Below, piece after piece: positions 1 through 64,000 of a stretch of 64,000 bases of DNA (the first letter of the stretch is position 1; the number at the start of each line of letters is the position of its first letter). The notes under the pieces are model-generated. The model was not told where the DNA came from, searched no databases, and was given only the letters and a program-made list of their open reading frames with translations. The stretch comes from Marinitoga piezophila KA3 (GTDB taxonomy: Bacteria; Thermotogota; Thermotogae; Petrotogales; Petrotogaceae). The stretch lies in NCBI RefSeq assembly GCF_000255135.1, contig NC_016751.1, positions 1,488,001 to 1,552,000 of the forward strand. The letters are read 5' to 3'. Position numbers and translations under genes: made by a program.

Positions 1-196
1 TCATCCATTGATCTATTAAGGTTTTTACGTTGTACTCTGTTAAATCCATTAATTTTTCCTGTTTTTCAAGCTCATTTTCTTTTAATGCTGACGTGGTTGT
101 TTTTATTATAATAATGGAGATAATTGCGAATATTATAAATGTGAAGATGATAATATAATTAAAGTATTCAATGAAATTTCTTTTTTTATTAAGCAT
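1..196 (-). CDS. membrane-anchored sensor protein, N-terminal fragment
   Basis: Partial gene whose start is at 196 and which runs off the left edge. The 65 visible codons give a basic N-terminus (MLNKKRN), one hydrophobic segment at about residues 13-32, then a charged helix (KENELEKQEKLMDL) typical of the first outside helix of a sensor kinase, chemoreceptor or diguanylate cyclase. A GGTGAT ribosome site precedes the ATG. It lies 17 bases after a binding-protein-like lipoprotein and a response regulator, so a sensor role is inferred. The output domain is outside the window, so the class cannot be named. Confidence 0.6.
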   Translation of the reverse strand, partial: MLNKKRNFIEYFNYIIIFTFIIFAIISIIIIKTTTSALKENELEKQEKLMDLTEYNVKTLIDQWM

Positions 197-213
197 AGTT
201 ATCACCGCTTAAT

Positions 214-1293
214 TTAATTGATTATTTCTACCCATTTATTTCCATCATAAATTCCAAAATACATATTTTTAGAGCTTTCGCCATATTTGTCGAATTTTAC
301 ATTACCAAAAATAGTTTTAAATTCATGTTCTGTAATAAATTTTTCCATTTTTTCTGGTGTATTATTTCCTGATTTGTAAGATTCCCAGAAAATTTGCATA
401 ATTTCATAACCTAAAAATGCATGTAAAGAAGGTTCTTCTTTTAAATCATTTATAAAATAATCATAGAAATCCTTTAATTTTCCTGTGTATTCATATGGAT
501 AATGTGAAGGGACAATAACGTTTTTCAGATAATCTCCAGCAGCTATTTCAAGCCCTTTGCTTCGTACCCATGGAGTGGTTATAATATTTACATTTGAATT
601 TGTTAATTTTAATTCCTGAATAACCATTCCAACTTCTCCAATTAAACCGGCAATAATATATACATTATTCTGGTTTTTATATGCATTTGTAATAAGGTCA
701 ATATATCCATCTGTTTTAAAATTAACCTTCAAATGTTCAATATGTCCCTTAAAATAAGTTTTAAAATATTCATATGCTGCCTCAGTGTATACAGGGTTTG
801 AGGAATCTACTATGACAAAGATATCTTTTATGTTTTTCTTATTAAGAAAATTAGCTATTTCTTTTTGTTCTTTTTCTGTATCGGGAATTGTTCTAATAAT
901 TCTGTCGTCTATTCCCTTAAATTTAGGAGAAGTAGCAGAGATAACAAGACCTAAAATGTTGTCAGTTTTTAGTTTTTTATATACTCTATTTAATGAGCTT
1001 GAAGTGGTGCCAAAAATTATAAATCTGACACCTTCTTTTTTTAAACGATTATACTCTTTTTCTATCTTTTCCTGATCCCAGCTATCATCAGCAGGAATAA
1101 CGGTTATATTGCTTTCAAGGTTGTTTTCCCTGATATAAAGATTAATAGCTTCAATTAAGGATTTTCCTGAGGGCATTGCTCTGCCAGATAAGGCTGTAAT
1201 TACACCAACCTTAACAGGATTTTTTGAACATGAAATTATTAAAAATACAGAAATTAATAGAATAATAAAGATAAAGATAAATATTTTTTTCAT
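214..1293 (-). CDS. LivJ-type periplasmic binding lipoprotein
   Basis: 359 residues starting at 1293, where GGGGGG lies just upstream; an in-frame extension to 1380 lacks a ribosome site. The signal peptide ends in a lipobox (IISC, about residues 20-23), so the protein should be lipid-anchored outside the cytoplasmic membrane. The mature start (VGVITALSGRAMPSGKSL) is the beta-strand and glycine-rich turn of the type I periplasmic binding fold used for branched amino acids and amides. No permease or ATPase genes are next to it. Instead it sits between an HD-GYP response regulator and a membrane sensor, so it more likely senses a ligand for signalling than feeds transport. The ligand is unknown. 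Confidence 0.75.
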   Translation of the reverse strand: MKKIFIFIFIILLISVFLIISCSKNPVKVGVITALSGRAMPSGKSLIEAINLYIRENNLESNITVIPADDSWDQEKIEKEYNRLKKEGVRFIIFGTTSSSLNRVYKKLKTDNILGLVISATSPKFKGIDDRIIRTIPDTEKEQKEIANFLNKKNIKDIFVIVDSSNPVYTEAAYEYFKTYFKGHIEHLKVNFKTDGYIDLITNAYKNQNNVYIIAGLIGEVGMVIQELKLTNSNVNIITTPWVRSKGLEIAAGDYLKNVIVPSHYPYEYTGKLKDFYDYFINDLKEEPSLHAFLGYEIMQIFWESYKSGNNTPEKMEKFITEHEFKTIFGNVKFDKYGESSKNMYFGIYDGNKWVEIIN

Positions 1294-1318
1294 AAAATCC
1301 CCCCTAAAATTTAATAAA

Positions 1319-2350
1319 TTAGTCGGTGAATTTTTCTCGTAACTGTTTAAAGAGATGTTGGATATTTTCAAAAGCTTCAACTATTTCTGGATCAAATTGT
1401 GTTCCTTTTCCAGCCAATATTTCATTAACTGCAAATTCATGACTTTGAGCATCTTTATAAACTCTTTTTGAAGTTATGGCATCATATGTGTCACATAACG
1501 ATACAATTCGTGCGGAAAGCGGTATTTGCTCTTCTTTTAATCCTTCAGGATAGCCTTTTCCATCCCAGCGCTCATGGTGATGAAGAACCACTTCATGGAT
1601 GGTTTTAAAGTATTCAAATGACATTGTTTCTTCAGAGATTTCGCTTAACATTCGTGCGCCATAGACAGTATGCATTTTCATTATTTCAAATTCATTTGCT
1701 GATAGAGGCCCGGGTTTTGATAAGATCTGTTCAGGAATAAGTAGTTTTCCAATATCGTGTAAAGGTGCTGCATGATGTAATTCATAGAGAAATGAGATAT
1801 CAGGTTCTTTGCCTATAAGATGAAAGTATTCTTTTGCAAGTAATACCGCAAATTTTTGAACTCTTTCTATATGTTTTCCAGTTTCAAAGGATTTAAATTC
1901 CGTCATTTTAGATAGCATTAAAATAAATGAATCTTTTATTTCCAGTGCATGATGTCTTTCTGCTGCTTTAAGGCGTGCCTTTAATTCATGAATTTCAAAT
2001 GGTTTTGTCATATAGTCATCAGCACCTAATTCCAAAGCCTTAACAATACTATCTTTATCTTCAATACCACTTAGAACTATTATGTATGGTTTTCGTTCAA
2101 TAAAGGTATTTGATATTTTTTCTAAAACTTCAAATCCATCAATTCCAGGCATTTTTAAATCTAAAATTATAAAATTCACGTGTATTTTCTTTTCCATTAA
2201 TTGTACAGGCTCAGAAGGTAAGATCATATTTATTACTTCCTGACCATCCTGAGCTTCATAGATTTCATATCCCCATTTTTTTAAAAGTCGTTTAAGACTA
2301 TATCTCACAGAGTCTTCATCATCAGCTACAAGTATTTTTAAGTTTGCCAT
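1319..2350 (-). CDS. response regulator with HD-GYP phosphodiesterase domain
   Basis: 343 residues. Residues 4-125 are a receiver domain with acidic pair D10/D11, phospho-acceptor D64 (ILDLKMPG) and the conserved KP at 116-117. Residues about 145-340 are an HD-GYP domain with HD at 198-199 in HDIGK and the full signature HHERWDGKGYP at 258-268, so it should be an active cyclic-di-GMP phosphodiesterase. A ribosome site (GAGGTGAAGAT) precedes the ATG, and an extended -10 on the minus strand (TGATATAAT, near 2397-2402) gives a promoter. It leads an operon with the binding lipoprotein and membrane sensor downstream, 25 bases apart, suggesting a phosphorelay that reads an outside ligand and lowers cyclic-di-GMP. 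Confidence 0.9.
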   Translation of the reverse strand: MANLKILVADDEDSVRYSLKRLLKKWGYEIYEAQDGQEVINMILPSEPVQLMEKKIHVNFIILDLKMPGIDGFEVLEKISNTFIERKPYIIVLSGIEDKDSIVKALELGADDYMTKPFEIHELKARLKAAERHHALEIKDSFILMLSKMTEFKSFETGKHIERVQKFAVLLAKEYFHLIGKEPDISFLYELHHAAPLHDIGKLLIPEQILSKPGPLSANEFEIMKMHTVYGARMLSEISEETMSFEYFKTIHEVVLHHHERWDGKGYPEGLKEEQIPLSARIVSLCDTYDAITSKRVYKDAQSHEFAVNEILAGKGTQFDPEIVEAFENIQHLFKQLREKFTD

Positions 2351-2404
2351 ATCTTCACCTCTTTTCTGTGGTTTACATATTTGTTAATACATTATTATTA
2401 TATC

Positions 2405-2444
2405 ATAAAAAAGGCCCGGATTTTTAAATCCAGGCCTTTTTTAT
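2405..2444. terminator. bidirectional terminator
   Basis: A-tract, GC-rich stem (AAGGCCCGGATTT / AAATCCAGGCCTT, one wobble) and T-tract. It ends the aldolase transcript on the minus strand. The -10 of the response regulator promoter overlaps its left edge. Confidence 0.8.
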
Positions 2445-2454
2445 GATATATGTA

Positions 2455-3405
2455 TTATTTAAATAATTCTGCTTTTCCTGCTGAACCAAGAACTTCCATT
2501 CTATCTGAAATAACCTTAATTGTATATTCTTTGGCAAGTTTGAAGTATTTTCTTGGATCAAATTCTTTTGGGTTGTTGTTTAAGAATTCTCTTAAACCAG
2601 CAACAAAAGCAATTCTTAAATCTGTATCTGTATTTACTTTATTAATTCCACATTTTACAGCTTCTCTTAAGATATCTGCTGGAACTCCTTTGGCTCCACC
2701 AAAGTCTGCACCGTGCTTTTCGGCAATTTCAACAAATTCTGGAACTACTGATGAAGCGCCATGAAGTACCAAAGGTATTTTTGTATATTCTTTTACCTTT
2801 TTAATTCTGTCATAATCGATTTTTGCTTCTCCTTTAAATTTAAATGCTCCGTGTGAAGTACCTACTGCTGGTGCTAAGAAATCAACACCTGTTTCTTCAA
2901 CGAATATTTTTGCTTCTTCAGGATTTACAAGAACATTTTCAGCTGCTACAGCTTCATCTTCAACACCGGCTAATTGACCAAGTTCAGCTTCAACTGAAAC
3001 ACCTGCAGCATGTGCAATTCTTACAATTTCTTTTGTTCTTTTCATGTTTTCTTCAAATGGATGTTCTGAAGCGTCGATCATTACTGATGAGTATCCAGCT
3101 TTTATTGCTGTTACTATATATTCGAAATCTTTACCATGATCAAGATGTAAAGCTACAGGAATATCAACTTCATCTGCAAATGTTTTAACCATTTTAACAA
3201 ATAATTCGGCACCTTTTCTGAAATCGCCATTTCCTGCATATTTCATAGCACCCTGACTTGTTTCAATAATAACAGGTGAATTCATTTTTACTCCAGCTTC
3301 AATTATATAGTGTAAGAACTCAAGGTTGTTAATATTTAATGCTGGAACACCATAACCGTTTTTATCTGCATTTTCAAGTATAACTTTAGTATCTACGTAA
3401 GGCAT
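2455..3405 (-). CDS. fba: class II fructose-bisphosphate aldolase
   Basis: 316 residues; the start at 3405 has GGGAGGG seven bases upstream. It cleaves fructose-1,6-bisphosphate to dihydroxyacetone phosphate and glyceraldehyde-3-phosphate in glycolysis. Zinc and catalytic residues are visible in family order: D89-H90 in HLDHGKD, E141 in AELG, H185 in GTSHGAF and H215 in LVLHGASS. The segment after AELG (GVEDE...VNPEEA) is the loop seen in thermophile class II enzymes. A tagatose-bisphosphate aldolase cannot be excluded from sequence alone, but no tagatose genes are nearby. It is monocistronic, with an extended -10 (TGGTATAAT) at 3442-3447 on the minus strand. Confidence 0.9.
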   Translation of the reverse strand: MPYVDTKVILENADKNGYGVPALNINNLEFLHYIIEAGVKMNSPVIIETSQGAMKYAGNGDFRKGAELFVKMVKTFADEVDIPVALHLDHGKDFEYIVTAIKAGYSSVMIDASEHPFEENMKRTKEIVRIAHAAGVSVEAELGQLAGVEDEAVAAENVLVNPEEAKIFVEETGVDFLAPAVGTSHGAFKFKGEAKIDYDRIKKVKEYTKIPLVLHGASSVVPEFVEIAEKHGADFGGAKGVPADILREAVKCGINKVNTDTDLRIAFVAGLREFLNNNPKEFDPRKYFKLAKEYTIKVISDRMEVLGSAGKAELFK

Positions 3406-3441
3406 ACTTTTCCCTCCCATTTTTCAATGATTTTTCAACAT

Positions 3442-3450
3442 ATTATACCA
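3442..3450 (-). promoter_or_regulatory. extended -10 promoter of fba
   Basis: On the minus strand TGGTATAAT sits about 37 bases before the fba start. No convincing -35 lies 17 bases upstream. Confidence 0.5.
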
Positions 3451-3469
3451 TAATTCTGTTACATCTCGT

Positions 3470-3826
3470 TTATCCGTTAGAATTGAATTTTCTTCGTGAA
3501 ATTTCTTCGTTTACCTTCATATATCCATTTTTAATGGCGATTTTACCTTTATTTGTTGTTTTTAAAAGTTTTTTAATTTTTTCCATTTCAGGCTTTATAT
3601 GATTTATTCTTTCTTTATCTTTTTCAATAATAGACAGAGCTTTTTCTTTTATTTTTTCATTATCTGCAAATGGTAACATCTTTTCAAGTATTTTTTTTCT
3701 TTGTTCTAAGATTTTAGGCATTGTTTCATAATCTTCATTTTTAATCATTCTATCTATTAACGACTCTATCTTTTCCAGTTCGTCAATTAACAGTTTTATT
3801 TCTTCTAAGTTTTCGTTATTTTTCAT
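3470..3826 (-). CDS. small coiled-coil protein, possibly FliT-like
   Basis: 118 residues, almost all helix-forming and charged (ELEKIESLIDRMIKNEDYE, then EQRKKILEKM). The start at 3826 is preceded by GGGAGG seven bases upstream and lies one base after the upstream radical-SAM stop, so translation is probably coupled. The pattern of two or three amphipathic helices with a short tail is that of small flagellar chaperones of the FliT type, but no diagnostic motif is present, so this is only a suggestion. It is the last gene of the Sua5-CoaX-radical SAM operon. Confidence 0.6.
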   Translation of the reverse strand: MKNNENLEEIKLLIDELEKIESLIDRMIKNEDYETMPKILEQRKKILEKMLPFADNEKIKEKALSIIEKDKERINHIKPEMEKIKKLLKTTNKGKIAIKNGYMKVNEEISRRKFNSNG

Positions 3827-3827
3827 A

Positions 3828-5171
3828 TTAATGCCTCCCAAGGAGATTGTATTCTTCTTTCTTTTTTTGTAGATATTTTTTAATTCCTTCTATTTCTTCA
3901 ACGCTCATACCATATTTCCACCAATATGGCAATATGGAATTGTTAAGCAGTAATGGATCAGTATTTATATCAATCCAGCCTTTTTCAACAAGTTCCATAT
4001 ATTGTGGTGTGTTGGGTATAGGTGTAAATTCATTTACAGAAGGTATTATATTATTTTCCAGACAAAAATCTATAGCTTTTTTTACATCGTCTACCTTTTG
4101 TTCTGGTAAATTGGCCATTATATAGGCAGAAACATCTGTAAGCCCTTCATTTAATAGATAATTTGCTGCATTTTTTAAATCTTCATTGGAAACCTTTCCA
4201 CCTGTTTTTTTCTGTAATTCTTCATCTGAAGTTTCATAACCGAGTTTAATTATTTTAAAATTAGCTTTAGCAAATAATCGAGCTATTTTTGGGGTTACAA
4301 GTTTAGCATGAATGCCATTTGGCAAATGATATCTAACATTGAATCTGGATAATTCATTTAGTAATTCTTCTTTTTGTGGATGTAACAAGAATGCGTCATC
4401 AAAGAAAACTACATCTTTAACAGGTTTTTCTGATAAGATTGTTTCTAAACCGGAAATTATTTTCTTTACGCTACGTGTTTGATATTTCCACATTCTTGGC
4501 GTTACACAATATGTACATCTAAATGGACAGCCTATTGATGAAGTTATAACCACGTGTGGCAATTGGGAATTATATAATTCATAAGCTGGATCAATCTCTT
4601 CAAACCAATTGAAATTATCTATTTGAAGATTATAATATTTCAGCATTTTGTTAATTGCAAATGTTCCTGTTCCATTTATTATATGTACATTTAATTCTTC
4701 AAAAATCTTTTTGGCATGTGCTGGCATTATGTTAACGTATATTCCTCCGAGAAATATAGGTTTTTCCGGAAATATTTTTCTTATTTCTTTTATTGTTTCG
4801 TATACTCCATAATACCAATATGTCATTACAGAGGTAACTATTATTCCATCTATATCTGAATAATTTTCCAGTCTTTTTTTTAACTCTTCTTTTGGAAGAC
4901 CATAACGCTTGAATCTTCTTGGTATATCCTTTAATACAGGTGGGTTTTCAACCTTTTCATAATGAAATTTTCCTGTGCCGTAATATCTATCTTTTATTTT
5001 GTCGTTTTTTACAAAGTAATTATCATATCTGTTCATTAAGTCCAATAAACTTACCTGAAATCCTTCTTTTTTTAATATTCCACCTACATATAACAACCCT
5101 AATGGTTTTAACCAGAAATCATATGCTGCTGTATCGTATATCCAGGGGTTTATTAGCAAAAAATGCTTCAT
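3828..5171 (-). CDS. B12-binding-domain radical SAM protein
   Basis: 447 residues. Residues 1-185 resemble a cobalamin-binding Rossmann domain (PLGLLYVGGILKKEG, then IIVTSVMTYW and IFLGGIY). Residues about 205-420 form the radical SAM barrel with the 4Fe-4S cysteines C215, C219 and C222 (CPFRCTYC). The fold is that of enzymes that methylate or rearrange unactivated carbons. The substrate is not evident. The start overlaps the coaX stop by four bases (ATGA), so it belongs to that operon, although no functional link to CoA synthesis is known to me. Confidence 0.85.
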   Translation of the reverse strand: MKHFLLINPWIYDTAAYDFWLKPLGLLYVGGILKKEGFQVSLLDLMNRYDNYFVKNDKIKDRYYGTGKFHYEKVENPPVLKDIPRRFKRYGLPKEELKKRLENYSDIDGIIVTSVMTYWYYGVYETIKEIRKIFPEKPIFLGGIYVNIMPAHAKKIFEELNVHIINGTGTFAINKMLKYYNLQIDNFNWFEEIDPAYELYNSQLPHVVITSSIGCPFRCTYCVTPRMWKYQTRSVKKIISGLETILSEKPVKDVVFFDDAFLLHPQKEELLNELSRFNVRYHLPNGIHAKLVTPKIARLFAKANFKIIKLGYETSDEELQKKTGGKVSNEDLKNAANYLLNEGLTDVSAYIMANLPEQKVDDVKKAIDFCLENNIIPSVNEFTPIPNTPQYMELVEKGWIDINTDPLLLNNSILPYWWKYGMSVEEIEGIKKYLQKKKEEYNLLGRH

Positions 5172-5938
5172 TTATTATCACCTTTTAATAGGTCATAGTA
5201 TACATTTAATCCTTTTAAGGTTAAATACTGATCATATATTTCAAATTCCTTTATTACCCCTTTTAAACTCCTACCAATTCCACCAGTAAGTACAACTTTA
5301 AAATCTGTATTATATTCTTTTTTTATTTCTGAGATTAATTTTTGTATACCATATACTACCGTTTTTATTATACCTATTTGAATGTTGTCAATAGTATTTT
5401 TTCCAACAGTATAGTCAAGGAATTTAAATTCTACCTGTGGTAATTTTGCAGTTTTTGAGAATAATGCCATCATCTGGGTGTTTATTCCTGGTATAATGGC
5501 GCCACCTATAAAATCGCCATTATATACTACATCTATTGTTATGGCAGTTCCAAAGTCTATGGAGATAGCGTTATTTCCGTAATATTTTTTTAGAGCCAAT
5601 GCATTTACTATTCTATCAGCACCAACTTCACGAGGATAATCAACCCTTAATTCCATTCCTTTTAATTGAGCAGCATTTACAAATATTGCTTCTACATTAA
5701 AATATTTGCTTGCATACTTTTCAAGTATATAATTTACAGAAGGCACAACAGAAGAAATTATAACTGTGTCTATTTCATTTTCAGAAATGCCTTCTCTTGA
5801 TAAAAGTGAGTATAAATGCGAATATAATTCATCTTCTGTTTCAAATGATTTTGTTCCAATTCGCCAGGTTTTTAAAAAGTCATTTTCAAATAATCCTATT
5901 ACCATATGAGTGTTTCCTACATCAAATAATAGTCTCAT
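5168..5938 (-). CDS. coaX: type III pantothenate kinase
   Basis: 256 residues, the usual CoaX length. It phosphorylates pantothenate, the first step of coenzyme A synthesis, in the cytoplasm. ASKHA-fold motifs are present: DVGNTH at 6-11 (phosphate 1), GADRIVNALA near 106-115 and DFGTAITIDVV near 129-139, followed by GGAIIPGI. This monovalent-cation-dependent type is not feedback-inhibited by CoA, by family knowledge. It begins three bases after the Sua5 gene and overlaps the next gene, so it is co-transcribed with both. Confidence 0.93.
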   Translation of the reverse strand: MRLLFDVGNTHMVIGLFENDFLKTWRIGTKSFETEDELYSHLYSLLSREGISENEIDTVIISSVVPSVNYILEKYASKYFNVEAIFVNAAQLKGMELRVDYPREVGADRIVNALALKKYYGNNAISIDFGTAITIDVVYNGDFIGGAIIPGINTQMMALFSKTAKLPQVEFKFLDYTVGKNTIDNIQIGIIKTVVYGIQKLISEIKKEYNTDFKVVLTGGIGRSLKGVIKEFEIYDQYLTLKGLNVYYDLLKGDNK

Positions 5939-5941
5939 TTT

Positions 5942-6967
5942 TTACCTCCATATTTCTGTTGCAGCTTTTCTCAATCTGTTCATTATGGATATTCCCAATC
6001 CTTTATCTTCTACTCCTTCTATAATTATAACATCATTGTTGGTTTTATCAGCTTCTCTTAAAAAAGCAAATAGATTTGTTGCTATTTCAAAGTAATTTTC
6101 TATGCTTCCAGAAATTAATGTATCTATCTCAGAAAAATATTTTTCATCTTCTTTAAAAGCAATAATTAAAGGATTTTTATAATTTTTAGCAAGTTGATGT
6201 ATTTTTTCTATTCTATTCTCTGAATATTCTATGAGGATAGTTTTTTTGTCTGGAGCATAATGTCGGTATTTCATTCCAGGGGCTCTGGCAACATCAACTT
6301 TTGCTTTTCCATATATAAATTCAGGAATTTCTATTTTTCCAAATATTTCACGTAATTTTTCCGGAGTAATTGGTCCAGGTCTTAATAATGTTGGAATCTT
6401 CTCTGTTAAATCTATAACTGTTGATTCAAGACCAAAATCAACCTTTCCTCCATTTATTATTATATCTACTCTGCCATTTAAGTCCTCGATAACATGTTGT
6501 GGATCGGTAGGGCTGGGTTTTCCTGAAAGATTAGCGCTTGGAGCGGCTATTGGTGTGTTTGATTCTTTAATTAAAGCGCGAGCTATTGGATGTGCAGGGA
6601 TTCTTACAGCAACTGTATTTCGCCCAGCTGTTACAATATCCGGTATATTTTTCTTTTTTTTCAAAACAAAGGTTATTGGACCTGGAGTGAGTATTTTTAT
6701 TTTTTCAAATAAATTTTTATCTATTTCCACAAAATCCAATATATCTTTTATATCACTAAAATGAGCAATTAAAGGATTATCTGAAGGTCTTCCTTTAGCT
6801 ATAAAGATATTTTTTACTGCAGTTTCGTCAAGAGCATTTGCGCCTAACCCATAAACGGTTTCTGTAGGAAAAACCACTAATTTTCCAGCTTTTATATATT
6901 CAGCTGCTTCTTTTATTTTTTCAAGCTGGAAATTTAAAGGATCTATTTCTAAAATTTTTGTTTGCAT
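5942..6967 (-). CDS. L-threonylcarbamoyladenylate synthase (Sua5 type)
   Basis: 341 residues, long form with the YrdC domain (about 1-205) and the extra C-terminal Sua5 domain (about 225-341). It makes threonylcarbamoyl-AMP from threonine, bicarbonate and ATP, the first step of t6A modification of ANN-decoding tRNAs. Motifs seen are PTETVYGLG at 34-42, KGRPSDNPL at 58-66 and the PSANLSGKPSPT loop. It heads an operon with coaX, a radical SAM gene and a coiled-coil gene. An AAAGGAGAA ribosome site precedes the ATG, and a minus-strand extended -10 (TGATATAAT) lies at about 7007-7015. Confidence 0.92.
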   Translation of the reverse strand: MQTKILEIDPLNFQLEKIKEAAEYIKAGKLVVFPTETVYGLGANALDETAVKNIFIAKGRPSDNPLIAHFSDIKDILDFVEIDKNLFEKIKILTPGPITFVLKKKKNIPDIVTAGRNTVAVRIPAHPIARALIKESNTPIAAPSANLSGKPSPTDPQHVIEDLNGRVDIIINGGKVDFGLESTVIDLTEKIPTLLRPGPITPEKLREIFGKIEIPEFIYGKAKVDVARAPGMKYRHYAPDKKTILIEYSENRIEKIHQLAKNYKNPLIIAFKEDEKYFSEIDTLISGSIENYFEIATNLFAFLREADKTNNDVIIIEGVEDKGLGISIMNRLRKAATEIWR

Positions 6968-7006
6968 GAAATTCTCCTTTCGCCTTTAAATTTGTTTGGT
7001 ATTTTA

Positions 7007-7015
7007 ATTATATCA
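7007..7015 (-). promoter_or_regulatory. extended -10 promoter of the sua5-coaX operon
   Basis: TGATATAAT on the minus strand, about 40 bases before the start codon. The -35 is not clear. Confidence 0.5.
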
Positions 7016-7051
7016 TCTAATGATTATAATATTTATATTTTTAATATTATT

Positions 7052-7080
7052 TTGAATTTAGAATAAAAATATGTTATAAT
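7052..7080 (+). promoter_or_regulatory. sigma70-type promoter of the 7119 gene
   Basis: TTGAAT at 7052-7057, 17-base spacer, extended -10 TGTTATAAT ending at 7080. Confidence 0.75.
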
Positions 7081-7118
7081 TACTATTAGATAAATTATTC
7101 CGGAAGAGGGGGGAGAGT

Positions 7119-7712
7119 ATGAAAAAAGCATTGTTATTTATTAGTGTGTTAGTTTTAAGCATGGTTGTATTTTCTTCACCTACAACAATTGTAGGGGCTT
7201 ATGGATGGACGGATATTTTTATTGGTTTTAGTGGATATGGGGTATATGGTGGAGTAAGATATGATTTTGATACCTCAAAGATCTATGATTTAAAACCTAT
7301 TTTGGGAAAAGAAAATTCAGAAGTCTTAGATGCAAGTGTATATGTTGGTGGCGGATTAAATTATGCAGAATTTGATGCAAGTGTTCTGGGATTAGAGGAT
7401 GAAACATATGGATCCTTCTTATTAACCGGAAAAACATCTGCATTTTTTGGAACACCTATTTTGGGATTTAAGATTTTTGGATTGCAATGGATTCCAGGTC
7501 TTGAATTGGGAGTTACAATGGATTATTACTTTTCAGCATTAAGTGATGAAGCTAAAAAGAACATGAGTGGAATAGCTTTAACTGATAATATGGTTCTTAG
7601 TTTTGATTATGGAATAGGATTCCAGATTGAACCAATAGAAATAAATGGTATTTATGTAAAACCATTGTTCTTTCCATGGCCATTGTTATTAGGTGCAGAA
7701 TTACAATTTTAA
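7119..7712 (+). CDS. exported protein, probable small outer-sheath beta-barrel
   Basis: 197 residues; not recognised as a named family. It has a clean signal peptide (MKKALLFISVLVLSMVVFSS, cleavage near residue 19-20). The mature part alternates polar and aromatic residues, is rich in Gly and Tyr (GGVRYDF, VYVGGGLNY), and ends in Phe (LGAELQF), the usual C-terminal mark of outer-membrane beta-barrels. An envelope or toga location is therefore inferred. It is a single gene with its own strong promoter and terminator. The start is fixed by GAAGAGGGGGGAGAG just upstream. Confidence 0.65.
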   Translation: MKKALLFISVLVLSMVVFSSPTTIVGAYGWTDIFIGFSGYGVYGGVRYDFDTSKIYDLKPILGKENSEVLDASVYVGGGLNYAEFDASVLGLEDETYGSFLLTGKTSAFFGTPILGFKIFGLQWIPGLELGVTMDYYFSALSDEAKKNMSGIALTDNMVLSFDYGIGFQIEPIEINGIYVKPLFFPWPLLLGAELQF

Positions 7713-7721
7713 TTGTTGTTA

Positions 7722-7765
7722 AAAATAATAAAACGCCTTCCATTTGGAAGGCGTTTTATTATTTT
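7722..7765. terminator. bidirectional terminator between convergent genes
   Basis: Near-perfect stem AAAACGCCTTCC / GGAAGGCGTTTT with an ATTT loop, flanked by complementary A/T runs on both sides. Confidence 0.9.
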
Positions 7766-7768
7766 TCT

Positions 7769-8227
7769 TTATGTTGAAATATCAAGTCCTTTTTTTGGTT
7801 GCTGATTTACCTGTTGCTTTATAACATCGCCAGCCTGTTTCATGGCTTCTCTCCATGCTTCTAATAATGTGTTTAAAAGTCCCTTAACCTCTTCAAGAAT
7901 TTCTGTGTCTTTTTTTAAATTTGCTTCTAATAATCTTCTGTACATATAGCTATACAATGCTCTTAGATTTTTTGAGATTTCTCCACCTTTTTCCATATCC
8001 AGAGAAAGATTTAATTCCATTACAATATCCTCTACGCGCACAATTTGATTATGTGCTTCCGGTAGTTTTTTATCCCTTATATATTTTATAGCTCTATTTA
8101 ACCTTTCAATGGCATTTACATACAAAAGCTCAACTAATTTAGCAGGACTTGCGGTTTTAACCATACTTTCGAGGTATCTATCGTTTGCATTTGCAGTATT
8201 TGGATAATAACTGTTTGGTTGATACAT
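7769..8227 (-). CDS. fliS: flagellin export chaperone FliS
   Basis: 152 residues, slightly longer than typical FliS because of a tail rich in Gln and Lys. FliS binds the C-terminus of cytoplasmic flagellin and prevents early polymerisation. The N-terminal NPNTANANDRYLESMV-like segment with the following ASPAKLVELLY and the helical ERLNRAIKYI region match the family. It starts nine bases after the upstream gene, so the pair forms a two-gene operon. Confidence 0.88.
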   Translation of the reverse strand: MYQPNSYYPNTANANDRYLESMVKTASPAKLVELLYVNAIERLNRAIKYIRDKKLPEAHNQIVRVEDIVMELNLSLDMEKGGEISKNLRALYSYMYRRLLEANLKKDTEILEEVKGLLNTLLEAWREAMKQAGDVIKQQVNQQPKKGLDIST

Positions 8228-8236
8228 TTTATCACC

Positions 8237-8845
8237 TCACTCAATTTCATTTATAGCCCTTTCAAAAGCGTCTTTAAACATATCTAATATTTGAGGAAAA
8301 TCATAATCTAAAATATCCGAAATTTCTACATTATCTGCATTTGATTGTGATTCTATTATTTTTTCCAAAATCTCTTTTTGTTTTTCCATGTCTTCATCAC
8401 TTATAAATTGTTTGTTTAATACATTGGAAGCCTGATTTATTATTGTATTCATTGCCTGCAAACCTTCAGCTAACGCTTTTAACATTTTATGCCCTTCTTC
8501 TGTGTTTAACATAACCTCTTTGGAAACATTTTCAAGTGATTTTTCAATCTTATCTATATATTCTTTTCCTTCAAGGAGCAATTTTTTTACAAGGCCATAT
8601 AGATCATCAAATGTAAGTTCGACCTCTTCTCCGCCTTCAAAATATGCACCTTTTAATTCGTCATAGAATTTCATAGGTATATCTTTCCCGTTTATTTTCA
8701 TTCCAACAAGAACAGAATTCAATTTTTCTGTTTGAAAGAAATTGACTAATTCATTGAAATTTGAAAATTGTTCTTTTGAAAATTCTCTGTCAAAATTTTG
8801 ATTGTCAGATTCGTAAATTACCTTTACTTTTATTTTATCGTTCAT
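8237..8845 (-). CDS. unknown cytoplasmic protein co-transcribed with fliS
   Basis: 202 residues, not recognised. The first 80 residues look like an alpha/beta domain (IKVKVIYES, then VLVGMKINGKDIP). The rest is acidic and helical, with a long helix at about 85-175 and a leucine-rich acidic end (ILDYDFPQILDMF). There is no signal peptide or membrane segment. It is the first gene of the fliS operon, with GTAGGAGG before the start and a minus-strand extended -10 (TGATATAAT) near 8894-8902. The neighbourhood suggests a flagellar chaperone or assembly role, which is inference only. Confidence 0.7.
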   Translation of the reverse strand: MNDKIKVKVIYESDNQNFDREFSKEQFSNFNELVNFFQTEKLNSVLVGMKINGKDIPMKFYDELKGAYFEGGEEVELTFDDLYGLVKKLLLEGKEYIDKIEKSLENVSKEVMLNTEEGHKMLKALAEGLQAMNTIINQASNVLNKQFISDEDMEKQKEILEKIIESQSNADNVEISDILDYDFPQILDMFKDAFERAINEIE

Positions 8846-9007
8846 ATTATAACCTCCTACTAAATTCCATATGTATTATCGTCTAATTTTATTATATCAT
8901 TAATTATGATTTTATAAAAATAGATGAATTTCCTATTTGTATTTTATACGAAGTATGTATGTCAAAAAAATTTAATATTGATATTAACATTTTGATATGT
9001 TTTTTTG

Positions 9008-9036
9008 TTGACATATAAAGAAAAAAAGATTATAAT
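9008..9036 (+). promoter_or_regulatory. consensus promoter of the polyamine operon
   Basis: TTGACA at 9008-9013, exactly 17 bases, then TATAAT at 9031-9036. Transcription should begin near 9043, leaving a leader of about 150 bases before the first start codon at 9197. The 8846-9196 interval holds no other convincing gene. Confidence 0.85.
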
Positions 9037-9054
9037 AATAAACGTATTGTTTAT

Positions 9055-9142
9055 TATACCGTTCATTTTTAAATCTAAAAATACGATTTTTAAAAGAACT
9101 TTTTTTGGAAAAAATGTTGTAAAGCTTTATTATAGCGGTATA
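9055..9142 (+). other. possible leader RNA stem before the XRE-cupin gene
   Basis: TATACCG at 9055-9061 is exactly complementary to CGGTATA at 9136-9142, enclosing a 74-base AT-rich loop within the long leader. One 7-bp stem is weak evidence by itself. Confidence 0.3.
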
Positions 9143-9196
9143 GAATTGTTTAATATAAGTTACATAAATAACGCATTTAAAAATACAGGTGATATT

Positions 9197-9730
9197 ATGA
9201 AAATAGGGGAGAAACTGAAGAAATTAAGGCTTTCACGGGGATTAACTCAGGAAGAACTTGCTGTTAGAGCAGATTTAACAAGAGGTTTTATTTCTCAGTT
9301 AGAGCGTGATTTAACGTCTCCAACACTTGAAAGTCTTGAAATGATTTTGAGAGCGTTGGGAACAAATTTAAAAGAATTTTTTTCTGACTTTGAGGAAAAA
9401 AAGATTATATATAAAAAAAGCGAAAGAGTCCCATTGTATGATACGCCAGATGGAGTTAAAGAAGAATTATTAATGACTGATACTGAAGTAAAGAAGATTG
9501 AGCCGATGATAGTTGAGCTTGAACCGCAGTCTCAAACAGAGGAAGAAGATTATCATGAAGGATCAGAATTTGGATATGTTCTTGAAGGAAATATAGAATT
9601 ATGGTTGGATAATGCAAAATATAAAGCAAAAACAGGAGATGCATTCTATTTTAAGTCAGATAAAAAACATTACATAAAAAATGCAAGTAGAAAAAAGAAA
9701 GCAAAGGTTTTATGGATTGAAATACATTAA
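9197..9730 (+). CDS. XRE-family regulator with cupin sensor domain
   Basis: 177 residues starting at 9197 (AGGTGAT upstream); an in-frame extension back to 9005 covers the promoter and is not coding. Residues 1-60 are a lambda-repressor-type HTH (LRLSRGLTQEELAVRADLT, then RGFISQLERD and SPTLESLEMI). Residues about 100-175 are a cupin barrel (EEDYHEGSEFGYVLEGNIEL, then GDAFYF). This is the PuuR-like arrangement, where the cupin binds a small ligand. It is 36 bases upstream of speD and speE, so it probably controls polyamine synthesis and itself. The ligand, spermidine or a relative, is inferred. Confidence 0.88.
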   Translation: MKIGEKLKKLRLSRGLTQEELAVRADLTRGFISQLERDLTSPTLESLEMILRALGTNLKEFFSDFEEKKIIYKKSERVPLYDTPDGVKEELLMTDTEVKKIEPMIVELEPQSQTEEEDYHEGSEFGYVLEGNIELWLDNAKYKAKTGDAFYFKSDKKHYIKNASRKKKAKVLWIEIH

Positions 9731-9766
9731 ATAAAAATAAAATAGATACCATGGGGAGGGTTGTAT

Positions 9767-10162
9767 ATGGCAAAATCATTGGGAAGACATATTGTAGCAG
9801 AATTTTATGAATGTGATAAAGATATTTTAGATGATGTAGATAAAATTGAAGAATTAATGAAAAAGGCTTCTATTGAATCAGGAGCAACTCTTGTAACTTC
9901 AACATTCCACAGATTTTTGCCCCATGGGGTAAGTGGAGCTGTTATAGTTTCTGAATCACATTTTGCTATTCATACATGGCCAGAATATGGATACGCATCC
10001 GTTGATATCTATACATGTGGCGATCATGTTGATCCATGGAAAGGATTTGAATTTTTAAAGAAAGCATTTAATTCACAAAGGGCACAAACAGTAGAACATT
10101 TAAGAGGCGTTTATGAAGAAATTGGTATTGATGAAAATTCTCCACACAAGGTAGAAGCTTAA
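9767..10162 (+). CDS. speD: S-adenosylmethionine decarboxylase proenzyme
   Basis: 131 residues, the short prokaryotic class 1B form. It decarboxylates S-adenosylmethionine to give the aminopropyl donor for spermidine. It cleaves itself between E63 and S64 (VSESHFAIHTWPE), turning S64 into the pyruvoyl cofactor. The catalytic H69 and C84 (IYTCGDH) are in the expected places. I chose the ATG at 9767, six bases after GGGGAGGG, over an in-frame TTG at 9761. The next gene, speE, follows after 13 bases and uses the product directly. Confidence 0.95.
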   Translation: MAKSLGRHIVAEFYECDKDILDDVDKIEELMKKASIESGATLVTSTFHRFLPHGVSGAVIVSESHFAIHTWPEYGYASVDIYTCGDHVDPWKGFEFLKKAFNSQRAQTVEHLRGVYEEIGIDENSPHKVEA

Positions 10163-10175
10163 GGGAGGGATAAGA

Positions 10176-11057
10176 ATGGAAAAGAATTTAGAACCAGGCA
10201 GACATTTATTATACATGGAATGGTATACAGGTGGCGATGTAGGATTATTCATGAAAATGAATAAGATTTTATTTTCTGGTCAGAGTGAATATCAAAGGGT
10301 AGATGTGTTTGAAAATCCAGAATTGGGTAGAGTATTTTCTTTAGATGGAATTACAATGACAACAGAAGTAGATGAATTTATGTATCATGAAATGTTAGTT
10401 CATGTTCCTATGTTCATTCATCCAAATCCAAAAAGGGTATTGGTAATTGGTGGTGGAGATGGAGGTTCAACAAGAGAAGTTTTAAAACATCCATCAGTAG
10501 AAGAAGTAATTTTGTGTGAAATTGACCCAATGGTTATTGAAGCAGCAAGAAAATATTTGCCAACAACAAGTGTTGAATTTGATAATCCAAAATTGAAAAT
10601 AGTTAATGAAAATGGAGCAGAATATATAAAGCAATTCAAAGATTATTTTGATGTAATTATTGTTGATTCAACAGATCCAACAGCAGGTGAAGGTGGACAC
10701 TTATTTACAGAAGATTTCTATAAAGCATGTAGAGATGCATTGACAGAAAACGGTGTATTCTCAGCAGAAACAGAAGATCCTTTCTATGACAGAGCATGGG
10801 TGGGAATTGCATACAACAGAATAAAGAACGCATTTCCTGTAGCAAAGGTTTATATGGGATTCATGACAACATATCCATCAGGAATGTGGAGTTATACATT
10901 TGCTTCAAAGGGACTAGATCCATTAAAGGATTTCAATCCTGAAAAATTAAAGAATTTTGAAAAGAAAGATACATTAAAATATTATAATGAAGAAATACAT
11001 GTTGCAAGTTTCGCGCTTCCAACATTTGTAAAGAAGTTAATAGGTGTTGAAAAGTAA
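10176..11057 (+). CDS. speE: polyamine aminopropyltransferase (spermidine synthase)
   Basis: 293 residues, close to thermophile SpeE. It moves an aminopropyl group from decarboxylated S-adenosylmethionine to putrescine or another diamine. Family motifs are clear: the GGGDGGSTREVL nucleotide loop near 89-100, CEIDPMVIEAARKYLP and the active-site VDSTDP. Thermophile enzymes of this group often accept longer amines or agmatine, so the product could be more than spermidine. GGGAGG precedes the start. It ends the operon at a strong terminator. Confidence 0.94.
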   Translation: MEKNLEPGRHLLYMEWYTGGDVGLFMKMNKILFSGQSEYQRVDVFENPELGRVFSLDGITMTTEVDEFMYHEMLVHVPMFIHPNPKRVLVIGGGDGGSTREVLKHPSVEEVILCEIDPMVIEAARKYLPTTSVEFDNPKLKIVNENGAEYIKQFKDYFDVIIVDSTDPTAGEGGHLFTEDFYKACRDALTENGVFSAETEDPFYDRAWVGIAYNRIKNAFPVAKVYMGFMTTYPSGMWSYTFASKGLDPLKDFNPEKLKNFEKKDTLKYYNEEIHVASFALPTFVKKLIGVEK

Positions 11058-11070
11058 TTATAGATGATTA

Positions 11071-11110
11071 AAATAAAAACCGGTGAGAATTTTCTCACCG
11101 GTTTTTATTT
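11071..11110 (+). terminator. terminator of the polyamine operon
   Basis: Perfect 15-bp stem AAAAACCGGTGAGAA / TTCTCACCGGTTTTT with a two-base loop, followed by TATTTTAT. Confidence 0.93.
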
Positions 11111-11146
11111 TATGTGCAGACTCACATTTGTGTTCGTCCTTTTGAT

Positions 11147-11276
11147 GTTGATTGAGAAAAATAAAAGTTCATTTGTACGACTTGAGTGCTAATCTTCGGA
11201 AAATCTCTTTGAAAGTAGAAAAATAATATTCACTCAGACGGCAAGAATTTCTAATCCTCGCTCCATTTGAAAATTC
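11147..11276 (+). repeat. repeat module 1 (copy at 18109-18230)
   Basis: Contains CTTGAGTGCT, AATCTTCGGAAAATCTC and then GAAAGTAGAAAAATAATATT at 11211-11230, continuing to a CTCCATTTGAAAATTC end. The second half is nearly identical to 18161-18230. It also pairs as an inverted repeat with 11480-11534 (TTCGGGAAATTCTTAG to CTACTTTC). Confidence 0.75.
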
Positions 11277-11281
11277 TTTGT

Positions 11282-11473
11282 GTTGGAAAAAATAAAAGCT
11301 TGTTCAGGCGACTTGAGTGCTGATCTTCGAAAATTGCTCGTTCTCAGGGGTCGTTGCAGACTCACGTCCATGTTCGTCTTCACTCAAAATCACATCCGTG
11401 TGATTTTGACCCCTTCCACTCACAATTTTCTCAGGCACTCTGCGAGCCTTCACTCGCTTTTATTTTTTCCAAC
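11282..11473. repeat. 192-bp unit with perfect 18-bp terminal inverted repeats
   Basis: GTTGGAAAAAATAAAAGC at 11282-11299 is the exact reverse complement of GCTTTTATTTTTTCCAAC at 11456-11473. The interior aligns with the reverse complement of the 196-bp element (GCGACTTGAGTGCTGATCTTC here against GCGACTCGATTGCTAATCCTC there). It holds a perfect 11-bp hairpin at 11384-11409. Size, perfect ends and lack of a gene resemble a miniature inverted-repeat element, or a structured RNA copy. Confidence 0.8.
11384..11409 (-). other. hairpin with CGGA loop
   Basis: Read on the minus strand: TCAAAATCACA, loop CGGA, TGTGATTTTGA, an uninterrupted 11-bp stem. It occupies the same place as the GGA-loop hairpins at 11754-11776 and 20332-20354 but has a different stem sequence. 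Confidence 0.7.
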
Positions 11474-11530
11474 TATCCTGTAATCCCCGCTTCGGGAAAT
11501 TCTTAGTCTTCGTTCATATTATTTTTCTAC
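11455..11530 (+). repeat. repeat module 2, first copy (second copy at 11905-11973)
   Basis: The block from CTTTTATTTTTTCCAACTAT through CCTGTAATCCCCGCTTCGGG to GAAATTCTTAGTCTTCGTTC occurs again at 11905-11973 with CTTTGCTTTGGG in the middle, and in part at 20073-20114. Confidence 0.75.
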
Positions 11531-11686
11531 TTTCTTTTATACAACCTGGCAACCTGCGAGTTTTCGTTCGTTTTTATTTTTCTCAATCATAGTTGTTTCT
11601 CTTCGGAATTTTCAAGTTTTCGCTCATATTATTATTTCTATTTTCTTATTTCTTATTATATTTTATTATATAAGTAAAACATAAAA

Positions 11687-11882
11687 GAAAACTGAATAAA
11701 AAGATGAACGAATGCTCGAAGATTGCTCGAAAAAAACTGCGAATGAAGAGGGACAAAAAAACAGGATGTTTTTTTGAGCGAAGCTTCCCCAGGGATGGGG
11801 AATCTGAGCGCCCCCACGTATATGAGCAGTTTTTGAGGATTAGCAATCGAGTCGCATGAGTGAATCTTTTTATGAAGTTTTC
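11687..11882 (+). repeat. 196-bp palindromic structured element, copy 1
   Basis: Same length as 20265-20460, with about seven differences by eye. The two ends pair over roughly 60 bases: GAAAACT with AGTTTTC, AATAAAAAGAT with ATCTTTTTAT, GATTGCT with AGCAATC, AAAAACTGC with GCAGTTTTT. The middle has two hairpins, CAAAAAAACA-GGA-TGTTTTTTTG (11754-11776) and TTCCCC-AGGGAT-GGGGAA (11785-11802). There is no open frame of note. It may be a structured RNA or a miniature mobile element. Confidence 0.8.
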
Positions 11883-12043
11883 TAGAATGATATTTTTAAA
11901 GAACTTTTATTTTTTCCAACTATCCTGTAATCTTTGCTTTGGGAAATTCTTAGTCTTCGTTCATATTATTTTTCTTTATATATACAGATGGGTGTTCTGC
12001 GAGTATTCAGTTTTCACTTTTTTTATTATTAAACATCCTATGT

Positions 12044-12049
12044 TATAAT
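12044..12049 (+). promoter_or_regulatory. extended -10 promoter of the DUF1622-dprA operon
   Basis: TGTTATAAT with the hexamer at 12044-12049, 36 bases before the first start. The -35 region is only T-rich. Confidence 0.55.
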
Positions 12050-12084
12050 TATAATAAATGCCTGTAAGAAGAGGGGGAATTTTT

Positions 12085-12444
12085 ATGAATTTGCATCATT
12101 ATGTTGAAATTCTTGTTGATTATATTGCCGATTTTTCATATATATTGGCTATTGTTGTAATTGTTTTTGGAATGATAGTGGCATTTAGAATTTTTATAAG
12201 GGATGTTTTATTTGGGGATAGATCAGAAGATGCTATTTGGGAAAGTAGGCTTGAATTAGGGCATTCATTTTCTTTGAGTTTGAGTTTTTTGATTGGTGCG
12301 AGTATATTAAAAACAACAGTTGCGCCTACATGGGATGATATTGGTAAATTAGCATCTATTATAGCAATTAGAACTACTTTAAATTATTTTTTAACAAGAG
12401 AAATTAAAGAACATAAAAAGGATGTTGCCAATGAATCGAAATAG
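12085..12444 (+). CDS. DUF1622-type membrane protein
   Basis: 119 residues from the ATG at 12085 (AGAGGGGG upstream). There are three hydrophobic segments at about 16-38, 60-80 and 85-105, with a conserved-looking RLELGHSFSLSLSFLIGASI stretch and a charged tail. This matches the short inner-membrane proteins annotated as DUF1622, whose function is unknown. It overlaps the start of dprA. Confidence 0.75.
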   Translation: MNLHHYVEILVDYIADFSYILAIVVIVFGMIVAFRIFIRDVLFGDRSEDAIWESRLELGHSFSLSLSFLIGASILKTTVAPTWDDIGKLASIIAIRTTLNYFLTREIKEHKKDVANESK

Positions 12445-13411
12445 TCTTATATGGATGAAGGAATTTTTAAAAGAAGATAATTTAAAAATTCTAAAACATT
12501 TGAAAGAAAATAGGATTCCGTTAATAGACTATGGTAAATTGGAAGAATTTTATAAAGATGTTGAAGCAAAAGGGATAAAAATAATAACATATTTTGATAA
12601 TGAATATCCTGAAAAATTAAAGAGAATATACAATCCTCCATTGGTATTATATGTAAAAGGAAATATTGATTTATTATATGAGAAGTCCATTGGAATTGTT
12701 GGCTCTAGAAAATGTACTGCATATGGAAGAAATATATCAACAAATTTTGCAAAGATACTTGCTGAAAAGTATGTAGTAGTTAGTGGAATGGCTTTTGGGA
12801 TAGACGCGGCAGCGCACAAAGGAGCTTTAAAGTCTGGAAAAACTATTGCTGTGCTTGGTAGTGGAGTTGATGTTGCTTATCCGAGAAGTAATGTGAAGTT
12901 ATATGAAGATATCCTGAATAATGGTGGATGTATTGTGTCAGAGTATAGGCCGGGGACGCCTGCCACGCCATTTCGATTTCCAGAAAGAAATAGAATAATT
13001 GTTGGTTTAAGCGAAGGCATTATAGTAGTTGAAGCGGCTAAAAAAAGCGGTTCTTTAATTACCGCAAGATTGGCTGTTGAAAGCGGGATAGATGTATATG
13101 CTATTCCTGGAGATATAACAAGAAAAAGTTCAGAGGGTACAAATGAATTAATTTATAATGGAGCAATTCCTTTGATTTCTGAAAAGGTTTTAAAAGAGAT
13201 ATTTAATATAGAAGAAAATAAAAAAACAAAAAGAATAGAAAATGAAGATGATTTAAAAATAATTATGGCAATTGATAATGGATATAACACATTTGAAGGT
13301 ATTGTTAGTTATACCAGGCTTTCAACACCTCTTGTGTTGCAACGTTTAACAATTCTGGTAATGAATAAGATTATATTTGAAGAAAATGGTAGGTATCATC
13401 TGGGAGGTTAA
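12431..13411 (+). CDS. dprA: DNA-processing protein DprA
   Basis: 326 residues. DprA binds incoming single-stranded DNA and loads RecA during natural transformation. The Rossmann-like core is clear: GIVGSRKCTAYGR, VVSGMAFGIDAAAHKGAL, TIAVLGSGVDVAYP, FPERNRII and VEAAKKSGSLITA. The last 60 residues look like the winged-helix tail. The start is uncertain: ATG at 12431 has AAAAGGA nine bases upstream, while an in-frame ATG at 12422 is also possible. Both overlap the previous gene. It is followed after five bases by a lipoprotein gene. Confidence 0.93.
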   Translation: MNRNSLIWMKEFLKEDNLKILKHLKENRIPLIDYGKLEEFYKDVEAKGIKIITYFDNEYPEKLKRIYNPPLVLYVKGNIDLLYEKSIGIVGSRKCTAYGRNISTNFAKILAEKYVVVSGMAFGIDAAAHKGALKSGKTIAVLGSGVDVAYPRSNVKLYEDILNNGGCIVSEYRPGTPATPFRFPERNRIIVGLSEGIIVVEAAKKSGSLITARLAVESGIDVYAIPGDITRKSSEGTNELIYNGAIPLISEKVLKEIFNIEENKKTKRIENEDDLKIIMAIDNGYNTFEGIVSYTRLSTPLVLQRLTILVMNKIIFEENGRYHLGG

Positions 13412-13416
13412 TGTAA

Positions 13417-14499
13417 ATGAGAAAAACAGTTTTTTTAATTTTATTATTTTTATTAATAATTTTTTCAGGATGTTCGAGTCAGCAAAATAAAAAGGAAGAT
13501 ATATTTAAAAGTTTTAGCAATATTTCAGAAGTATTATATAAAGAAATAGTGGTAATTGGAGAAGGAATAAGTTATAAAGATGCTGAGGCCAATGCAAGGG
13601 TTCAGGCGTTGCAAAATATTGTAGGTATGAAGGTTTATAGTCAAACAACTGTGAGAAATTATAAATTAGTGGATAAAAAAATATTATCAAAAACATATGG
13701 ATTTATAAAGAAATCAGAAATTCTGGAAAAAAGTGAAAAAGATGGAATATTCACGGTAAAAGTAAAATATTATGTTTCTCCAGAAATTCCAGATGAAGAT
13801 TATTTCTATATTTTACAACAGATGAGAAAACCAAGAATAGGAATATTAATACATGTTTTTGAAGAGAATAGTCTTAAGTATAATTTTTCTCCAGAAAATA
13901 TAATTGCCAGTGAACTAACTGAAAAATATGGATTTAACGTTGTTCATAGTAATGAACTTATGAAATATAAATTGAAAAGTTACAATTCTATTGACTTAAG
14001 TAAGGAGTTATTTGATTTTGATGTTTTGATTGTTGGAGATATACATAGTAAATATTTAGGAGAATATCAAGGTTTAAAAACAGCCAGAGCTAATCTGGAT
14101 TTAAAAGTATATTGGGTTGGCAATGGAAAGCTTATAACAGGTATGGCGAAAAATTCCAGTGGTGCTGATATAACTGTTGATGGTGCAATAAATAGAGCTA
14201 TTAATAAGGTTTCTTCTTTAATAAGCGATGATATTTCTATGGAAATAATAAAAAAATGGATGGATTATCTTGCAAATGGATTGCCAATAAGAATAAAAGT
14301 TGAGGATATTTCAACAGAAGAATATAAAACAATAGAAAATATGCTTAAAACAAACTTTGATATTAATTCTTTTTCATATATAGATAATGCAGCAACTTTT
14401 GATATAGAATCGACTTTATTTACAGATGAGATATATAATCGGTTTTTTATTGGATATAAAATTGAATACCAAAATATGCTATTTTTAGTTATAAAATAA
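13417..14499 (+). CDS. lipoprotein with LPP20/FlgT-like N-terminal domain
   Basis: 360 residues. The signal peptide ends with the lipobox FSGC at about residues 16-19. Residues about 45-125 contain the GEGISYKDAEANARVQALQNI motif seen in LPP20-type lipoproteins and the N-domain of flagellar FlgT. Residues 145-280 (RIGILIHVFEEN, VLIVGDI, ITVDGAINRA) look like an alpha/beta lipoprotein domain of the CsgG/TolB sort. No precise function can be given. GGGAGG upstream fixes the start. It ends the DUF1622-dprA operon. Confidence 0.7.
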   Translation: MRKTVFLILLFLLIIFSGCSSQQNKKEDIFKSFSNISEVLYKEIVVIGEGISYKDAEANARVQALQNIVGMKVYSQTTVRNYKLVDKKILSKTYGFIKKSEILEKSEKDGIFTVKVKYYVSPEIPDEDYFYILQQMRKPRIGILIHVFEENSLKYNFSPENIIASELTEKYGFNVVHSNELMKYKLKSYNSIDLSKELFDFDVLIVGDIHSKYLGEYQGLKTARANLDLKVYWVGNGKLITGMAKNSSGADITVDGAINRAINKVSSLISDDISMEIIKKWMDYLANGLPIRIKVEDISTEEYKTIENMLKTNFDINSFSYIDNAATFDIESTLFTDEIYNRFFIGYKIEYQNMLFLVIK

Positions 14500-14590
14500 A
14501 GAATTTGAAATTTTATTAAGAATATTTGAATATTATCGACATTTTTGGCTTTACAATACCGGAAAAAGTAAATGAAAAAAGTATTTTTTG

Positions 14591-14622
14591 TGTTATAATT
14601 AATTTTGTAACTTGTTACAAAA
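14591..14622 (+). promoter_or_regulatory. malE extended -10 and palindromic operator
   Basis: TGTTATAAT ends at 14599. From 14603 to 14622 runs a perfect palindrome, TTTTGTAAC-TT-GTTACAAAA, covering the probable start of transcription. A repressor bound here would block the promoter directly. No regulator gene is adjacent. Confidence 0.75.
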
Positions 14623-14653
14623 AAGATATATAAACATCAAAGGAGGGTTTTAG

Positions 14654-15859
14654 ATGAAAAAGTTTGGTATTATTTTATTATTGGTAATTTTTGCAATTAC
14701 ATCATTTGCAGCATCTAACAAAATTGTTATATGGTGTTCAGAAAAACAGGCAGATTTCATAAAAACATATGGAGAAAAGTTTACAAGAGATACAGGAATA
14801 TTAGTTGAAGTACAACAGGTAAACTTTGGAGATATAAAATCAAAATTCTTAACAGCAGCACAGGCAGGAGAAGGTCCAGACATTATTATAGGGGCTCATG
14901 ACTGGGTTGGAGAATTAGCAGCAAATGGACTTATTGATTCAATTCCATTTTCAGCAATAGAAACAGATAAATTTGCAAAATCAGGACTAGATGCGTTCAC
15001 AGTAAATGGAAAATTATATGGTGTTCCATATGCAATTGAAGCAGTTGCATTATTATACAATAAAGATTATGTTGAAGAACCACCAAAAACAATAGAAGAA
15101 TTAAAAGAATTAGCAGCAGAATATACAACAGATGAAACATTAGGATTAGTATATGATGCAGGTAACTTCTATTTCTCATATGGATTTATAGCAGGAAATG
15201 GTGGATATGTATTTAAATGGACAAAAGAAAATGGATATGACACAACAGATATAGGGCTTGCAAATGAAGGTGCAGTTAAAGGGGCAGAATTAATAAAATC
15301 ATTCTTTGATGAAGGATTAATTCCACAGGGTGCAAATTATGGAACAATGGATTCAATGTTTAAAGATGGTTTAGCAGCAATGATAATCAATGGACCATGG
15401 GCAGTAAAAGATTATATAAATGCTGGTATTGATTTTGGAGTATTACCATTAACAGAATTAGAATTATCAGATGGACATTATGGAAAACCATTTGTTGGAG
15501 TACAGGGATTAATGATAAATGCAAGAAGCGAAAACAAAGCATTGGCAAAAGAATTTGTAATTAATTATCTTGCAACAAAAGAAGGAGTATATCAGTTCTA
15601 TCTTGCAGATCCAAGATTACCAGCAAGAACAGATGTAGCAGCAATAATCGAAGAAAAAGGTGGACCAGTTCCAAAAGAAATAGTAGATGGATTTGTAAAG
15701 AGTGCAGCTGGCGGAGAACCAATGCCAAATGTTCCGGAAATGGGTGCAGTATGGGGACCAATGGGTGATGCTTTAAGCCAGATTATCAATGGTCAGGCAG
15801 AACCTGCACAGGCATTAAAAGAAGCAGTTGAAAAGATAAAAACAGCATTAAATAAGTAA
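14654..15859 (+). CDS. malE: maltose/maltodextrin-binding protein
   Basis: 401 residues. It captures maltose or maltodextrin outside the membrane and hands it to MalFG. The signal peptide is residues 1-19 (ending TSFAAS). The MalE fold is shown by KIVIWCSEKQADFIKTYGEK, AGEGPDIIIGAHDWVGELA, YGVPYAIEAVALLYNKD and AAMIINGPWAV. The codon choice is regular, with many GCA and GGA codons, as in highly expressed genes. No permease or ATPase follows; a terminator closes the gene at once, so the rest of the transporter must be elsewhere. Confidence 0.9.
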   Translation: MKKFGIILLLVIFAITSFAASNKIVIWCSEKQADFIKTYGEKFTRDTGILVEVQQVNFGDIKSKFLTAAQAGEGPDIIIGAHDWVGELAANGLIDSIPFSAIETDKFAKSGLDAFTVNGKLYGVPYAIEAVALLYNKDYVEEPPKTIEELKELAAEYTTDETLGLVYDAGNFYFSYGFIAGNGGYVFKWTKENGYDTTDIGLANEGAVKGAELIKSFFDEGLIPQGANYGTMDSMFKDGLAAMIINGPWAVKDYINAGIDFGVLPLTELELSDGHYGKPFVGVQGLMINARSENKALAKEFVINYLATKEGVYQFYLADPRLPARTDVAAIIEEKGGPVPKEIVDGFVKSAAGGEPMPNVPEMGAVWGPMGDALSQIINGQAEPAQALKEAVEKIKTALNK

Positions 15860-15870
15860 TAAATATATAA

Positions 15871-15907
15871 AAAATAATCGGGCGGTTAAAACCGTCCGAT
15901 TATTTTA
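15871..15907. terminator. bidirectional terminator after malE
   Basis: AAAATAATCGG...CCGATTATTTT stem containing an inner CGGTT/AACCG. The stop codon of the convergent MBL gene lies inside its right arm. Confidence 0.9.
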
Positions 15908-16724
15908 TTTTAAGTCCATCAAAAGCAGTTATAATACCTTTAGTTGAGTATAATTTTTCTAATTCTGAGTGAATTGGATTGTGAAGATGAGAAAAATGTG
16001 TAGCGATAACTTTACTGTTATTATCGATAATTCCCATTTTTTCAAAAAAATCTTTTGTTGAAATAACTTCTTCAAAATCCATATGGAATTGATATTTTTT
16101 GTTAATTCCCATTGTGGCATCAAGAATAACTTTATTTATAATCTTTCCATTTAATTTTTCTTTTATAAATTCTATTGTTTCCGGGAGAAAAATGCCTGTA
16201 TCCACTCCGTATAATAGCCAGTCATTATCTTTTTCAATAAGGAAGTTTAAAGGTGTTTCACCGTATTCTGAAGTGTGATTTGCTTTTAATGTATATACTA
16301 TATATCCATTTATATGTAGTGTAATAAAAGGTTCTACTGACATAAGACTGATTTTATGTAATTCGGTTCTTTCTTTTATTATTGAACCCAATTTGTTTGG
16401 AACAATTAAATCAACATGATCTAATTGATCGAACGTTCCGGAAAAAACAGGATTTCTGTAATCGAGGTTTTTTATGAATAAATGATCTGAATGACCATGA
16501 GTTATAAGTATATGTTTTACCTTTGTTAAATCCTTTCCAAATCTATTTGCAGAAGCTACTATATCAGGTCCAAAATCAATTAATAGATTATCATCGATTA
16601 AAACACTTGAACGTAGTCTAATGCTTTTTTTACCTTCTTCACGTGCTTTCTGGCAGTTTTCACAGGAACAAAATGGATTTGGATATCCTTCTGAAGCGGC
16701 TGTTCCAAGAAATAAAATTTCCAT
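15900..16724 (-). CDS. MBL-fold hydrolase, PhnP-like
   Basis: 274 residues. The N-terminus (ILFLGTAASEGYPNPFCSCENC) with its Cys cluster, followed by RSSVLID and DFGPD, is that of PhnP-type cyclic phosphodiesterases of the metallo-beta-lactamase fold. The metal motif HGHSDH lies near residues 76-81, with further ligands DATMG and ATHFSH downstream. It likely hydrolyses a phosphodiester; the physiological substrate is not evident and no phosphonate genes are near. It is monocistronic, with GAGGGGGAAAAGGT before the start and a minus-strand TATGATATAAT promoter near 16758. Confidence 0.8.
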   Translation of the reverse strand: MEILFLGTAASEGYPNPFCSCENCQKAREEGKKSIRLRSSVLIDDNLLIDFGPDIVASANRFGKDLTKVKHILITHGHSDHLFIKNLDYRNPVFSGTFDQLDHVDLIVPNKLGSIIKERTELHKISLMSVEPFITLHINGYIVYTLKANHTSEYGETPLNFLIEKDNDWLLYGVDTGIFLPETIEFIKEKLNGKIINKVILDATMGINKKYQFHMDFEEVISTKDFFEKMGIIDNNSKVIATHFSHLHNPIHSELEKLYSTKGIITAFDGLKIK

Positions 16725-16840
16725 ACCTTTTCCCCCTCAAATAGTTGATTTTTCTTAATTATATCATATTTTTATTTTTATTGTAAAATTATGATAAAAT
16801 ATAAATGTGCTAAATAAAAGTATTTTTTGGAGGTGCAAAA

Positions 16841-17389
16841 ATGAAACTTGCTATAATAAGCGATACACATGGTTCTTTGTTTTATTTTGAAAAGGCGTAT
16901 AAGTATTTAAAAGAAGCAGATAGAGTTATCCATCTTGGTGATTATTTATATCATGGACCAAGAAATCCTTTGCCTGAAGGTTATAATCCTATGGAATTAT
17001 CTAAAAAATTAAATGAATTTAAAAGAAAAACGTTTATTACAGGTAATTGTGATTCTCAAATAGATATGAAATTATTAAATATACCTGAACCGGTTCCATA
17101 TGCTGTGGAAAGTTATGGCTCATTTAATTTTTTCTTCACACATGGCTGGAATCCTACAATTGAGGATGCAGAAAATCTTGCTAAAAAATATAAATGCCAA
17201 TTTTTAATACATGGACATACGCATATTCCTAAATTTGAAGAAAAAGAAGATATAACAATTATTAATCCGGGAAGTGTTTCTTTGCCAAAGAATAATACTC
17301 CACATAGTATTTTAATAGTTGAAATAAATGACTCAATAAAATTCGAATTTATAGATATAATTAAAGATGAAAAATATGAATTAAAATAA
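16841..17389 (+). CDS. YfcE/MJ0936-family metallophosphoesterase
   Basis: 182 residues, the typical length of the family. Two-metal motifs are in order: SDTHG (8-12), HLGDY (31-35), TGNCD (66-70), FTHGW (near 104) and HGHTHIP (near 127-133), followed by the NPGSVSLP signature. By family it is a manganese-dependent phosphodiesterase of unknown natural substrate. GGAGGTG sits eight bases before the ATG. It is a single gene between a divergent MBL gene and its own terminator. Confidence 0.9.
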   Translation: MKLAIISDTHGSLFYFEKAYKYLKEADRVIHLGDYLYHGPRNPLPEGYNPMELSKKLNEFKRKTFITGNCDSQIDMKLLNIPEPVPYAVESYGSFNFFFTHGWNPTIEDAENLAKKYKCQFLIHGHTHIPKFEEKEDITIINPGSVSLPKNNTPHSILIVEINDSIKFEFIDIIKDEKYELK

Positions 17390-17423
17390 AAACAACACCC
17401 CTGAAAATCAGGGGTGTTGTTTT
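17389..17423 (+). terminator. terminator of the phosphoesterase gene
   Basis: Perfect 16-bp stem AAAACAACACCCCTGA / TCAGGGGTGTTGTTTT with a three-base loop. Confidence 0.92.
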
Positions 17424-17451
17424 AATAAAGGGGGTAATGTAATTTTATCTA

Positions 17452-17907
17452 TTAATCAATACTAATTTCTTTGAACTTTTTAACCTTTTCTGGAAGTTTA
17501 GGAATTTCAATCTTTAAAACACCATCTTTAAAGTGAGCCTTTATTTTTTCATAGTCTATGTAATCTGGAAGTTTTATAGCTCTTTCAAATTTTCCAAAGA
17601 ATCTTTCTCTTCTTAAGTAATTTTTGCCTTTTTCTTCTTTTGTGTCTTTCTTTTCTGCTGAAATTGTTAATATGTCATCATCTAATTTTATGTTGATTTC
17701 TTTCTTGTCATATCCTGGAACATCTGCTTCAATTACTATTTCTTTTTCTGTTTCGTAAATGTCTAATTTTGGCATTGCTACAGGCATTACAGGTCTTTCT
17801 AATGTATCTAATGTTCCAAAATCATCGAATAATCTTTCAATTTCTCTTCTTAATGTTTCAAATGGTTCAAAGAAGTTTCTGTTTTCATATCTTCTGATTT
17901 CGCTCAT
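17452..17907 (-). CDS. small heat-shock protein Hsp20
   Basis: 151 residues from the ATG at 17907 (AGGAGGGG upstream); a longer frame to 17985 has no ribosome site. An ATP-independent chaperone that holds unfolding proteins. The alpha-crystallin domain covers about 45-140: KLDIYETEKEIVIEADVPG, ILTISAEKK, RRERFFGKFERAIKLP and the GVLKIEIPK strand. The C-terminal anchor is FKEISID with an I-x-I-like ending. An 8-base tandem repeat (GGTTCAAA twice, 17979-17994) lies upstream and could be regulatory. Confidence 0.92.
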   Translation of the reverse strand: MSEIRRYENRNFFEPFETLRREIERLFDDFGTLDTLERPVMPVAMPKLDIYETEKEIVIEADVPGYDKKEINIKLDDDILTISAEKKDTKEEKGKNYLRRERFFGKFERAIKLPDYIDYEKIKAHFKDGVLKIEIPKLPEKVKKFKEISID

Positions 17908-18108
17908 ATTATCCCCTCCTTTTTCATTTTTTTCTTTTTCATCGACTTCCACTATATATGACGATAAATTTTTTTGTAGGTTCAAAGGTTCAAAATTAAT
18001 TTCAGAATTTTTATAATAATTTATATATAGCTATTTTTATTTTATTAAATATAATCATTACTAAATTTTATAGCAATCGTTACTATTAATTGATAAAAAG
18101 AGGGGGAT

Positions 18109-18235
18109 GGAAAAAATAAAAGCTTGTTCAGGTGACTTGAGTGCTGATCTTCGAAAATTCTCTTTGAAAGTAGAAAAATAATATTCACTCAGACGGCAAG
18201 AATTTCTGATCCTTGCTCCATTTGAAAATTCGGGT
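18109..18235 (+). repeat. repeat module left of the IS110 gene
   Basis: Begins with GGAAAAAATAAAAGC (18109-18123), the same terminal repeat as at 11285. It continues with CTTGAGTGCTGATCTTCGAA and GAAAGTAGAAAAATAATATT (from 18166), ending AAAATTCGGGT at 18225-18235. The 18166-18235 arm is inverted relative to 20055-20120, and the terminal repeat is inverted relative to 20156-20170. Together they form nested inverted repeats around the transposase gene. Confidence 0.8.
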
Positions 18236-18313
18236 ATTCTCTAAAAAGTCAAGATATAAATTTTAAAAGTATGTTAAAATTTTTCTTTGATAATCTTAGA
18301 AAATTACCCCCTT

Positions 18314-18334
18314 TTACAGCTTTTGATGCTGTAA
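18314..18334. other. hairpin downstream of the transposase gene
   Basis: TTACAGC, loop TTTTGAT, GCTGTAA. It lies in the 3' flank of the IS110 gene and may be part of its right-end structure or a weak terminator of flanking transcripts. The 18236-18412 stretch holds nothing else I can name. Confidence 0.4.
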
Positions 18335-18412
18335 TGAGTTTATTGGTATTTTACATTTTTTCTTTGATTTAATTTAATATATATGATTTGATATTATTCT
18401 CTAGAAATTTTA

Positions 18413-19714
18413 TTATGCAGTTTTTAGATTTAAGTATTCGTAGTTAAATGTCGTTTTATTTTTCCACAATGTATATACCAGTTCAATTAGTTTTCTTGTT
18501 ATTGCTGTTAGTGCTACTTTTCTTGGTTTTCCTCTTTCTATTAGCGATTCATATTTCGCCTTGTATTGTGGAATAGATTTTATTATTCTTTCTGCCCACA
18601 GTGAGAATATGCGTCTTAAATGACTGTTTCCTTTTTTAGATATTCTTTTGTTTTTTCTATATTTTCCAGATTGCGATATTGTTGGATCAAATCCTATATA
18701 TGAAACAAGATGTCTTTTGGTTTTAAATCTTGATATATCTCCTATTTCTGATATTATTGTATATGGAGTTACTAACTCACCTGAATCTGGGATTGACATT
18801 ATCGCTCTATACGCTTGATAATATTCGTTTTCAGTAATATTTTTATCTTTTCTATTTTGATTATTATTGCTTTCATGATTATCATAATCGCGTTCATTTT
18901 TATGTTTATTATTTTTCTCGTTGGAATCATTATCTTTGAAGTTTCCAATTAATTCATTTGCAATTCTTTGTATTTCTTCTTCCAGTAATTCAAGTTGTTC
19001 TTTATAATCTTTTATTAAAATTATTTTTGATTTAATCAATATTGCTGATGAGTCATGTCTAATTCCTATTGAAATTTTTAAATCGTTTATTACTTTTAAT
19101 GCTTTTTCTTTATTCCAATTTTTAAATGAAGCAAGTAAATTAGTTGCTTTTCTTCTATGTTTCATTATTGAATTTAAAGTTGGATATCTTGATAATAATT
19201 TTAGTAAGACTGGTGAATCCATCTTAGAAAAATGATTTAACAATTCAGGCATATACTTTTTTAAGTCATTCTTTAATTGTGTTTTTAATGAACCAAGATT
19301 TTTAGCAATACTTTCTCTTGCTCTAAGTAAATTTCTCAATTCTAAAACCAAATCCTCAGGTTCAGATGATTTTATTACATAATCTTTTAGTATATATACA
19401 GCTTTAGCAATATTTTTTGAATCAATCTTATCAGTCTTTGAATGACTAAAAGATTTCATGAAGTTTTTAAGTGAATATGGATGTAAAACCAAAACTTGAA
19501 TACCTTTTTTGTTTAAGAATTGTTTTAGTGCAACATGATAAGTTCCTGTTGATTCCATTGCAATCATATACTCGTCATCAATACCTTTAATCAAATCAAA
19601 GAATTCATTAAAACCATCATATGATTGTTTGAAAACATAGTGTTTAAACTTTTCACCATCAAATATGGCAACATCAAATTTAGTTGATGAAATGTCAATT
19701 CCAACAGTAATCAT
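18413..19714 (-). CDS. IS110-family transposase (recombinase)
   Basis: 433 residues from the ATG at 19714 (AAAGGAGG upstream). The DEDD RuvC-like domain is intact: D7 in VGIDISSTKFDVA, E54 in AMESTGTY, D95 and D98 in SKTDKIDSKN. The C-terminal transposase_20 domain is intact too: SIPDSGELVTPYTIISEIGD, SYIGFDP and the serine motif SQSGK (S349) before HLRRI. Residues about 268-305 are an Asn/Lys-rich low-complexity insert. By family the enzyme is guided by a bridge RNA from the element itself. The gene looks complete and possibly active. Confidence 0.93.
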   Translation of the reverse strand: MITVGIDISSTKFDVAIFDGEKFKHYVFKQSYDGFNEFFDLIKGIDDEYMIAMESTGTYHVALKQFLNKKGIQVLVLHPYSLKNFMKSFSHSKTDKIDSKNIAKAVYILKDYVIKSSEPEDLVLELRNLLRARESIAKNLGSLKTQLKNDLKKYMPELLNHFSKMDSPVLLKLLSRYPTLNSIMKHRRKATNLLASFKNWNKEKALKVINDLKISIGIRHDSSAILIKSKIILIKDYKEQLELLEEEIQRIANELIGNFKDNDSNEKNNKHKNERDYDNHESNNNQNRKDKNITENEYYQAYRAIMSIPDSGELVTPYTIISEIGDISRFKTKRHLVSYIGFDPTISQSGKYRKNKRISKKGNSHLRRIFSLWAERIIKSIPQYKAKYESLIERGKPRKVALTAITRKLIELVYTLWKNKTTFNYEYLNLKTA

Positions 19715-19723
19715 ACAGAATAC

Positions 19724-19853
19724 CTCCTTTTGCCATACGGCCGTGATTGATACAAGCTTAACGCTTAATTCTCTAAACCATGCTAAAAGGAGTGGATAAT
19801 TACCCAGCCTCAAGCTTTTTAGCTTAGCCGCTCAGACTATCTTTCTCCGTATG
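19724..19853 (-). ncRNA. candidate bridge RNA / leader of the IS110 element
   Basis: Directly upstream of the transposase, where the IS621 type carries its bridge RNA. CATACGG (19734-19740) pairs with CCGTATG (19847-19853) across 106 bases. Inside are small hairpins AAGCT-TTTT-AGCTT (19812-19825) and AAGC-TTAAC-GCTT (19754-19766). CTCCTTTT (19724-19731), which on the minus strand is the transposase ribosome site AAAAGGAG, is complementary to AAAAGGAG at 19785-19792. Target and donor loops cannot be assigned without the exact element ends. Confidence 0.5.
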
Positions 19854-19990
19854 ATTGTTATTTGTTTTCAAAGAGCTATTTGTACTATTTTTCTATTTAT
19901 ATTTTACAACTTTAAAATCAAAAATATTATTATGTTCTTTGACATTTTTTATAATTAATTTTTATTAATATTATTTTCTATTTTTATTAT

Positions 19991-20050
19991 ATACGGCACG
20001 CTCAGACACTTCGTCCATGAAGTGCTTCGCTTTCCAAAACGTCCTGTTTT
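19991..20050 (-). repeat. diverged inverted copy of the element core
   Basis: Read on the minus strand, AACAGGACGTTTT, GCGAAG, a hairpin CACTTC-ATGGAC-GAAGTG (20007-20024) and TCTGAGCG then CGTATAT follow the same order as 11761-11822. There the hairpin is TTCCCC-AGGGAT-GGGGAA. Flanks are conserved while both stem strands change together. Confidence 0.7.
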
Positions 20051-20054
20051 TCCA

Positions 20055-20174
20055 ACCCGAATTTTCTGCATTACGCTTCGGGAAATTCTTAGTCTTCGTT
20101 CATATTATTTTTCTACTTTCTTTTACATAATCAGGCACTCTGCGAGCCTTCACTCGCTTTTATTTTTTCCAACT
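20055..20174 (+). repeat. repeat module right of the IS110 gene
   Basis: Starts ACCCGAATTTT (inverted match of 18225-18235), continues TTCGGGAAATTCTTAGTCTT and CGTTCATATTATTTTTCTAC. From 20131 to 20174 it is identical over 44 bases to 11431-11474 (TCAGGCACTCTGCGAGCC onward), ending in GCTTTTATTTTTTCCAAC. Confidence 0.8.
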
Positions 20175-20264
20175 GTTTAATACCTGCTTCTAAAACCTTT
20201 TACCTTCGCTCATATTATTATATCTATTTTCTTATTATATTTTATTATATAAGTAGAATAAAAA

Positions 20265-20460
20265 GAAAACTGAATAAAAAGATGAACGAATGCTCGAAGA
20301 TTGCCTGAAAAAAACTGCGAATGAAGAGGGACAAAAAAACAGGATGTTTTTTTGAGCGAAGCTTCCCCAGGGAAGGGGAATCTGAGCGACCCCGCGTATA
20401 TGAGTAGTTTTTGAGGATTAGCAATCGAGTCGCATGAGAGAATCTTTTTATGAAGTTTTC
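20265..20460 (+). repeat. 196-bp palindromic structured element, copy 2
   Basis: Second copy of 11687-11882 with the same length, GAAAACT/AGTTTTC ends and the same two hairpins: CAAAAAAACA-GGA-TGTTTTTTTG at 20332-20354 and TTCCCC-AGGGAA-GGGGAA at 20363-20380. About 40 bases of AT-rich upstream sequence are also shared. Differences fall mostly in loops or unpaired positions. Confidence 0.8.
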
Positions 20461-20517
20461 TAAATAGATAGTTTTAAAGAATTTTTGTTTTTTTCAATGT
20501 TTTTCTGGTAGCAGTAT

Positions 20518-20549
20518 GGTATAATAAAAGAAAAGTTATCTTTTATTAT
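20518..20549 (+). promoter_or_regulatory. promoter and 5' hairpin of the 20565 operon
   Basis: TATAAT at 20520-20525 with a weak -35. ATAATAAAAG (20521-20530) pairs with CTTTTATTAT (20540-20549) to form a 10-bp hairpin overlapping the -10 and start of the transcript. Confidence 0.5.
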
Positions 20550-20564
20550 TCAGGGGGTGAGTAA

Positions 20565-21284
20565 ATGGAGGAAAGTATTATTGCTACAATAACAAACATG
20601 GCTCCAGAAGCATTGAATTCATTATATACATATGCCGATTCATGGTATATAATTCTGGGAGTTTCTCTGCTTTCTATTTTATTTTATAAAAAGGTTTCAA
20701 AGTTGATTTTCTTTATTATTGGATTTTTGAGCAGTTATTTATTTATAATACCATTTATTATTGATTGGGAATATTCAAAACAATTTCTCGAATATATTAA
20801 GGGAAATGAAGGAATAGCTTATTTAATTTTTTCTATAATTATTGGATTATTAACATATGGTTTTTTTAAGTCTTCTGTTCAAATTGCCGGTTTTGTTTTG
20901 GGTGGAATGATAGGTTATGGATTATATGATTTTATCAGTACTTCTTTTCCCGGACTAATGGATAAATTGGATTTTTTAAAATCTGTAAAACCTGAATATA
21001 TTCCTTGGGGATTTTCAATCATTTTTGGATTAATTGTTTCCATTTTATTATTTAAGAGTTTTGATAAAATAATTTCTTATTTAACCTTGATTATTTTTTC
21101 AGGTATAGCATCGTTTTTTAGTGTTTATTTTTTTGAAGAAATTCTAACTTTGAAAATAGGAACCAATGAAATATTAAAAAGAAATTCTAATTTAAGCCTT
21201 CAGGAAAGTTATTGGATTATAGGATTATTTGTGGTATATATTTTAATTGGAATTAAGTTCAATTCAAAAAAGATGAAGGAGTGA
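20565..21284 (+). CDS. multi-pass membrane protein of unknown function
   Basis: 239 residues with about seven hydrophobic segments (near 28-45, 48-66, 84-102, 105-122, 146-163, 170-188, 215-232). The glycine-rich VLGGMIGYGLYDF and alternating helices recall DUF4203-type membrane proteins, but I cannot name a family securely. GGGGGTGAGTAA precedes the start. It lies five bases upstream of the uridine kinase gene and should be co-transcribed with it. Confidence 0.7.
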   Translation: MEESIIATITNMAPEALNSLYTYADSWYIILGVSLLSILFYKKVSKLIFFIIGFLSSYLFIIPFIIDWEYSKQFLEYIKGNEGIAYLIFSIIIGLLTYGFFKSSVQIAGFVLGGMIGYGLYDFISTSFPGLMDKLDFLKSVKPEYIPWGFSIIFGLIVSILLFKSFDKIISYLTLIIFSGIASFFSVYFFEEILTLKIGTNEILKRNSNLSLQESYWIIGLFVVYILIGIKFNSKKMKE

Positions 21285-21289
21285 ATTAA

Positions 21290-21895
21290 ATGTATATTAT
21301 TGGTATAGCAGGAGGGACCGGTTCAGGAAAGACAACAGTAGCATATAAAATGAGGGAAATTCTTGGAACCGAAAATTGCGAGATATTGCCTATGGATAAT
21401 TATTATAGGGATTTAAGCCATGAGACTTTGGAGGAAAGAAAAAAGCATAATTATGATCATCCAAGTATGATAGAAAATGAATTAATGTTTGAACATTTAA
21501 ATATGCTGAAAGAAAATAAAGTTATCGATTTACCTGAATATGATTTTTCTCAATTTACCCGTGTGGGATCTGTGAAGTTTGAACCAAAACCAATAATAAT
21601 AGTTGAAGGTATTTTTGCCCTGTATTACGAAGAATTAAGAAAAATGTATGATCTTGCTATATATGTTGATACAGAAAACGATATAAGGTTTATTAGAAGG
21701 CTTGAAAGGGATATAAAAGAAAGAGGAAGAGATTTGGATTCTGTAATTAAGCAATATACAAATACAGTTAAACCAATGCATGATGCATATGTAGAACCCA
21801 CTAAAAAGTATGCAGATATTATAATTCCCGAAGGTGGATTTAATGAAAAAGCAATTCAGGTTGTTGTAAATTATATATTTAGAAAAATGTTATAA
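21290..21895 (+). CDS. udk: uridine kinase
   Basis: 201 residues. It phosphorylates uridine and cytidine to their monophosphates in pyrimidine salvage. The P-loop GGTGSGKTT is at residues 8-16. PMDNYYRDLSHETLEERKK is the substrate segment, followed by YDHPSMIE and the VEGIFALYYEEL strand. The lid RRLERDIKERGR and the QYTNTVKPMHDAYVEPTKKY stretch also match. GAAGGAG is upstream. A bidirectional terminator follows. Confidence 0.94.
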   Translation: MYIIGIAGGTGSGKTTVAYKMREILGTENCEILPMDNYYRDLSHETLEERKKHNYDHPSMIENELMFEHLNMLKENKVIDLPEYDFSQFTRVGSVKFEPKPIIIVEGIFALYYEELRKMYDLAIYVDTENDIRFIRRLERDIKERGRDLDSVIKQYTNTVKPMHDAYVEPTKKYADIIIPEGGFNEKAIQVVVNYIFRKML

Positions 21896-21899
21896 CTGT

Positions 21900-21931
21900 A
21901 AAAATAGCCCGAATTTTTTCGGACTATTTTT
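21900..21931. terminator. bidirectional terminator after udk
   Basis: AAAAATAG-CCCGAA, TTTT, TTCGGA-CTATTTTT with one internal mismatch. It contains the stop codon of the convergent gene at 21924-21926. Confidence 0.85.
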
Positions 21932-22436
21932 TCTTTTTGGTAAGTGCAATACTTAGAGCTGTTGTTAGCTTTAAGATATTTTCGTTTAATCCTTCAATTC
22001 TATGTGATAAAACAGCTGCAATTTCTTTCATGATTTTGTATCCAATATCTGGATTCTCTTCTGCTAATTTTTCAAAATCTTCTTTTGACATCTCATATAA
22101 CTCGCATTCTGTTAATGCCTTTATTGTTGCAGAACGTGGAGAACCAGTTACAAGAGACATTTCGCCAAAGAAATTAATTTTTTCGGCATCTAAAATGGCC
22201 ATTGATTTTTCTCCCTCTTCCCAATGATTGGAACCGGTTCGAAGGGTTAATTGATGGGTTATTTGAACTTTTCCTTTTTTGAAAATATACATTGTATCTC
22301 CTTTTTCTCCTTCGGCGATTATAATTTCATCGGCTTTAAATTTTATAGGTTTTAGAATTTTTGCTACTTTTTTTATTTGGGAGTGGTTTAAATTTTTAAA
22401 CAATTGTATTTTGCTTAAAAATTCTATATCAGCCAT
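21924..22436 (-). CDS. stand-alone cyclic-nucleotide-binding domain protein
   Basis: 170 residues. Residues 8-140 form a cNMP-binding beta-roll of the CRP type. The phosphate-binding cassette reads FFGEMSLVTGSPRSATIKA at about 89-107, with the key Glu and Arg. There is no helix-turn-helix: after the C-helix the protein ends in a basic KKKK tail. It lies eight bases after a K+ channel gene, so it may act as a detachable regulatory subunit of the channel (inference). The bound nucleotide is unknown. Confidence 0.85.
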   Translation of the reverse strand: MADIEFLSKIQLFKNLNHSQIKKVAKILKPIKFKADEIIIAEGEKGDTMYIFKKGKVQITHQLTLRTGSNHWEEGEKSMAILDAEKINFFGEMSLVTGSPRSATIKALTECELYEMSKEDFEKLAEENPDIGYKIMKEIAAVLSHRIEGLNENILKLTTALSIALTKKKK

Positions 22437-22444
22437 AATATCAC

Positions 22445-23602
22445 CTACTTTATCACAAATACATGTGAATCATTTTCAGAAATAATATAATCGTCATTTG
22501 GATTGAGATTTAATTCATAATTTTCTTTCTTTTCTTCTTCTTCAAAGAAGTCTTCTTCTGCTTCTTCGAATTTCTGTCTTATGAAATTGTCAATAGAACT
22601 ATCGGAATTTAAAAGATCATTAATGGTAAATTCTTTTTTGGTTGTTAATGTACCAATTACAAGCGCGTTTTCTTTCTGTTTGAAGTGTTCAAAAAGCTCT
22701 TTGAAAGTTTTTCCTATAAAAGAGCGTGGAATTGGCATTAATTTTACTCTCATATTTTCCAAAGAAACAATTTCCCTCATTAGCATATGATATGCTGGAG
22801 ATATTAGTGCAGAAGATAATAGTACCGAATTAAATTCATTACTTAAAATTATATCATCTGCTCCTGCTCTTAGTATGTATTTTGCTTTTTCTTCTTTTAT
22901 AACTTCAGCGAATATTTTAGCCTCACTATTTATAGTTCGTATAAGAAGGATGCTTATTAATGTCCTTTCATCACATTCTTCCAGGCTTCGTCCGCCATAT
23001 GTGTCAGAAAGTATTATAATATATTTTGCATGGGCAATATTTGCTCTGTTTAAAACGTTTTCTTTTGTAAAATCTCCATGAATAAACTTTATATTTAAAT
23101 CTGGAAATTTTGAACGAAAATCTTCATAATCCTCTTCTTCCGCCTGGTTTACCAATACAAGATTATAATCAGAGGCATTTATAAATTTTTTCATGGCTTC
23201 TACTGTTTTTTCAAGATGATTATTCCATCCCAATATTGCTATGTGATTCTTAAATTTCACGTAACCCAACCCCTTCCTTTCTCGAATACGTAGTTCAACA
23301 AGAATTGAAGCAATACTACCTGAAATAAGAGAGAATAAAGTTACACCGGTAATTATTGTAATCATTCCTATTGTTTTTCCTAAAGTAGTAGAAGGCACAA
23401 TATCACCATATCCAACAGTGGCGATAGTAACAATTAACCACCAGAAAGCATCAAAAAGGCTATTAATTTCCGGGTTTTTACCAACTTCTGCAAAATATAA
23501 AACAAAACCTATAAGGATTATAAAAACAAATATTATACTTAATAATCTATTTCCAGGGTCTTTCCAGAGATTTCTAAAAAAGAATTTTACTTTTTTTAAC
23601 AT
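22445..23602 (-). CDS. two-TM potassium channel with RCK domain
   Basis: 385 residues from the ATG at 23602 (AAGGTGG upstream); an in-frame TTG five codons earlier is less likely. TM1 is near 22-38, a pore helix (LFDAFWWLIVTIA) precedes the K+ selectivity filter TVGYGD at 62-67, and TM2 is near 78-100. Residues about 110-240 are a TrkA-N/RCK Rossmann domain (HIAILGWNNHLEKTVEAM, then GDFTKENVLNRANI). This is an MthK-like channel gated by a cytoplasmic ligand. An acidic insert (EEAEEDFFEEEEKKE) lies near the C-terminus. Confidence 0.92.
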   Translation of the reverse strand: MLKKVKFFFRNLWKDPGNRLLSIIFVFIILIGFVLYFAEVGKNPEINSLFDAFWWLIVTIATVGYGDIVPSTTLGKTIGMITIITGVTLFSLISGSIASILVELRIRERKGLGYVKFKNHIAILGWNNHLEKTVEAMKKFINASDYNLVLVNQAEEEDYEDFRSKFPDLNIKFIHGDFTKENVLNRANIAHAKYIIILSDTYGGRSLEECDERTLISILLIRTINSEAKIFAEVIKEEKAKYILRAGADDIILSNEFNSVLLSSALISPAYHMLMREIVSLENMRVKLMPIPRSFIGKTFKELFEHFKQKENALVIGTLTTKKEFTINDLLNSDSSIDNFIRQKFEEAEEDFFEEEEKKENYELNLNPNDDYIISENDSHVFVIK

Positions 23603-23711
23603 TAAAGCCACCTTCAATTATTATATTATTATATTTTGCCTATAGATATTATATCACACAATTATTTGAAGAAAGAATTTATATTTTCCAAAAAAAGAAC
23701 AAAGATGCTAT

Positions 23712-23740
23712 TTGAAAATTAATGTATCAGATGATATAAT
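23712..23740 (+). promoter_or_regulatory. promoter of the chemoreceptor gene
   Basis: TTGAAA at 23712-23717, 17 bases, extended -10 TGATATAAT ending at 23740. Confidence 0.8.
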
Positions 23741-23776
23741 AATAAATTGTAAATTATTTAAACGAGGGGGTAAAAC

Positions 23777-25963
23777 ATGAAAATACAGGGAAAGATTATG
23801 GCATTTTTTGTAATATCGCTTTTGGTGGTATTATTGGCATTTTCGGGGATTAGTATTTTAAATTCACAAAAATCTTTAAAAGCGAGTTTTACAGATAAAT
23901 TAATTATGGCGAGAAATTTAAAAATGGAATTTATAGGAAATTTACTTGAAGAAACAACTTCTGATCTTGAATATGTAAGAAATTTTGAAAAAATAAAGGA
24001 TGGTTTCTTTAATGCTTCAAATCTTTTTGAAGATTTTATGAACGTAATGACATTGGATACAATAATGAAGACATTAAGAGAAATTTATATAGAAAAAAAT
24101 CCATACAAAGACAAATCGCAATTATATGACTATTATTATGACGAAAAATTTGATAAAACAGGTTTTTCTGATGAAGTTATGAGCACTTTTTATGATTATA
24201 GTGTAATGCATTCAGATTTACAGAAGGATTTTAGAGATTTTATTAATATAAAAGGGTATAGCGATTTATTATTAATTTCTCCAAAAGGGTTAGTTTTGTA
24301 TTCGGTAAGTAAAAATGAAGATTTTGCAACAGATTTAAATAAGGCAAATACGATTTTATCTGAATTATACAGGACTTTAAAAGAAAAGAATGACAATGAA
24401 GTGCATTTTTCAAAAATAGGAAATTATTTTGGTAAACCGGGATTTTTTGCAGGTATAAAGGTTGAAGATGAAGATTTTGGATTATATGGTTATTTAGTAT
24501 TAAGAATTAATATTGAAAAAATAGATAAAATTTTACAGGATAATAGCGGTATGGGGGAAACAGGTGTAACTTATATTGTAGGAAACGATTATTTAATGAG
24601 AAATAATATTGCAGGGTTAAATACAATTCTCAGTCAAAAAGTTGAAACAGAACCTGTAAAAAAAGCATTAAATGGTGAATCTGGAGTTTTAATAACCAAA
24701 AATTTTGAAGGTAAAACAGTATTAAGTGCATATGCACCTTTTAAATTTAAAAATATTCATTGGGCTTTTGTATCTGAAGTTTCTGTATTGGAAGCATTAA
24801 GATCTGCTAATAACGTAAAAAATATTCTTATAATCACATCTTTTGTTATTTTGATTTTATCTATTGTTTTGTCTGTAATATTTGCAAGGAGAATATCAAA
24901 TCCATTGATGGAATTAAGTAAAAAAGTTGATAAATTTGCAGAGGGTGATTTTACAGTTAAGTTTGAAGCTAAAGGTAAAGATGAGGTTGCAATGATTACC
25001 AATTCTTTGAAGAACATGACGGAAAATCTTAGAAATACATTTATCTGGTTAAGAGAAGCAGGAGATAGAATTGAAAAATCATCAAATCATCTTGCAGATA
25101 TTTCAGAAAAAACCAGTGCAGCAAATGAAGATATTTTAGATAAAGCAAGAACAATAGAAAATAATGCTGAAAATGCTGCTGCTACCACAGAAGAATTAAC
25201 CTCTGGGGTTAATGAAGTATCAACAGCAGCACAGAATGTTTCTGAAATAGCGGTTGAAATTTCTCAAGAGGTAAATATAACAACTGAACTAACCCAAAAT
25301 GGTGAAAAATCGATAATTGAAATTACAGAAATTATCAGTGAAGCAGTTGATAAATCTAAACAGACGGAAAAAACTGTTGCAGTATTAGCTCAAAAAGCGA
25401 AGAATATTGGAGAGATTGTAGATACCATAACCAATATAACAGAACAAACTAATTTATTGGCATTAAATGCAGCAATAGAGGCAGCAAGAGCAGGAGAAGC
25501 AGGAAAAGGTTTTGCTGTAGTTGCCGATGAAATTAGAAAACTTGCAGAAGAAAGTAAAAAAGCTACAGAACAAATAGCGGTGATATTAAATGAAATAAGA
25601 AACGGTGCAGCTGAGGCAAATAAGGCAACAGACGAAACAGTAAATGTAATTTTAAATGTTGAAAAGAGTGCAGAAGAGGTCAAAGAGAAGTTTGAAGAGA
25701 TTCTCGAAAGAGTTGAAAGCATAAATATGAGAGTTGAAGGATTAACTGCCAGTGCAGAAGAACAAAGCGCTTCAACAGAAGAAATGGCAGCAGCAAGCGA
25801 TAAAACTGCTCAGATGATTCTTGAAATTTCAAATGAAATTACTGAAATTACAAGAGAAATAGAATTAGAAAGCGAAGATATGGAAAGTGTAAGTGAAAAA
25901 TCGGTGGAATTATCGAAATTAGTGGATGAATTAAATGAAAAATTAAATCAATTTAAGATATAA
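23777..25963 (+). CDS. methyl-accepting chemotaxis protein
   Basis: 728 residues. TM1 is near 8-29 and TM2 near 347-369, enclosing an outside sensor of about 315 residues that looks like a double-Cache domain ([15 protein letters not shown], then [17 protein letters not shown]). HAMP covers about 370-425 ([20 protein letters not shown]). The signalling hairpin tip, near 557-590, reads [20 protein letters not shown]. Helical methylation stretches with repeated Glu/Gln/Ala flank it. There is no C-terminal CheR-binding pentapeptide. The ligand is unknown. It is a single gene with its own promoter and terminator. Confidence 0.93.
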
Positions 25964-26000
25964 AAACAATCCCGGGCTTTCACGGTCCGGGATTGTTTTT
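25962..26000 (+). terminator. terminator of the chemoreceptor gene
   Basis: Perfect 14-bp stem AAAAACAATCCCGG / CCGGGATTGTTTTT with an 11-base loop. Confidence 0.92.
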
Positions 26001-26067
26001 ATTGTAAAGAAAAATAAAAATATTTGAATATTTTAGCAAACTTTTTTGATTTATAATATGTTAAATA

Positions 26068-26096
26068 TTGGATAAATCTACTATTTATGTTATAAT
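26068..26096 (+). promoter_or_regulatory. promoter of the pnp operon
   Basis: TTGGAT at 26068-26073, 17 bases, extended -10 TGTTATAAT ending at 26096. Confidence 0.78.
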
Positions 26097-26117
26097 TTAA
26101 TAAAAGGGGTGATATAA

Positions 26118-28280
26118 ATGAAGGTATGGGAAACAGAATTATTTGGAAGGAAGCTTGTAATCGAACATGGAAAGATGGCGAAACAGGCTCATGGATCTGT
26201 TTTGTTAAGATATGGGAAATCAGCGATACTTATTACAGCAACTGCCTCAAAAGAAGCAAAAGAAGGCGTTGATTTCTTGCCATTAACAGTAGAGTTCCAG
26301 GAAAAATTTTATGCAATAGGTAGAATTCCTGGCGGATTTGTAAAAAGAGAAGGAAGGCCAAGTGAAGAGGCTATATTGTCTTCAAGGCTTATAGATAGGC
26401 CTATAAGACCATTATTCCCAAAGGATTTTCATAATGATATTCAGGTAATTGTAACTGCATTATCAATGGATAATGATGATAGTATAGAAACATGGGGTAT
26501 AACAGGCGCATCATTTGCATTAAATGTTTCACCAATTCCATTTGAAGGTATGGTTGCAGGTGTTAGACTTGGATATGTAGATGGTGAATTTATTGTATTC
26601 CCAACTCAGGAGGAGTTAAAAAGAAGCAGGATGGATATTGTTGTTGCAGGAACTAAAGAAGCAATAACAATGGTTGAAGGTGAAGCCTTAGAAGTATCAG
26701 AAGAAGAAATGGTAAAGGCTTTAATGTTTGCTCATGATGCAATAAAGCAAATTGTGGAATTTCAGGAAAAAGTAATTTCTGAATTTAATATAGAAAAATG
26801 GGAAGTTGTTCCACCGGAAATTCCAGAAGGTTTTGTTGAAGATTTTGAAAAATTAATAGATAATGAAGAATTAAAGAAAAGAATTCTTGTAAAAGGTAAA
26901 AAGGATAGAGATGAAGCTCTTGGAAGTTATGAAAAAGAATTGCTTGAAAGATTCCAGAGTGAATATGTTGAAAAATGGGACAATGAAACATATGAAGCAA
27001 ATAAAAAATTCTTAAAAGAAGCATTTGATGATGCTATTAAAAAGTTAATGAGAAAGATGATTATAGAAGAAAATACCAGAGCCGATGGAAGGAAAATAGA
27101 TGAAATCAGACCTATAACCTGTGAAGTTGGATTATTTGAAAAAACACATGGTTCAGCATTATTTACAAGAGGAGAAACACAGAGTTTAGGTGTTGTAACT
27201 CTTGGTCAGCCATTTGACGTTCAAATAATAGATACAGTTTTCGAAGAAGGCGAAAAAAGATTTATGCTTCACTATAATTTCCCACCTTATTCCACAGGTG
27301 AAGTAAAGGGTTTAAGGTTAAGCAGAAGGGAAATTGGACATGGACATCTTGCTGAAAGAGCTTTAAAGAATTTATTGCCTTCAGAAGAAGAATTCCCATA
27401 TATTATACGTGTGGTTTCTGAAATTTTAGAATCAAACGGTTCTTCATCAATGGCTACAGTATGTTCAGGTTCATTGGCATTAATGGATGCAGGTGTTCCA
27501 ATGCCAAAACATATTGCCGGTGTTGCAATGGGGCTTATCTTTGAAGACGATAAATTTGTTGTTTTAACAGATATTCTCGGAATGGAAGACCATCTTGGAG
27601 ATATGGACTTTAAAGTTACAGGTACAAGAGATGGAATAACTGCGTTCCAGATGGATGTTAAGGTTGCTGGGGTTAATGAAGAAGTATTAACAGAAGCTTT
27701 AGATAGAGCTAAGAAAGCAAGATTGCATATTCTTGACATTATGTATAATACAATTCCTGAACCAAGAAAAGAGTTATCACCATATGCACCGCTTATTAAA
27801 ACAACGACAATTCCACTTGATAAAATCTCAGAAGTAATAGGACCAGGTGGAAGAGTAATTAAAGGTATTGGAAAAGATTATGATGTAGAGGTTTCAATAG
27901 ATGATGAAACAGGTCTTACAAAGGTTAGTGGTACTGATTTAAAGAAAATAGAAGAAGCAATTAATTATATCCAGAATATCATAAAAGAAGTAAAAGCCGG
28001 TGAAGCTTTTGATGGGAAAGTTGTAAGAATTGAAAATTACGGATTATTTGTTGAGATATTGCCGGGAAAACAGGGATTATTGCATATCTCAAACCTTGGA
28101 AAAGACGCCAAAGAAGCTATAAAAGGGTTTAAAATAGGTGATGTAATAAAGGTTGAAGTAATCAGTATAGATGACAGTGGAAAGATTCAGTTAAAAAAAT
28201 TTGGAGAACCAACAGCTCCAAGAAGAAATAATAATAATCGAAGACATTATGAAAAAAAGCCGGAGGAAAAGAATGATTGA
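26118..28280 (+). CDS. pnp: polyribonucleotide nucleotidyltransferase (PNPase)
   Basis: 720 residues, full length. It degrades RNA from the 3' end by phosphorolysis. Two RNase PH cores are present: the first with [10 protein letters not shown]-like [16 protein letters not shown] and [12 protein letters not shown], the second with [23 protein letters not shown] and the GGRVIKGIG region following. The KH domain is near 562-620 ([15 protein letters not shown]) and the S1 domain near 630-698 ([23 protein letters not shown]). A short basic tail ends the protein. The stop overlaps the next gene by eight bases, so the protease is translated from the same mRNA. Confidence 0.97.
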
Positions 28281-29496
28281 AAAAGTTGTTATAGATAATA
28301 GATTAGAAGTTTTGTTACTTCCCAGAGACACCATCAGGAGTGTCTCTGTTATTGCTGCAGTAAGAAATGGTTCATCACATGAAACAGAAGAAGTAATGGG
28401 AATCTCTCATTTAATTGAACACTCCGTTTTTAGAGGTACAGAAAACCGAAATATGGTTGAAATAAAAAGGCCTATAGAAGAATTTGGTGGTTCAATAAAT
28501 GCATTTACCGGAAAGAATCTTACAGCATATTATGCAAAAGTTCCATTAACAGCTTCTGAAATAGGACTGGAAATAATAATGGATATTATCTTTAATGCAA
28601 AATTTGATGAAAATGAGATAGAAAAAGAGAAAAGAATAGTTTTAGATGAAATTGCAATGTATGAAGACGAACCAGTTGATAATGTTTTTGAACAATTAAA
28701 TAAAATAATGTTTTCAAATACATTTGCCAATCCGATATTGGGAACCAAAGAAAGCGTTTCAAAATTAAATGCTGAAATTTTAAAAGATTATTATAGTCGT
28801 GAATATACACCTGAAAATACAGTTTTAATGCTTGTTGGACCTGGGAAAGAACTTGAAAAGCTTGTTTTAAAAATAGGTTCATTATTACCTGAAAGAAAAG
28901 GAAAGAAAAACAAATTTAACAGTCCGGTTTTTAAGGAATCTGTGCAAAGAAAAGAAAAGGAAAAAGAAGAATTATCTCAAATATATGTTTCATATGCATT
29001 TAAAGCTCCATCAAAAATGTCAAAGGACTTTTATCCTTCTATGGTATTAAAAACATTTTTAGGAAGCGGAATGAGCTCGTTGTTATTTACCAGAATACGC
29101 GAAGAAGCAGGTCTTGCATACGAAATATCTGCAGATTATTCTGGTTATAATGAAACAGGTGTATTTAATATATTTGCAGCCACAGTACCGGAAAACTTTG
29201 AACGTTTAAACGGTATAATCTTTGATACTATCAATAATTTAAAAAATATGGAAGATATAGAAAAATGGATTGAATATGGTAAAAAAAGATTATCAGGAAG
29301 ATATATGCTTGAAACAGAAAATAGCCTTAATTTTGGATTTTTGGCTCTGGATTATTATCTTGCATTTGATAAGATAATAGATATTGATAATATTGTTAAT
29401 ATAATTAATGCCCAAAGCAAAAAAGATATACTGGACAACGCAATAAAAATTTTTGAAAATGAACCGTATATATCGGTTGTTAAACCTAAAGGTTAA
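28273..29496 (+). CDS. M16-family zinc peptidase
   Basis: 407 residues from the ATG at 28273 (CGGAGGAAAAG upstream); a longer frame from 28201 lies inside pnp. The inverted zinc motif HLIEH is near residues 44-48, and the third ligand Glu lies in the [16 protein letters not shown] helix. The C-terminal half has the second, inactive M16 domain with [18 protein letters not shown]. Such processing peptidases are commonly placed right after pnp in bacteria. The substrate is unknown; cytoplasmic, as there is no signal peptide. Confidence 0.92.
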
Positions 29497-29528
29497 GATC
29501 TAAAACCTAAATTATTGGGGTTGAAAAC

Positions 29529-30548
29529 TTGAGCAAAGTAAAAATTACGGATTTAAAACCCGGCATGATTGTAGGAGAAGATATATATAACTTAAAAAAT
29601 AGATTAAGTTTAAAAAAGGGTCAGGAATTAGATGAAAAGACCATAAAGATGCTCATTTCCTCAGATATCACAGAAATAGAGATTTTATCCTCTGAATCGC
29701 TTGGGACGGGATTTGTAGAAAAGGAATTTGAAGAGTTACCACCTATAATAGATGAAGAGGTTTATAATAGATGGATTGAATCCGTTGGGCATGTTTTTAG
29801 TCATTTTTCTAAAGAAGAGTTGTATATATCCTTAAACAATTTAACAGAAGAGATATATAAAAAATTTGATATAAAAAAAGAAAATATAGTATTGAATTTT
29901 CTAAATTCAATAGGAAATGAAAGTTTACTATATCATTCAATGAATACAGCAATTTTAGTATCATTAATTGCCAAAAAAGTGGAATTACCATATATTATGT
30001 ATAAACAAACGGTGAAATTTGCACTAATTCATGATATTGGTTATGCAATGCTCGGCGATAGGGTAATTAACGATTTTGAAAGTGAAGAAACCAATGCCAC
30101 ATTACATACAATTGTTGCATTTAAAAAATTACAGGGTTTAAAAAACGTATTAAATCATGAAATATTGGATAGTATTTTATATCATCATGAACGCTTTGAT
30201 GGTAAAGGAAAATTTCAGATGAAAGGTGAAAAAATTCCACCGCTTGTTAGAATTACCCAGGTTGCAGACGCATATACCTCATTAACAGAAATAGGATATA
30301 CGCCATATGAAGCTTTATCATGGATTTTAAAAAGATCAGGTTTTTTATTCGATCCGTATTATGTTGGACAATTATACGAAGTTACGGGATATTATCCAAC
30401 AGGAACACGTGTAAAATTGAATAATGGACAGGTAGGGATTGTGCTAAAACGAAATGAAATAGAAATTTTTCCATTGGTTCTTGTGGATAATGAAAAAATA
30501 CAAACAGGTCCCGATACAAATCTCTACATCCAGGAGGTTATAAAATGA
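29529..30548 (+). CDS. HD-GYP-like protein with altered signature motifs
   Basis: 339 residues with a TTG start at 29529 (GGGG nearby). The N-terminal part (KITDLKPGMIVGEDI) is a small beta domain common to HD-GYP proteins. The HD pair is at 168-169 but reads HDIGY rather than HDIGK. The second signature is HHERFDGKGKF at 219-229, lacking Tyr-Pro. The C-terminus has the usual GTRVKLNNGQVGIVL strand motif. Catalysis is therefore doubtful and a regulatory or dimer-partner role is possible. It overlaps the next paralogue by four bases (ATGA). Confidence 0.85.
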   Translation: MSKVKITDLKPGMIVGEDIYNLKNRLSLKKGQELDEKTIKMLISSDITEIEILSSESLGTGFVEKEFEELPPIIDEEVYNRWIESVGHVFSHFSKEELYISLNNLTEEIYKKFDIKKENIVLNFLNSIGNESLLYHSMNTAILVSLIAKKVELPYIMYKQTVKFALIHDIGYAMLGDRVINDFESEETNATLHTIVAFKKLQGLKNVLNHEILDSILYHHERFDGKGKFQMKGEKIPPLVRITQVADAYTSLTEIGYTPYEALSWILKRSGFLFDPYYVGQLYEVTGYYPTGTRVKLNNGQVGIVLKRNEIEIFPLVLVDNEKIQTGPDTNLYIQEVIK

Positions 30549-31618
30549 AAGTAATTTCTTTGAATAAAGCACAATTTGGAATGGTATTAGCTATGGATGT
30601 TAGAGATACAACGGGAAAAGTAATATTTAAGAAAAATACACCGCTTGACGAAAAGGTTATTGCTGTTTTAAAGAAAAGCGGTATATTTACCATTCCTGTG
30701 AAAAATCAAAAAAATACGATAACAGGTCTTCAAAAAGAAACCCAAAAATATGGAGTGGTAAGCAAAGAGCATCTTGATTTAGGATTTAAAAAGATAAAAA
30801 GTGTATTTAAAGTTCTGGAAGATTCTGGAAATATAGATATTGATACCGTAGTGGATATTGCCTCAACAATAAAAGAAGATATAGAAAAAAACTTTTCAGA
30901 TAAACTATTTGTTCCATTAAAAAAGTTGCAAACATTTGACGAATATTTATATTCGCACTCCTTGAATGTTATGATTATAAGTACATTGCTGGGTGTAGAA
31001 GCGGGTATTATAGGCGATGAATTGTTAAGCTTATCAATTTCAGCATTACTTCATGATATAGGAAAAACAAAGGTGCCTATTGAAATTATGAATGCTCCGA
31101 GAAAATTAACTCAGGAAGAAATGCAAATAATGAGAAATCATGTAAAGTTTGGTAAAGAATTATGTATTCAGAATAATATTAAAGATATAGGGATTGTTGC
31201 CGGGGTATATGAACACCATGAGCGTTTTGATGGTAAAGGATATTTAGAAGGAAAAACAAATGAAATGATAAGTGATTTTGGAAAGCTTATTTCCATAGCA
31301 GATGTATATGATGCGCTTACCAGCACAAGAAGTTATAAGGGGCCATGGACACCATATAAAACAATATCCTTTATATTAAGTAATGTTGAAAAACAATTTG
31401 ATGGAAGATTTGCTCAGGGATTAATAAATGCTTTTGGAGTTTATCCTGTTGGAACGAGAGTAAAATTAAGTAACGGACAATTTGGTACTATAGTAGCTTC
31501 AAATCGTTCCAATAAAATCAGACCTTTAATAAAAATCGATAGAGGCGATACAATAGATCTTTCCGAAGAAAAAACTATAAGAATAGTTGAAGTTTTAGAC
31601 TATATCTATATAGAATAA
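30545..31618 (+). CDS. HD-GYP domain protein
   Basis: 357 residues. An N-terminal domain of about 55 residues (SLNKAQFGMVLAMDVRDTTG) is followed by the HD core with HDIGK at 170-174 and HHERFDGKGYL at 224-234, where the final Pro is replaced by Leu. The C-terminus is PVGTRVKLSNGQFGTIVASN. By family it should hydrolyse cyclic-di-GMP to GMP or pGpG. It is strongly similar to its downstream neighbour (FDEYLYSHSLNVMI against YDEYLYSHSLNVMI), indicating tandem duplication. CAGGAGG precedes the ATG. Confidence 0.9.
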   Translation: MKVISLNKAQFGMVLAMDVRDTTGKVIFKKNTPLDEKVIAVLKKSGIFTIPVKNQKNTITGLQKETQKYGVVSKEHLDLGFKKIKSVFKVLEDSGNIDIDTVVDIASTIKEDIEKNFSDKLFVPLKKLQTFDEYLYSHSLNVMIISTLLGVEAGIIGDELLSLSISALLHDIGKTKVPIEIMNAPRKLTQEEMQIMRNHVKFGKELCIQNNIKDIGIVAGVYEHHERFDGKGYLEGKTNEMISDFGKLISIADVYDALTSTRSYKGPWTPYKTISFILSNVEKQFDGRFAQGLINAFGVYPVGTRVKLSNGQFGTIVASNRSNKIRPLIKIDRGDTIDLSEEKTIRIVEVLDYIYIE

Positions 31619-31629
31619 GGGGGATTTTA

Positions 31630-32718
31630 ATGAAATTTTTACCGTTAAATAAAATAAAAAGCGGTATGATATTGGCAATGGATGTAAAAGACATTGATGG
31701 CAATATCATATTTAAAAAAGGTAAGGTTATAGATTCCAATGTTTTGAACACACTTCAAAAAAATAATATATTAAAAGTTCCAATAAACGAATTAAAAAGA
31801 AAATCTGCACAGTCAGTGCAGAATATAAAAGAAATGGCATATACCCATAGTTTTTTAAGTAAAGAGGTATTGGAAAGAAGTTTTTCACAGGTAAAAGATC
31901 TTTTTGCTGAACTGGAAAAAGGCGGAGATGTTGACATAGACAAGGCAACAGAGGTTGCTTCAACAGTAACCGATGAAATGCAAAAAAATTTTTCAGACAA
32001 AATATATATACCCTTGAAAAAATTAAAAACATATGATGAATATCTGTATTCTCATTCATTAAATGTTATGATTCTGGGATCTTTAATAGGATTTGAGGCC
32101 GGTATTAGAGGTGATGAATTAACAGAATTAGCTTTATCGGGATTATTGCATGATATTGGAAAAACAAAGGTGGATCTTGAAATATTAAACGCACCAAGAA
32201 AATTATCTGCAGAAGAGTTTGAAGTTATGAAAAAACATGTTATGTACACAAAAGAAATTTTAGAAAATAATAGATTTGTTAGCGATAAGATATTACGAGG
32301 TGCAATTGAGCATCATGAAAGATATGATGGAACAGGATATTTTTTCAAGAAAAAAGGAAAGGATATCTCGGAATTTGGAAGAATATTAGCCCTTGCAGAT
32401 GTATATGATGCATTAACAAGTAAAAGGGTATATAAGGATCCATGGACGCCATACAAGACATTATCTTTTATATTATCACATGTAACCAAAAGTTTTGACC
32501 CTGAATATACTCAACATTTAATAAATGCATTTGGATTATTTCCAGCTGGAATGGTTGTTCAGTTAAGCAATAATAAAATAGGAATTGTAGTAGCATCTAA
32601 TAAAGCCAATAAAATGAAACCAATAGTAAAAATAGATGATGAACTTGTTGATACTGCAGAAGACAAAACGTTGAGAATAGTAAAAATTTTAGGATATAAA
32701 TATATAGATGAAGATTAA
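31630..32718 (+). CDS. HD-GYP domain protein, paralogue of the 30545 gene
   Basis: 362 residues with the same layout as the upstream gene: an N-terminal small domain (KSGMILAMDVKDIDGN), HDIGK at 174-178, HHERYDGTGYF at 228-238 (Phe for Pro) and a C-terminal NKIGIVVASNKANKMKP segment. A predicted cyclic-di-GMP phosphodiesterase. AAGGGGG precedes the ATG, 11 bases after the previous stop. Its TAA stop shares the TTAA palindrome at 32715-32718 with the stop of the convergent gene, with no terminator between them. Confidence 0.9.
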   Translation: MKFLPLNKIKSGMILAMDVKDIDGNIIFKKGKVIDSNVLNTLQKNNILKVPINELKRKSAQSVQNIKEMAYTHSFLSKEVLERSFSQVKDLFAELEKGGDVDIDKATEVASTVTDEMQKNFSDKIYIPLKKLKTYDEYLYSHSLNVMILGSLIGFEAGIRGDELTELALSGLLHDIGKTKVDLEILNAPRKLSAEEFEVMKKHVMYTKEILENNRFVSDKILRGAIEHHERYDGTGYFFKKKGKDISEFGRILALADVYDALTSKRVYKDPWTPYKTLSFILSHVTKSFDPEYTQHLINAFGLFPAGMVVQLSNNKIGIVVASNKANKMKPIVKIDDELVDTAEDKTLRIVKILGYKYIDED

Positions 32719-33773
32719 TCAGAATATTCAGAAACCTTTAATAAAATATATTTATTATTATCAAACAAAGCAATAAACTTCTTACTTAAACCAATATTAA
32801 TTTCATCATTTGAAAACCTTGCAAGTAAAGATCTTAATTTTCTTGGCTTTATTTCTACTAAATAATTATGGTTAAAATTAAGATCCAGATTCCATGTAAG
32901 CGTGGAATTTTTGTCTTTGCTTACAATATGTGATTTTTTCGAAAATACCATATAAACAGGTAAACCTTGTGGAATAGAAGTATAAATACGATTTAAAGAT
33001 TTCTTCAACGAAGAAATCTTTATTTTTTTATTTTCAATAAAATTATCAGGCAATTTAAAATCAATAACCTCTTCTTTTACTTCACTGCATGTACTTATTA
33101 TAAATCCCTGTCCCTTTAAAATAATATGATCTTTTCCTAAAAATATTTTTATTACTTCATTTGAAGAAATAAGTGAGAGTGATTTGATTATATGTCGCAC
33201 AGTTGTAAAGGGAATAAGTCTATTAAAATGTATATTATTTTTTATAAAAAAAGATATAGCTGATATATTAAAATTTTCGGATAAAGCATATATTTCATTA
33301 TTTTTTGTTGAAAAAAAATGAATAAATTCCCCTTCATAAGAATGAACGCTGGCGAAATCGAGCAATTCAAGAAATTTCTTTAAACGCATTTCAAATAAAA
33401 AAGTAATTTTATCTTCATTAATCTTAGGAATAGTAGAATTTTTATTACTATGTATATTTAATATCATTTCATCTAATTCTATTTTCAACCCTTCATCTAA
33501 AGCAAGCATTCTAACAAAAGGTGAAGAATTGCTTTTTAATCCTTTTAAGAGTCCTTTTAAATGTTGGATTGGGATTTCATATGTATTTTTAAAAGGAAAA
33601 AATTCCTTTGAAAAAAAGATATCGGCATTGGCACAACCATCAGTCATAGCCACACGTAAAACGTTATCGAAATAAAGATAAATATTTCTATGAATTGGCT
33701 CAACAGTACCGCAAAATTTATCAGCAAATTCAGTAATTTTTTTAAGTCTCTTTGTGGGTATCCAGCCTTCCAT
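32715..33773 (-). CDS. divergent DNA sliding-clamp (DnaN-like) protein
   Basis: 352 residues, close to the 360-370 of DnaN. No easy family motif, but the order of strands and helices fits three clamp domains. Domain 1 (1-110): IPTKRLKKITEFADKF, MTDG, then NTYEIPIQHLKGLLKGLKS as in the VPARKFFDICRGL segment of DnaN. Domain 2 (about 120-230): FLFEMRLKKFLELLDFAS, RLIPFTTVRHIIKSLSLI, IIFLGKDHI-like IKIFLGKDHIILKGQ. Domain 3 ends YLVEIKPRKLRSLLARFSND with INIGLS, then YILLKVSE. The ATDGHRLA segment is not kept. It is probably a paralogue, not the replicative clamp. It follows an exported-protein gene by 19 bases. Confidence 0.6.
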   Translation of the reverse strand: MEGWIPTKRLKKITEFADKFCGTVEPIHRNIYLYFDNVLRVAMTDGCANADIFFSKEFFPFKNTYEIPIQHLKGLLKGLKSNSSPFVRMLALDEGLKIELDEMILNIHSNKNSTIPKINEDKITFLFEMRLKKFLELLDFASVHSYEGEFIHFFSTKNNEIYALSENFNISAISFFIKNNIHFNRLIPFTTVRHIIKSLSLISSNEVIKIFLGKDHIILKGQGFIISTCSEVKEEVIDFKLPDNFIENKKIKISSLKKSLNRIYTSIPQGLPVYMVFSKKSHIVSKDKNSTLTWNLDLNFNHNYLVEIKPRKLRSLLARFSNDEINIGLSKKFIALFDNNKYILLKVSEYSD

Positions 33774-33792
33774 TAAAAATCCTCCATTTTTG

Positions 33793-34539
33793 TTAATTAC
33801 TTTCGAAAATGAAAATTGTTCCTGCTAAAGCCATAAAAACATCCATTATAAAACTCAAAAAAGATGAATTTTTCAATTTATCTAATTCATCGGAATTATT
33901 ATAAGTTTTTTGAAATAAAATGTTATTTTCATTATCTCTTAAAATTGCAGAGACTATATAGTGCCCTTTTACAACAGTATAATTAAATAAACTATAATCA
34001 TAAAAATTGTAATTTATAGTTATATTATGAACGTATATATCCAGAGAATAAAATTTTTTCTTTTTTGATTCAGGTGTATTTCCATTAAAACTTTCTGATA
34101 ATATATTTTTAAAAAGTATATTATCTATATTTGTATTTTTAAGAGAAGAAGATGATGGGTTAAACAATAAATAAAAATCAACTCCAATAGGAATAAAAAA
34201 AGAATAAAACAAAACATCATTATTTGACTTCATTAAATTAAAAAAAGTATATAATGCTGCGGTAAAAGCAGGAGCAGAATATTTTGCAATAGGGAGTGTA
34301 AATTGATTTACCTGTAATACATTATATCCAGAAGTATTATTCTTAAAATTATCATAAGAGCGATTGTCCACAAATGTATTAATTTTAATATATGCATCAT
34401 TTTCAACATAATCTTTAATATCGGATTTTATAGTCTGTGAAATTTTATAATAATAATTAGCCACATCCTTATCAAGATTAAAAGAAAGCCCAATTGCTGA
34501 AATAATCAATACGGTGAATAAGATTAAAGTTTTTTTCAT
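33793..34539 (-). CDS. exported protein of unknown function
   Basis: 248 residues, not recognised. A signal peptide (MKKTLILFTVLIISAIGLSF) is followed by a mature region rich in Asn, Tyr and Phe. A hydrophobic segment at about 228-245 (FIMDVFMALAGTIFIF) could anchor the C-terminus. A strand-rich middle (IYVHNITINYNFYDYSLFNY) suggests a small beta domain. GGGGGGA lies upstream of the start, and a minus-strand TATGATATAAT promoter is near 34585-34594. It is the first gene of an operon with the clamp-like gene, an unusual pairing. Confidence 0.65.
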   Translation of the reverse strand: MKKTLILFTVLIISAIGLSFNLDKDVANYYYKISQTIKSDIKDYVENDAYIKINTFVDNRSYDNFKNNTSGYNVLQVNQFTLPIAKYSAPAFTAALYTFFNLMKSNNDVLFYSFFIPIGVDFYLLFNPSSSSLKNTNIDNILFKNILSESFNGNTPESKKKKFYSLDIYVHNITINYNFYDYSLFNYTVVKGHYIVSAILRDNENNILFQKTYNNSDELDKLKNSSFLSFIMDVFMALAGTIFIFESN

Positions 34540-34612
34540 AAAAATCCCCCCTTCAAAATTAAAAACTATATTGTTATATAAAATATTATATCATAAAGTT
34601 AGAACATAATTC

Positions 34613-34654
34613 TTGACACATAGATTTTAATTTGTTATAATTCACTCAGTGAAT
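34613..34654 (+). promoter_or_regulatory. consensus promoter with 15-base palindromic operator, copy 1
   Basis: TTGACA at 34613-34618, 17 bases, extended -10 TGTTATAAT ending at 34641. ATTCACT-C-AGTGAAT at 34640-34654 overlaps the last two bases of the -10. The identical arrangement stands at 36766-36807. The gene directly downstream encodes a DNA-binding protein, which is the natural candidate to bind it. Confidence 0.85.
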
Positions 34655-34670
34655 AAAAAGAGGTGAAAGC

Positions 34671-35321
34671 ATGTTTGATTTTGAAGACTATACATTTTTT
34701 AATCCATCTCCTAATTTCAGGGAGTTAATGATTTTACAGATAATTTCGCAAAATGAAAAGGTATCTCAGGAAATGATAGCCAGAAGCGTAGGGATAGTTC
34801 CTTCAATGGTAAACCGATATTTAAAAGATTTTGAAGATAAGAAATATATAATAAAAACTGGCGGAAACAGAAGAAATATGAATTATGAAATTACGCACGA
34901 TGGGAAAAAGAGGCTGCAATTTTTGACCGTTTCCTTTATAAACGAAGTTTCAAAAATATATTCTGAGACGAAGAAATCATTTAATAAAGTTCTTAACAAA
35001 ATTGAAGATATGGGGTATAAGAATATATTATTATACGGTGCAGGAGTTGTTGGAGGAATAGTATTAAAGGTATTAACCGGAGAAAATATAAACGTAATAG
35101 GGTTTATAGATGATTCTATTTCAAAACAGGGGGATAAAATACATGGAATAAACATATATTCTCCAGAAGAAGTGAAAAATATGGATTATGACATGATTAT
35201 AATAGCTTCATTTAGACATTCTGAGGATATTTTAAAAAATGCGAGAGAAAATGAATTATCAAATATATATATTTTTAATATTGATGAAACAGGTAATGTT
35301 TCATTGGAGAAAGGGGAGTAA
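34671..35321 (+). CDS. winged-helix regulator fused to a Rossmann-like domain
   Basis: 216 residues. Residues about 15-85 are a MarR-like winged helix (REIMILQII-type first helix, then SQEMIARSVGIVPSMVNRYL and a basic wing GGNRRNMNYEIT). A linking helix follows at 86-113. Residues 116-205 are a Rossmann-like domain (NILLYGAGVVGGIVLKVL, VIGFIDDS, YDMIIIASF) like the nucleotide-binding domain found at the N-terminus of sugar-modifying enzymes. It is not Rex: the order is similar but the motifs are not. It probably senses a nucleotide or sugar-nucleotide and represses its own operon and that at 36848. It is followed after three bases by an aminotransferase. Confidence 0.82.
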   Translation: MFDFEDYTFFNPSPNFRELMILQIISQNEKVSQEMIARSVGIVPSMVNRYLKDFEDKKYIIKTGGNRRNMNYEITHDGKKRLQFLTVSFINEVSKIYSETKKSFNKVLNKIEDMGYKNILLYGAGVVGGIVLKVLTGENINVIGFIDDSISKQGDKIHGINIYSPEEVKNMDYDMIIIASFRHSEDILKNARENELSNIYIFNIDETGNVSLEKGE

Positions 35322-35324
35322 AAA

Positions 35325-36461
35325 ATGAAAATTCCATTATTTGATATGACAAGGCAATATGAAAAAATAAGGGAAGAAGTTTTGGAGACTCTTGATAATA
35401 TTTTTAAAACAGGAAAGGTAATTTTAGGACCACATGTAAAAGCTCTTGAAGAAGAATTGGCAGAATATGCAGGGACAAAATATGCAATAGGTGTTGCAAA
35501 TGGCTCTGATGCATTATTTTTATCTGTGAGGGCTTTAAATATTGGAGAAGGTGATTATGTAATTACTACACCATATACATTTTTTGCAACAGCAAGCTGT
35601 ATAACAAGAAATGGAGCAAAGCCTATATTTGTTGATGTTGAAGAAAAGTATTACAACATGGATTTAAATAAGGTAGAAGAAATTTTGAAAAATCATCCAG
35701 AAAGGGAAAAAATAAAGGCAATAATACCCGTTCATCTTTTTGGTAAAACAATAGATCTTGAAAGACTTCAATATTTCAAAGAAAAATATGGAGTTTATAT
35801 AATCGAAGACGGTGCACAGTCCATAGGTTCCATGTGGAAGGGCAAAAAAGGATTTTCTGTTGGAGATTTAAGCATTACATCATTCTTCCCTACCAAAAAC
35901 CTTGGAGGTTATGGTGATGGAGGAATGGTATTTACCAATAATGAAGAGTTAGCAACAAGAGTAAGAAAATTAAGAGTACACGGTGCAGCAAAAAAATACT
36001 ATCATGATGAAGTAGGATTTAATTCAAGGCTTGATGAAGTGCAGGCAGCAATATTGAGAATAAAATTAAAACATCTTGATGAGTACATAGAAAATAGAAT
36101 AAAAATAGCTAAAAAATATGATGAGTTATTTAAAGCATATAAATTAGAAAAATATGTAGAGTATCCAGGAGTATTTGAAGATAAATCTCATGTCTATCAT
36201 CAATATGTAATAACGCTTAAAAAAGGTAATAGAGACGAGTTAAGAGAATATTTAACAGAAAAAGGCATAGGAACATCTATTTATTATCCGAAGGGATTAC
36301 ATGAACAGAAATGTTTTGAATATCTTGGTTATAAAAAAGGAGATTTTCCAATAACAGAAAAAGCAACAGAAACTACATTGGCATTGCCTATATTCCCTGA
36401 ACTCACAGAAAATGAGGTTGAATATATAGTAGAATCTATAAAAGAATATTTTAATAATTAA
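35325..36461 (+). CDS. DegT/DnrJ/EryC1 sugar aminotransferase, WbpE-like
   Basis: 378 residues. PLP enzyme that transaminates a keto sugar nucleotide. The family residues are visible: G-S-D at 60-62 (NGSDALFLSV), D162 in EDGAQSIGS and PLP lysine K191 in SFFPTKNLGG. The opening MIPLFDMTRQY-like segment (KIPLFDMTRQYEKI) and VHLFGKTIDLERL are typical. With WbpA- and WbpB-like genes in the next operon under the same operator, the likely reaction is amination of UDP-3-keto-GlcNAcA (WbpE). The acetyltransferase WbpD is not in the window. Confidence 0.9.
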   Translation: MKIPLFDMTRQYEKIREEVLETLDNIFKTGKVILGPHVKALEEELAEYAGTKYAIGVANGSDALFLSVRALNIGEGDYVITTPYTFFATASCITRNGAKPIFVDVEEKYYNMDLNKVEEILKNHPEREKIKAIIPVHLFGKTIDLERLQYFKEKYGVYIIEDGAQSIGSMWKGKKGFSVGDLSITSFFPTKNLGGYGDGGMVFTNNEELATRVRKLRVHGAAKKYYHDEVGFNSRLDEVQAAILRIKLKHLDEYIENRIKIAKKYDELFKAYKLEKYVEYPGVFEDKSHVYHQYVITLKKGNRDELREYLTEKGIGTSIYYPKGLHEQKCFEYLGYKKGDFPITEKATETTLALPIFPELTENEVEYIVESIKEYFNN

Positions 36462-36464
36462 ACT

Positions 36465-36492
36465 AATCCCGCTTGAAAAACAGCGGGATTTT
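36465..36492 (+). terminator. terminator of the aminotransferase operon
   Basis: AATCCCGCT / AGCGGGATT stem, eight-base loop, short T run. Confidence 0.8.
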
Positions 36493-36493
36493 A

Positions 36494-36502
36494 TGATATA
36501 AT
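36494..36502 (+). promoter_or_regulatory. extended -10 promoter of the 36541 small gene
   Basis: TGATATAAT ending at 36502, directly after the preceding terminator. Confidence 0.5.
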
Positions 36503-36540
36503 ATTATTGATAATAAAATCACAAAGATGGAGGGATGGGA

Positions 36541-36717
36541 ATGTTTGGTTTTTCTCCAGGACTTACAGTGCTATTAATAGTTGCCTTTTTTTTATTGATA
36601 TATAGAGGATGGAAATCATATCAGGATGGATATTTTGGTGAATTTTTATTTAGACTTTTAAGAACCTTTTTATTTGTATTAGCGGCGAATTTTATTATGT
36701 GGATGATGGATATATAG
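36541..36717 (+). CDS. small membrane protein
   Basis: 58 residues, not recognised. Two hydrophobic helices at about 7-22 (LTVLLIVAFFLLIY) and 38-56 (RLLRTFLFVLAANFIMWMM), separated by a charged, aromatic loop (RGWKSYQDGYFGEF). GGAGGG lies six bases before the ATG at 36541, so I prefer it to the in-frame ATG at 36535. It has its own -10 and a strong terminator, which supports a real, separately transcribed gene between the two sugar operons. Confidence 0.7.
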   Translation: MFGFSPGLTVLLIVAFFLLIYRGWKSYQDGYFGEFLFRLLRTFLFVLAANFIMWMMDI

Positions 36718-36726
36718 TATATAATT

Positions 36727-36753
36727 AGGCTCTTCAATTTGAAGAGCCTTTTT
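36727..36753 (+). terminator. terminator of the small membrane protein gene
   Basis: Perfect 9-bp stem AGGCTCTTC / GAAGAGCCT, AATTT loop, T run. Confidence 0.92.
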
Positions 36754-36765
36754 AATTAAATTATA

Positions 36766-36807
36766 TTGACACATTCTTTTTTTTATGATATAATTCACTC
36801 AGTGAAT
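36766..36807 (+). promoter_or_regulatory. consensus promoter with 15-base palindromic operator, copy 2
   Basis: TTGACA at 36766-36771, 17 bases, extended -10 TGATATAAT ending at 36794, and ATTCACT-C-AGTGAAT at 36793-36807. It is identical in sequence and placement to the operator at 34640-34654, although the rest of the two spacers differs. Confidence 0.88.
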
Positions 36808-36847
36808 GAAAATAAATTCAAAATTTTATATATTCGGAGGGATGAAT

Positions 36848-38152
36848 ATGAGTTTAATGGAAAAGATTCAAAACAAAACAGCAAAAATAGGGGTTATTGG
36901 ACTTGGTTATGTTGGATTACCTTTAGCAGTAGAAAAGGCAAAGGCAGGTTATAACGTTATTGGCTTTGATGTTCAGGAAAAAAAAGTTGAAATGGTTAAT
37001 AAAGGTATTAATTATATTGGTGATGTTGTAAATGAAGAACTTGAAGATCTTGTAAAAAAAGGAAAGATTACAGCTACAACAGATTTCGAAAAATTAGCTG
37101 AATGTGATGCAGTAATGATCTGTGTACCTACTCCTTTAAATAAATTTAAGCAGCCCGATTTGCAATATGTTGTTGCTTCTACAAAAGAGGTTGCAAAAAG
37201 ATTGCATAAAGATATGCTGGTAACCCTTGAAAGTACAACATATCCTGGAACCACAGAGGAAGTAATGCTTCCTATATTAGAAGAAACAGGATTAAAGGTT
37301 GGTAAGGATTTCTATCTTGCTTTTTCACCAGAAAGGGTAGACCCAGGAAATTTAAGGTTTAAAACAAAGAATACACCAAAGGTAGTTGGTGGCGTAACAC
37401 CAGAATGTACAAAACATGCTAAAGCGTTATATGAAAATGTTCTTGAAGCAGAGGTATTTGCTGTTTCAACACCAAAAGAAGCAGAAATGGCAAAGATTTT
37501 AGAAAATACATTTAGAATTGTAAATATTGCGCTTATTAATGAAATGGCTGTAGTTGCAAAAAAACTTGGAATTAATATCTGGGAAGTTATTGATGCAGCA
37601 GCTACAAAACCATTTGGTTTTATGCCTTTTTATCCTGGGCCAGGTGTAGGTGGTCATTGTATTCCAATAGATCCATTTTATTTAACATATAAAGCAAGAG
37701 CTGTTGATTATCATACAAGATTAATAGAAATGGCTGGAGAAATAAATGATGCAATGCCTGAATATGTTGTTTCAAGACTTCAGGATATTTTAAACGATAG
37801 AAAGAGATGTTTAAATGGAGCAAAGGTATTATTGCTTGGTGTTGCTTATAAAAACGATATAGATGATTTAAGGGAATCACCTGCATTAAAGGTTATAGAA
37901 CACCTTGAAAAGAAACATGCAGATATTATTATTCATGATCCGTATATTCCAGAATTTACACATGAAGGAAAAACATATAAGAGTGTGGAATTAACAAGAG
38001 AGCTTCTTGAAAGTGTAGATGCTGTGGTATTAACTACTGCACATTCTAATGTAGATTATGAATTTGTGCTTGAACATGCTCCATTCTTATTTGATACAAA
38101 GAATAAAACAAAGAATATAGAAAAGAATAAGGATAAGGTGATATTATTATGA
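36848..38152 (+). CDS. UDP-N-acetylglucosamine 6-dehydrogenase, WbpA-like
   Basis: 434 residues from the ATG at 36848 (GGAGGG upstream). Oxidises UDP-GlcNAc with NAD+ to UDP-GlcNAc-uronic acid. The N-terminal NAD domain has IGVIGLGYVGLPLA at 14-27. CVPTPLNKFKQPDL and SPERVDPG are substrate-side motifs. The catalytic Cys is in GVGGHCIPIDP, and the C-terminal domain has VLLLGVAYKNDIDDLRESPA. The motif set fits the WbpA/WecC group rather than UDP-glucose dehydrogenase. It overlaps the next gene by four bases. Confidence 0.92.
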   Translation: MSLMEKIQNKTAKIGVIGLGYVGLPLAVEKAKAGYNVIGFDVQEKKVEMVNKGINYIGDVVNEELEDLVKKGKITATTDFEKLAECDAVMICVPTPLNKFKQPDLQYVVASTKEVAKRLHKDMLVTLESTTYPGTTEEVMLPILEETGLKVGKDFYLAFSPERVDPGNLRFKTKNTPKVVGGVTPECTKHAKALYENVLEAEVFAVSTPKEAEMAKILENTFRIVNIALINEMAVVAKKLGINIWEVIDAAATKPFGFMPFYPGPGVGGHCIPIDPFYLTYKARAVDYHTRLIEMAGEINDAMPEYVVSRLQDILNDRKRCLNGAKVLLLGVAYKNDIDDLRESPALKVIEHLEKKHADIIIHDPYIPEFTHEGKTYKSVELTRELLESVDAVVLTTAHSNVDYEFVLEHAPFLFDTKNKTKNIEKNKDKVILL

Positions 38153-39222
38153 TTCGACTGGCATTAATTGGTTGTGGTAGAATTGCTACTAAAAAACATA
38201 CAGAAGCTATAATAAAGAATAGCGAATTATTTGAGCTTGTAGCTGTTGTTGATCCTGTAAAGGAAAAGGCAGAAAATATTGCTAATATAATAGAAGAAGC
38301 GGGATTAAAAAGGCCAGAAGTATATACTGATTATAATGAAGTTTTAAAAAGAGAAGATATAGATATGGTATCCATAGCTACAGAAAGTGGATATCATTAT
38401 CAGATTTCTATAGATGCAATGTGCAATGGAAAACATGTGCTTGTTGAAAAACCTATGGCATTATCCACAAAAGAAATGGACCATATGATAGAACTTTCAA
38501 AAGAAAAGGATTTAAAATTAGGTGTGTGTTTTCAGAACAGATTTAATCCACCTATTCAGGAGTTAAGAAAAAAACTTGAAAATGGTGATTTTGGAAAATT
38601 GTTGCATGGACAGATTTCCATAAGATGGAACAGGAATAAATCATATTATGAACAGGCACCATGGAGAGGAACGTGGGAGCTTGATGGTGGAACATTAATG
38701 AATCAATGTACTCACGGAATAGACCTATTACAATGGACATTTGGTGAAATAGAAGAGATTTCTGGTAGAATTGAAAACTTTAATCATCCATATATTGAAG
38801 CAGAAGATTTTGGAAGTGCAATTATAAAGTTTAAAAATGGTGCTGTGGGAATTGTAGAAGGAACAGCAAATGTTTATCCAAAGAATCTTGAAGAAACATT
38901 GTCTGTGTTTGGTGAAAATGGAACGGTTGTAATAGGTGGTCTGGCAGTAAATAAAATAGAAACCTGGAGATTTGATGGTGAAGAATCACATCCATTTCAA
39001 AATTTGCCTGATCCTGATACTGTTTATGGTGCAGGTCATGTGCCGCTTTATAAGGACTTTTATGAAGCTATAATAAATAATAGAAAACCATATATTTCTG
39101 GAGAAGATGGAAAAAAAGCTGTTGAAATTGTACTTGCAATTTATAAATCTTCTAAGGAAGGAAAACCAGTAAAATTTCCATTTGAATTTTCAACACTTGA
39201 GATGAAGGAATATTTTAAGTAA
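38149..39222 (+). CDS. Gfo/Idh/MocA oxidoreductase, WbpB-like
   Basis: 357 residues. The Rossmann motif GCGRIATKKH is at 8-17 and the family EKP at 100-102. The C-terminal sheet domain contains WRGTWELDGGTLMNQCTHGIDLLQWTFG, where the conserved GG...HxID segment lines the active site. Together with the dehydrogenase it overlaps, it should oxidise the C3 hydroxyl of UDP-GlcNAcA (WbpB reaction), giving the substrate of the WbpE-like aminotransferase. That pathway leads to 2,3-diamino-uronic acids in O-antigens or S-layer glycans. Confidence 0.88.
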   Translation: MIRLALIGCGRIATKKHTEAIIKNSELFELVAVVDPVKEKAENIANIIEEAGLKRPEVYTDYNEVLKREDIDMVSIATESGYHYQISIDAMCNGKHVLVEKPMALSTKEMDHMIELSKEKDLKLGVCFQNRFNPPIQELRKKLENGDFGKLLHGQISIRWNRNKSYYEQAPWRGTWELDGGTLMNQCTHGIDLLQWTFGEIEEISGRIENFNHPYIEAEDFGSAIIKFKNGAVGIVEGTANVYPKNLEETLSVFGENGTVVIGGLAVNKIETWRFDGEESHPFQNLPDPDTVYGAGHVPLYKDFYEAIINNRKPYISGEDGKKAVEIVLAIYKSSKEGKPVKFPFEFSTLEMKEYFK

Positions 39223-39225
39223 TAA

Positions 39226-39272
39226 TAAAATAAAAATGTCGGGCTGAAAATCAGCCCGACTTATTATTATTT
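39226..39272. terminator. bidirectional terminator
   Basis: GTCGGGCTGA / TCAGCCCGAC (39238-39260) flanked by AATAATAAAATAAAAA and TTATTATTATTTATTATT, serving the convergent wbpB-like and hpf genes. Confidence 0.9.
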
Positions 39273-39273
39273 A

Positions 39274-39819
39274 TTATTCTTCAAATTCTATTAATCCCAA
39301 TGTTCCGTCTTTTCTTTTGTAAATAACATTAACTTCTTCTGACTCTGAATTTCTAAATACAAAAAATTCGTGTCCCAATAATTCTAACTGTAATATCGCT
39401 TCTTCTAATGAGAACATACTCATATCAAATCTTTTTCTTTTTTCAATTTTGCTGAAAAGTTCATCTTCATCATCTAATTCTACAGGTTTAACATCTTTTA
39501 ATGGGTTTGGAGCATCGTGATTTTGTAATTTTCCTTTTACTTTCTTTAATTTTCTTTCAAAAGCGTCAGAAACTTTATCTATAACCTCGTAAAGGTCTGT
39601 CCCCCTTTCTTCTACTTTGAAAATACTGCCTTTAAATTTAAGATGTGAAGTGACCTCAACCTTATAAGTTTCTCTGTCTTTTTCTACCCTAATTTCTGTT
39701 CCCATTAACAAATCATCGTGTTTTTTGAACATTCTGTCGATTTTTTCCATTCTCTTTTCTAAATAATCTTCAAGAGCTTTAGTGAGCTCAATGTTTTTTG
39801 TGAATAATTTGTAATCCAT
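39274..39819 (-). CDS. hpf: ribosome hibernation-promoting factor, long form
   Basis: 181 residues. The first 100 residues are the ribosome-binding HPF/YfiA domain (FTKNIELTKALEDYLEKRMEK, YKVEVTSHLKFKGSIFKVEE, DLYEVIDKVSDAFERKLKK). The last 55 residues are the C-terminal dimerisation domain of the long form (SLEEAILQLELLGHEFFVFR, then VNVIYKRKDGTLGLIE). By family it pairs 70S ribosomes into inactive 100S dimers in stationary phase. AAAGGAGGTG precedes the ATG. Confidence 0.95.
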   Translation of the reverse strand: MDYKLFTKNIELTKALEDYLEKRMEKIDRMFKKHDDLLMGTEIRVEKDRETYKVEVTSHLKFKGSIFKVEERGTDLYEVIDKVSDAFERKLKKVKGKLQNHDAPNPLKDVKPVELDDEDELFSKIEKRKRFDMSMFSLEEAILQLELLGHEFFVFRNSESEEVNVIYKRKDGTLGLIEFEE

Positions 39820-39864
39820 AAGAACACCTCCTTTGGAAGATCCCTAACCACATCTCCTACTATA

Positions 39865-39893
39865 ATAATAGCACTTTTTTTAAAAAAAGTCAA
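39865..39893 (-). promoter_or_regulatory. promoter of hpf
   Basis: Minus strand: TTGACT (39893-39888), 17 bases, TATTAT (39870-39865). The spacer holds TTTTTTTAAAAAAA. Confidence 0.72.
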
Positions 39894-39925
39894 ATTCTCT
39901 TAATAAATAGTTTTCTTTAAAGTAA

Positions 39926-40483
39926 CTAAAGGGGAGTGTCTATGTCAAAAACGGGCATAGGTATATTAATTTCTATTTTTTCTACTAATTCTGGTTGTTT
40001 ATATATTATCTGTTTTATACCGGCATCGCCTGATAAATCTAAAACATTTTTATATAATTGTTTATCAATTAATGTTGGAAATCCTTTTTGTCCCTGATAA
40101 TACGGAGCAACAATAGGTTTTTTAGTATTTTGATATAAAATTTTTTCAACTGTTTCTTTTGTGATTAGAGGCATATCTCCAAGAAATATTAGAGTTTTGT
40201 CATAATTATTGTTTAAAGCATATTGTATTGCTGTTTTTACTGAAGAGGAAATTCCTTTTTTATATTCGTGATTATAAATGATTTTGAAATTAGAATAGTC
40301 TTTGAAATGATTTTCTATTTCATTCCAATTTTCATTTACAACAAGCAATTTATCGAAAGCATATTGATTTAACAAATCTATGGTCCATTGCAAAAGTGGT
40401 TTGCCATTGTAATTATATATAAGTTTATTGCCTTTAAATCTCTTTGATAAACCTGCAGCAAGTATAACTCCCAATATTTTCAT
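39926..40483 (-). CDS. MobA/MocA-like nucleotidyltransferase
   Basis: 185 residues. The N-terminal signature LAAGLSKRFKGNKL binds the nucleotide; GKPLLQWTI, the IFLGDMPLI metal motif and GYPT-like KGFPTLID follow. It resembles MocA/MobA and related NTP-transferase-like proteins that load CTP or GTP onto a cofactor. No molybdenum genes are near. The protein stops at FDIDTPL, where relatives usually continue DIDTPEDYE for ten or more residues, so the C-terminus may be slightly cut. Confidence 0.8.
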   Translation of the reverse strand: MKILGVILAAGLSKRFKGNKLIYNYNGKPLLQWTIDLLNQYAFDKLLVVNENWNEIENHFKDYSNFKIIYNHEYKKGISSSVKTAIQYALNNNYDKTLIFLGDMPLITKETVEKILYQNTKKPIVAPYYQGQKGFPTLIDKQLYKNVLDLSGDAGIKQIIYKQPELVEKIEINIPMPVFDIDTPL

Positions 40484-40549
40484 TTTAAAAAACCTCCAAT
40501 TTGATGTATAATTATGTTAACATTATATCACAGATTAAGGGGGTTGTTT

Positions 40550-41767
40550 ATGAAAAGGTTTTCAGTTTTAATACTTTTTGTCTTAATGATTACATTTTTA
40601 TTTGCCGGTGAAATTACTGTATGGTTTGAATATGAAGGTTTTGATCAATTTGAAGATATTGTAAAATCATTTGAAAAAGAGAATCCTGGAATCACTGTGA
40701 AGGTGATAAGACAGCAAAAAATATCCTCGAAATTATTTACAGTTTTTAGAGGAGATGGAGATATTCCTGATATTGTTTTAGTAAAAAATGATGAGATAGG
40801 GAAGTTAACAGATGCAGGATTATTAGAAAATATAGATGCATTAAAAGATAAATATGGAAAATCATTTATAAAAGGCTCATTTGATGCATTTAAAATAGAA
40901 AAACATATTGTTAAAGATGGAAAATCTATTTCTAAGGAAGTACATTATTATGGCATACCATTTTATTTTGATACACAGGTATTATTTTATCATTATAAAA
41001 CCTTTTATGATGCTGGATTTCCTTTGGAATATGGACATACATTTGAAGATTTATTGTTTGCAAGTTATGCAGTGGAAGAAAAAACAAAGGGAAAAACACT
41101 TGGGCTTGCATGGGGCGCCAATTCGCCTTATTGGTTCCCACCTTTCCAATGGGCATTTGGAAAAGAAAATTTAATGGAAAATGGAAGAATAATAATAGAT
41201 GATGATAATACCTATAATGCAATTTCTTTTATATTTACAACAGTTGCAGGAGGTAGTGCTCATCTCATAGAAAGGCAGGGGCTTGTTTCTGGATTTAAAA
41301 AAGGCAAAATAGCAGCCATGTTTTTTGGGACCTTTATGATTCCTGATTTTATTAAATCCGGTATAGAGTTTAAAATATTACCATTACCATATATAAAAGA
41401 AGCAGGAAATTATATGACACCTGTTCTGGATTACAAAGGTTTTAGCGTTATAAAAGGGAAATTAAATAATGATGTTGAGAAATTTCTTGAGTATATTTCA
41501 AAGAAAGAATCTCAGATTACATTTTGTAAGGACTTATACAAATTTCCTTCTTCCAAAAGTGCTTTTGATGAATTGAAAGAAAAGGATGAATATTTTAAGG
41601 TTGCCTATATGTCTGCGGAAAGAGGAAAGGTTTTGCCAAATTCCGCATATTTTAAATCAAAATACTGGCAGGGAATACGAACGATGATGACATTAATTCT
41701 TAAGCAAAAAGATGAAATGGATGATTCTATTATAGAAAAAACACAGAGGTTTATGGATGAAAAATAA
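40550..41767 (+). CDS. sugar ABC transporter binding protein
   Basis: 405 residues from the ATG at 40550 (AAGGGGG upstream). The signal peptide is about residues 1-19 (ending TFLFAG). The family 1 solute-binding fold is shown by ITVWFEYEGFDQFEDIVKSF, NPGITVKV, DIPDIVLVKNDEIGKL and YGIPFYFDTQVLFYH. It resembles MalE-type proteins but is clearly different from the malE at 14654. Its end overlaps the fused permease gene by 11 bases, so the two form one transporter. The sugar is unknown. Confidence 0.88.
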   Translation: MKRFSVLILFVLMITFLFAGEITVWFEYEGFDQFEDIVKSFEKENPGITVKVIRQQKISSKLFTVFRGDGDIPDIVLVKNDEIGKLTDAGLLENIDALKDKYGKSFIKGSFDAFKIEKHIVKDGKSISKEVHYYGIPFYFDTQVLFYHYKTFYDAGFPLEYGHTFEDLLFASYAVEEKTKGKTLGLAWGANSPYWFPPFQWAFGKENLMENGRIIIDDDNTYNAISFIFTTVAGGSAHLIERQGLVSGFKKGKIAAMFFGTFMIPDFIKSGIEFKILPLPYIKEAGNYMTPVLDYKGFSVIKGKLNNDVEKFLEYISKKESQITFCKDLYKFPSSKSAFDELKEKDEYFKVAYMSAERGKVLPNSAYFKSKYWQGIRTMMTLILKQKDEMDDSIIEKTQRFMDEK

Positions 41768-43700
41768 AAGTAAGTATATTCTTTTATTACCAGCGGTATT
41801 TTTAATAACCTTTATTTTAATAATACCAATGTTTTCGATCTTGAAAACATCATTATATACCTCACCGTTTGGTGAGAATGGGGGTTTTGTTGGTATTAAG
41901 AATTATATAGAGGTTTTAAAAGACTCTGGAATGTCTATAGCTGTAAAGATTAGTTTCATATGGTCTGCTATTATTTCTTCAATAGTGATGATAATAGGTA
42001 TTTTAATAGCATATTTGATAGAGGAAAAATTTAGAAATAAAAAATTGGTTTTCTTTTTAACGATGCTTCCATGGATAGTACCGTCTTATATAGGTGTATT
42101 GATATGGAGAGCTTTAATATATGGATATGGAACAGATTCTATTATAAAAAATATTTTTCATATTAATACAAATATATTTACAGATGTATTATCTGGATTT
42201 GGATGGGGGGTTTTTGTAAGTATCTGGCTTGAATTACCGATAGTAATAATGGTTTTAATTTCTGCATATCAGGAAGTTCCAAAGGAATTATATTTTGCAG
42301 CAGAGATAGATGGTGCCAACTCATTGAATACTCTTATTAATATTACTATTCCATATATAAAGCCAACGATTATTGCATGGTTTCTGATAATATTTGCTGC
42401 GCATTTTAAGGACTTTACTGTTCCATTTCTTTTAACAGCAGGAGGACCACCATTATTGGACGGAATAGGTAGTCATAGTATTGTTGGTATTACAACAACT
42501 ATGGGAATATTCAATTATTTTGTTTCAAATACGTATTATGATTTTGGAATAATATCAGCTTATAGCGTTATTTCAGCGTTTTTTGTAATGCTTATAGCTT
42601 TTATCTTTCTTACCAGAAGAACTATATCTTTAAATAAATTTATAACCTTTGTTATAGCCATAAAGGTTCTTACCTATATGTTTAATCATAATATAGTATT
42701 ATTGCTATCTGCGGCAATGTATCTTTTGTTGCTAAAAAACAGAAAATTATTTGGAATAATAGTATTTGTAGATTTTGCAATAATGATGCTAAGCATAAAT
42801 CATTATGGATTCTGGAAAGGATTTGATTTTGTTCCTATAATAGGATTAATGTGGCTGATTTTTAAAGAAAAAACGCCTGTATTGCCACAAATTAGATTTA
42901 ACATGACAAATTATATGAGATATATTGTATTGGGAATATTAATTTTAAGTATATTATTACCATTATGGAGCATAATAAATATATCTCTTTCCGGAAATAA
43001 CGATATAACAATGAACCTTTTACCGAAAAATGCAACATTTGAAAATTACAAAAGGATATTCACAGAAGCAAATATAGATTTAAACTTAAAAAATACATTT
43101 ATTTTATCCACACTAACAGCAATATTAGTACCATTAACTGCGTATCCTTTAGCATTGTTTATATCAAAAAATAGAATGGGATGGATATTGCCTATACTTA
43201 TATTTATGGATTTTCTTGGAGGAGTGCATTCTATTATAGCTTTATTTATGGTCTTTAAGAAATTAAAATTATTGAATTCATTATTTGGGCTTTCATTGGT
43301 GTATACAACACATACATTGCCAATGGCCACATTCCTCATAAAAGGATATCTCGATAAGATTCCAAAGGAAATAGAAGAAACAGCCATAATGGATACATCA
43401 AGAATAAAATCATATTTTTATATATTATTTCCATTGTCTATTCCATCAATACTGGTGTCTTCATTGATAGGGTTTATGAAAAGCTGGAATGGGTTTATAC
43501 CATCATTGATGTTATTAACAAAAGACAATTTATATCCAATATCTGTTAAACTATATTCCTTTATAGGAGAACCGGGAACTTCATATCCGCGTTGGGATTT
43601 ATTTGCTGCATCATCGGTGCTTAATATGATATTCCTTGCAATGATATTTATAGCCATTAGAAAACCATTAATGAATGGGGTGTTGAAAGAAAGATATTAA
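41757..43700 (+). CDS. fused ABC sugar permease (MalF-like plus MalG-like)
   Basis: 647 residues. Residues 1-290 are a complete MalF-like permease with an EAA loop near 179-203 (AAEIDGANSLNTLINITIP). Residues 290-380 hold about four extra hydrophobic helices. Residues 385-647 are a complete MalG-like permease with an EAA loop near 540-564 (EETAIMDTSRIKSYFYILFP). The frame is open throughout with no internal ribosome site at the junction, so this looks like a real fusion rather than a sequencing slip. No ATPase is adjacent; it must borrow one. Confidence 0.9.
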   Translation: MKNKSKYILLLPAVFLITFILIIPMFSILKTSLYTSPFGENGGFVGIKNYIEVLKDSGMSIAVKISFIWSAIISSIVMIIGILIAYLIEEKFRNKKLVFFLTMLPWIVPSYIGVLIWRALIYGYGTDSIIKNIFHINTNIFTDVLSGFGWGVFVSIWLELPIVIMVLISAYQEVPKELYFAAEIDGANSLNTLINITIPYIKPTIIAWFLIIFAAHFKDFTVPFLLTAGGPPLLDGIGSHSIVGITTTMGIFNYFVSNTYYDFGIISAYSVISAFFVMLIAFIFLTRRTISLNKFITFVIAIKVLTYMFNHNIVLLLSAAMYLLLLKNRKLFGIIVFVDFAIMMLSINHYGFWKGFDFVPIIGLMWLIFKEKTPVLPQIRFNMTNYMRYIVLGILILSILLPLWSIINISLSGNNDITMNLLPKNATFENYKRIFTEANIDLNLKNTFILSTLTAILVPLTAYPLALFISKNRMGWILPILIFMDFLGGVHSIIALFMVFKKLKLLNSLFGLSLVYTTHTLPMATFLIKGYLDKIPKEIEETAIMDTSRIKSYFYILFPLSIPSILVSSLIGFMKSWNGFIPSLMLLTKDNLYPISVKLYSFIGEPGTSYPRWDLFAASSVLNMIFLAMIFIAIRKPLMNGVLKERY

Positions 43701-43723
43701 TTGAAATATAGGGGGGAAAATAG

Positions 43724-45445
43724 ATGAAAATAAAGGATATTATTCCTGTGGCATTGGGAGAGGAAATGCCAGATGTATTGATAAAAAATGCGAAATTGGT
43801 AAATGTATTTACGGGGGAAATAGAGGAAACTAACATTGCATTATTTAGAAAAAGAATAGCAGGTATAGGGGATTATAATGAGGGTAAGGAAATAATAGAT
43901 CTTAAAGGAAAATATATACTTCCAGGGTTTATTAATGCTCATTTGCACATTGAAAGTTCAATGTTAGCCCCAAGACAATTTGCTAAAGCAGTATTGTTAA
44001 GAGGAACAACAACGGTAATAGCAGATCCGCATGAAATATCAAATGTATTAGGATTAGATGGTCTTGAATATATGATAAAATCCACAGAAGGAATTCCTTT
44101 AAATGTTTATATAGCAATACCTTCTGCTGTTCCGGCGACCAATATGGAAACAACAGGAGCCAGATTAGGACCAGAAGATATGGTGGGATTTGTGGATACA
44201 TATCCCAATAGAATAATTGCCCTTGGTGAGGTTATGAACTTTCCTGGTGTGCTAAATAGAGATCCTGAATTATTGACAAAGATAGAAATCTTAAGACATA
44301 AATATAAAAAGATAGATGGGCATGCACCAGGAGTAACAGGAAAAGCATTAAATGCGTATATAGATGCATTTATTAGATCTGATCATGAGTGTTCTACAGA
44401 GCCAGAAGCTTTGGAAAAGATAAGTAAAGGCATGCATGTGTTTATAAGAGAAGGAACAGCAGCAAAGAATCTCGATGATTTGATTGGTGCTGTAAATATT
44501 ATGAATCACCACAATTTTTCCTTCTGTACAGACGATAGGGAACCGTTGGATATTTTACATGAAGGCGATATAGATTATCTTGTAAGAAGAAGTATTCAAA
44601 AGGGTGTAGATCCTATAATAGCAATAAGAATGGCAACAATAAATACAGCAAGATATTTTAATCTTAGAAGCATGGGTGCAATAGCACCGGGATATAAGGC
44701 TGATATGATAGTTGTTGATGATTTAGAAAACCTCAATATTAGAATGGTTATAAAGGATTCTAAAGTGGTTGTGAAAGATGGAGAATTAGTAGATGAAATG
44801 AAAGGGCTATATGATGACCTTCCAAAACGTTTTGGAAAGGTTATATTGCCAGAATTTTCAGTGGAAGATTTGAAAGTAAAACCTGAAAGCAATAAAATGA
44901 GAGTAATAGAAGTGTTTGAAGGTTCGCTTTTAACCAAAGAGTTAATAGTAGAACCAAAGGTAGAAAATGGTGTAGTAGTTTCTGATATTGAAAGAGATAT
45001 AATTAAGATAGCTATTTTTGAAAGACATACAGGTTCAGGATTTTCAAAAGGGTTTGTTAAAGGATTCAAATTAAAAAGCGGTGCAGTTGGAACCAGTGTA
45101 GGTCATGATTCTCATAATATTGGAATAATTGGTACGAACGATGAGGATATGTATATTGCAGCTAAAGAGATAGAAAGAATGAATGGTGGTATGGTTGTTG
45201 TAAAAGATGGAAAGGTATTATCTCGTGTTCCGTTGCCAATAGCAGGTCTTATGGCAGATAAAGAATTGTTTGAAGTTGTTGAGGAATTGGAATATCAGGA
45301 AGAGCAATTAAAGAAACTTGGAGGAATAAAAGAGGTGTTTATGACATTATCCTTTATACAATTAGCAGTTATTCCAGAATTAAAAATTACTGATAGAGGT
45401 CTTGTAGATGTGAATAAACAGAAGTTCGTGGAATTATTTGTTTAA
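43724..45445 (+). CDS. ade: adenine deaminase
   Basis: 573 residues, family length. Amidohydrolase that converts adenine to hypoxanthine and ammonia in purine salvage. The metal motif NAHLHIESSM is near residues 67-76, followed by TVIADPHEISNVLG, GHAPGVTGKALNAYI, SDHECSTEPEAL and CTDDREPLDILHEG. The C-terminal ade-specific domain has ERHTGSGFSKGFVKGF and VGHDSHNIGIIGTND. AGGGGGGAAAA precedes the ATG. It lies 24 bases after the sugar permease and just before a nucleoside transporter operon. Confidence 0.96.
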   Translation: MKIKDIIPVALGEEMPDVLIKNAKLVNVFTGEIEETNIALFRKRIAGIGDYNEGKEIIDLKGKYILPGFINAHLHIESSMLAPRQFAKAVLLRGTTTVIADPHEISNVLGLDGLEYMIKSTEGIPLNVYIAIPSAVPATNMETTGARLGPEDMVGFVDTYPNRIIALGEVMNFPGVLNRDPELLTKIEILRHKYKKIDGHAPGVTGKALNAYIDAFIRSDHECSTEPEALEKISKGMHVFIREGTAAKNLDDLIGAVNIMNHHNFSFCTDDREPLDILHEGDIDYLVRRSIQKGVDPIIAIRMATINTARYFNLRSMGAIAPGYKADMIVVDDLENLNIRMVIKDSKVVVKDGELVDEMKGLYDDLPKRFGKVILPEFSVEDLKVKPESNKMRVIEVFEGSLLTKELIVEPKVENGVVVSDIERDIIKIAIFERHTGSGFSKGFVKGFKLKSGAVGTSVGHDSHNIGIIGTNDEDMYIAAKEIERMNGGMVVVKDGKVLSRVPLPIAGLMADKELFEVVEELEYQEEQLKKLGGIKEVFMTLSFIQLAVIPELKITDRGLVDVNKQKFVELFV

Positions 45446-45452
45446 ATTGAAT

Positions 45453-45481
45453 TTTACCGTGAATAGTCTTTATGATATAAT
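45453..45481 (+). promoter_or_regulatory. promoter of the purine-nucleoside transporter operon
   Basis: TTTACC at 45453-45458, 17 bases, extended -10 TGATATAAT ending at 45481. Confidence 0.72.
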
Positions 45482-45517
45482 TTAATTAAATTTAGAATCC
45501 GAAAGGGAGGGATATAT

Positions 45518-46597
45518 ATGAAAAAGTTATTGGTTATTTTAATGGTTGTATTGCTTGGTATTACCTTATTTGGTAAGGTAAAGGTTGCGTTGTTAATTAA
45601 TGGTACTCTTGGAGACAAATCATTCTTTGACTCAGCAGCAAGAGGAGTAAAATGGGCAGAAGAAAAATTAGGTGTAGAAGCAAAGATTATTGAAATGAGT
45701 TATAATCCAACAGAATGGGAACCTACATTGGAAGATATTTCTGATCTTGGAGAATATGATTTAATTATTGTTGGAACATGGCAAATGGTTGAATTATTAC
45801 AGAGAATAGCTCCAATGTATCCTGATCAAAAATATATAATTTATGATGATGCAGTAGATTATTCACAGGGAAATCTTGATAATGTATATTCCATCACATA
45901 TAAACAGAACGAAGGTTCATTTTTAGCTGGTGCAATGGCTGCAATGGTTTCAAAATCAGATAAATTTAAATATTCATTACCAGATAAAAAGATAATAGGT
46001 TTTCTTGGCGGTATGGATATACCTGTTATTAATGACTTTTTAGTAGGTTATATTGAAGGTGCAAAATATATTGATCCAGATATGAAAGTATTAATTTCAT
46101 ATGTAGGTGTATGGAATGATCCGGCAAAAGGTAAAGAATTTACATTGTCCATGTACAGGCAGGGGGCAGATGTTGTATTTGCAGTAGCAGGTGAAACAGG
46201 AAATGGCGTTTTGGCAGCAGCAAAGGATATGGACAGATGGGCAATTGGAGTTGACTCAGATATGCAATTATTATATGAAGAAAAAGATATGGATATAGTA
46301 AAACATACAATAACATCAATGCTTAAAAACGTAGATTATTCTTTATATAAATCAATAGAAATGTTCATAGAAGGGAAATTACCTTTCGGAAAGGCTGAAG
46401 CATGGGGATTAAAGGAAAAAGGTGTAGGACTTGCCGATAACAAGTATTTCCAGCAGGTTATGTCTGTAGATCCATGGATATTAATAAAATTAAAGGACAT
46501 TGAACTTGGAATTATCAGAGGAGATATAAAGGTTCCAACTGCATATGGAATGAGCAATGAAGAGTTAAACAAAATTAGAAATTCTGTAAGACCATAA
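45518..46597 (+). CDS. BMP-family purine nucleoside binding protein
   Basis: 359 residues with a signal peptide (about 1-19). The BMP/PnrA fold is clear: VKVALLINGTLGDKSFFDSAARG, YDLIIVGTWQMVE, IYDDAVDY, NEGSFLAGAMAAMVSK, IIGFLGGMDIPVINDFLVGYIEG, and the AVAGETGNGVLAAAK segment. Members bind purine nucleosides outside the membrane for import. There is no lipobox Cys, unlike many relatives, so the protein may be periplasmic and soluble. The ATPase and two permease genes follow, after a palindrome at 46630. Confidence 0.9.
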   Translation: MKKLLVILMVVLLGITLFGKVKVALLINGTLGDKSFFDSAARGVKWAEEKLGVEAKIIEMSYNPTEWEPTLEDISDLGEYDLIIVGTWQMVELLQRIAPMYPDQKYIIYDDAVDYSQGNLDNVYSITYKQNEGSFLAGAMAAMVSKSDKFKYSLPDKKIIGFLGGMDIPVINDFLVGYIEGAKYIDPDMKVLISYVGVWNDPAKGKEFTLSMYRQGADVVFAVAGETGNGVLAAAKDMDRWAIGVDSDMQLLYEEKDMDIVKHTITSMLKNVDYSLYKSIEMFIEGKLPFGKAEAWGLKEKGVGLADNKYFQQVMSVDPWILIKLKDIELGIIRGDIKVPTAYGMSNEELNKIRNSVRP

Positions 46598-46629
46598 TAA
46601 CATAAAAGACATATAATAAATTATAATCT

Positions 46630-46652
46630 GGGGCTACGCGTAGCCCCACTTT
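46630..46652 (+). terminator. perfect palindrome, possible attenuator
   Basis: GGGGCTACGCGTAGCCCC at 46630-46647 followed by ACTTTTATT. A 7-bp stem with a CGCG loop. It lies between the binding protein and the ATPase gene and probably lets through only part of the transcription, raising binding protein over membrane parts. Confidence 0.65.
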
Positions 46653-46690
46653 TATTAAATTTTTAATTTCATTTAGGAAAGGTGAGAGGT

Positions 46691-48241
46691 ATGAGTGAAT
46701 ATGTCCTTGAAATGAGAAATATATGGAAGGTATATCCCAATGGAGTTACTGCAAATAAAGGAGTAGATTTAAAGGTTAAAAAAGGCGAAATTCACGCATT
46801 GCTTGGTGAAAATGGAGCAGGAAAAAGTACATTAATGAAGATATTATTTGGTTTTGAAAGAGCTACAGAAGGCGAAATATATTATAATGGTGAAAAATTG
46901 GAGAATCATACCGCAGATAAAGCCATTGAATTGGGAATTGGTATGGTTCATCAGCATTTTATGCTTGTTCCTTCTTTGACAGTTGTGGAAAATGTAGTTC
47001 TTGGAATGGAACCCACAAAAGGTTTTTCAATAGATTTAAAAAAAGCTACAGAATTTGTTGAAAAGGAAATGAACAAATATGGATTACCTGTACCTTTGCA
47101 TGAAAAGGTAAAGGATATCAGTGTAGGTATGAAACAAAGGGTTGAAATTATAAAAACTCTCGTTCGTGGAGCAGATTTAATTATTCTTGACGAGCCAACA
47201 GCTGTATTAACTCCACAGGAAACTGTGGAATTATTTAAAGCGTTGAAGAATCTTACTGCTGCCGGGAAAACTGTAATTTTCATTACTCATAAATTAAATG
47301 AAGTTAAGGAAATTGCTGATAGAATTACTGTTTTAAGAAGAGGTAAAACAGTAGGAGAGGCAGAAGTAAAGAATATAACCGAAAAAGATATGTCAAGAAT
47401 GATGGTTGGTAGAGATGTGGATTTGAATATAGAAAAGAAACCTGCACAACCAGGAAATGTTGTTTTAGAAGTGAAAAATCTTCACTTTACAAGAAATGAC
47501 GGAGTAAAGATGTTAAAAGGTGTATCTCTCGCTTTGCGTGAAGGTGAAATTCTTGGTATAGCCGGTGTAGAAGGAAACGGTCAAACAGAATTAGTTGATA
47601 TAATCACCGGTATGGAAAAACCTGAAGATGGAGAAATCTTCGTCTTCGGAAAAAATATGAAAGATAGCGATAATCCACATGAATTTAGAAAAGCTGGTAT
47701 GAGTTTTATACCTGCAGACAGAATGATTTGGGGAGCTTCAAAAGAGGATACAATAGAGGAAAATCTTATAAGCGACAGATTCTATAAAGAACCATTTTCC
47801 AAACGAGGAGTATTATCGTATAAAGCAATAACAGAAAATGCAAAAAAAATGATAAAGGAGTTTGATATTAGAACAGACGGCCCTAAAACTGCTGTAAAAA
47901 TGCTTTCAGGAGGAAATATCCAGAAAGTTGTTGTAGCAAGGGAATTTACTGCAAATTCAAAGATTATTATAGCTGATCAACCTACAAGGGGTATTGATAT
48001 AGCAGCTGCAGACTTTATAAGAAGACGACTTGTAAAAGAAAGAGATAACGGTGTGGGTGTTCTTCTTGTTTCCGCAGATTTAACAGAATTACTTGAAACT
48101 TCGGATAGAATAGTGGTTATGTATCATGGTGAAATAGTGGCAAAATTTGATGATGTATCACAACTTACAGAAACAATACTTGGTGAGTATATGCTTGGTA
48201 TAAAAAAGATGTCAGCAGAAGAAATGGGTGATAAATCATGA
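46691..48241 (+). CDS. nucleoside ABC transporter ATPase, double domain (YufO-like)
   Basis: 516 residues from the ATG at 46691. Two ABC cassettes are joined in one chain, as in RbsA/YufO. First: GENGAGKST Walker A near 37-45, MVHQHFMLVPSLTV and the ISVGMKQRVEI signature. Second: GVEGNGQTEL in place of a canonical Walker A, FIPADRM and the MLSGGNIQKVV signature. The degenerate second site is normal for this group. It powers import through the two permeases that follow with four-base overlaps. Confidence 0.92.
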   Translation: MSEYVLEMRNIWKVYPNGVTANKGVDLKVKKGEIHALLGENGAGKSTLMKILFGFERATEGEIYYNGEKLENHTADKAIELGIGMVHQHFMLVPSLTVVENVVLGMEPTKGFSIDLKKATEFVEKEMNKYGLPVPLHEKVKDISVGMKQRVEIIKTLVRGADLIILDEPTAVLTPQETVELFKALKNLTAAGKTVIFITHKLNEVKEIADRITVLRRGKTVGEAEVKNITEKDMSRMMVGRDVDLNIEKKPAQPGNVVLEVKNLHFTRNDGVKMLKGVSLALREGEILGIAGVEGNGQTELVDIITGMEKPEDGEIFVFGKNMKDSDNPHEFRKAGMSFIPADRMIWGASKEDTIEENLISDRFYKEPFSKRGVLSYKAITENAKKMIKEFDIRTDGPKTAVKMLSGGNIQKVVVAREFTANSKIIIADQPTRGIDIAAADFIRRRLVKERDNGVGVLLVSADLTELLETSDRIVVMYHGEIVAKFDDVSQLTETILGEYMLGIKKMSAEEMGDKS

Positions 48242-49392
48242 AGGGTATGAAAAGATATGAAGTTTATAGAACTATTATAGCAATACTCATAGCTCTTGCT
48301 TTAGGGTATGTATTAATACTTCTTTCTGCTATACCAAAAGGAGACATGGCATTTTCAGAGAAATTAAAGGTTGCTATTACAGATGCAAATGATGCATTTG
48401 TAAAGTTTTTGACACTTCCTGTTGCAAGGCAGAGAAGAGGACACTGGCAATTTAATCTTAGAGGTTTCATTCAATGGATTAATGAAAGTGTTCCTATAAT
48501 GATTACAGGTCTTGCTGTTTCGTTGATATTTACAGCGAAACAATTTAATATAGGTGCTGAGGGACAATTATTCCTTGGTGCTGCCATAGCAAGTTTTGCA
48601 GCAATATACTTTCCGGCGATACCAATTCTACATCCTATTGTTGTTATTCTTGTTGCTTCATTGGTAGGAGCTGGATGGTCAGCAATACCTGGTTATTTAA
48701 AGGCAAAGTGGAATGCATCTGAAATAGTAACTTCATTAATGCTTAATTATGTTGCATTATATATGGGATTATTTATAATCAAAGTATTTTTAAGAGATCC
48801 CAATGCAGGTCAATTGGTATCTTATAAATTTAAAGAAACAGCTATGTTATACCTTTTAAATTCAAGATATAGATGGCATATAGGTATATTAATAGCTCTT
48901 GCAATGAGTTTACTTTTCTGGTTTATTATGAAAAAAACAACATGGGGTTATAAGGTAAGATTAATCGGTAACAATAAGAACTTTGCATATTATTCAGGAA
49001 TAGACACACAAAAGACATTGTTCCAGGCTCATGTTGTAAGTGGTGCAATTGCAGGAACAGCAGGTATTATTGAGTTAATTGGATATCACGGTAGATTTTT
49101 ATGGTTGTTTTCTCCAGGATATGGATGGGACGGTATAATTATTGCCACATTGGCAAGAAATAACCCGTTATATGTACCACTAGCCGCTTTATTCCTTTCT
49201 TATATCAGGGTAGGAGCAAAAACAATGGGAAGATATACAAATATACCACCGGAAATGGTATCGATTTTACAGGCAACTATAATCTTACTTGTAACTGCTG
49301 AGGCATTCCTTTCAGGAATGAGACAAAAAGCTATAGAAAAAGAAGCAAAAAAATCAGAAAATGCCATTGCGAATGGTGGTGAAACAGCATGA
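48238..49392 (+). CDS. nucleoside ABC transporter permease 1 (YufP-like)
   Basis: 384 residues with about ten hydrophobic segments. The family signature runs from GLAVSLIFTAKQFNIGAEGQ to FLGAAIASF; further motifs are WNASEIVTSLMLNYVALY and GIIELIGYHGRFLWLFSPGYG with GWDGIIIATLARNNP. The ATG overlaps the ATPase stop (ATGA), and the stop overlaps the next permease in the same way. A long loop near 35-60 faces outside or inside depending on topology, which I did not resolve. Confidence 0.92.
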   Translation: MKGMKRYEVYRTIIAILIALALGYVLILLSAIPKGDMAFSEKLKVAITDANDAFVKFLTLPVARQRRGHWQFNLRGFIQWINESVPIMITGLAVSLIFTAKQFNIGAEGQLFLGAAIASFAAIYFPAIPILHPIVVILVASLVGAGWSAIPGYLKAKWNASEIVTSLMLNYVALYMGLFIIKVFLRDPNAGQLVSYKFKETAMLYLLNSRYRWHIGILIALAMSLLFWFIMKKTTWGYKVRLIGNNKNFAYYSGIDTQKTLFQAHVVSGAIAGTAGIIELIGYHGRFLWLFSPGYGWDGIIIATLARNNPLYVPLAALFLSYIRVGAKTMGRYTNIPPEMVSILQATIILLVTAEAFLSGMRQKAIEKEAKKSENAIANGGETA

Positions 49393-50312
49393 ATGGAGTT
49401 TTAAGTTCTATATTATCGTGGGATTTTTTATCAGCTGGAATCAGGGTAACAACGCCGATATTATTGGCAGCTCTTGGTGCATTAGTAGCTGAGCTTGCAG
49501 GAACGCCTAATATAGCTCTTGAAGGTACAATGCTATTTTCTGCTTTTGTTGGAGTAATAATCAGCGGATTTACACAGAATATATGGTTATCTATAATAGG
49601 TGCATTAATAACAGGTTGGGTAATGTCATCAATACTTGCGTATTTTTCTTTAAAATTAAAAACAGATATAATAATGGCAGCAATTGCTTTAAATATTTTT
49701 GCAAGTGGTGGAACTGTGTATGCACTGTATTTATTAACAGGCGATAAGGGTTCATCAGCTTCTGTTAAATCGCTTGTTTTACCAAATATAGATATACCTA
49801 TAATAAAGGATATACCTATTTTGGGAAATATTTTAAGTGGGCATCATGTACTTACGTATGTTGCGGTATTAATGATATTCCTTGTTCAGTATATGTTATA
49901 TAAAACACCTCTTGGTTTGAGGATTAGATCAGTTGGTGAATCACCTGATGCTGCACGTTCTGTTGGGATTTCTGTATTTAAAACACAATATACAGCCCTT
50001 GTAATTAGTGGTTTATTAGCAAGTTTAGCAGGTGTGTTTTTATCCATGGGTTATGTTTCATGGTTTGCAAGGGATATGACAGCAGGTAGAGGGTTTATAG
50101 CCCTTGCTGCTCAGGCGTTAGGTGGAACTTCTGCATATGGTGTAGCGTTAGGTTCATTATTGTTTGGTTTTTCAGAAGCTCTTTCATTCTCTTTGCAATT
50201 CTTAAATATTCCATATGAAGTAACGCAATCAATGCCATTTTTAATTACTGTTGGCGCATTGGCGTTTTATGCATGGAATAAGGTTAGAGAAAGTAAGGAA
50301 AAAATCTTTTAA
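49389..50312 (+). CDS. nucleoside ABC transporter permease 2 (YufQ-like)
   Basis: 307 residues with about nine hydrophobic segments. Family motifs are AALGALVAELAGTPNIALEG near 26-45, TDIIMAAIALNIFASGGT, GLRIRSVGESPDAARSVGIS and GRGFIALAAQALGGTSAYG. It forms the heterodimeric membrane channel with permease 1. It ends the transporter genes; bioY follows after 30 bases and may be part of the same transcript. Confidence 0.92.
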   Translation: MNGVLSSILSWDFLSAGIRVTTPILLAALGALVAELAGTPNIALEGTMLFSAFVGVIISGFTQNIWLSIIGALITGWVMSSILAYFSLKLKTDIIMAAIALNIFASGGTVYALYLLTGDKGSSASVKSLVLPNIDIPIIKDIPILGNILSGHHVLTYVAVLMIFLVQYMLYKTPLGLRIRSVGESPDAARSVGISVFKTQYTALVISGLLASLAGVFLSMGYVSWFARDMTAGRGFIALAAQALGGTSAYGVALGSLLFGFSEALSFSLQFLNIPYEVTQSMPFLITVGALAFYAWNKVRESKEKIF

Positions 50313-50342
50313 TTTAATTAAAGATTAAAGGAGGTTTTCGGG

Positions 50343-50843
50343 GTGAGTAAAAAACTTTCTTTGTTAGGATTATTTACCGCATTTTTAATTGTTACTGCGT
50401 GGATAAAAATTCCAACGCCATTTGGTGTGCCGTTTACCCTGCAGGTATTTGGAATTATACTTTCTATTTATTTCTTAAAAAAAGATGCATGGAAGGTTGT
50501 TTTGATTTATGTAATGCTTGGTATGCTTGGGCTTCCTGTATTTGCAGGATTTAATGCTGGGATAGCAACAATCTTAGGTCCAACTGGTGGATATATAATA
50601 GGATTCTTATTGGCTACTGTTGTTGCATTTTTGCCTTTTGAAGGGATATTAAGAGGAATTTTAGCCTTGATAATAATTTATGTATCAGGCGTATTAGGAT
50701 TAATAATGAGGTTGGATATAAATTTAATTAAAGCAATTCAAATAGGTGTTTTACCATTTATTGTTTTTGATGTTATCAAGGTTGTACTTGGATATTATAC
50801 ATATGTACTTACAAAAAAATATAATATAGAAATTGTAAAATAA
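50343..50843 (+). CDS. bioY: biotin transporter BioY
   Basis: 166 residues with a GTG start preceded by AAAGGAGG. About six hydrophobic segments. The BioY hallmarks are IKIPTPFGVPFTLQVFGI near 22-39 and FAGFNAGIATILGPTGGYIIGF near 69-90. It is the substrate-specific S component of an energy-coupling-factor transporter; no EcfA/T genes are adjacent, so it uses shared ones or works alone. A strong terminator follows. Confidence 0.93.
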   Translation: MSKKLSLLGLFTAFLIVTAWIKIPTPFGVPFTLQVFGIILSIYFLKKDAWKVVLIYVMLGMLGLPVFAGFNAGIATILGPTGGYIIGFLLATVVAFLPFEGILRGILALIIIYVSGVLGLIMRLDINLIKAIQIGVLPFIVFDVIKVVLGYYTYVLTKKYNIEIVK

Positions 50844-50852
50844 TCTTTGTAT

Positions 50853-50885
50853 AATAGCCTCTTCTATTAAAGAAGAGGCTATTTT
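50853..50885 (+). terminator. terminator after bioY
   Basis: Perfect 13-bp stem AATAGCCTCTTCT / AGAAGAGGCTATT with a five-base loop and T run. Confidence 0.93.
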
Positions 50886-50914
50886 TAATTTGTAATACTT
50901 TTTTCTTTTTATTT

Positions 50915-50943
50915 AAATCTTTTCGAAAGATTTTCATTATATT
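50915..50943 (+). promoter_or_regulatory. palindrome and -10 before the ion transporter gene
   Basis: AAATCTTT-TCG-AAAGATTT at 50915-50933 is a perfect 8+3+8 palindrome placed just before a TATATT at 50938-50943. Its position in the spacer would suit a repressor site, though it could also be a chance AT-rich hairpin. Confidence 0.5.
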
Positions 50944-50996
50944 AGAGGAATAAGATATAAATGTTTTTTGCCTTTTATTAAAGAAAGGGGGATAAA

Positions 50997-52271
50997 ATGA
51001 CTATAAACGGTATTTTAGTTCTGGTAATAGTTGGATTGGCGTATCTGTATATTATTTTTGGAAAAAAGAACAAACCTGTGGTAGTTTTTAGTCTGGCTTT
51101 ATTGATTTCTGGATTAAGATTGGTAGAAGGGTTAGATGCAGAAAACTTCAGTCATGTTGTGGATATTGATACATTGGGATTATTAACAGGTATGATGATG
51201 ATAGTAGCTTTTTTAAGTAAGTCTGGTTTTTTTGAGTTTTTTTCTATTAAGATTATAAAGCTTGGGGGAAAACGATTCTTTTTAACAATTACAATGTTGA
51301 TGATAATAGTAGCGTTAACATCAGCATTTTTAGATAATGTAGTTACTATTCTTGTTATGGCGCCTATGATTTTTTTAATAGCAGATATGCTTGAAATTAG
51401 TCCTATACCATTGATAATGCTAACTATTTTAATGGATAATATTGGAGGAGCTGCAACATTAATAGGTAGTCCTTTAAACCTTGTTATAGGTTCAATTAGT
51501 GGATATTCATTTAATGATTTTATTGTAAAAATGGGTCCTGTATCTATTCTGGCTTTCATAGGAGTATTGTTTTATTTTAAAAAGCATTTGAGAGTAGACG
51601 AAAAAACATTAAAAAATATAGCTAAATTAAATGAAATCGATGAAAGAAAAGCTATTACTGACAAAAAAATGATGATTTATTCATTAATAGATTTTATAAT
51701 AGTAATTATATTATTTATTTTGCATTCTACTTTGCATTTAGAATTAGCTGTTATAGCACTTTTGGGTGGTTCTATTTTAGTATTTAAATTTGCAAATGGA
51801 TATGAAGATGTTGCAAAGGATATAGATTGGGATATGCTATTCTTTTTTGCAGGTTTGTATATGACTTCATATGCATTGGAAGAAATAGGATTTACGGAAA
51901 AGATTGCGAATATGTTTATTCCACTTGAATCCAATCAATTACTGCTTATAGGTGTTTTTTATTTAATAGCTGTTATTACAATTCCAATTTTAAATAATGT
52001 ACCATCGGCATTAATTCTGGCACCTGTTATAAGAATACTTGTAAATCAGGGTATTACACCTGTGTTATGGTGGGCTTTTGCAATAGGAGCAAATTTTGCT
52101 ACCAGTTTAACCCCATTGGGAGCTGTTCAAAACCTGGTTGCAGTTAATTATCTTGAAAAGAATTTAGGAAGAAAGTTTGGATTTATTGAATATATGCGAT
52201 GGAAGATAATACCAGTTTTAATATCTCTGGTAATTGGATTAATATATGTAGGATATTTATTATATATGTAA
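50997..52271 (+). CDS. ArsB/NhaD-superfamily ion transporter
   Basis: 424 residues with about 11-12 hydrophobic segments. Motifs of the ion transporter superfamily include GLLTGMMMIVAFLSKSGFFE, TSAFLDNVVTILVMAPM and LMDNIGGAATLIGSPLNLVIG near 142-162. Their counterpart in the second half is NNVPSALILAPVIR and GANFATSLTPLGAVQNLVAV. The pair of repeats is typical of elevator-type carriers. The substrate could be sodium/proton, arsenite or a carboxylate; I cannot choose. GAAAGGGGG precedes the ATG. It is a single gene. Confidence 0.85.
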   Translation: MTINGILVLVIVGLAYLYIIFGKKNKPVVVFSLALLISGLRLVEGLDAENFSHVVDIDTLGLLTGMMMIVAFLSKSGFFEFFSIKIIKLGGKRFFLTITMLMIIVALTSAFLDNVVTILVMAPMIFLIADMLEISPIPLIMLTILMDNIGGAATLIGSPLNLVIGSISGYSFNDFIVKMGPVSILAFIGVLFYFKKHLRVDEKTLKNIAKLNEIDERKAITDKKMMIYSLIDFIIVIILFILHSTLHLELAVIALLGGSILVFKFANGYEDVAKDIDWDMLFFFAGLYMTSYALEEIGFTEKIANMFIPLESNQLLLIGVFYLIAVITIPILNNVPSALILAPVIRILVNQGITPVLWWAFAIGANFATSLTPLGAVQNLVAVNYLEKNLGRKFGFIEYMRWKIIPVLISLVIGLIYVGYLLYM

Positions 52272-52297
52272 AACTGAGGCCATTAGAGGCCTCAGTT
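52272..52297. terminator. bidirectional terminator
   Basis: AACTGAGGCC / GGCCTCAGTT perfect 10-bp stem with a six-base loop. The stop of the convergent lyase gene is inside it. The T run is better on the minus strand. Confidence 0.82.
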
Positions 52298-53458
52298 CAA
52301 TTTATTAATGGCGTATTCAATTTGCTTACAGGCTCTTTCTACAATTTCTCTGGATGTTGCGATATTCATTCTCATAAAACCTTCTCCACCAGGACCAAAG
52401 GTATCGCCAGAATTAAAACCTACCTTCGCTTTTCTTTCCAGGAATCTTTTTAAATCATCCTGTTTCATATTTAATTCTCTGAAATCCAGCCAAACCAGGA
52501 AGGTGCCATCAGAATCAATCACTTTTACCTGTGGAATATTTTTTTCAAAGTATGACTTTACAAATTTATAATTTTCTTCTATATATTCCATAACTTCATT
52601 TAACCAATCTTTTCCGTGTTTATATGCAGCTTCTGCTGCGACGAGACTTGAGATATTTTGTAAATATAAACCAGCTTTTTGAATCCATGCTTCAAATGTG
52701 TTTCTTAATTTTTCATTTTTTATAATTGCAAAAGAATAATGAAAACCAGCAATATTAAATGTTTTGCTTGGAGCCATTAAAGTTATAGTTCTTTCTGCAA
52801 TTTCATCAGAAAGTGAAGCAATTGGTATATGTTTTGAATTTTTAAATACAAGATCAGCATGAATTTCATCGGAAACTATTAATACGTCATGTTTTATACA
52901 TAATTCTCCAATTTTTTCCAATTCTTCTTTTGTCCATACTCTACCAACGGGGTTATGAGGACTGCATAAAATAAACATTTTTGAATTTTTAAGTTTTTCT
53001 TCTAAATCTTCAAAGTCTATTTCATATTTATTATTTTTCAATACTAATTCATTTATTAAAAGATTTCTGTTATTATTTTTTACAGAACTCATAAAAGGTG
53101 GATATACAGGTGTTTGAATTAATATATTATCTTTTGGTTTGGTGAATAACATTATTGAAAAGTTTAAAGAGGGTATTACGCCATGTTCTGATAAAATCCA
53201 ATCTTTTTTTACTTTCCAGGAATGTTTATATTCAAGCCAGTTTATAATATTTTCTTTTAAACTTTTTGGTTCATAAGTATAACCAAAAACGCCATGGTCT
53301 ATTCTTTTTTGTAAAGCTTTTATTACTTCTTCAGGTGCTTTAAAATCCATGTCCGCTACCCACATGGGTATTACTTCATTATCAAAGAATAAATCTGTTT
53401 TCCAATCTTTCCAATCCCATTTAATAGAGTTTGTGTTTTTTCTTTCAACAAATTCCAT
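52292..53458 (-). CDS. PatB/MalY-type PLP beta C-S lyase
   Basis: 388 residues, usual length. Class I fold PLP enzyme that splits cystathionine or cysteine to a thiol or sulfide, pyruvate and ammonia. Signature residues are MWVADMDFKAPEEV at 32-45, NPVGR at 169-173, SDEIH at 196-200 and PLP lysine K232 in APSKTFNIAG. A related aminotransferase activity is possible. GGGGGGAAGAA precedes the ATG. A single gene between terminators. Confidence 0.9.
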   Translation of the reverse strand: MEFVERKNTNSIKWDWKDWKTDLFFDNEVIPMWVADMDFKAPEEVIKALQKRIDHGVFGYTYEPKSLKENIINWLEYKHSWKVKKDWILSEHGVIPSLNFSIMLFTKPKDNILIQTPVYPPFMSSVKNNNRNLLINELVLKNNKYEIDFEDLEEKLKNSKMFILCSPHNPVGRVWTKEELEKIGELCIKHDVLIVSDEIHADLVFKNSKHIPIASLSDEIAERTITLMAPSKTFNIAGFHYSFAIIKNEKLRNTFEAWIQKAGLYLQNISSLVAAEAAYKHGKDWLNEVMEYIEENYKFVKSYFEKNIPQVKVIDSDGTFLVWLDFRELNMKQDDLKRFLERKAKVGFNSGDTFGPGGEGFMRMNIATSREIVERACKQIEYAINKLN

Positions 53459-53490
53459 TTTCTTCCCCCCATTTTTTTATAAATTAAAAG

Positions 53491-53519
53491 ATTTTACCGG
53501 GCTTTCTGCCCGGTAAAAT
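53491..53519 (-). terminator. terminator of the galT-glgA operon
   Basis: Perfect 12-bp stem ATTTTACCGGGC / GCCCGGTAAAAT with a five-base loop. On the minus strand it ends the operon of the porin-like gene. Confidence 0.9.
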
Positions 53520-53526
53520 AAAAGTA

Positions 53527-54726
53527 TTAAAATTCATTTATTACACTAAATTCTATTTTATCTTTAAATTCGTCATTAAATGAATCATAATATTTTGTAT
53601 ATAACATAAATAAATTGTTTGATACAGGATAACCTACAGAAATTTCGGCTGATGTATTTTTATCTAACCAATTATTAATATCTTCTAATGATTCCATAGG
53701 TCTATAGTATTTTCCAATAATAATTAGAGGAAATTCTTCAGAAGGTATTTGTGCATATAATGAGCCGGTAATTTCAGGATTTTGAACCTCAAAAGTTTTT
53801 GTTAAATCATAATGTAATCTTCCATTTGCATTTATAATATTTCCAAGATGAATATCAATTTCATTAATTCCACCAAATCTAATGGTATCATAATTTAAAA
53901 TGTCGTAAGCTGTATCAGGATTTTCAAGGTTATTTTCATATTCAACATTTACAAATCCCAATTTATAATAAGGCATCTGTATAACTACAGGAAGTGATTT
54001 TAATGTTATTATACCTAAATTTAAAATTCCTCCTGCACCAGCGCCATAACCATTAACTGTTGTTGAGTCAATTGTAGAAGAGATATAACCAGCTTCCCCA
54101 CCAATTTTTAAAATACCTTCTCCGAGATATGCACTTACACTACCGAGGACATCATCTCTTAAAGGTTTTATATCTTCTTTTTCCATGGTTTTACCGCCAA
54201 AAAATTCAAGGTTTATAAAGCCAACATGTGTTTTTAATATTCCATAGTATAAATAACCGCTCTGACTATAATTTACAGGAATAATTGAATCCAATGAATA
54301 AGGCATATGAACTTCTGCTTTTATATCTTCATTTATAAAACCTAAGTCTAAAGCATTTTTGAAGTTATTAGTATAATTATACATTAATATACCCAATCCT
54401 GCAGTTTTAGGATATGAAATTCCATATCTGAAATATAAAGGTCCAATTCTTAATTTTAATAAATTTATTGTTAATCCTGATAAAATATTATCTGTTTCTT
54501 CCATATTTGGAGTTCCATAATATAATGAACCACCAATTTCTTTTTGATATGCATTAAGACCCAACCCAAGCCCAAAAGAATCATTTTCGAAAACACCATT
54601 AATAGAATATAAAAGATAATCCTGTCCGTTTTCAGATACTGTGTTGAAATATGGTTGAACATAAAATTCCCCAAAGGATAAAGTTGCTAAAATGCCGATC
54701 AATATAATAGATATAAGTTTTTTCAT
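53527..54726 (-). CDS. outer-sheath beta-barrel (porin-like) protein
   Basis: 399 residues, not a named family that I can assign. A signal peptide (MKKLISIILIGILATLSFG) is followed by many short alternating strands with Tyr and Gly (YLLYSINGVF, GLGLGLNAY, GSLYYGT). It ends in IEFSVINEF, with a terminal Phe as in beta-barrel outer-membrane proteins. By length, about 16-18 strands would fit a porin. It is the last gene of the glgA-galT operon, five bases after galT, so a role in sugar uptake is plausible but unproven. Confidence 0.72.
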   Translation of the reverse strand: MKKLISIILIGILATLSFGEFYVQPYFNTVSENGQDYLLYSINGVFENDSFGLGLGLNAYQKEIGGSLYYGTPNMEETDNILSGLTINLLKLRIGPLYFRYGISYPKTAGLGILMYNYTNNFKNALDLGFINEDIKAEVHMPYSLDSIIPVNYSQSGYLYYGILKTHVGFINLEFFGGKTMEKEDIKPLRDDVLGSVSAYLGEGILKIGGEAGYISSTIDSTTVNGYGAGAGGILNLGIITLKSLPVVIQMPYYKLGFVNVEYENNLENPDTAYDILNYDTIRFGGINEIDIHLGNIINANGRLHYDLTKTFEVQNPEITGSLYAQIPSEEFPLIIIGKYYRPMESLEDINNWLDKNTSAEISVGYPVSNNLFMLYTKYYDSFNDEFKDKIEFSVINEF

Positions 54727-54731
54727 GATAT

Positions 54732-55736
54732 CTACCTCCTCTGTTTTTTTAGATTTTTTGCTGCAACTTCAGGAGATATTGAGTTTATAAAGAAACCTGA
54801 TCCCCATTCAAATCCTGCAGCATGTGTTAGGCGTGGAATTAATTCAAGATGCCAGTGATAAAAGTTATTATTTAAATTATCAAAGGGAGAGGTGTGTATC
54901 ATATAATTATATGGAATGTCTCCCAATAAAGAATAAAGATTATAAACAGTATGCTGCAAGATTTCAGCAAAGCTTTTAACTTTTTCAGGGAACTTTCTTA
55001 AAATTCCAAAATCAGATGAATGTTCTTTGGGAATTATCCATGTTTCATATGGAAATCGTGGGGCAAAAGGTTCAAATGCAATAAAGTGTTCGTTTTCTTC
55101 GATTATTCTGATATTATCTATTTTTTCCTGTTCAATTATAGAACAAAAAATACATTTTTTCTTTAAAGAGTAAAAATTTTTTGCACCTTTTAATTCTTCT
55201 TCTATGTATATAGGAATTATAGGAGTTGCAATTAATTGGGAATGTGGATGTTCTAAAGATGCTCCGGCATCGCTTCCATAATTTTTAAATATCTGTATGT
55301 ATTTTATTTTTTTATCTTTTTTTATTTCGTTGAACCGTATTAAATATGCCCATATAATTTCTTCAACTTCTTTTTCGGACATATTATATATTTTATGATG
55401 GTGTTTTTGTGATTCAATTATTACTTCATGATAACCATATCCATCTAATGAATAATATATGCCATTTTTTTTGAATTTTGGTGATATATCAGGTATTACA
55501 GCAGGGAATTTATTTGGAACTACTCTTATCCACCAGTTTTCATCATTGGGTTTTGAATTTTCAGGTTTAAATGCCAGTATTTCTGGTGGAGTTAAATGTT
55601 CATTTCCCTTATCAAAAGGGCAAAATATTTCTTCGGATATTTCTTTTCTTTCAATTTTTTGAATAGGGCGATTTGAACGTTCTGAAGATATTATCACCCA
55701 TCTGTTTGTTATAGGATCTTTTCTATATTCTGGCAT
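54732..55736 (-). CDS. galT: galactose-1-phosphate uridylyltransferase
   Basis: 334 residues. It exchanges UMP between UDP-glucose and galactose-1-phosphate in the Leloir pathway. The active-site HPHSQ is at 163-167 with nucleophile H165. RKDPITNRWVIISSERSNRP at 5-24, CPF at 39-41 and the second-domain HWHLELIPR with GFEWGSGFFIN also match. A Cys pair (CIFC) is close to the centre, as in family members with structural zinc. It lies 14 bases after glgA. Galactokinase and epimerase genes are not in this window. Confidence 0.94.
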   Translation of the reverse strand: MPEYRKDPITNRWVIISSERSNRPIQKIERKEISEEIFCPFDKGNEHLTPPEILAFKPENSKPNDENWWIRVVPNKFPAVIPDISPKFKKNGIYYSLDGYGYHEVIIESQKHHHKIYNMSEKEVEEIIWAYLIRFNEIKKDKKIKYIQIFKNYGSDAGASLEHPHSQLIATPIIPIYIEEELKGAKNFYSLKKKCIFCSIIEQEKIDNIRIIEENEHFIAFEPFAPRFPYETWIIPKEHSSDFGILRKFPEKVKSFAEILQHTVYNLYSLLGDIPYNYMIHTSPFDNLNNNFYHWHLELIPRLTHAAGFEWGSGFFINSISPEVAAKNLKKQRR

Positions 55737-55750
55737 AAAACCTCCCTGCC

Positions 55751-57208
55751 CTAGACTTTTTTAGCCAAAGCTCTTTTATACAAATGTATGTATTCTTCAG
55801 CAGATTTATCCCATGAAAAGTTACTATTCATAGCGTTTAAAACAACATTTTTCCAACATTCAGGTTTTCTATAATATATATTAAGTGCTTTTAAAATTGC
55901 AACCAATAAATCTGAAGAATGGTAATTATAAAATCCAAAACCGTTGCCTATATTTTTTTCACAATTAAATTCTTTTACTGTATCAGCCAGACCACCTGTA
56001 TATCTTACAATGGGTATTGTACCATATCTCATGGAGTACATCTGTCCAAGGCCACATGGTTCATATCTTGAAGGCATTAAAAACATATCGCTTCCAGCGT
56101 ATATTAATTGAGCTAATTTAATATCAAATCGTATATTTATTGACAATCTATTATTATATTTGTTCTGAAATTCCTTTAATTGTTTTTCAAAACGTTCTTC
56201 TCCTGTTCCAAGAATTATTACCTGAACATCTAAAAGAGTTAAATAATCGAGTATGTCGGCGATTAAATCTATGCCTTTTTGTTCTACTATACGGCCTATA
56301 AAACTTATTACAGGAATATTTTTATTTTCTGGTAATCCCAATTCCTTTTGAAGTGATAATTTATTTTTGTATTTATTTTCAAGATTTTCTTTACTGAAAT
56401 TATATGGAATATTTTTATCTGTTTCAGGGTTTATTTTTTCATAATCAACACCATTTATTATTCCGTACAAATCATTATTTCTAACCTTTAATACACCATC
56501 TAATTTATACCCGTATTCTTCTGTTTGTATTTCTTCTGCATATGTTTTACTTACTGTATTAATTATATCGCTGAAAAGTATTCCACCCTTTAGAAAATTA
56601 ATTTGACCAAAAAATTCAAGTGCATCGATATTGTATAAATAGCCCGGTAAACCTGCAATACTTAATATATCAGGTGGAAAGATTCCCTGATAGCCTAAAT
56701 TATGAATAGTAAAAACAGTGGCTATTTTTGATAATACATCATCATCGCGGTAATTGGTTTTTAAATAAACAGGAATTAACGCTGTTTGCCAATCATTCAA
56801 ATGAAGTAGATTTGTTTCTGGCAAATAATTTTTTATAAATGAAATTACTGCGTCAGAAAAATACGTTGTTTGATGTTCTTTATGAGGATATTCATATACG
56901 TCATCTGTTGAAAATAATTCTTCATTTTTTATCAGATATACAGGAATATCTGTATCTGGAAGAAAGGATTTAAATACAGAAAATGAATATTTAAAGGAAT
57001 GACTGAAAGGATAAAGATTTTCCGCAACCTTTTCTAAAAGGTACCCTTTGCTTTTTATATTTTTTTCTGCAACTTTATGAAATGGCATAATAATATTAAG
57101 TTGGTCTGTATATTTCTTAATATATTTTGGCAATGTTCCCGCAACATCAGCAAGTCCGCCAACCTTCGCGAAAGGATCAACCTCATATGAAACAAAAGAA
57201 ATATTCAT
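55751..57208 (-). CDS. glgA: glycogen synthase
   Basis: 485 residues from the ATG at 57208 (GGGGTGGG upstream). GT5 enzyme that extends alpha-1,4-glucan from ADP- or UDP-glucose. The ADP-glucose loop is KVGGLADV near 15-22. FTIHNLGYQG, HLNDWQTALIPVYLK, SFIGRIVEQKGIDLI and the C-terminal PSRYEPCGLGQMYSMRYGTIPIVRYTGGLADTV region match the family. Other glycogen genes such as glgC are not nearby. It is the third gene of a five-gene minus-strand operon. Confidence 0.95.
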   Translation of the reverse strand: MNISFVSYEVDPFAKVGGLADVAGTLPKYIKKYTDQLNIIMPFHKVAEKNIKSKGYLLEKVAENLYPFSHSFKYSFSVFKSFLPDTDIPVYLIKNEELFSTDDVYEYPHKEHQTTYFSDAVISFIKNYLPETNLLHLNDWQTALIPVYLKTNYRDDDVLSKIATVFTIHNLGYQGIFPPDILSIAGLPGYLYNIDALEFFGQINFLKGGILFSDIINTVSKTYAEEIQTEEYGYKLDGVLKVRNNDLYGIINGVDYEKINPETDKNIPYNFSKENLENKYKNKLSLQKELGLPENKNIPVISFIGRIVEQKGIDLIADILDYLTLLDVQVIILGTGEERFEKQLKEFQNKYNNRLSINIRFDIKLAQLIYAGSDMFLMPSRYEPCGLGQMYSMRYGTIPIVRYTGGLADTVKEFNCEKNIGNGFGFYNYHSSDLLVAILKALNIYYRKPECWKNVVLNAMNSNFSWDKSAEEYIHLYKRALAKKV

Positions 57209-57239
57209 ATATCCCACCCCTTATATAATAATAAAAAGA

Positions 57240-57854
57240 TTATTTAACCTTATATGGTGTATCATGAGTGAATATTACGTAATCAGACTTTTCCGTCCAT
57301 TCTTTTACTATTTCTGCAACTTTATCTGTTCTCAAATTTCTCATAATATCATAAAAATCTATTTTTGTCATACATATATCTCCAGGCAAAAAGAGATTTC
57401 CGAAATTTTCACTTTCTATAAATAAAGATACATGTTCTTTTGAGTGGTAAGGAGTATAAATTACGGTAATGGCATTAAAAAGTTTTTCGCCACCTTTAAA
57501 AGTTTCCACGCGACCTTCCCAGGAATCAACCATTTGTTGATAAGCCTGACCAATTAAAGGACCGAAGTTTCGATAATTTTTTCCTTTATAATTTTCATGA
57601 ATTCTTATTGTTGCATTAGGGAAAAATATTGAATTGTATGCATGATCAAGATGAACATGTGTAAGTACTATATCAGTAATTTCTTCTGGAGGAATATCTA
57701 AATTTTCTTCTATATCCTGGATTGTATGGATATGGCCGGGGTCTATTAAAACCTTTCTATTTTCATCTTCGAGTAAAAATACAGAAGAAAATGTTCCATG
57801 TACCCTTCCAGTAATAGTTAACAAGCCACCATCGAGTATAATCCTGAATTTCAT
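57240..57854 (-). CDS. metallo-beta-lactamase-fold hydrolase
   Basis: 204 residues. The metal-binding THVHLDHA is near residues 64-71, with later ligands in YTPYHSKEH, LPGDICM and FTHDTPY. The N-terminus GTFSSVFLLED and VLIDPGH are typical of the fold. It resembles small hydrolases of the glyoxalase II/MBLAC group, but the substrate is not evident. GGAGGGAAAA precedes the ATG. It lies between glgA and a CBS-ACT gene on one transcript. Confidence 0.85.
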   Translation of the reverse strand: MKFRIILDGGLLTITGRVHGTFSSVFLLEDENRKVLIDPGHIHTIQDIEENLDIPPEEITDIVLTHVHLDHAYNSIFFPNATIRIHENYKGKNYRNFGPLIGQAYQQMVDSWEGRVETFKGGEKLFNAITVIYTPYHSKEHVSLFIESENFGNLFLPGDICMTKIDFYDIMRNLRTDKVAEIVKEWTEKSDYVIFTHDTPYKVK

Positions 57855-57873
57855 ATTTTCCCTCCTTTAAATA

Positions 57874-58482
57874 TTAAGCCTCTTCGTAAATTCCATCATA
57901 TTCTATATCATTATCATCAAGTATATTAGAAACAGCATTAACATCCTTTAGAGATAGTTTTACAGAAATCATACGTCTGGTTTTATTTATTTTACATGTA
58001 GTCATGGAAAGTATATTTAAATTATTATTGCTGAAAGTTTCAACTATTTTTTTTAATTGTCCAGGTTTATCGTCGAGAGTAAGTATAACTTTTGTTCCAG
58101 CTTCATTTAATGCTGTAATATTCACCATTGCACTGATTATCTCATCAAATCCAAATAATCCCACAGGATTCATATCATAATCTACAACGGGTAAAACTTT
58201 GAATTTAGTTTCCATCATTGTAAGAAGTACGTCTTCAACTAAGTCATCTTCATATAAAAAATCTTCAATAGGATCAAAAACATTAATTAGAAATTCATCG
58301 CTATCATATTCTCTTAAAATAGCAATATCTTCCTTTCTAATTGAAGAAAAAAGAGTCCCGTTTTTTCTTAAAATAAGTATTATATCAATATCTTTTTCGA
58401 AAAAAAGTTTTATTGCATCATCAATGGTATCATCAATATTTAATGTTTTAAAATCATTCCTCATCCATAATTTGACATACAT
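57874..58482 (-). CDS. CBS-pair plus ACT domain protein (AcuB-like)
   Basis: 202 residues. Residues 1-125 are two CBS motifs (VKLWMRNDFKTLNIDDTIDD-type start and FLYEDDLVEDVLLTMMETK with VLPVVDYDMNPVGLF). Residues about 135-200 are an ACT domain (ILTLDDKPGQLKKIVETFSN, NILSMTTCK). Such proteins sense adenine nucleotides through CBS and a small ligand through ACT. The partner enzyme is unknown. It is the first gene of the operon that continues to the porin-like gene. Confidence 0.88.
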   Translation of the reverse strand: MYVKLWMRNDFKTLNIDDTIDDAIKLFFEKDIDIILILRKNGTLFSSIRKEDIAILREYDSDEFLINVFDPIEDFLYEDDLVEDVLLTMMETKFKVLPVVDYDMNPVGLFGFDEIISAMVNITALNEAGTKVILTLDDKPGQLKKIVETFSNNNLNILSMTTCKINKTRRMISVKLSLKDVNAVSNILDDNDIEYDGIYEEA

Positions 58483-58541
58483 TCTTATATCCTCCTTAAT
58501 ACTCTTTTATTATAATTATACACCAAAATATATGTTTTTTA

Positions 58542-58550
58542 TGTTATAAT
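58542..58550 (+). promoter_or_regulatory. extended -10 promoter of degV
   Basis: TGTTATAAT ending at 58550, 45 bases before the start. It faces a divergent TGTATAAT-type -10 of the CBS-ACT gene near 58517. Confidence 0.6.
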
Positions 58551-58595
58551 GATATTGCCGACTTTTATACAGTAATTTTAAGGAGGAAATTAAAA

Positions 58596-59474
58596 ATGAG
58601 TGAAAAAGAAAAAATAGCTATTGTTGCTGATTCTGGTTGCGGTATTCCAAAAGACATTGTTGAGAAATACGATGTAAAAATCATTCCTTTAAGAACTATC
58701 ATCGATGGTAAGGAATATAATGAAGGTGAATTTTCTCAGGAATTTTTATACGAAAGAATGGATAATGGGGATGTGAAAACATCTCTTCCGAATCCTGATA
58801 TTATAAGGAATACATTTGAAGAATTAATAAGAAACGGTAAAAAAAGAATAATTACATTTAATCTATCAGGGAGTATGAGTGGAACGTTTAATATATTTAG
58901 ATTAGTTTCAAATGAAATTATGCAAAAATACGAAGATGTGGAGATAGTAAATATTGATACATTAAACATTTCTATTGGTGGAGGTTTGGTTGCATATAGA
59001 GCGGCGCAAATGATATTTGAGGAAGGAAAATCATTTGAAGAAGTTGCAAAGTGGGCTGATGAGTATAGATTTAAGTCAAAGATATTCTTCGTTATTCCAA
59101 CATTGAAATATCTTGCCAAAGGCGGAAGAATAGGTAAGGTTTCAGCCAAAATAGGTGAAATGTTAAACATAAAACCCATTATTTCCAATAGTGATGAAGG
59201 AATATATTATACTGTTACAAAGGTTCGCGGATTAAAACGTTCATATGATAAAGTTTATCAGGAATTTTTAAAATTTGTAGATGGAAGAAAACATATGGCG
59301 GCAGTTTATATAAGTGGAACATCAAAAGAATTGGAAAAATTACAAAAAGATTTTGTAAAAAAGATTGAATCTTTGGAAAATAATATAGAAGTTCTTGTTG
59401 GTAAAGTTTCAAGCACTATTGGTGTTCATTCTGGACCGGATATGTTTGGAATAGCTGCATTAGTTCTTGAATAA
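58596..59474 (+). CDS. DegV-family fatty-acid-binding protein
   Basis: 292 residues. The family start is IAIVADSGCGIPKDIVEKYD. The lipid-binding motifs are TSLPNPDIIRNTFEEL and FNLSGSMSGTFNIF near 89-102, where the serines hold the carboxylate. LAKGGRIGKVSAKIGEMLNIKPII is the second-domain signature. By homology it binds a long-chain fatty acid and acts in fatty acid kinase (FakB-like) use; no FakA is in the window. AAGGAGGAAA precedes the ATG. Confidence 0.92.
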   Translation: MSEKEKIAIVADSGCGIPKDIVEKYDVKIIPLRTIIDGKEYNEGEFSQEFLYERMDNGDVKTSLPNPDIIRNTFEELIRNGKKRIITFNLSGSMSGTFNIFRLVSNEIMQKYEDVEIVNIDTLNISIGGGLVAYRAAQMIFEEGKSFEEVAKWADEYRFKSKIFFVIPTLKYLAKGGRIGKVSAKIGEMLNIKPIISNSDEGIYYTVTKVRGLKRSYDKVYQEFLKFVDGRKHMAAVYISGTSKELEKLQKDFVKKIESLENNIEVLVGKVSSTIGVHSGPDMFGIAALVLE

Positions 59475-59491
59475 TTTGAAAGGGGTTTAAT

Positions 59492-60718
59492 GTGAATAGG
59501 CCTTTATACGAAGAATTAAGACCAAAAAATCTGGAAGAGATAGAGGGAAATGATGAATTAAAAAAGATTTTAAAAAGATGGATAAAAACAAATAAATTAA
59601 AGTCGTTTGTTATATATGGACCACCGGGGTGCGGGAAAACCACGGTGGTTTCTGCGTTTTTAAATGAACTGGATAAAAATAAATACGAAATCCATAAAAT
59701 TTCTGGAGCATTAGAAGGAGCAAAAACATTAAAAAATATAATTAATACAAAAAATCCCCTTTTCCAGAAACAAATTGTATTATTTGTTGATGAAATTCAT
59801 CGCTTAAATAAGGCAGAACAGGATGTATTATTATTGCATGTGGAAAATGGAGACGTGGTTTTAATAGGCTCTACAACAGAAAATCCTTCTTTTTCCTTAA
59901 ATCCTGCTTTGCGTTCGAGGGTATTGTTATTTGAAATAAAACCGTTAGATACAGGAGAAATAAAAAATATTTTGGAAAAAATAAAGAAGAAATATAATAT
60001 GACCTATTCGGAACAATTGCCAGAAATTCTTAAAGAGATATTTGGTCATGATATAAGACAAATGATAAATATATTAGAAGCTTTAATTGACATAGGAGAA
60101 AAAAATATAACCCCTGAAACGTTAAGTAAAATAAACTCTTCGTACAGGGGATTTTCAAAAGAAAATAAATATGATGCTATTTCAGCTTTTATAAAGAGCA
60201 TTCGTGGAAGTGATCCTGATGCGGCGGTTTTTTATCTTGCATATATGCTCGAAAATGGAGAGGACCCTGTATATATAGCAAGAAGATTAATGATTCTTGC
60301 AGGTGAGGATATAGGACTTGCGGATCCGATGGCATTAAATATAGCAGTTTCAGCATTTATTGCTACAAAAGAAATTGGCTATCCTGAATGTTTATATCCT
60401 TTAACAGAAGCAACGTTATATTTATCATCAGCGCCAAAATCCAATACTGTAATGAAGACATATTTTAATGCTAAAAATGCAATAAATGAAAAATTTGAAA
60501 TTCCTTTGAAATTGAGAAATCCAGTAACTAAATTTATGAAAAATAAAGGGTATGGCAAAGAATATAAATATCCTCATGATTTTGGCGGTTTTATAAAAGA
60601 TACGTATCTTCCTGATAAATTGGAAAATAAACAATTCTTTAATCCCAGAGAAATTGGTTTTGAAGGGAAAATAGCTCAAAGATTAAAAAAGTTATGGAAA
60701 GGTATTAAAGACTATTAA
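59492..60718 (+). CDS. rarA: replication-associated recombination ATPase RarA/MgsA
   Basis: 408 residues with a GTG start (AAAGGGG upstream). An AAA+ clamp-loader-like ATPase that acts at stalled replication forks. Walker A GPPGCGKTT is at 44-52, Walker B is VDEIHRLNKAEQD, sensor 1 is LIGSTTENPSFSLNPAL with the Arg finger segment RSRV. The C-terminal tetramer domain has RGSDPDAAVFYLAYMLENGEDP and SAPKSNTVMKTYF. Its stop overlaps that of the convergent S4 gene by four bases. Confidence 0.94.
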   Translation: MNRPLYEELRPKNLEEIEGNDELKKILKRWIKTNKLKSFVIYGPPGCGKTTVVSAFLNELDKNKYEIHKISGALEGAKTLKNIINTKNPLFQKQIVLFVDEIHRLNKAEQDVLLLHVENGDVVLIGSTTENPSFSLNPALRSRVLLFEIKPLDTGEIKNILEKIKKKYNMTYSEQLPEILKEIFGHDIRQMINILEALIDIGEKNITPETLSKINSSYRGFSKENKYDAISAFIKSIRGSDPDAAVFYLAYMLENGEDPVYIARRLMILAGEDIGLADPMALNIAVSAFIATKEIGYPECLYPLTEATLYLSSAPKSNTVMKTYFNAKNAINEKFEIPLKLRNPVTKFMKNKGYGKEYKYPHDFGGFIKDTYLPDKLENKQFFNPREIGFEGKIAQRLKKLWKGIKDY

Positions 60719-60951
60719 TCTTTATTATCGTTAAAAATTTCATTTATAATTTCGATTTTATAGTTATCTGTTACTTTAAAAATTATTTTTTTGTTGTATA
60801 ATATTATGCTGATTATGTCACCAGGTTTTACTTCGTACGAAGGTTTTAATGTTTTTTCATTTTTTAATATTTTACCAGCCTTTGCCAATTCATTGGCTAC
60901 AGTTCTTCTTTTGATAATTCTATTTACCTTTAAAAATTTATCCAATCTCAT
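60715..60951 (-). CDS. small S4-domain RNA-binding protein (RqcP/Hsp15-like)
   Basis: 78 residues, almost entirely an S4 domain: MRLDKFLKVNRIIKRRTVANELAKAG-type start, then the VKPGDIISI strand. Single-domain proteins of this size (RqcP/YabO, Hsp15) bind the 50S subunit or tRNA on obstructed ribosomes and help RqcH add alanine tails. That role is family knowledge; no rqcH is in the window. The ribosome site GGGGGTGTTTTT precedes the ATG. It is convergent with rarA without a terminator. Confidence 0.88.
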   Translation of the reverse strand: MRLDKFLKVNRIIKRRTVANELAKAGKILKNEKTLKPSYEVKPGDIISIILYNKKIIFKVTDNYKIEIINEIFNDNKD

Positions 60952-60989
60952 AAAAACACCCCCAAAAATATATTAATTGAAAAAATTCC

Positions 60990-61018
60990 TTGACATAAAA
61001 GACTAAAATAATTATAAT
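60990..61018 (+). promoter_or_regulatory. consensus promoter of the oligopeptide ABC operon
   Basis: TTGACA at 60990-60995, exactly 17 bases, TATAAT at 61013-61018. Confidence 0.88.
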
Positions 61019-61077
61019 ATATTTAGCGTGTAAAAATAATTAAAATATTTTAAAATATATATTATGAGGTGATAGAG

Positions 61078-62103
61078 TTGTCAGAGCCAGTTCTTATAGT
61101 CGAAAACTTAAAAACATATTTCGACATAGCTGAAGGAACAGTTAAAGCAGTAAACGGCGTATCCTTTACTTTAAATCCCAACGAATCATTAGGAGTTGTT
61201 GGGGAAACAGGTTCAGGAAAAAGTGTTACAATGAAGACCATTATGGGACTTATAAAAAAACCAGGCTATATTCCAGAAGGTAGAATTTTATTCTTAACTG
61301 ATGAATTCAGTAAAGACGGTAAAAAAGAGTATGTTGATTTAACCAAACTTACCCCACAGCAATTTACACGCATTAGAGGAAGACATATTGCTATGATCTT
61401 CCAGGATCCAATGACATCCTTAAATCCGATGTATACTGTTGCTGATCAAATGATCGAAACTATTATGTATCATCAGAATGTTTCTGAATTAGAGGCAAGA
61501 AAAAGAGCTGTAGAATTATTAAGAAAAGTTGGAATTCCAAATGCAGACAAAAGAATAGATGATTATCCATTTCAATTCTCTGGAGGGCAAAGACAGAGAA
61601 TCGTTATTGCTATAGGTTTATCATGTAATCCCGAATTATTGATTGCAGATGAACCTACAACAGCACTTGATGTTACAATTCAGGCTCAAATACTTGAGTT
61701 AATGAAAGATCTTCAAAATGAATTTAACACAGCAATGATATATATTACACATGACTTATCTGTTGTAGCTGAAATAGCAGATAAGGTTATGGTTATGTAT
61801 GGTGGTAACCAGATGGAGGTTGCCGATGTAAATACAATCTTTGAAAAGCCAACACATCCATATACAAATATGTTGCTTAATTGTATTCCAAGACACGACG
61901 CAAAAAAAGATGAATTGGAACCAATTCCTGGGCAACCGCCAATAATGCTCGATCCTCCAGATTTGTGTCCATTCTTGCCAAGATGTCCAATGGCAACGGA
62001 AAAATGTAGAAAAGCAAAACCAGATTTAAACGAACTTGAACCAGGACATTTTGTAAGATGTTGGAATCCTGTATTGGACGCAAAAATGGGAGGAGATAAA
62101 TAA
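61078..62103 (+). CDS. oligopeptide ABC transporter ATPase, OppD/DppD type
   Basis: 341 residues with a TTG start at 61078, eight bases after GAGG; a GTG at 61069 inside the ribosome site is less likely. Walker A GETGSGKS is near 40-47, the Q-loop MIFQDPMTSLNP, the signature FSGGQRQRIVIA and Walker B LLIADEPTTALD. The C-terminal oligopeptide domain has the CPFLPRCPMATEKC cysteine cluster. It powers uptake together with OppF, which starts one base inside its stop (TAATG). Confidence 0.94.
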   Translation: MSEPVLIVENLKTYFDIAEGTVKAVNGVSFTLNPNESLGVVGETGSGKSVTMKTIMGLIKKPGYIPEGRILFLTDEFSKDGKKEYVDLTKLTPQQFTRIRGRHIAMIFQDPMTSLNPMYTVADQMIETIMYHQNVSELEARKRAVELLRKVGIPNADKRIDDYPFQFSGGQRQRIVIAIGLSCNPELLIADEPTTALDVTIQAQILELMKDLQNEFNTAMIYITHDLSVVAEIADKVMVMYGGNQMEVADVNTIFEKPTHPYTNMLLNCIPRHDAKKDELEPIPGQPPIMLDPPDLCPFLPRCPMATEKCRKAKPDLNELEPGHFVRCWNPVLDAKMGGDK

Positions 62104-63266
62104 TGCTTTTAAGAGTTAATAATTTAAAAAAATATTTCCCTATAAAACACGGATTTATTGTTGAAAAAACTGTAGGATATGTAAAAGCAGTTGATGATGT
62201 TTCATTTACTCTTGATAAAAATGAAACATATGGTCTTGTTGGAGAATCTGGTTGTGGTAAGACAACTATCGGTAAAACAATTTTAAGATTATATAATCAA
62301 ACAGATGGTGAAATCTTTATTGATGACGAAGATACAAGTTATTTCTTCATGAAAAGATCAGAAGCAAGAAAGTATCTTCAAAAACATTATATAGATGTAT
62401 TACATGAAGGAATAAAGGAAAAATCAGAATCAGAATTCTTAAAATCAATTCCAGATTATAAAAGAAAGTATTTTGAATACATTATAAAAAATGGTGAAGC
62501 AAGATTTATAAATTACATGCTTTCAGATTTAAAGCAAAAAAGAATGCATTTTAGAAGAAAGGTACAGATTGTTTTCCAGGATCCAACATCCTCATTGAAC
62601 CCAAGAATGGCTGTTGGACAGATACTTGCTGAACCGCTTTTATTCCATGGTATTGCAAAAAACAAAAATGAAGCGTATGATATAGTTAGAGAAATACTTG
62701 TAAACGTTGGATTAAAAAAATACCATGTTGATAGATATCCACATCAGTTCTCTGGAGGACAAAGACAGAGAATTGCTGTTGCAAGGGCAGCTATTTTAAA
62801 ACCAGATTTAATCATTCTTGACGAGCCAACTTCAGCTCTTGACGTTTCTGTTCAGGCACAGATAATCAAATTATTAAAAGATTTACAGAAGGAATTAGAA
62901 GCTGGATATCTCTTCATTTCACACGACTTAGGTGTTGTAAGATTCATTTCAAATTATGTTGGTATTATGTATCTTGGAAGAATGGTTGAATATGGCGATT
63001 CTGATGAAATATTTGACCATTATAAACATCCATATACAGAAGCTTTATTAAATGCAGCTCCTGTACCGGATCCTAAAAAGAGAAGAGACAGAAAACAATT
63101 TATTATACAGGGACAGGTTCCATCTCCAATTAATAGACCAAGCGGATGTTTCTTCTCACCAAGATGTAAATATGCATTTGAACCATGTTCAAAGAAATAT
63201 CCACCTTATTATAAAGTAGGTAATAATCATTTTGTAAGTTGTTATAAGTATGAAGCAAAATCATGA
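62103..63266 (+). CDS. oligopeptide ABC transporter ATPase, OppF type, with insertion
   Basis: 387 residues, about 60 longer than usual. Walker A GESGCGKT is at 47-54, Q-loop IVFQDPTSSLNPR begins at 156, the signature FSGGQRQRIAVARA and Walker B LIILDEPTSALDVS follow. Between Walker A and the Q-loop, residues about 78-148 form a charged helical insert (KRSEARKYLQKHYIDVLHEG, then EFLKSIPDYKRKYFEYI). The C-terminal cysteine motif CFFSPRCKYAFEPC is intact. The insert may contact partner subunits or a regulator. Confidence 0.93.
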   Translation: MLLRVNNLKKYFPIKHGFIVEKTVGYVKAVDDVSFTLDKNETYGLVGESGCGKTTIGKTILRLYNQTDGEIFIDDEDTSYFFMKRSEARKYLQKHYIDVLHEGIKEKSESEFLKSIPDYKRKYFEYIIKNGEARFINYMLSDLKQKRMHFRRKVQIVFQDPTSSLNPRMAVGQILAEPLLFHGIAKNKNEAYDIVREILVNVGLKKYHVDRYPHQFSGGQRQRIAVARAAILKPDLIILDEPTSALDVSVQAQIIKLLKDLQKELEAGYLFISHDLGVVRFISNYVGIMYLGRMVEYGDSDEIFDHYKHPYTEALLNAAPVPDPKKRRDRKQFIIQGQVPSPINRPSGCFFSPRCKYAFEPCSKKYPPYYKVGNNHFVSCYKYEAKS

Positions 63267-63286
63267 AAATCAAGGGAGGGAGTAGC

Positions 63287-64000
63287 ATGAAGAAGTTATT
63301 AGTATTGTTGTTTGTTCTTGTTACAGCATTAGCTGTGTTTGCAGATGAAGTAGATTGGGCTATTGAAGATGTTGCTGGAAAACCAGGGGGAACACTTTTC
63401 TTAAGTACAACATCAGGTCCAAAAACTATGAACCCAGCATGGGCACAGGAAACATCTTCAACAGAAATTATTGGATGGGTATTAGACACATTGGTACATT
63501 CTTCAAACAAAGGTTTGCCAGAATTACCAGGTTTAGCAAAGGAATTTTCAGCTGAAGTTACAGCAGACGGAAAAACAGTATATACTTACGTATTGAGAAA
63601 AGGTTTAAAATGGTCAGATGGCGAACCATTAACAATTGACGATGTTATCTGGTCATTTGAAAAAATTTGGTTCGATCCAAACATGACAGCAAACGGAAAT
63701 GGTGGATACCTTGATGCTAATGATGAATTACCAACTATTAAAAAAGTTGATGACTACACAGTAAAATTCATTTACAACTCAAAATTCAGAAGAGGTCATC
63801 AATCAATAGGATGGGCAGAAATCTTACCAAAACACGTATTAGAACCATATTACAAAGCAGGTAAATTCTCAGAAGCATGGTCATTAAAAGAAATAGATAA
63901 AGTTGTAGGTTCTGGTCCATTTGTATTAAAAGAATACAAAGAAGGCGTTAGAGTTGTATTAGAAAAGAACCCATATTACTATAGAAAAGATAAAAATGGT
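63287..64000 (+). CDS. oligopeptide-binding protein, N-terminal part
   Basis: 238 codons to the window edge, still open. Signal peptide about 1-19 (MKKLLVLLFVLVTALAVFA). The family 5 extracellular binding fold is shown by GGTLFLSTTSGPKTMNPAWA, GLPELPGLAKEFS, YTYVLRKGLKWSDGEPLTIDDV and VVGSGPFVLKEY. GGGAGGGAGTAGC precedes the ATG. It follows the two ATPase genes by 20 bases; permeases probably lie downstream. The ligand could be a peptide or an oligosaccharide, since several Thermotogota members of this family bind sugars. Confidence 0.92.
   Translation, partial: MKKLLVLLFVLVTALAVFADEVDWAIEDVAGKPGGTLFLSTTSGPKTMNPAWAQETSSTEIIGWVLDTLVHSSNKGLPELPGLAKEFSAEVTADGKTVYTYVLRKGLKWSDGEPLTIDDVIWSFEKIWFDPNMTANGNGGYLDANDELPTIKKVDDYTVKFIYNSKFRRGHQSIGWAEILPKHVLEPYYKAGKFSEAWSLKEIDKVVGSGPFVLKEYKEGVRVVLEKNPYYYRKDKNG

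Follow-up and report, generated by a model that had tools for sequence, protein, structure and literature searches.

A candidate winged-helix/Rossmann regulator and its conserved putative operator at UDP-sugar genes of Marinitoga and other Thermotogota

In Pseudomonas aeruginosa, the enzymes WbpA, WbpB, WbpE and WbpD carry out the four steps that convert UDP-GlcNAc to UDP-GlcNAc3NAcA (PMC10622841). Among described transcription factors, Rex proteins (PF06971 joined to a Rossmann domain) are likewise approximately 210 amino acids in length, with an N-terminal winged helix, a C-terminal Rossmann domain and operators located at promoters; the Rex operator of T. maritima is ATTTGAGAAATTTATCACAAAA (PMC8836258). 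MarR_EPS proteins (TIGR04176), which are EPS-associated MarR-type regulators, carry a winged helix similar to the one examined here, and their name places the family with exopolysaccharide genes. Finally, the N-terminal Rossmann domains of CapD/WbpM-type and PglD/NeuD proteins (3nkl, PglD_N) have the core GAGxxG...GFIDD...G in common with our regulator candidate.

In the literature that we searched, how Thermotogota regulate the precursors of surface polysaccharides seems to be unexplored, and the locus described below provides a defined candidate regulator, operator and regulon that can be traced over most of the phylum. The window, by which we mean the whole stretch of 64,000 nucleotides that was analyzed, is G000:C2:1488001-1552000 of a 2.24 Mb Marinitoga genome. 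Its named close relative is Marinitoga lauensis, in which a segment of the regulator is 94% identical.

A shared putative operator at the sugar-nucleotide promoters

The preliminary description of this DNA placed identical 15-base palindromes in the same register on the -10 elements of two consensus promoters, assigned WbpE-, WbpA- and WbpB-like functions to the genes behind them, and noted a 216-residue winged-helix and Rossmann-like protein at the head of the first operon. All of these assignments hold. The relevant features, each on the forward (+) strand, are as follows.

34613..34641, +: promoter 1, TTGACA-17-TATAAT (12/12 consensus)
34640..34654, +: operator 1, ATTCACT-C-AGTGAAT, spanning the 3' end of the -10 plus the expected start site (exact match; conserved upstream of orthologues)
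34671..35321, +: regulator, 216 aa, winged helix plus Rossmann-like domain (Pfam, NCBIfam, PDB and fold matches; homologues in 67/103 genomes of the phylum)
34710..34919, +: winged-helix putative DNA-binding part, residues ~14-83, recognition helix GIVPSMVNRYL (HTH_24, E 4e-8)
35013..35285, +: Rossmann-like putative ligand domain, residues ~115-205, YGAGVVG ... GFIDDS (invariant residues; PDB 3nkl)
35325..36461, +: WbpE-like aminotransferase, DegT/DnrJ/EryC1 (Pfam, NCBIfam, PDB)
36766..36794, +: promoter 2, TTGACA-17-TATAAT (12/12 consensus)
36793..36807, +: operator 2, the identical 15 bases in the register to the -10 of operator 1 (exact match)
36848..38152, +: WbpA-like UDP-GlcNAc 6-dehydrogenase (TIGR03026, 459 bits over cut-off; PDB)
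38149..39222, +: WbpB/WlbA-like 3-dehydrogenase (best PDB matches 3q2i/3q2k, E 7e-64)
39238..39260, +: terminator-like hairpin closing the wbpA-wbpB operon (sequence)

Thus, the first operon comprises the regulator and the WbpE-like gene (34671-35321 and 35325-36461), and the second comprises the WbpA- and WbpB-like genes. Both exact copies of ATTCACTCAGTGAAT in the window overlap the final two bases (AT) of TATAAT within sigma-70 promoters that match the consensus at 12 of 12 positions, have 17-nt spacers and carry TG before the -10. A scan of the complete genome, which had been proposed as a check, yields three exact copies compared to approximately 0.03 expected from base composition, and the reversed control pattern has no match with one mismatch or fewer. 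The third copy lies outside the window (G000:C2:1163158-1163172), 23 bp upstream of a gene for a WbpD-like acetyltransferase and likewise behind TTGACA/TATAAT, directly at the end of TATAAT. All three copies therefore reside at pathway genes. Sites with two mismatches are fewer than in the control (seven beyond the three exact copies versus 16), and so we claim no further regulon members in this genome; weak partial matches inside the window are at chance level.

Enzyme identities were derived from family and PDB matches, and by these all four WbpA-B-E-D enzyme families are represented in the genome. The WbpE-like enzyme matches PDB 3nu7 (E 5e-77), with QdtB and another transaminase scoring higher; the WbpA-like enzyme matches 4r16 (E 3e-75); and the WbpD-type protein matches 3mqg (E 5e-22), with QdtC scoring higher. 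As judged from sequence, the regulator and the WbpA, B, E and D genes, which are all four expected for UDP-GlcNAc3NAcA, are behind one predicted operator. Two PF02350 genes, candidates for a WbpI-type 2-epimerase that would yield UDP-ManNAc3NAcA, are also present in the genome, and neither is behind the operator.

Two other features of the window were recorded. A 60-aa ORF with a hydrophobic stretch (36535-36717) sits between the two operons with its own promoter (TTGAAA-18-TATAAT, 36473-36502) and a terminator downstream (36727-36749). At 29529-32718, three ORFs of 339-362 aa that resemble one another follow in succession; by eye, they carry HD-domain-like motifs and are possibly of the HD-GYP type.

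Architecture of the regulator and its likely class of ligand

Pfam places HTH_24 at residues 18-60 of the regulator and Rossmann-type families from residue ~84 or 118, where the C-terminal half matches the Methyltransf_14 C-domain, PglD_N and Rex. A profile built from 17 orthologues finds its best PDB match in 3nkl, a nucleotide-sugar Rossmann domain (E 1.3e-7), followed by MarR-type winged helices and Rex. In homologues with as little as 29% identity, residues G123, A124, G125, G128, G144 and D147 are invariant; the preservation of a GAGxxG turn and a following Asp at this distance makes a nucleotide-type ligand likely. A single-sequence AlphaFold model (pLDDT 63) is weak in fold detail, and its fold matches thus serve as supporting evidence only: the top whole-chain Foldseek matches are Rex, and the best structural match of the C domain is 3nkl (Z 8.7).

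Several known families were considered and rejected. Membership in Rex is contradicted by the absence of PF06971 among Pfam matches to E 0.1, by an N-terminal half that is HTH_24, by an NCBIfam Rex score of 20.2 bits against a cut-off of 130, by an operator (TTCAnTCAnTGAnTGAA) that differs from the T. maritima Rex site given above, and by the presence of a true Rex in 40 of 41 genomes. Similarly, the score for MarR_EPS TIGR04176 is 21.3 bits, well below its cut-off of 88. The protein is also not a NeuD/PglD-type sugar acetyltransferase, which combines a Rossmann N-domain with a left-handed beta-helix: only the N-domain region matches, and scores fall below the cut-offs for both PglD_N (19.7 versus 23.4 bits) and TIGR03570 (26.7 versus 160.8). 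Indeed, the protein scores below the curated cut-off of every NCBIfam model. With no curated family covering the whole protein, the earlier term ‘new-looking’ is fair, and it appears to be uncharacterized, given that we found no description of it in the literature searched, which included only a minority of subscription journals.

The resemblance to Rex nevertheless raises the prospect that the regulator binds its operator as proposed but reads NAD(H), which would couple the pathway to redox state. WbpA and WbpB are both NAD+-using enzymes, the overall architecture of winged helix plus Rossmann domain is that of Rex by Pfam and by the same low-confidence model, the Rossmann region matches Rex models weakly (E 3e-4), and the GAGxxG turn and subsequent acidic residue are invariant. 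However, a separate Rex already exists in nearly all of these genomes, the winged helix is not that of Rex, the regulon is one sugar pathway rather than fermentation genes, and, in both sequence and structure, the Rossmann domain best matches the nucleotide-sugar protein 3nkl. We consequently view NAD(H) sensing as fairly unlikely, and favor a sugar-nucleotide ligand. That the ligand is specifically a UDP-sugar of the pathway is a proposal for which we judge the chances to be about even.

Conservation of regulator, operator and recognition helix

Within Petrotogales, the regulator has a match in 32 of 38 genomes. Most Petrotogaceae carry a single regulator-wbpE-wbpA-wbpB operon with one operator, and in nearly every WbpE-linked homologue read, the motif is found 5-33 nt before the aligned protein start; L100 is an outlier at 86 nt, and the weakest motif (L162, G042) has mismatches at three of 12 positions. 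In the Marinitoga genomes read (L094, L111-L114), wbpA-wbpB-wbpD forms an operon apart from that of the regulator and is preceded by an operator of its own, while in the genome of the window wbpD is split off again and carries the third. Retention of the operator by each operon that splits away is as expected of a functional operator under gene rearrangement. In several Petrotogaceae (L115-L117, L119), wbpD is elsewhere in the genome without an operator.

The 38 genomes of the order contain 23 exact operators, and 22 of these are at the regulator, wbpA or wbpD, a count in which one site (G024 C12) is assigned from its distance to wbpB and another (G036) lies at a contig end that shows the first codons of the regulator. 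Sites with one mismatch in G007, G015, G017 and others are inside ORFs and away from pathway genes. The sole exception among exact sites is in G022 (L091:13685-13773, near 801756), where an operator with TTGACA/TATAAT runs into a degenerate TPP riboswitch (33.9 bits, below the gathering score of 54.3) and a terminator, next to ThiF- and ThiD-like genes; it resembles a rearranged copy of the promoter. We also observed that the M. lauensis record (L037:7932-9789) has both the regulator and WbpE frames split into two ORFs, possibly because of sequencing indels and possibly because of decay.

Our survey of the spread of the regulator covered Thermotogota, where a homologue is present in 67 of 103 genomes as one full-length copy per genome; among homologue matches, plasmids contribute one partial Rossmann match only, and a scan of named genomes gave M. 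lauensis alone. Of the 67 genomes with the regulator, 49 contain TTCACTNAGTGAATGA with at most one mismatch, compared to five of the 36 without it (Fisher P = 6.7e-9, uncorrected for phylogeny). One of these five, G036, has a contig that breaks off within the regulator's first codons; the remaining four near-matches fall inside coding sequence or at a distance from wbp genes. No operator was seen at the inspected wbp promoters of regulator-less genomes that have WbpB. The 18 regulator-bearing genomes lacking such a site include several (G008, G011, G029, G050, G053, G062) with two-mismatch versions in place, and also G001 and G045-G048, in which the recognition helix has changed in the members read.

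The operator, 15-17 bases in length, is retained over most of the phylum, and its composite, TTCAnTCAnTGAnTGAA, was derived from 40 distinct site sequences that include one or two chance matches in coding sequence of f9, the Fervidobacterium/Thermosipho-type family (this label and ‘Petrotoga-type’ were assigned from kinship codes and gene content). Over the first seven positions, the dyad centered on 34647 pairs in 29-40 of the 40 sites. A second dyad whose center is two bases downstream (+2 versus 0) pairs well too, and is perfect in Fervidobacterium, leaving the predicted dyad center ambiguous. Conservation of the 15 bases could also mean that they are a promoter or leader sequence and not an operator, since the motif touches the -10 in most genomes. 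We reject a promoter-only explanation and rate this reading as extremely improbable: in Petrotoga-type genomes, the operator is still conserved approximately 13 bp downstream of the -10, and so its conservation is not due to promoter function, and exact copies occur almost exclusively at the regulator or wbp genes.

The operator is more plausibly the binding site of a protein, and the recognition helix suggests which one. The sequence GIVPS(M/L)(V/I)N(K/R)Y is common to families f1, f2, f6, f9 and part of f7/f8; for example, GIVPSLVNKYL of f9 is near-identical to GIVPSMVNRYL of the window protein. The helix has diverged to TPPMVNKYL in G045 and G047, neither of which has an operator at its wbpE-wbpA-wbpB operon. 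In G001, the helix is VAASMINKYI, and another palindrome, TATATTCGTTCG-G-CGAGCGAATATA (L109:9769-9793), occupies the regulator promoter, lying over the -10 of a gene for a 30% identical homologue that is followed by WbpD- and WbpE-like genes. Because the helix is conserved together with the operator and differs where the operator is lost, this protein, and not another, is predicted to read the site. We consider this co-variation to be the strongest argument for that assignment.

Unlike these linked arrangements, the f9 regulator is encoded within an operon of unrelated genes (MCP, lgt, phosphoglycerate mutase), yet every one of the 13 wbpA loci read carries TTCATTCAGTGAATGAA or a near version, as do three wbpB genes. 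The f9 regulator genes have no matching operator of their own, and thus autoregulation is not universal. This distribution, with the motif at wbpA or wbpB and absent at the regulator gene, could be explained if the palindrome were read by a different conserved regulator, for which the 216-aa protein is simply a target among others. We find that explanation improbable in light of the phylum-wide co-occurrence of motif and regulator, the parallel changes in helix and motif, and the single full-length homologue per genome, and we retain the 216-aa protein as the likely reader. Separately, in G082 (L181, just upstream of 4928), a homologue of the regulator encoded in one operon with lgt and phosphoglycerate mutase has a promoter with a perfect 12+1+12 palindrome, ATTATAACATAA-T-TTATGTTATAAT, while the motif at wbpA of this genome is TTCAGTCAGTGAATGA; each of the two sites may have a regulator of its own.

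The preliminary description regarded homologues lacking the operator at these genes as evidence against its model. The pairing of regulator and operator, whose conservation in relatives it proposed to check, is widespread, and homologues lacking the operator do exist in a few genomes, where the recognition helix also differs.

Proposed mechanism and comparison with known systems

The architecture, operator positions, regulon, conservation and co-variation are established from sequence; DNA binding, dimerization and repression we infer. The self-repressed pathway regulator put forward as the simplest model is now the best-supported one, given the co-occurrence statistics, an operator that follows relocated wbpA, wbpB and wbpD genes, and a helix that co-varies with it. 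We thus think it quite likely that the 216-aa protein serves as a transcription factor specific to this pathway and controls its own gene, probably as a homodimeric repressor and probably one that reads a nucleotide sugar. Its winged helix would bind ATTCACT-N-AGTGAAT over the -10 and start site, and the bound regulator would block RNA polymerase at three promoters, namely those of the operon that it shares with wbpE, of wbpA-wbpB and of wbpD. Dimer binding and repression are suggested by a site that would block the polymerase footprint and by window promoters that are strong unaided. The Rossmann domain most likely would sense a UDP-sugar of the pathway from UDP-GlcNAc to UDP-GlcNAc3NAcA and adjust DNA binding, although which ligand this is, and whether it strengthens or weakens binding, is a guess.

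Winged-helix regulators can activate or repress transcription, and so the protein might instead be an activator, or both activator and repressor. This seems very unlikely when the site either covers part of the -10 or follows it, and when the window promoters match the consensus at every position and need no activator. With an operator over the start site, repression fits best, albeit without proof.

More tentatively, and at slightly less than an even chance, we propose a phylum-wide transcription-factor family whose ligand domain came from nucleotide-sugar enzymes and serves as a direct sensor of a UDP-sugar from the di-acetamido uronic acid pathway, such that the supply of surface sugar is set by transcriptional feedback. 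If true, a Rossmann domain of nucleotide-sugar enzymes would act as a transcriptional UDP-sugar sensor. Moreover, a family in which operator and recognition helix change together should be useful for studies of specificity.

Compared to Rex, the regulator has a different winged-helix family and a different operator, and it coexists with a separate true Rex in the same genomes. Its Rossmann domain also distinguishes it from MarR_EPS, whose model length of 105 leaves no room for such a domain. The related Rossmann domains of CapD/WbpM-type and PglD/NeuD proteins belong to nucleotide-sugar enzymes, whereas that of the regulator is fused to a predicted DNA-binding domain. Lastly, the same four enzyme families constitute the P. 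aeruginosa WbpA/B/E/D pathway to UDP-GlcNAc3NAcA (PMC10622841), whereas the genes described here are distributed over up to three operons that are tied together by one operator.
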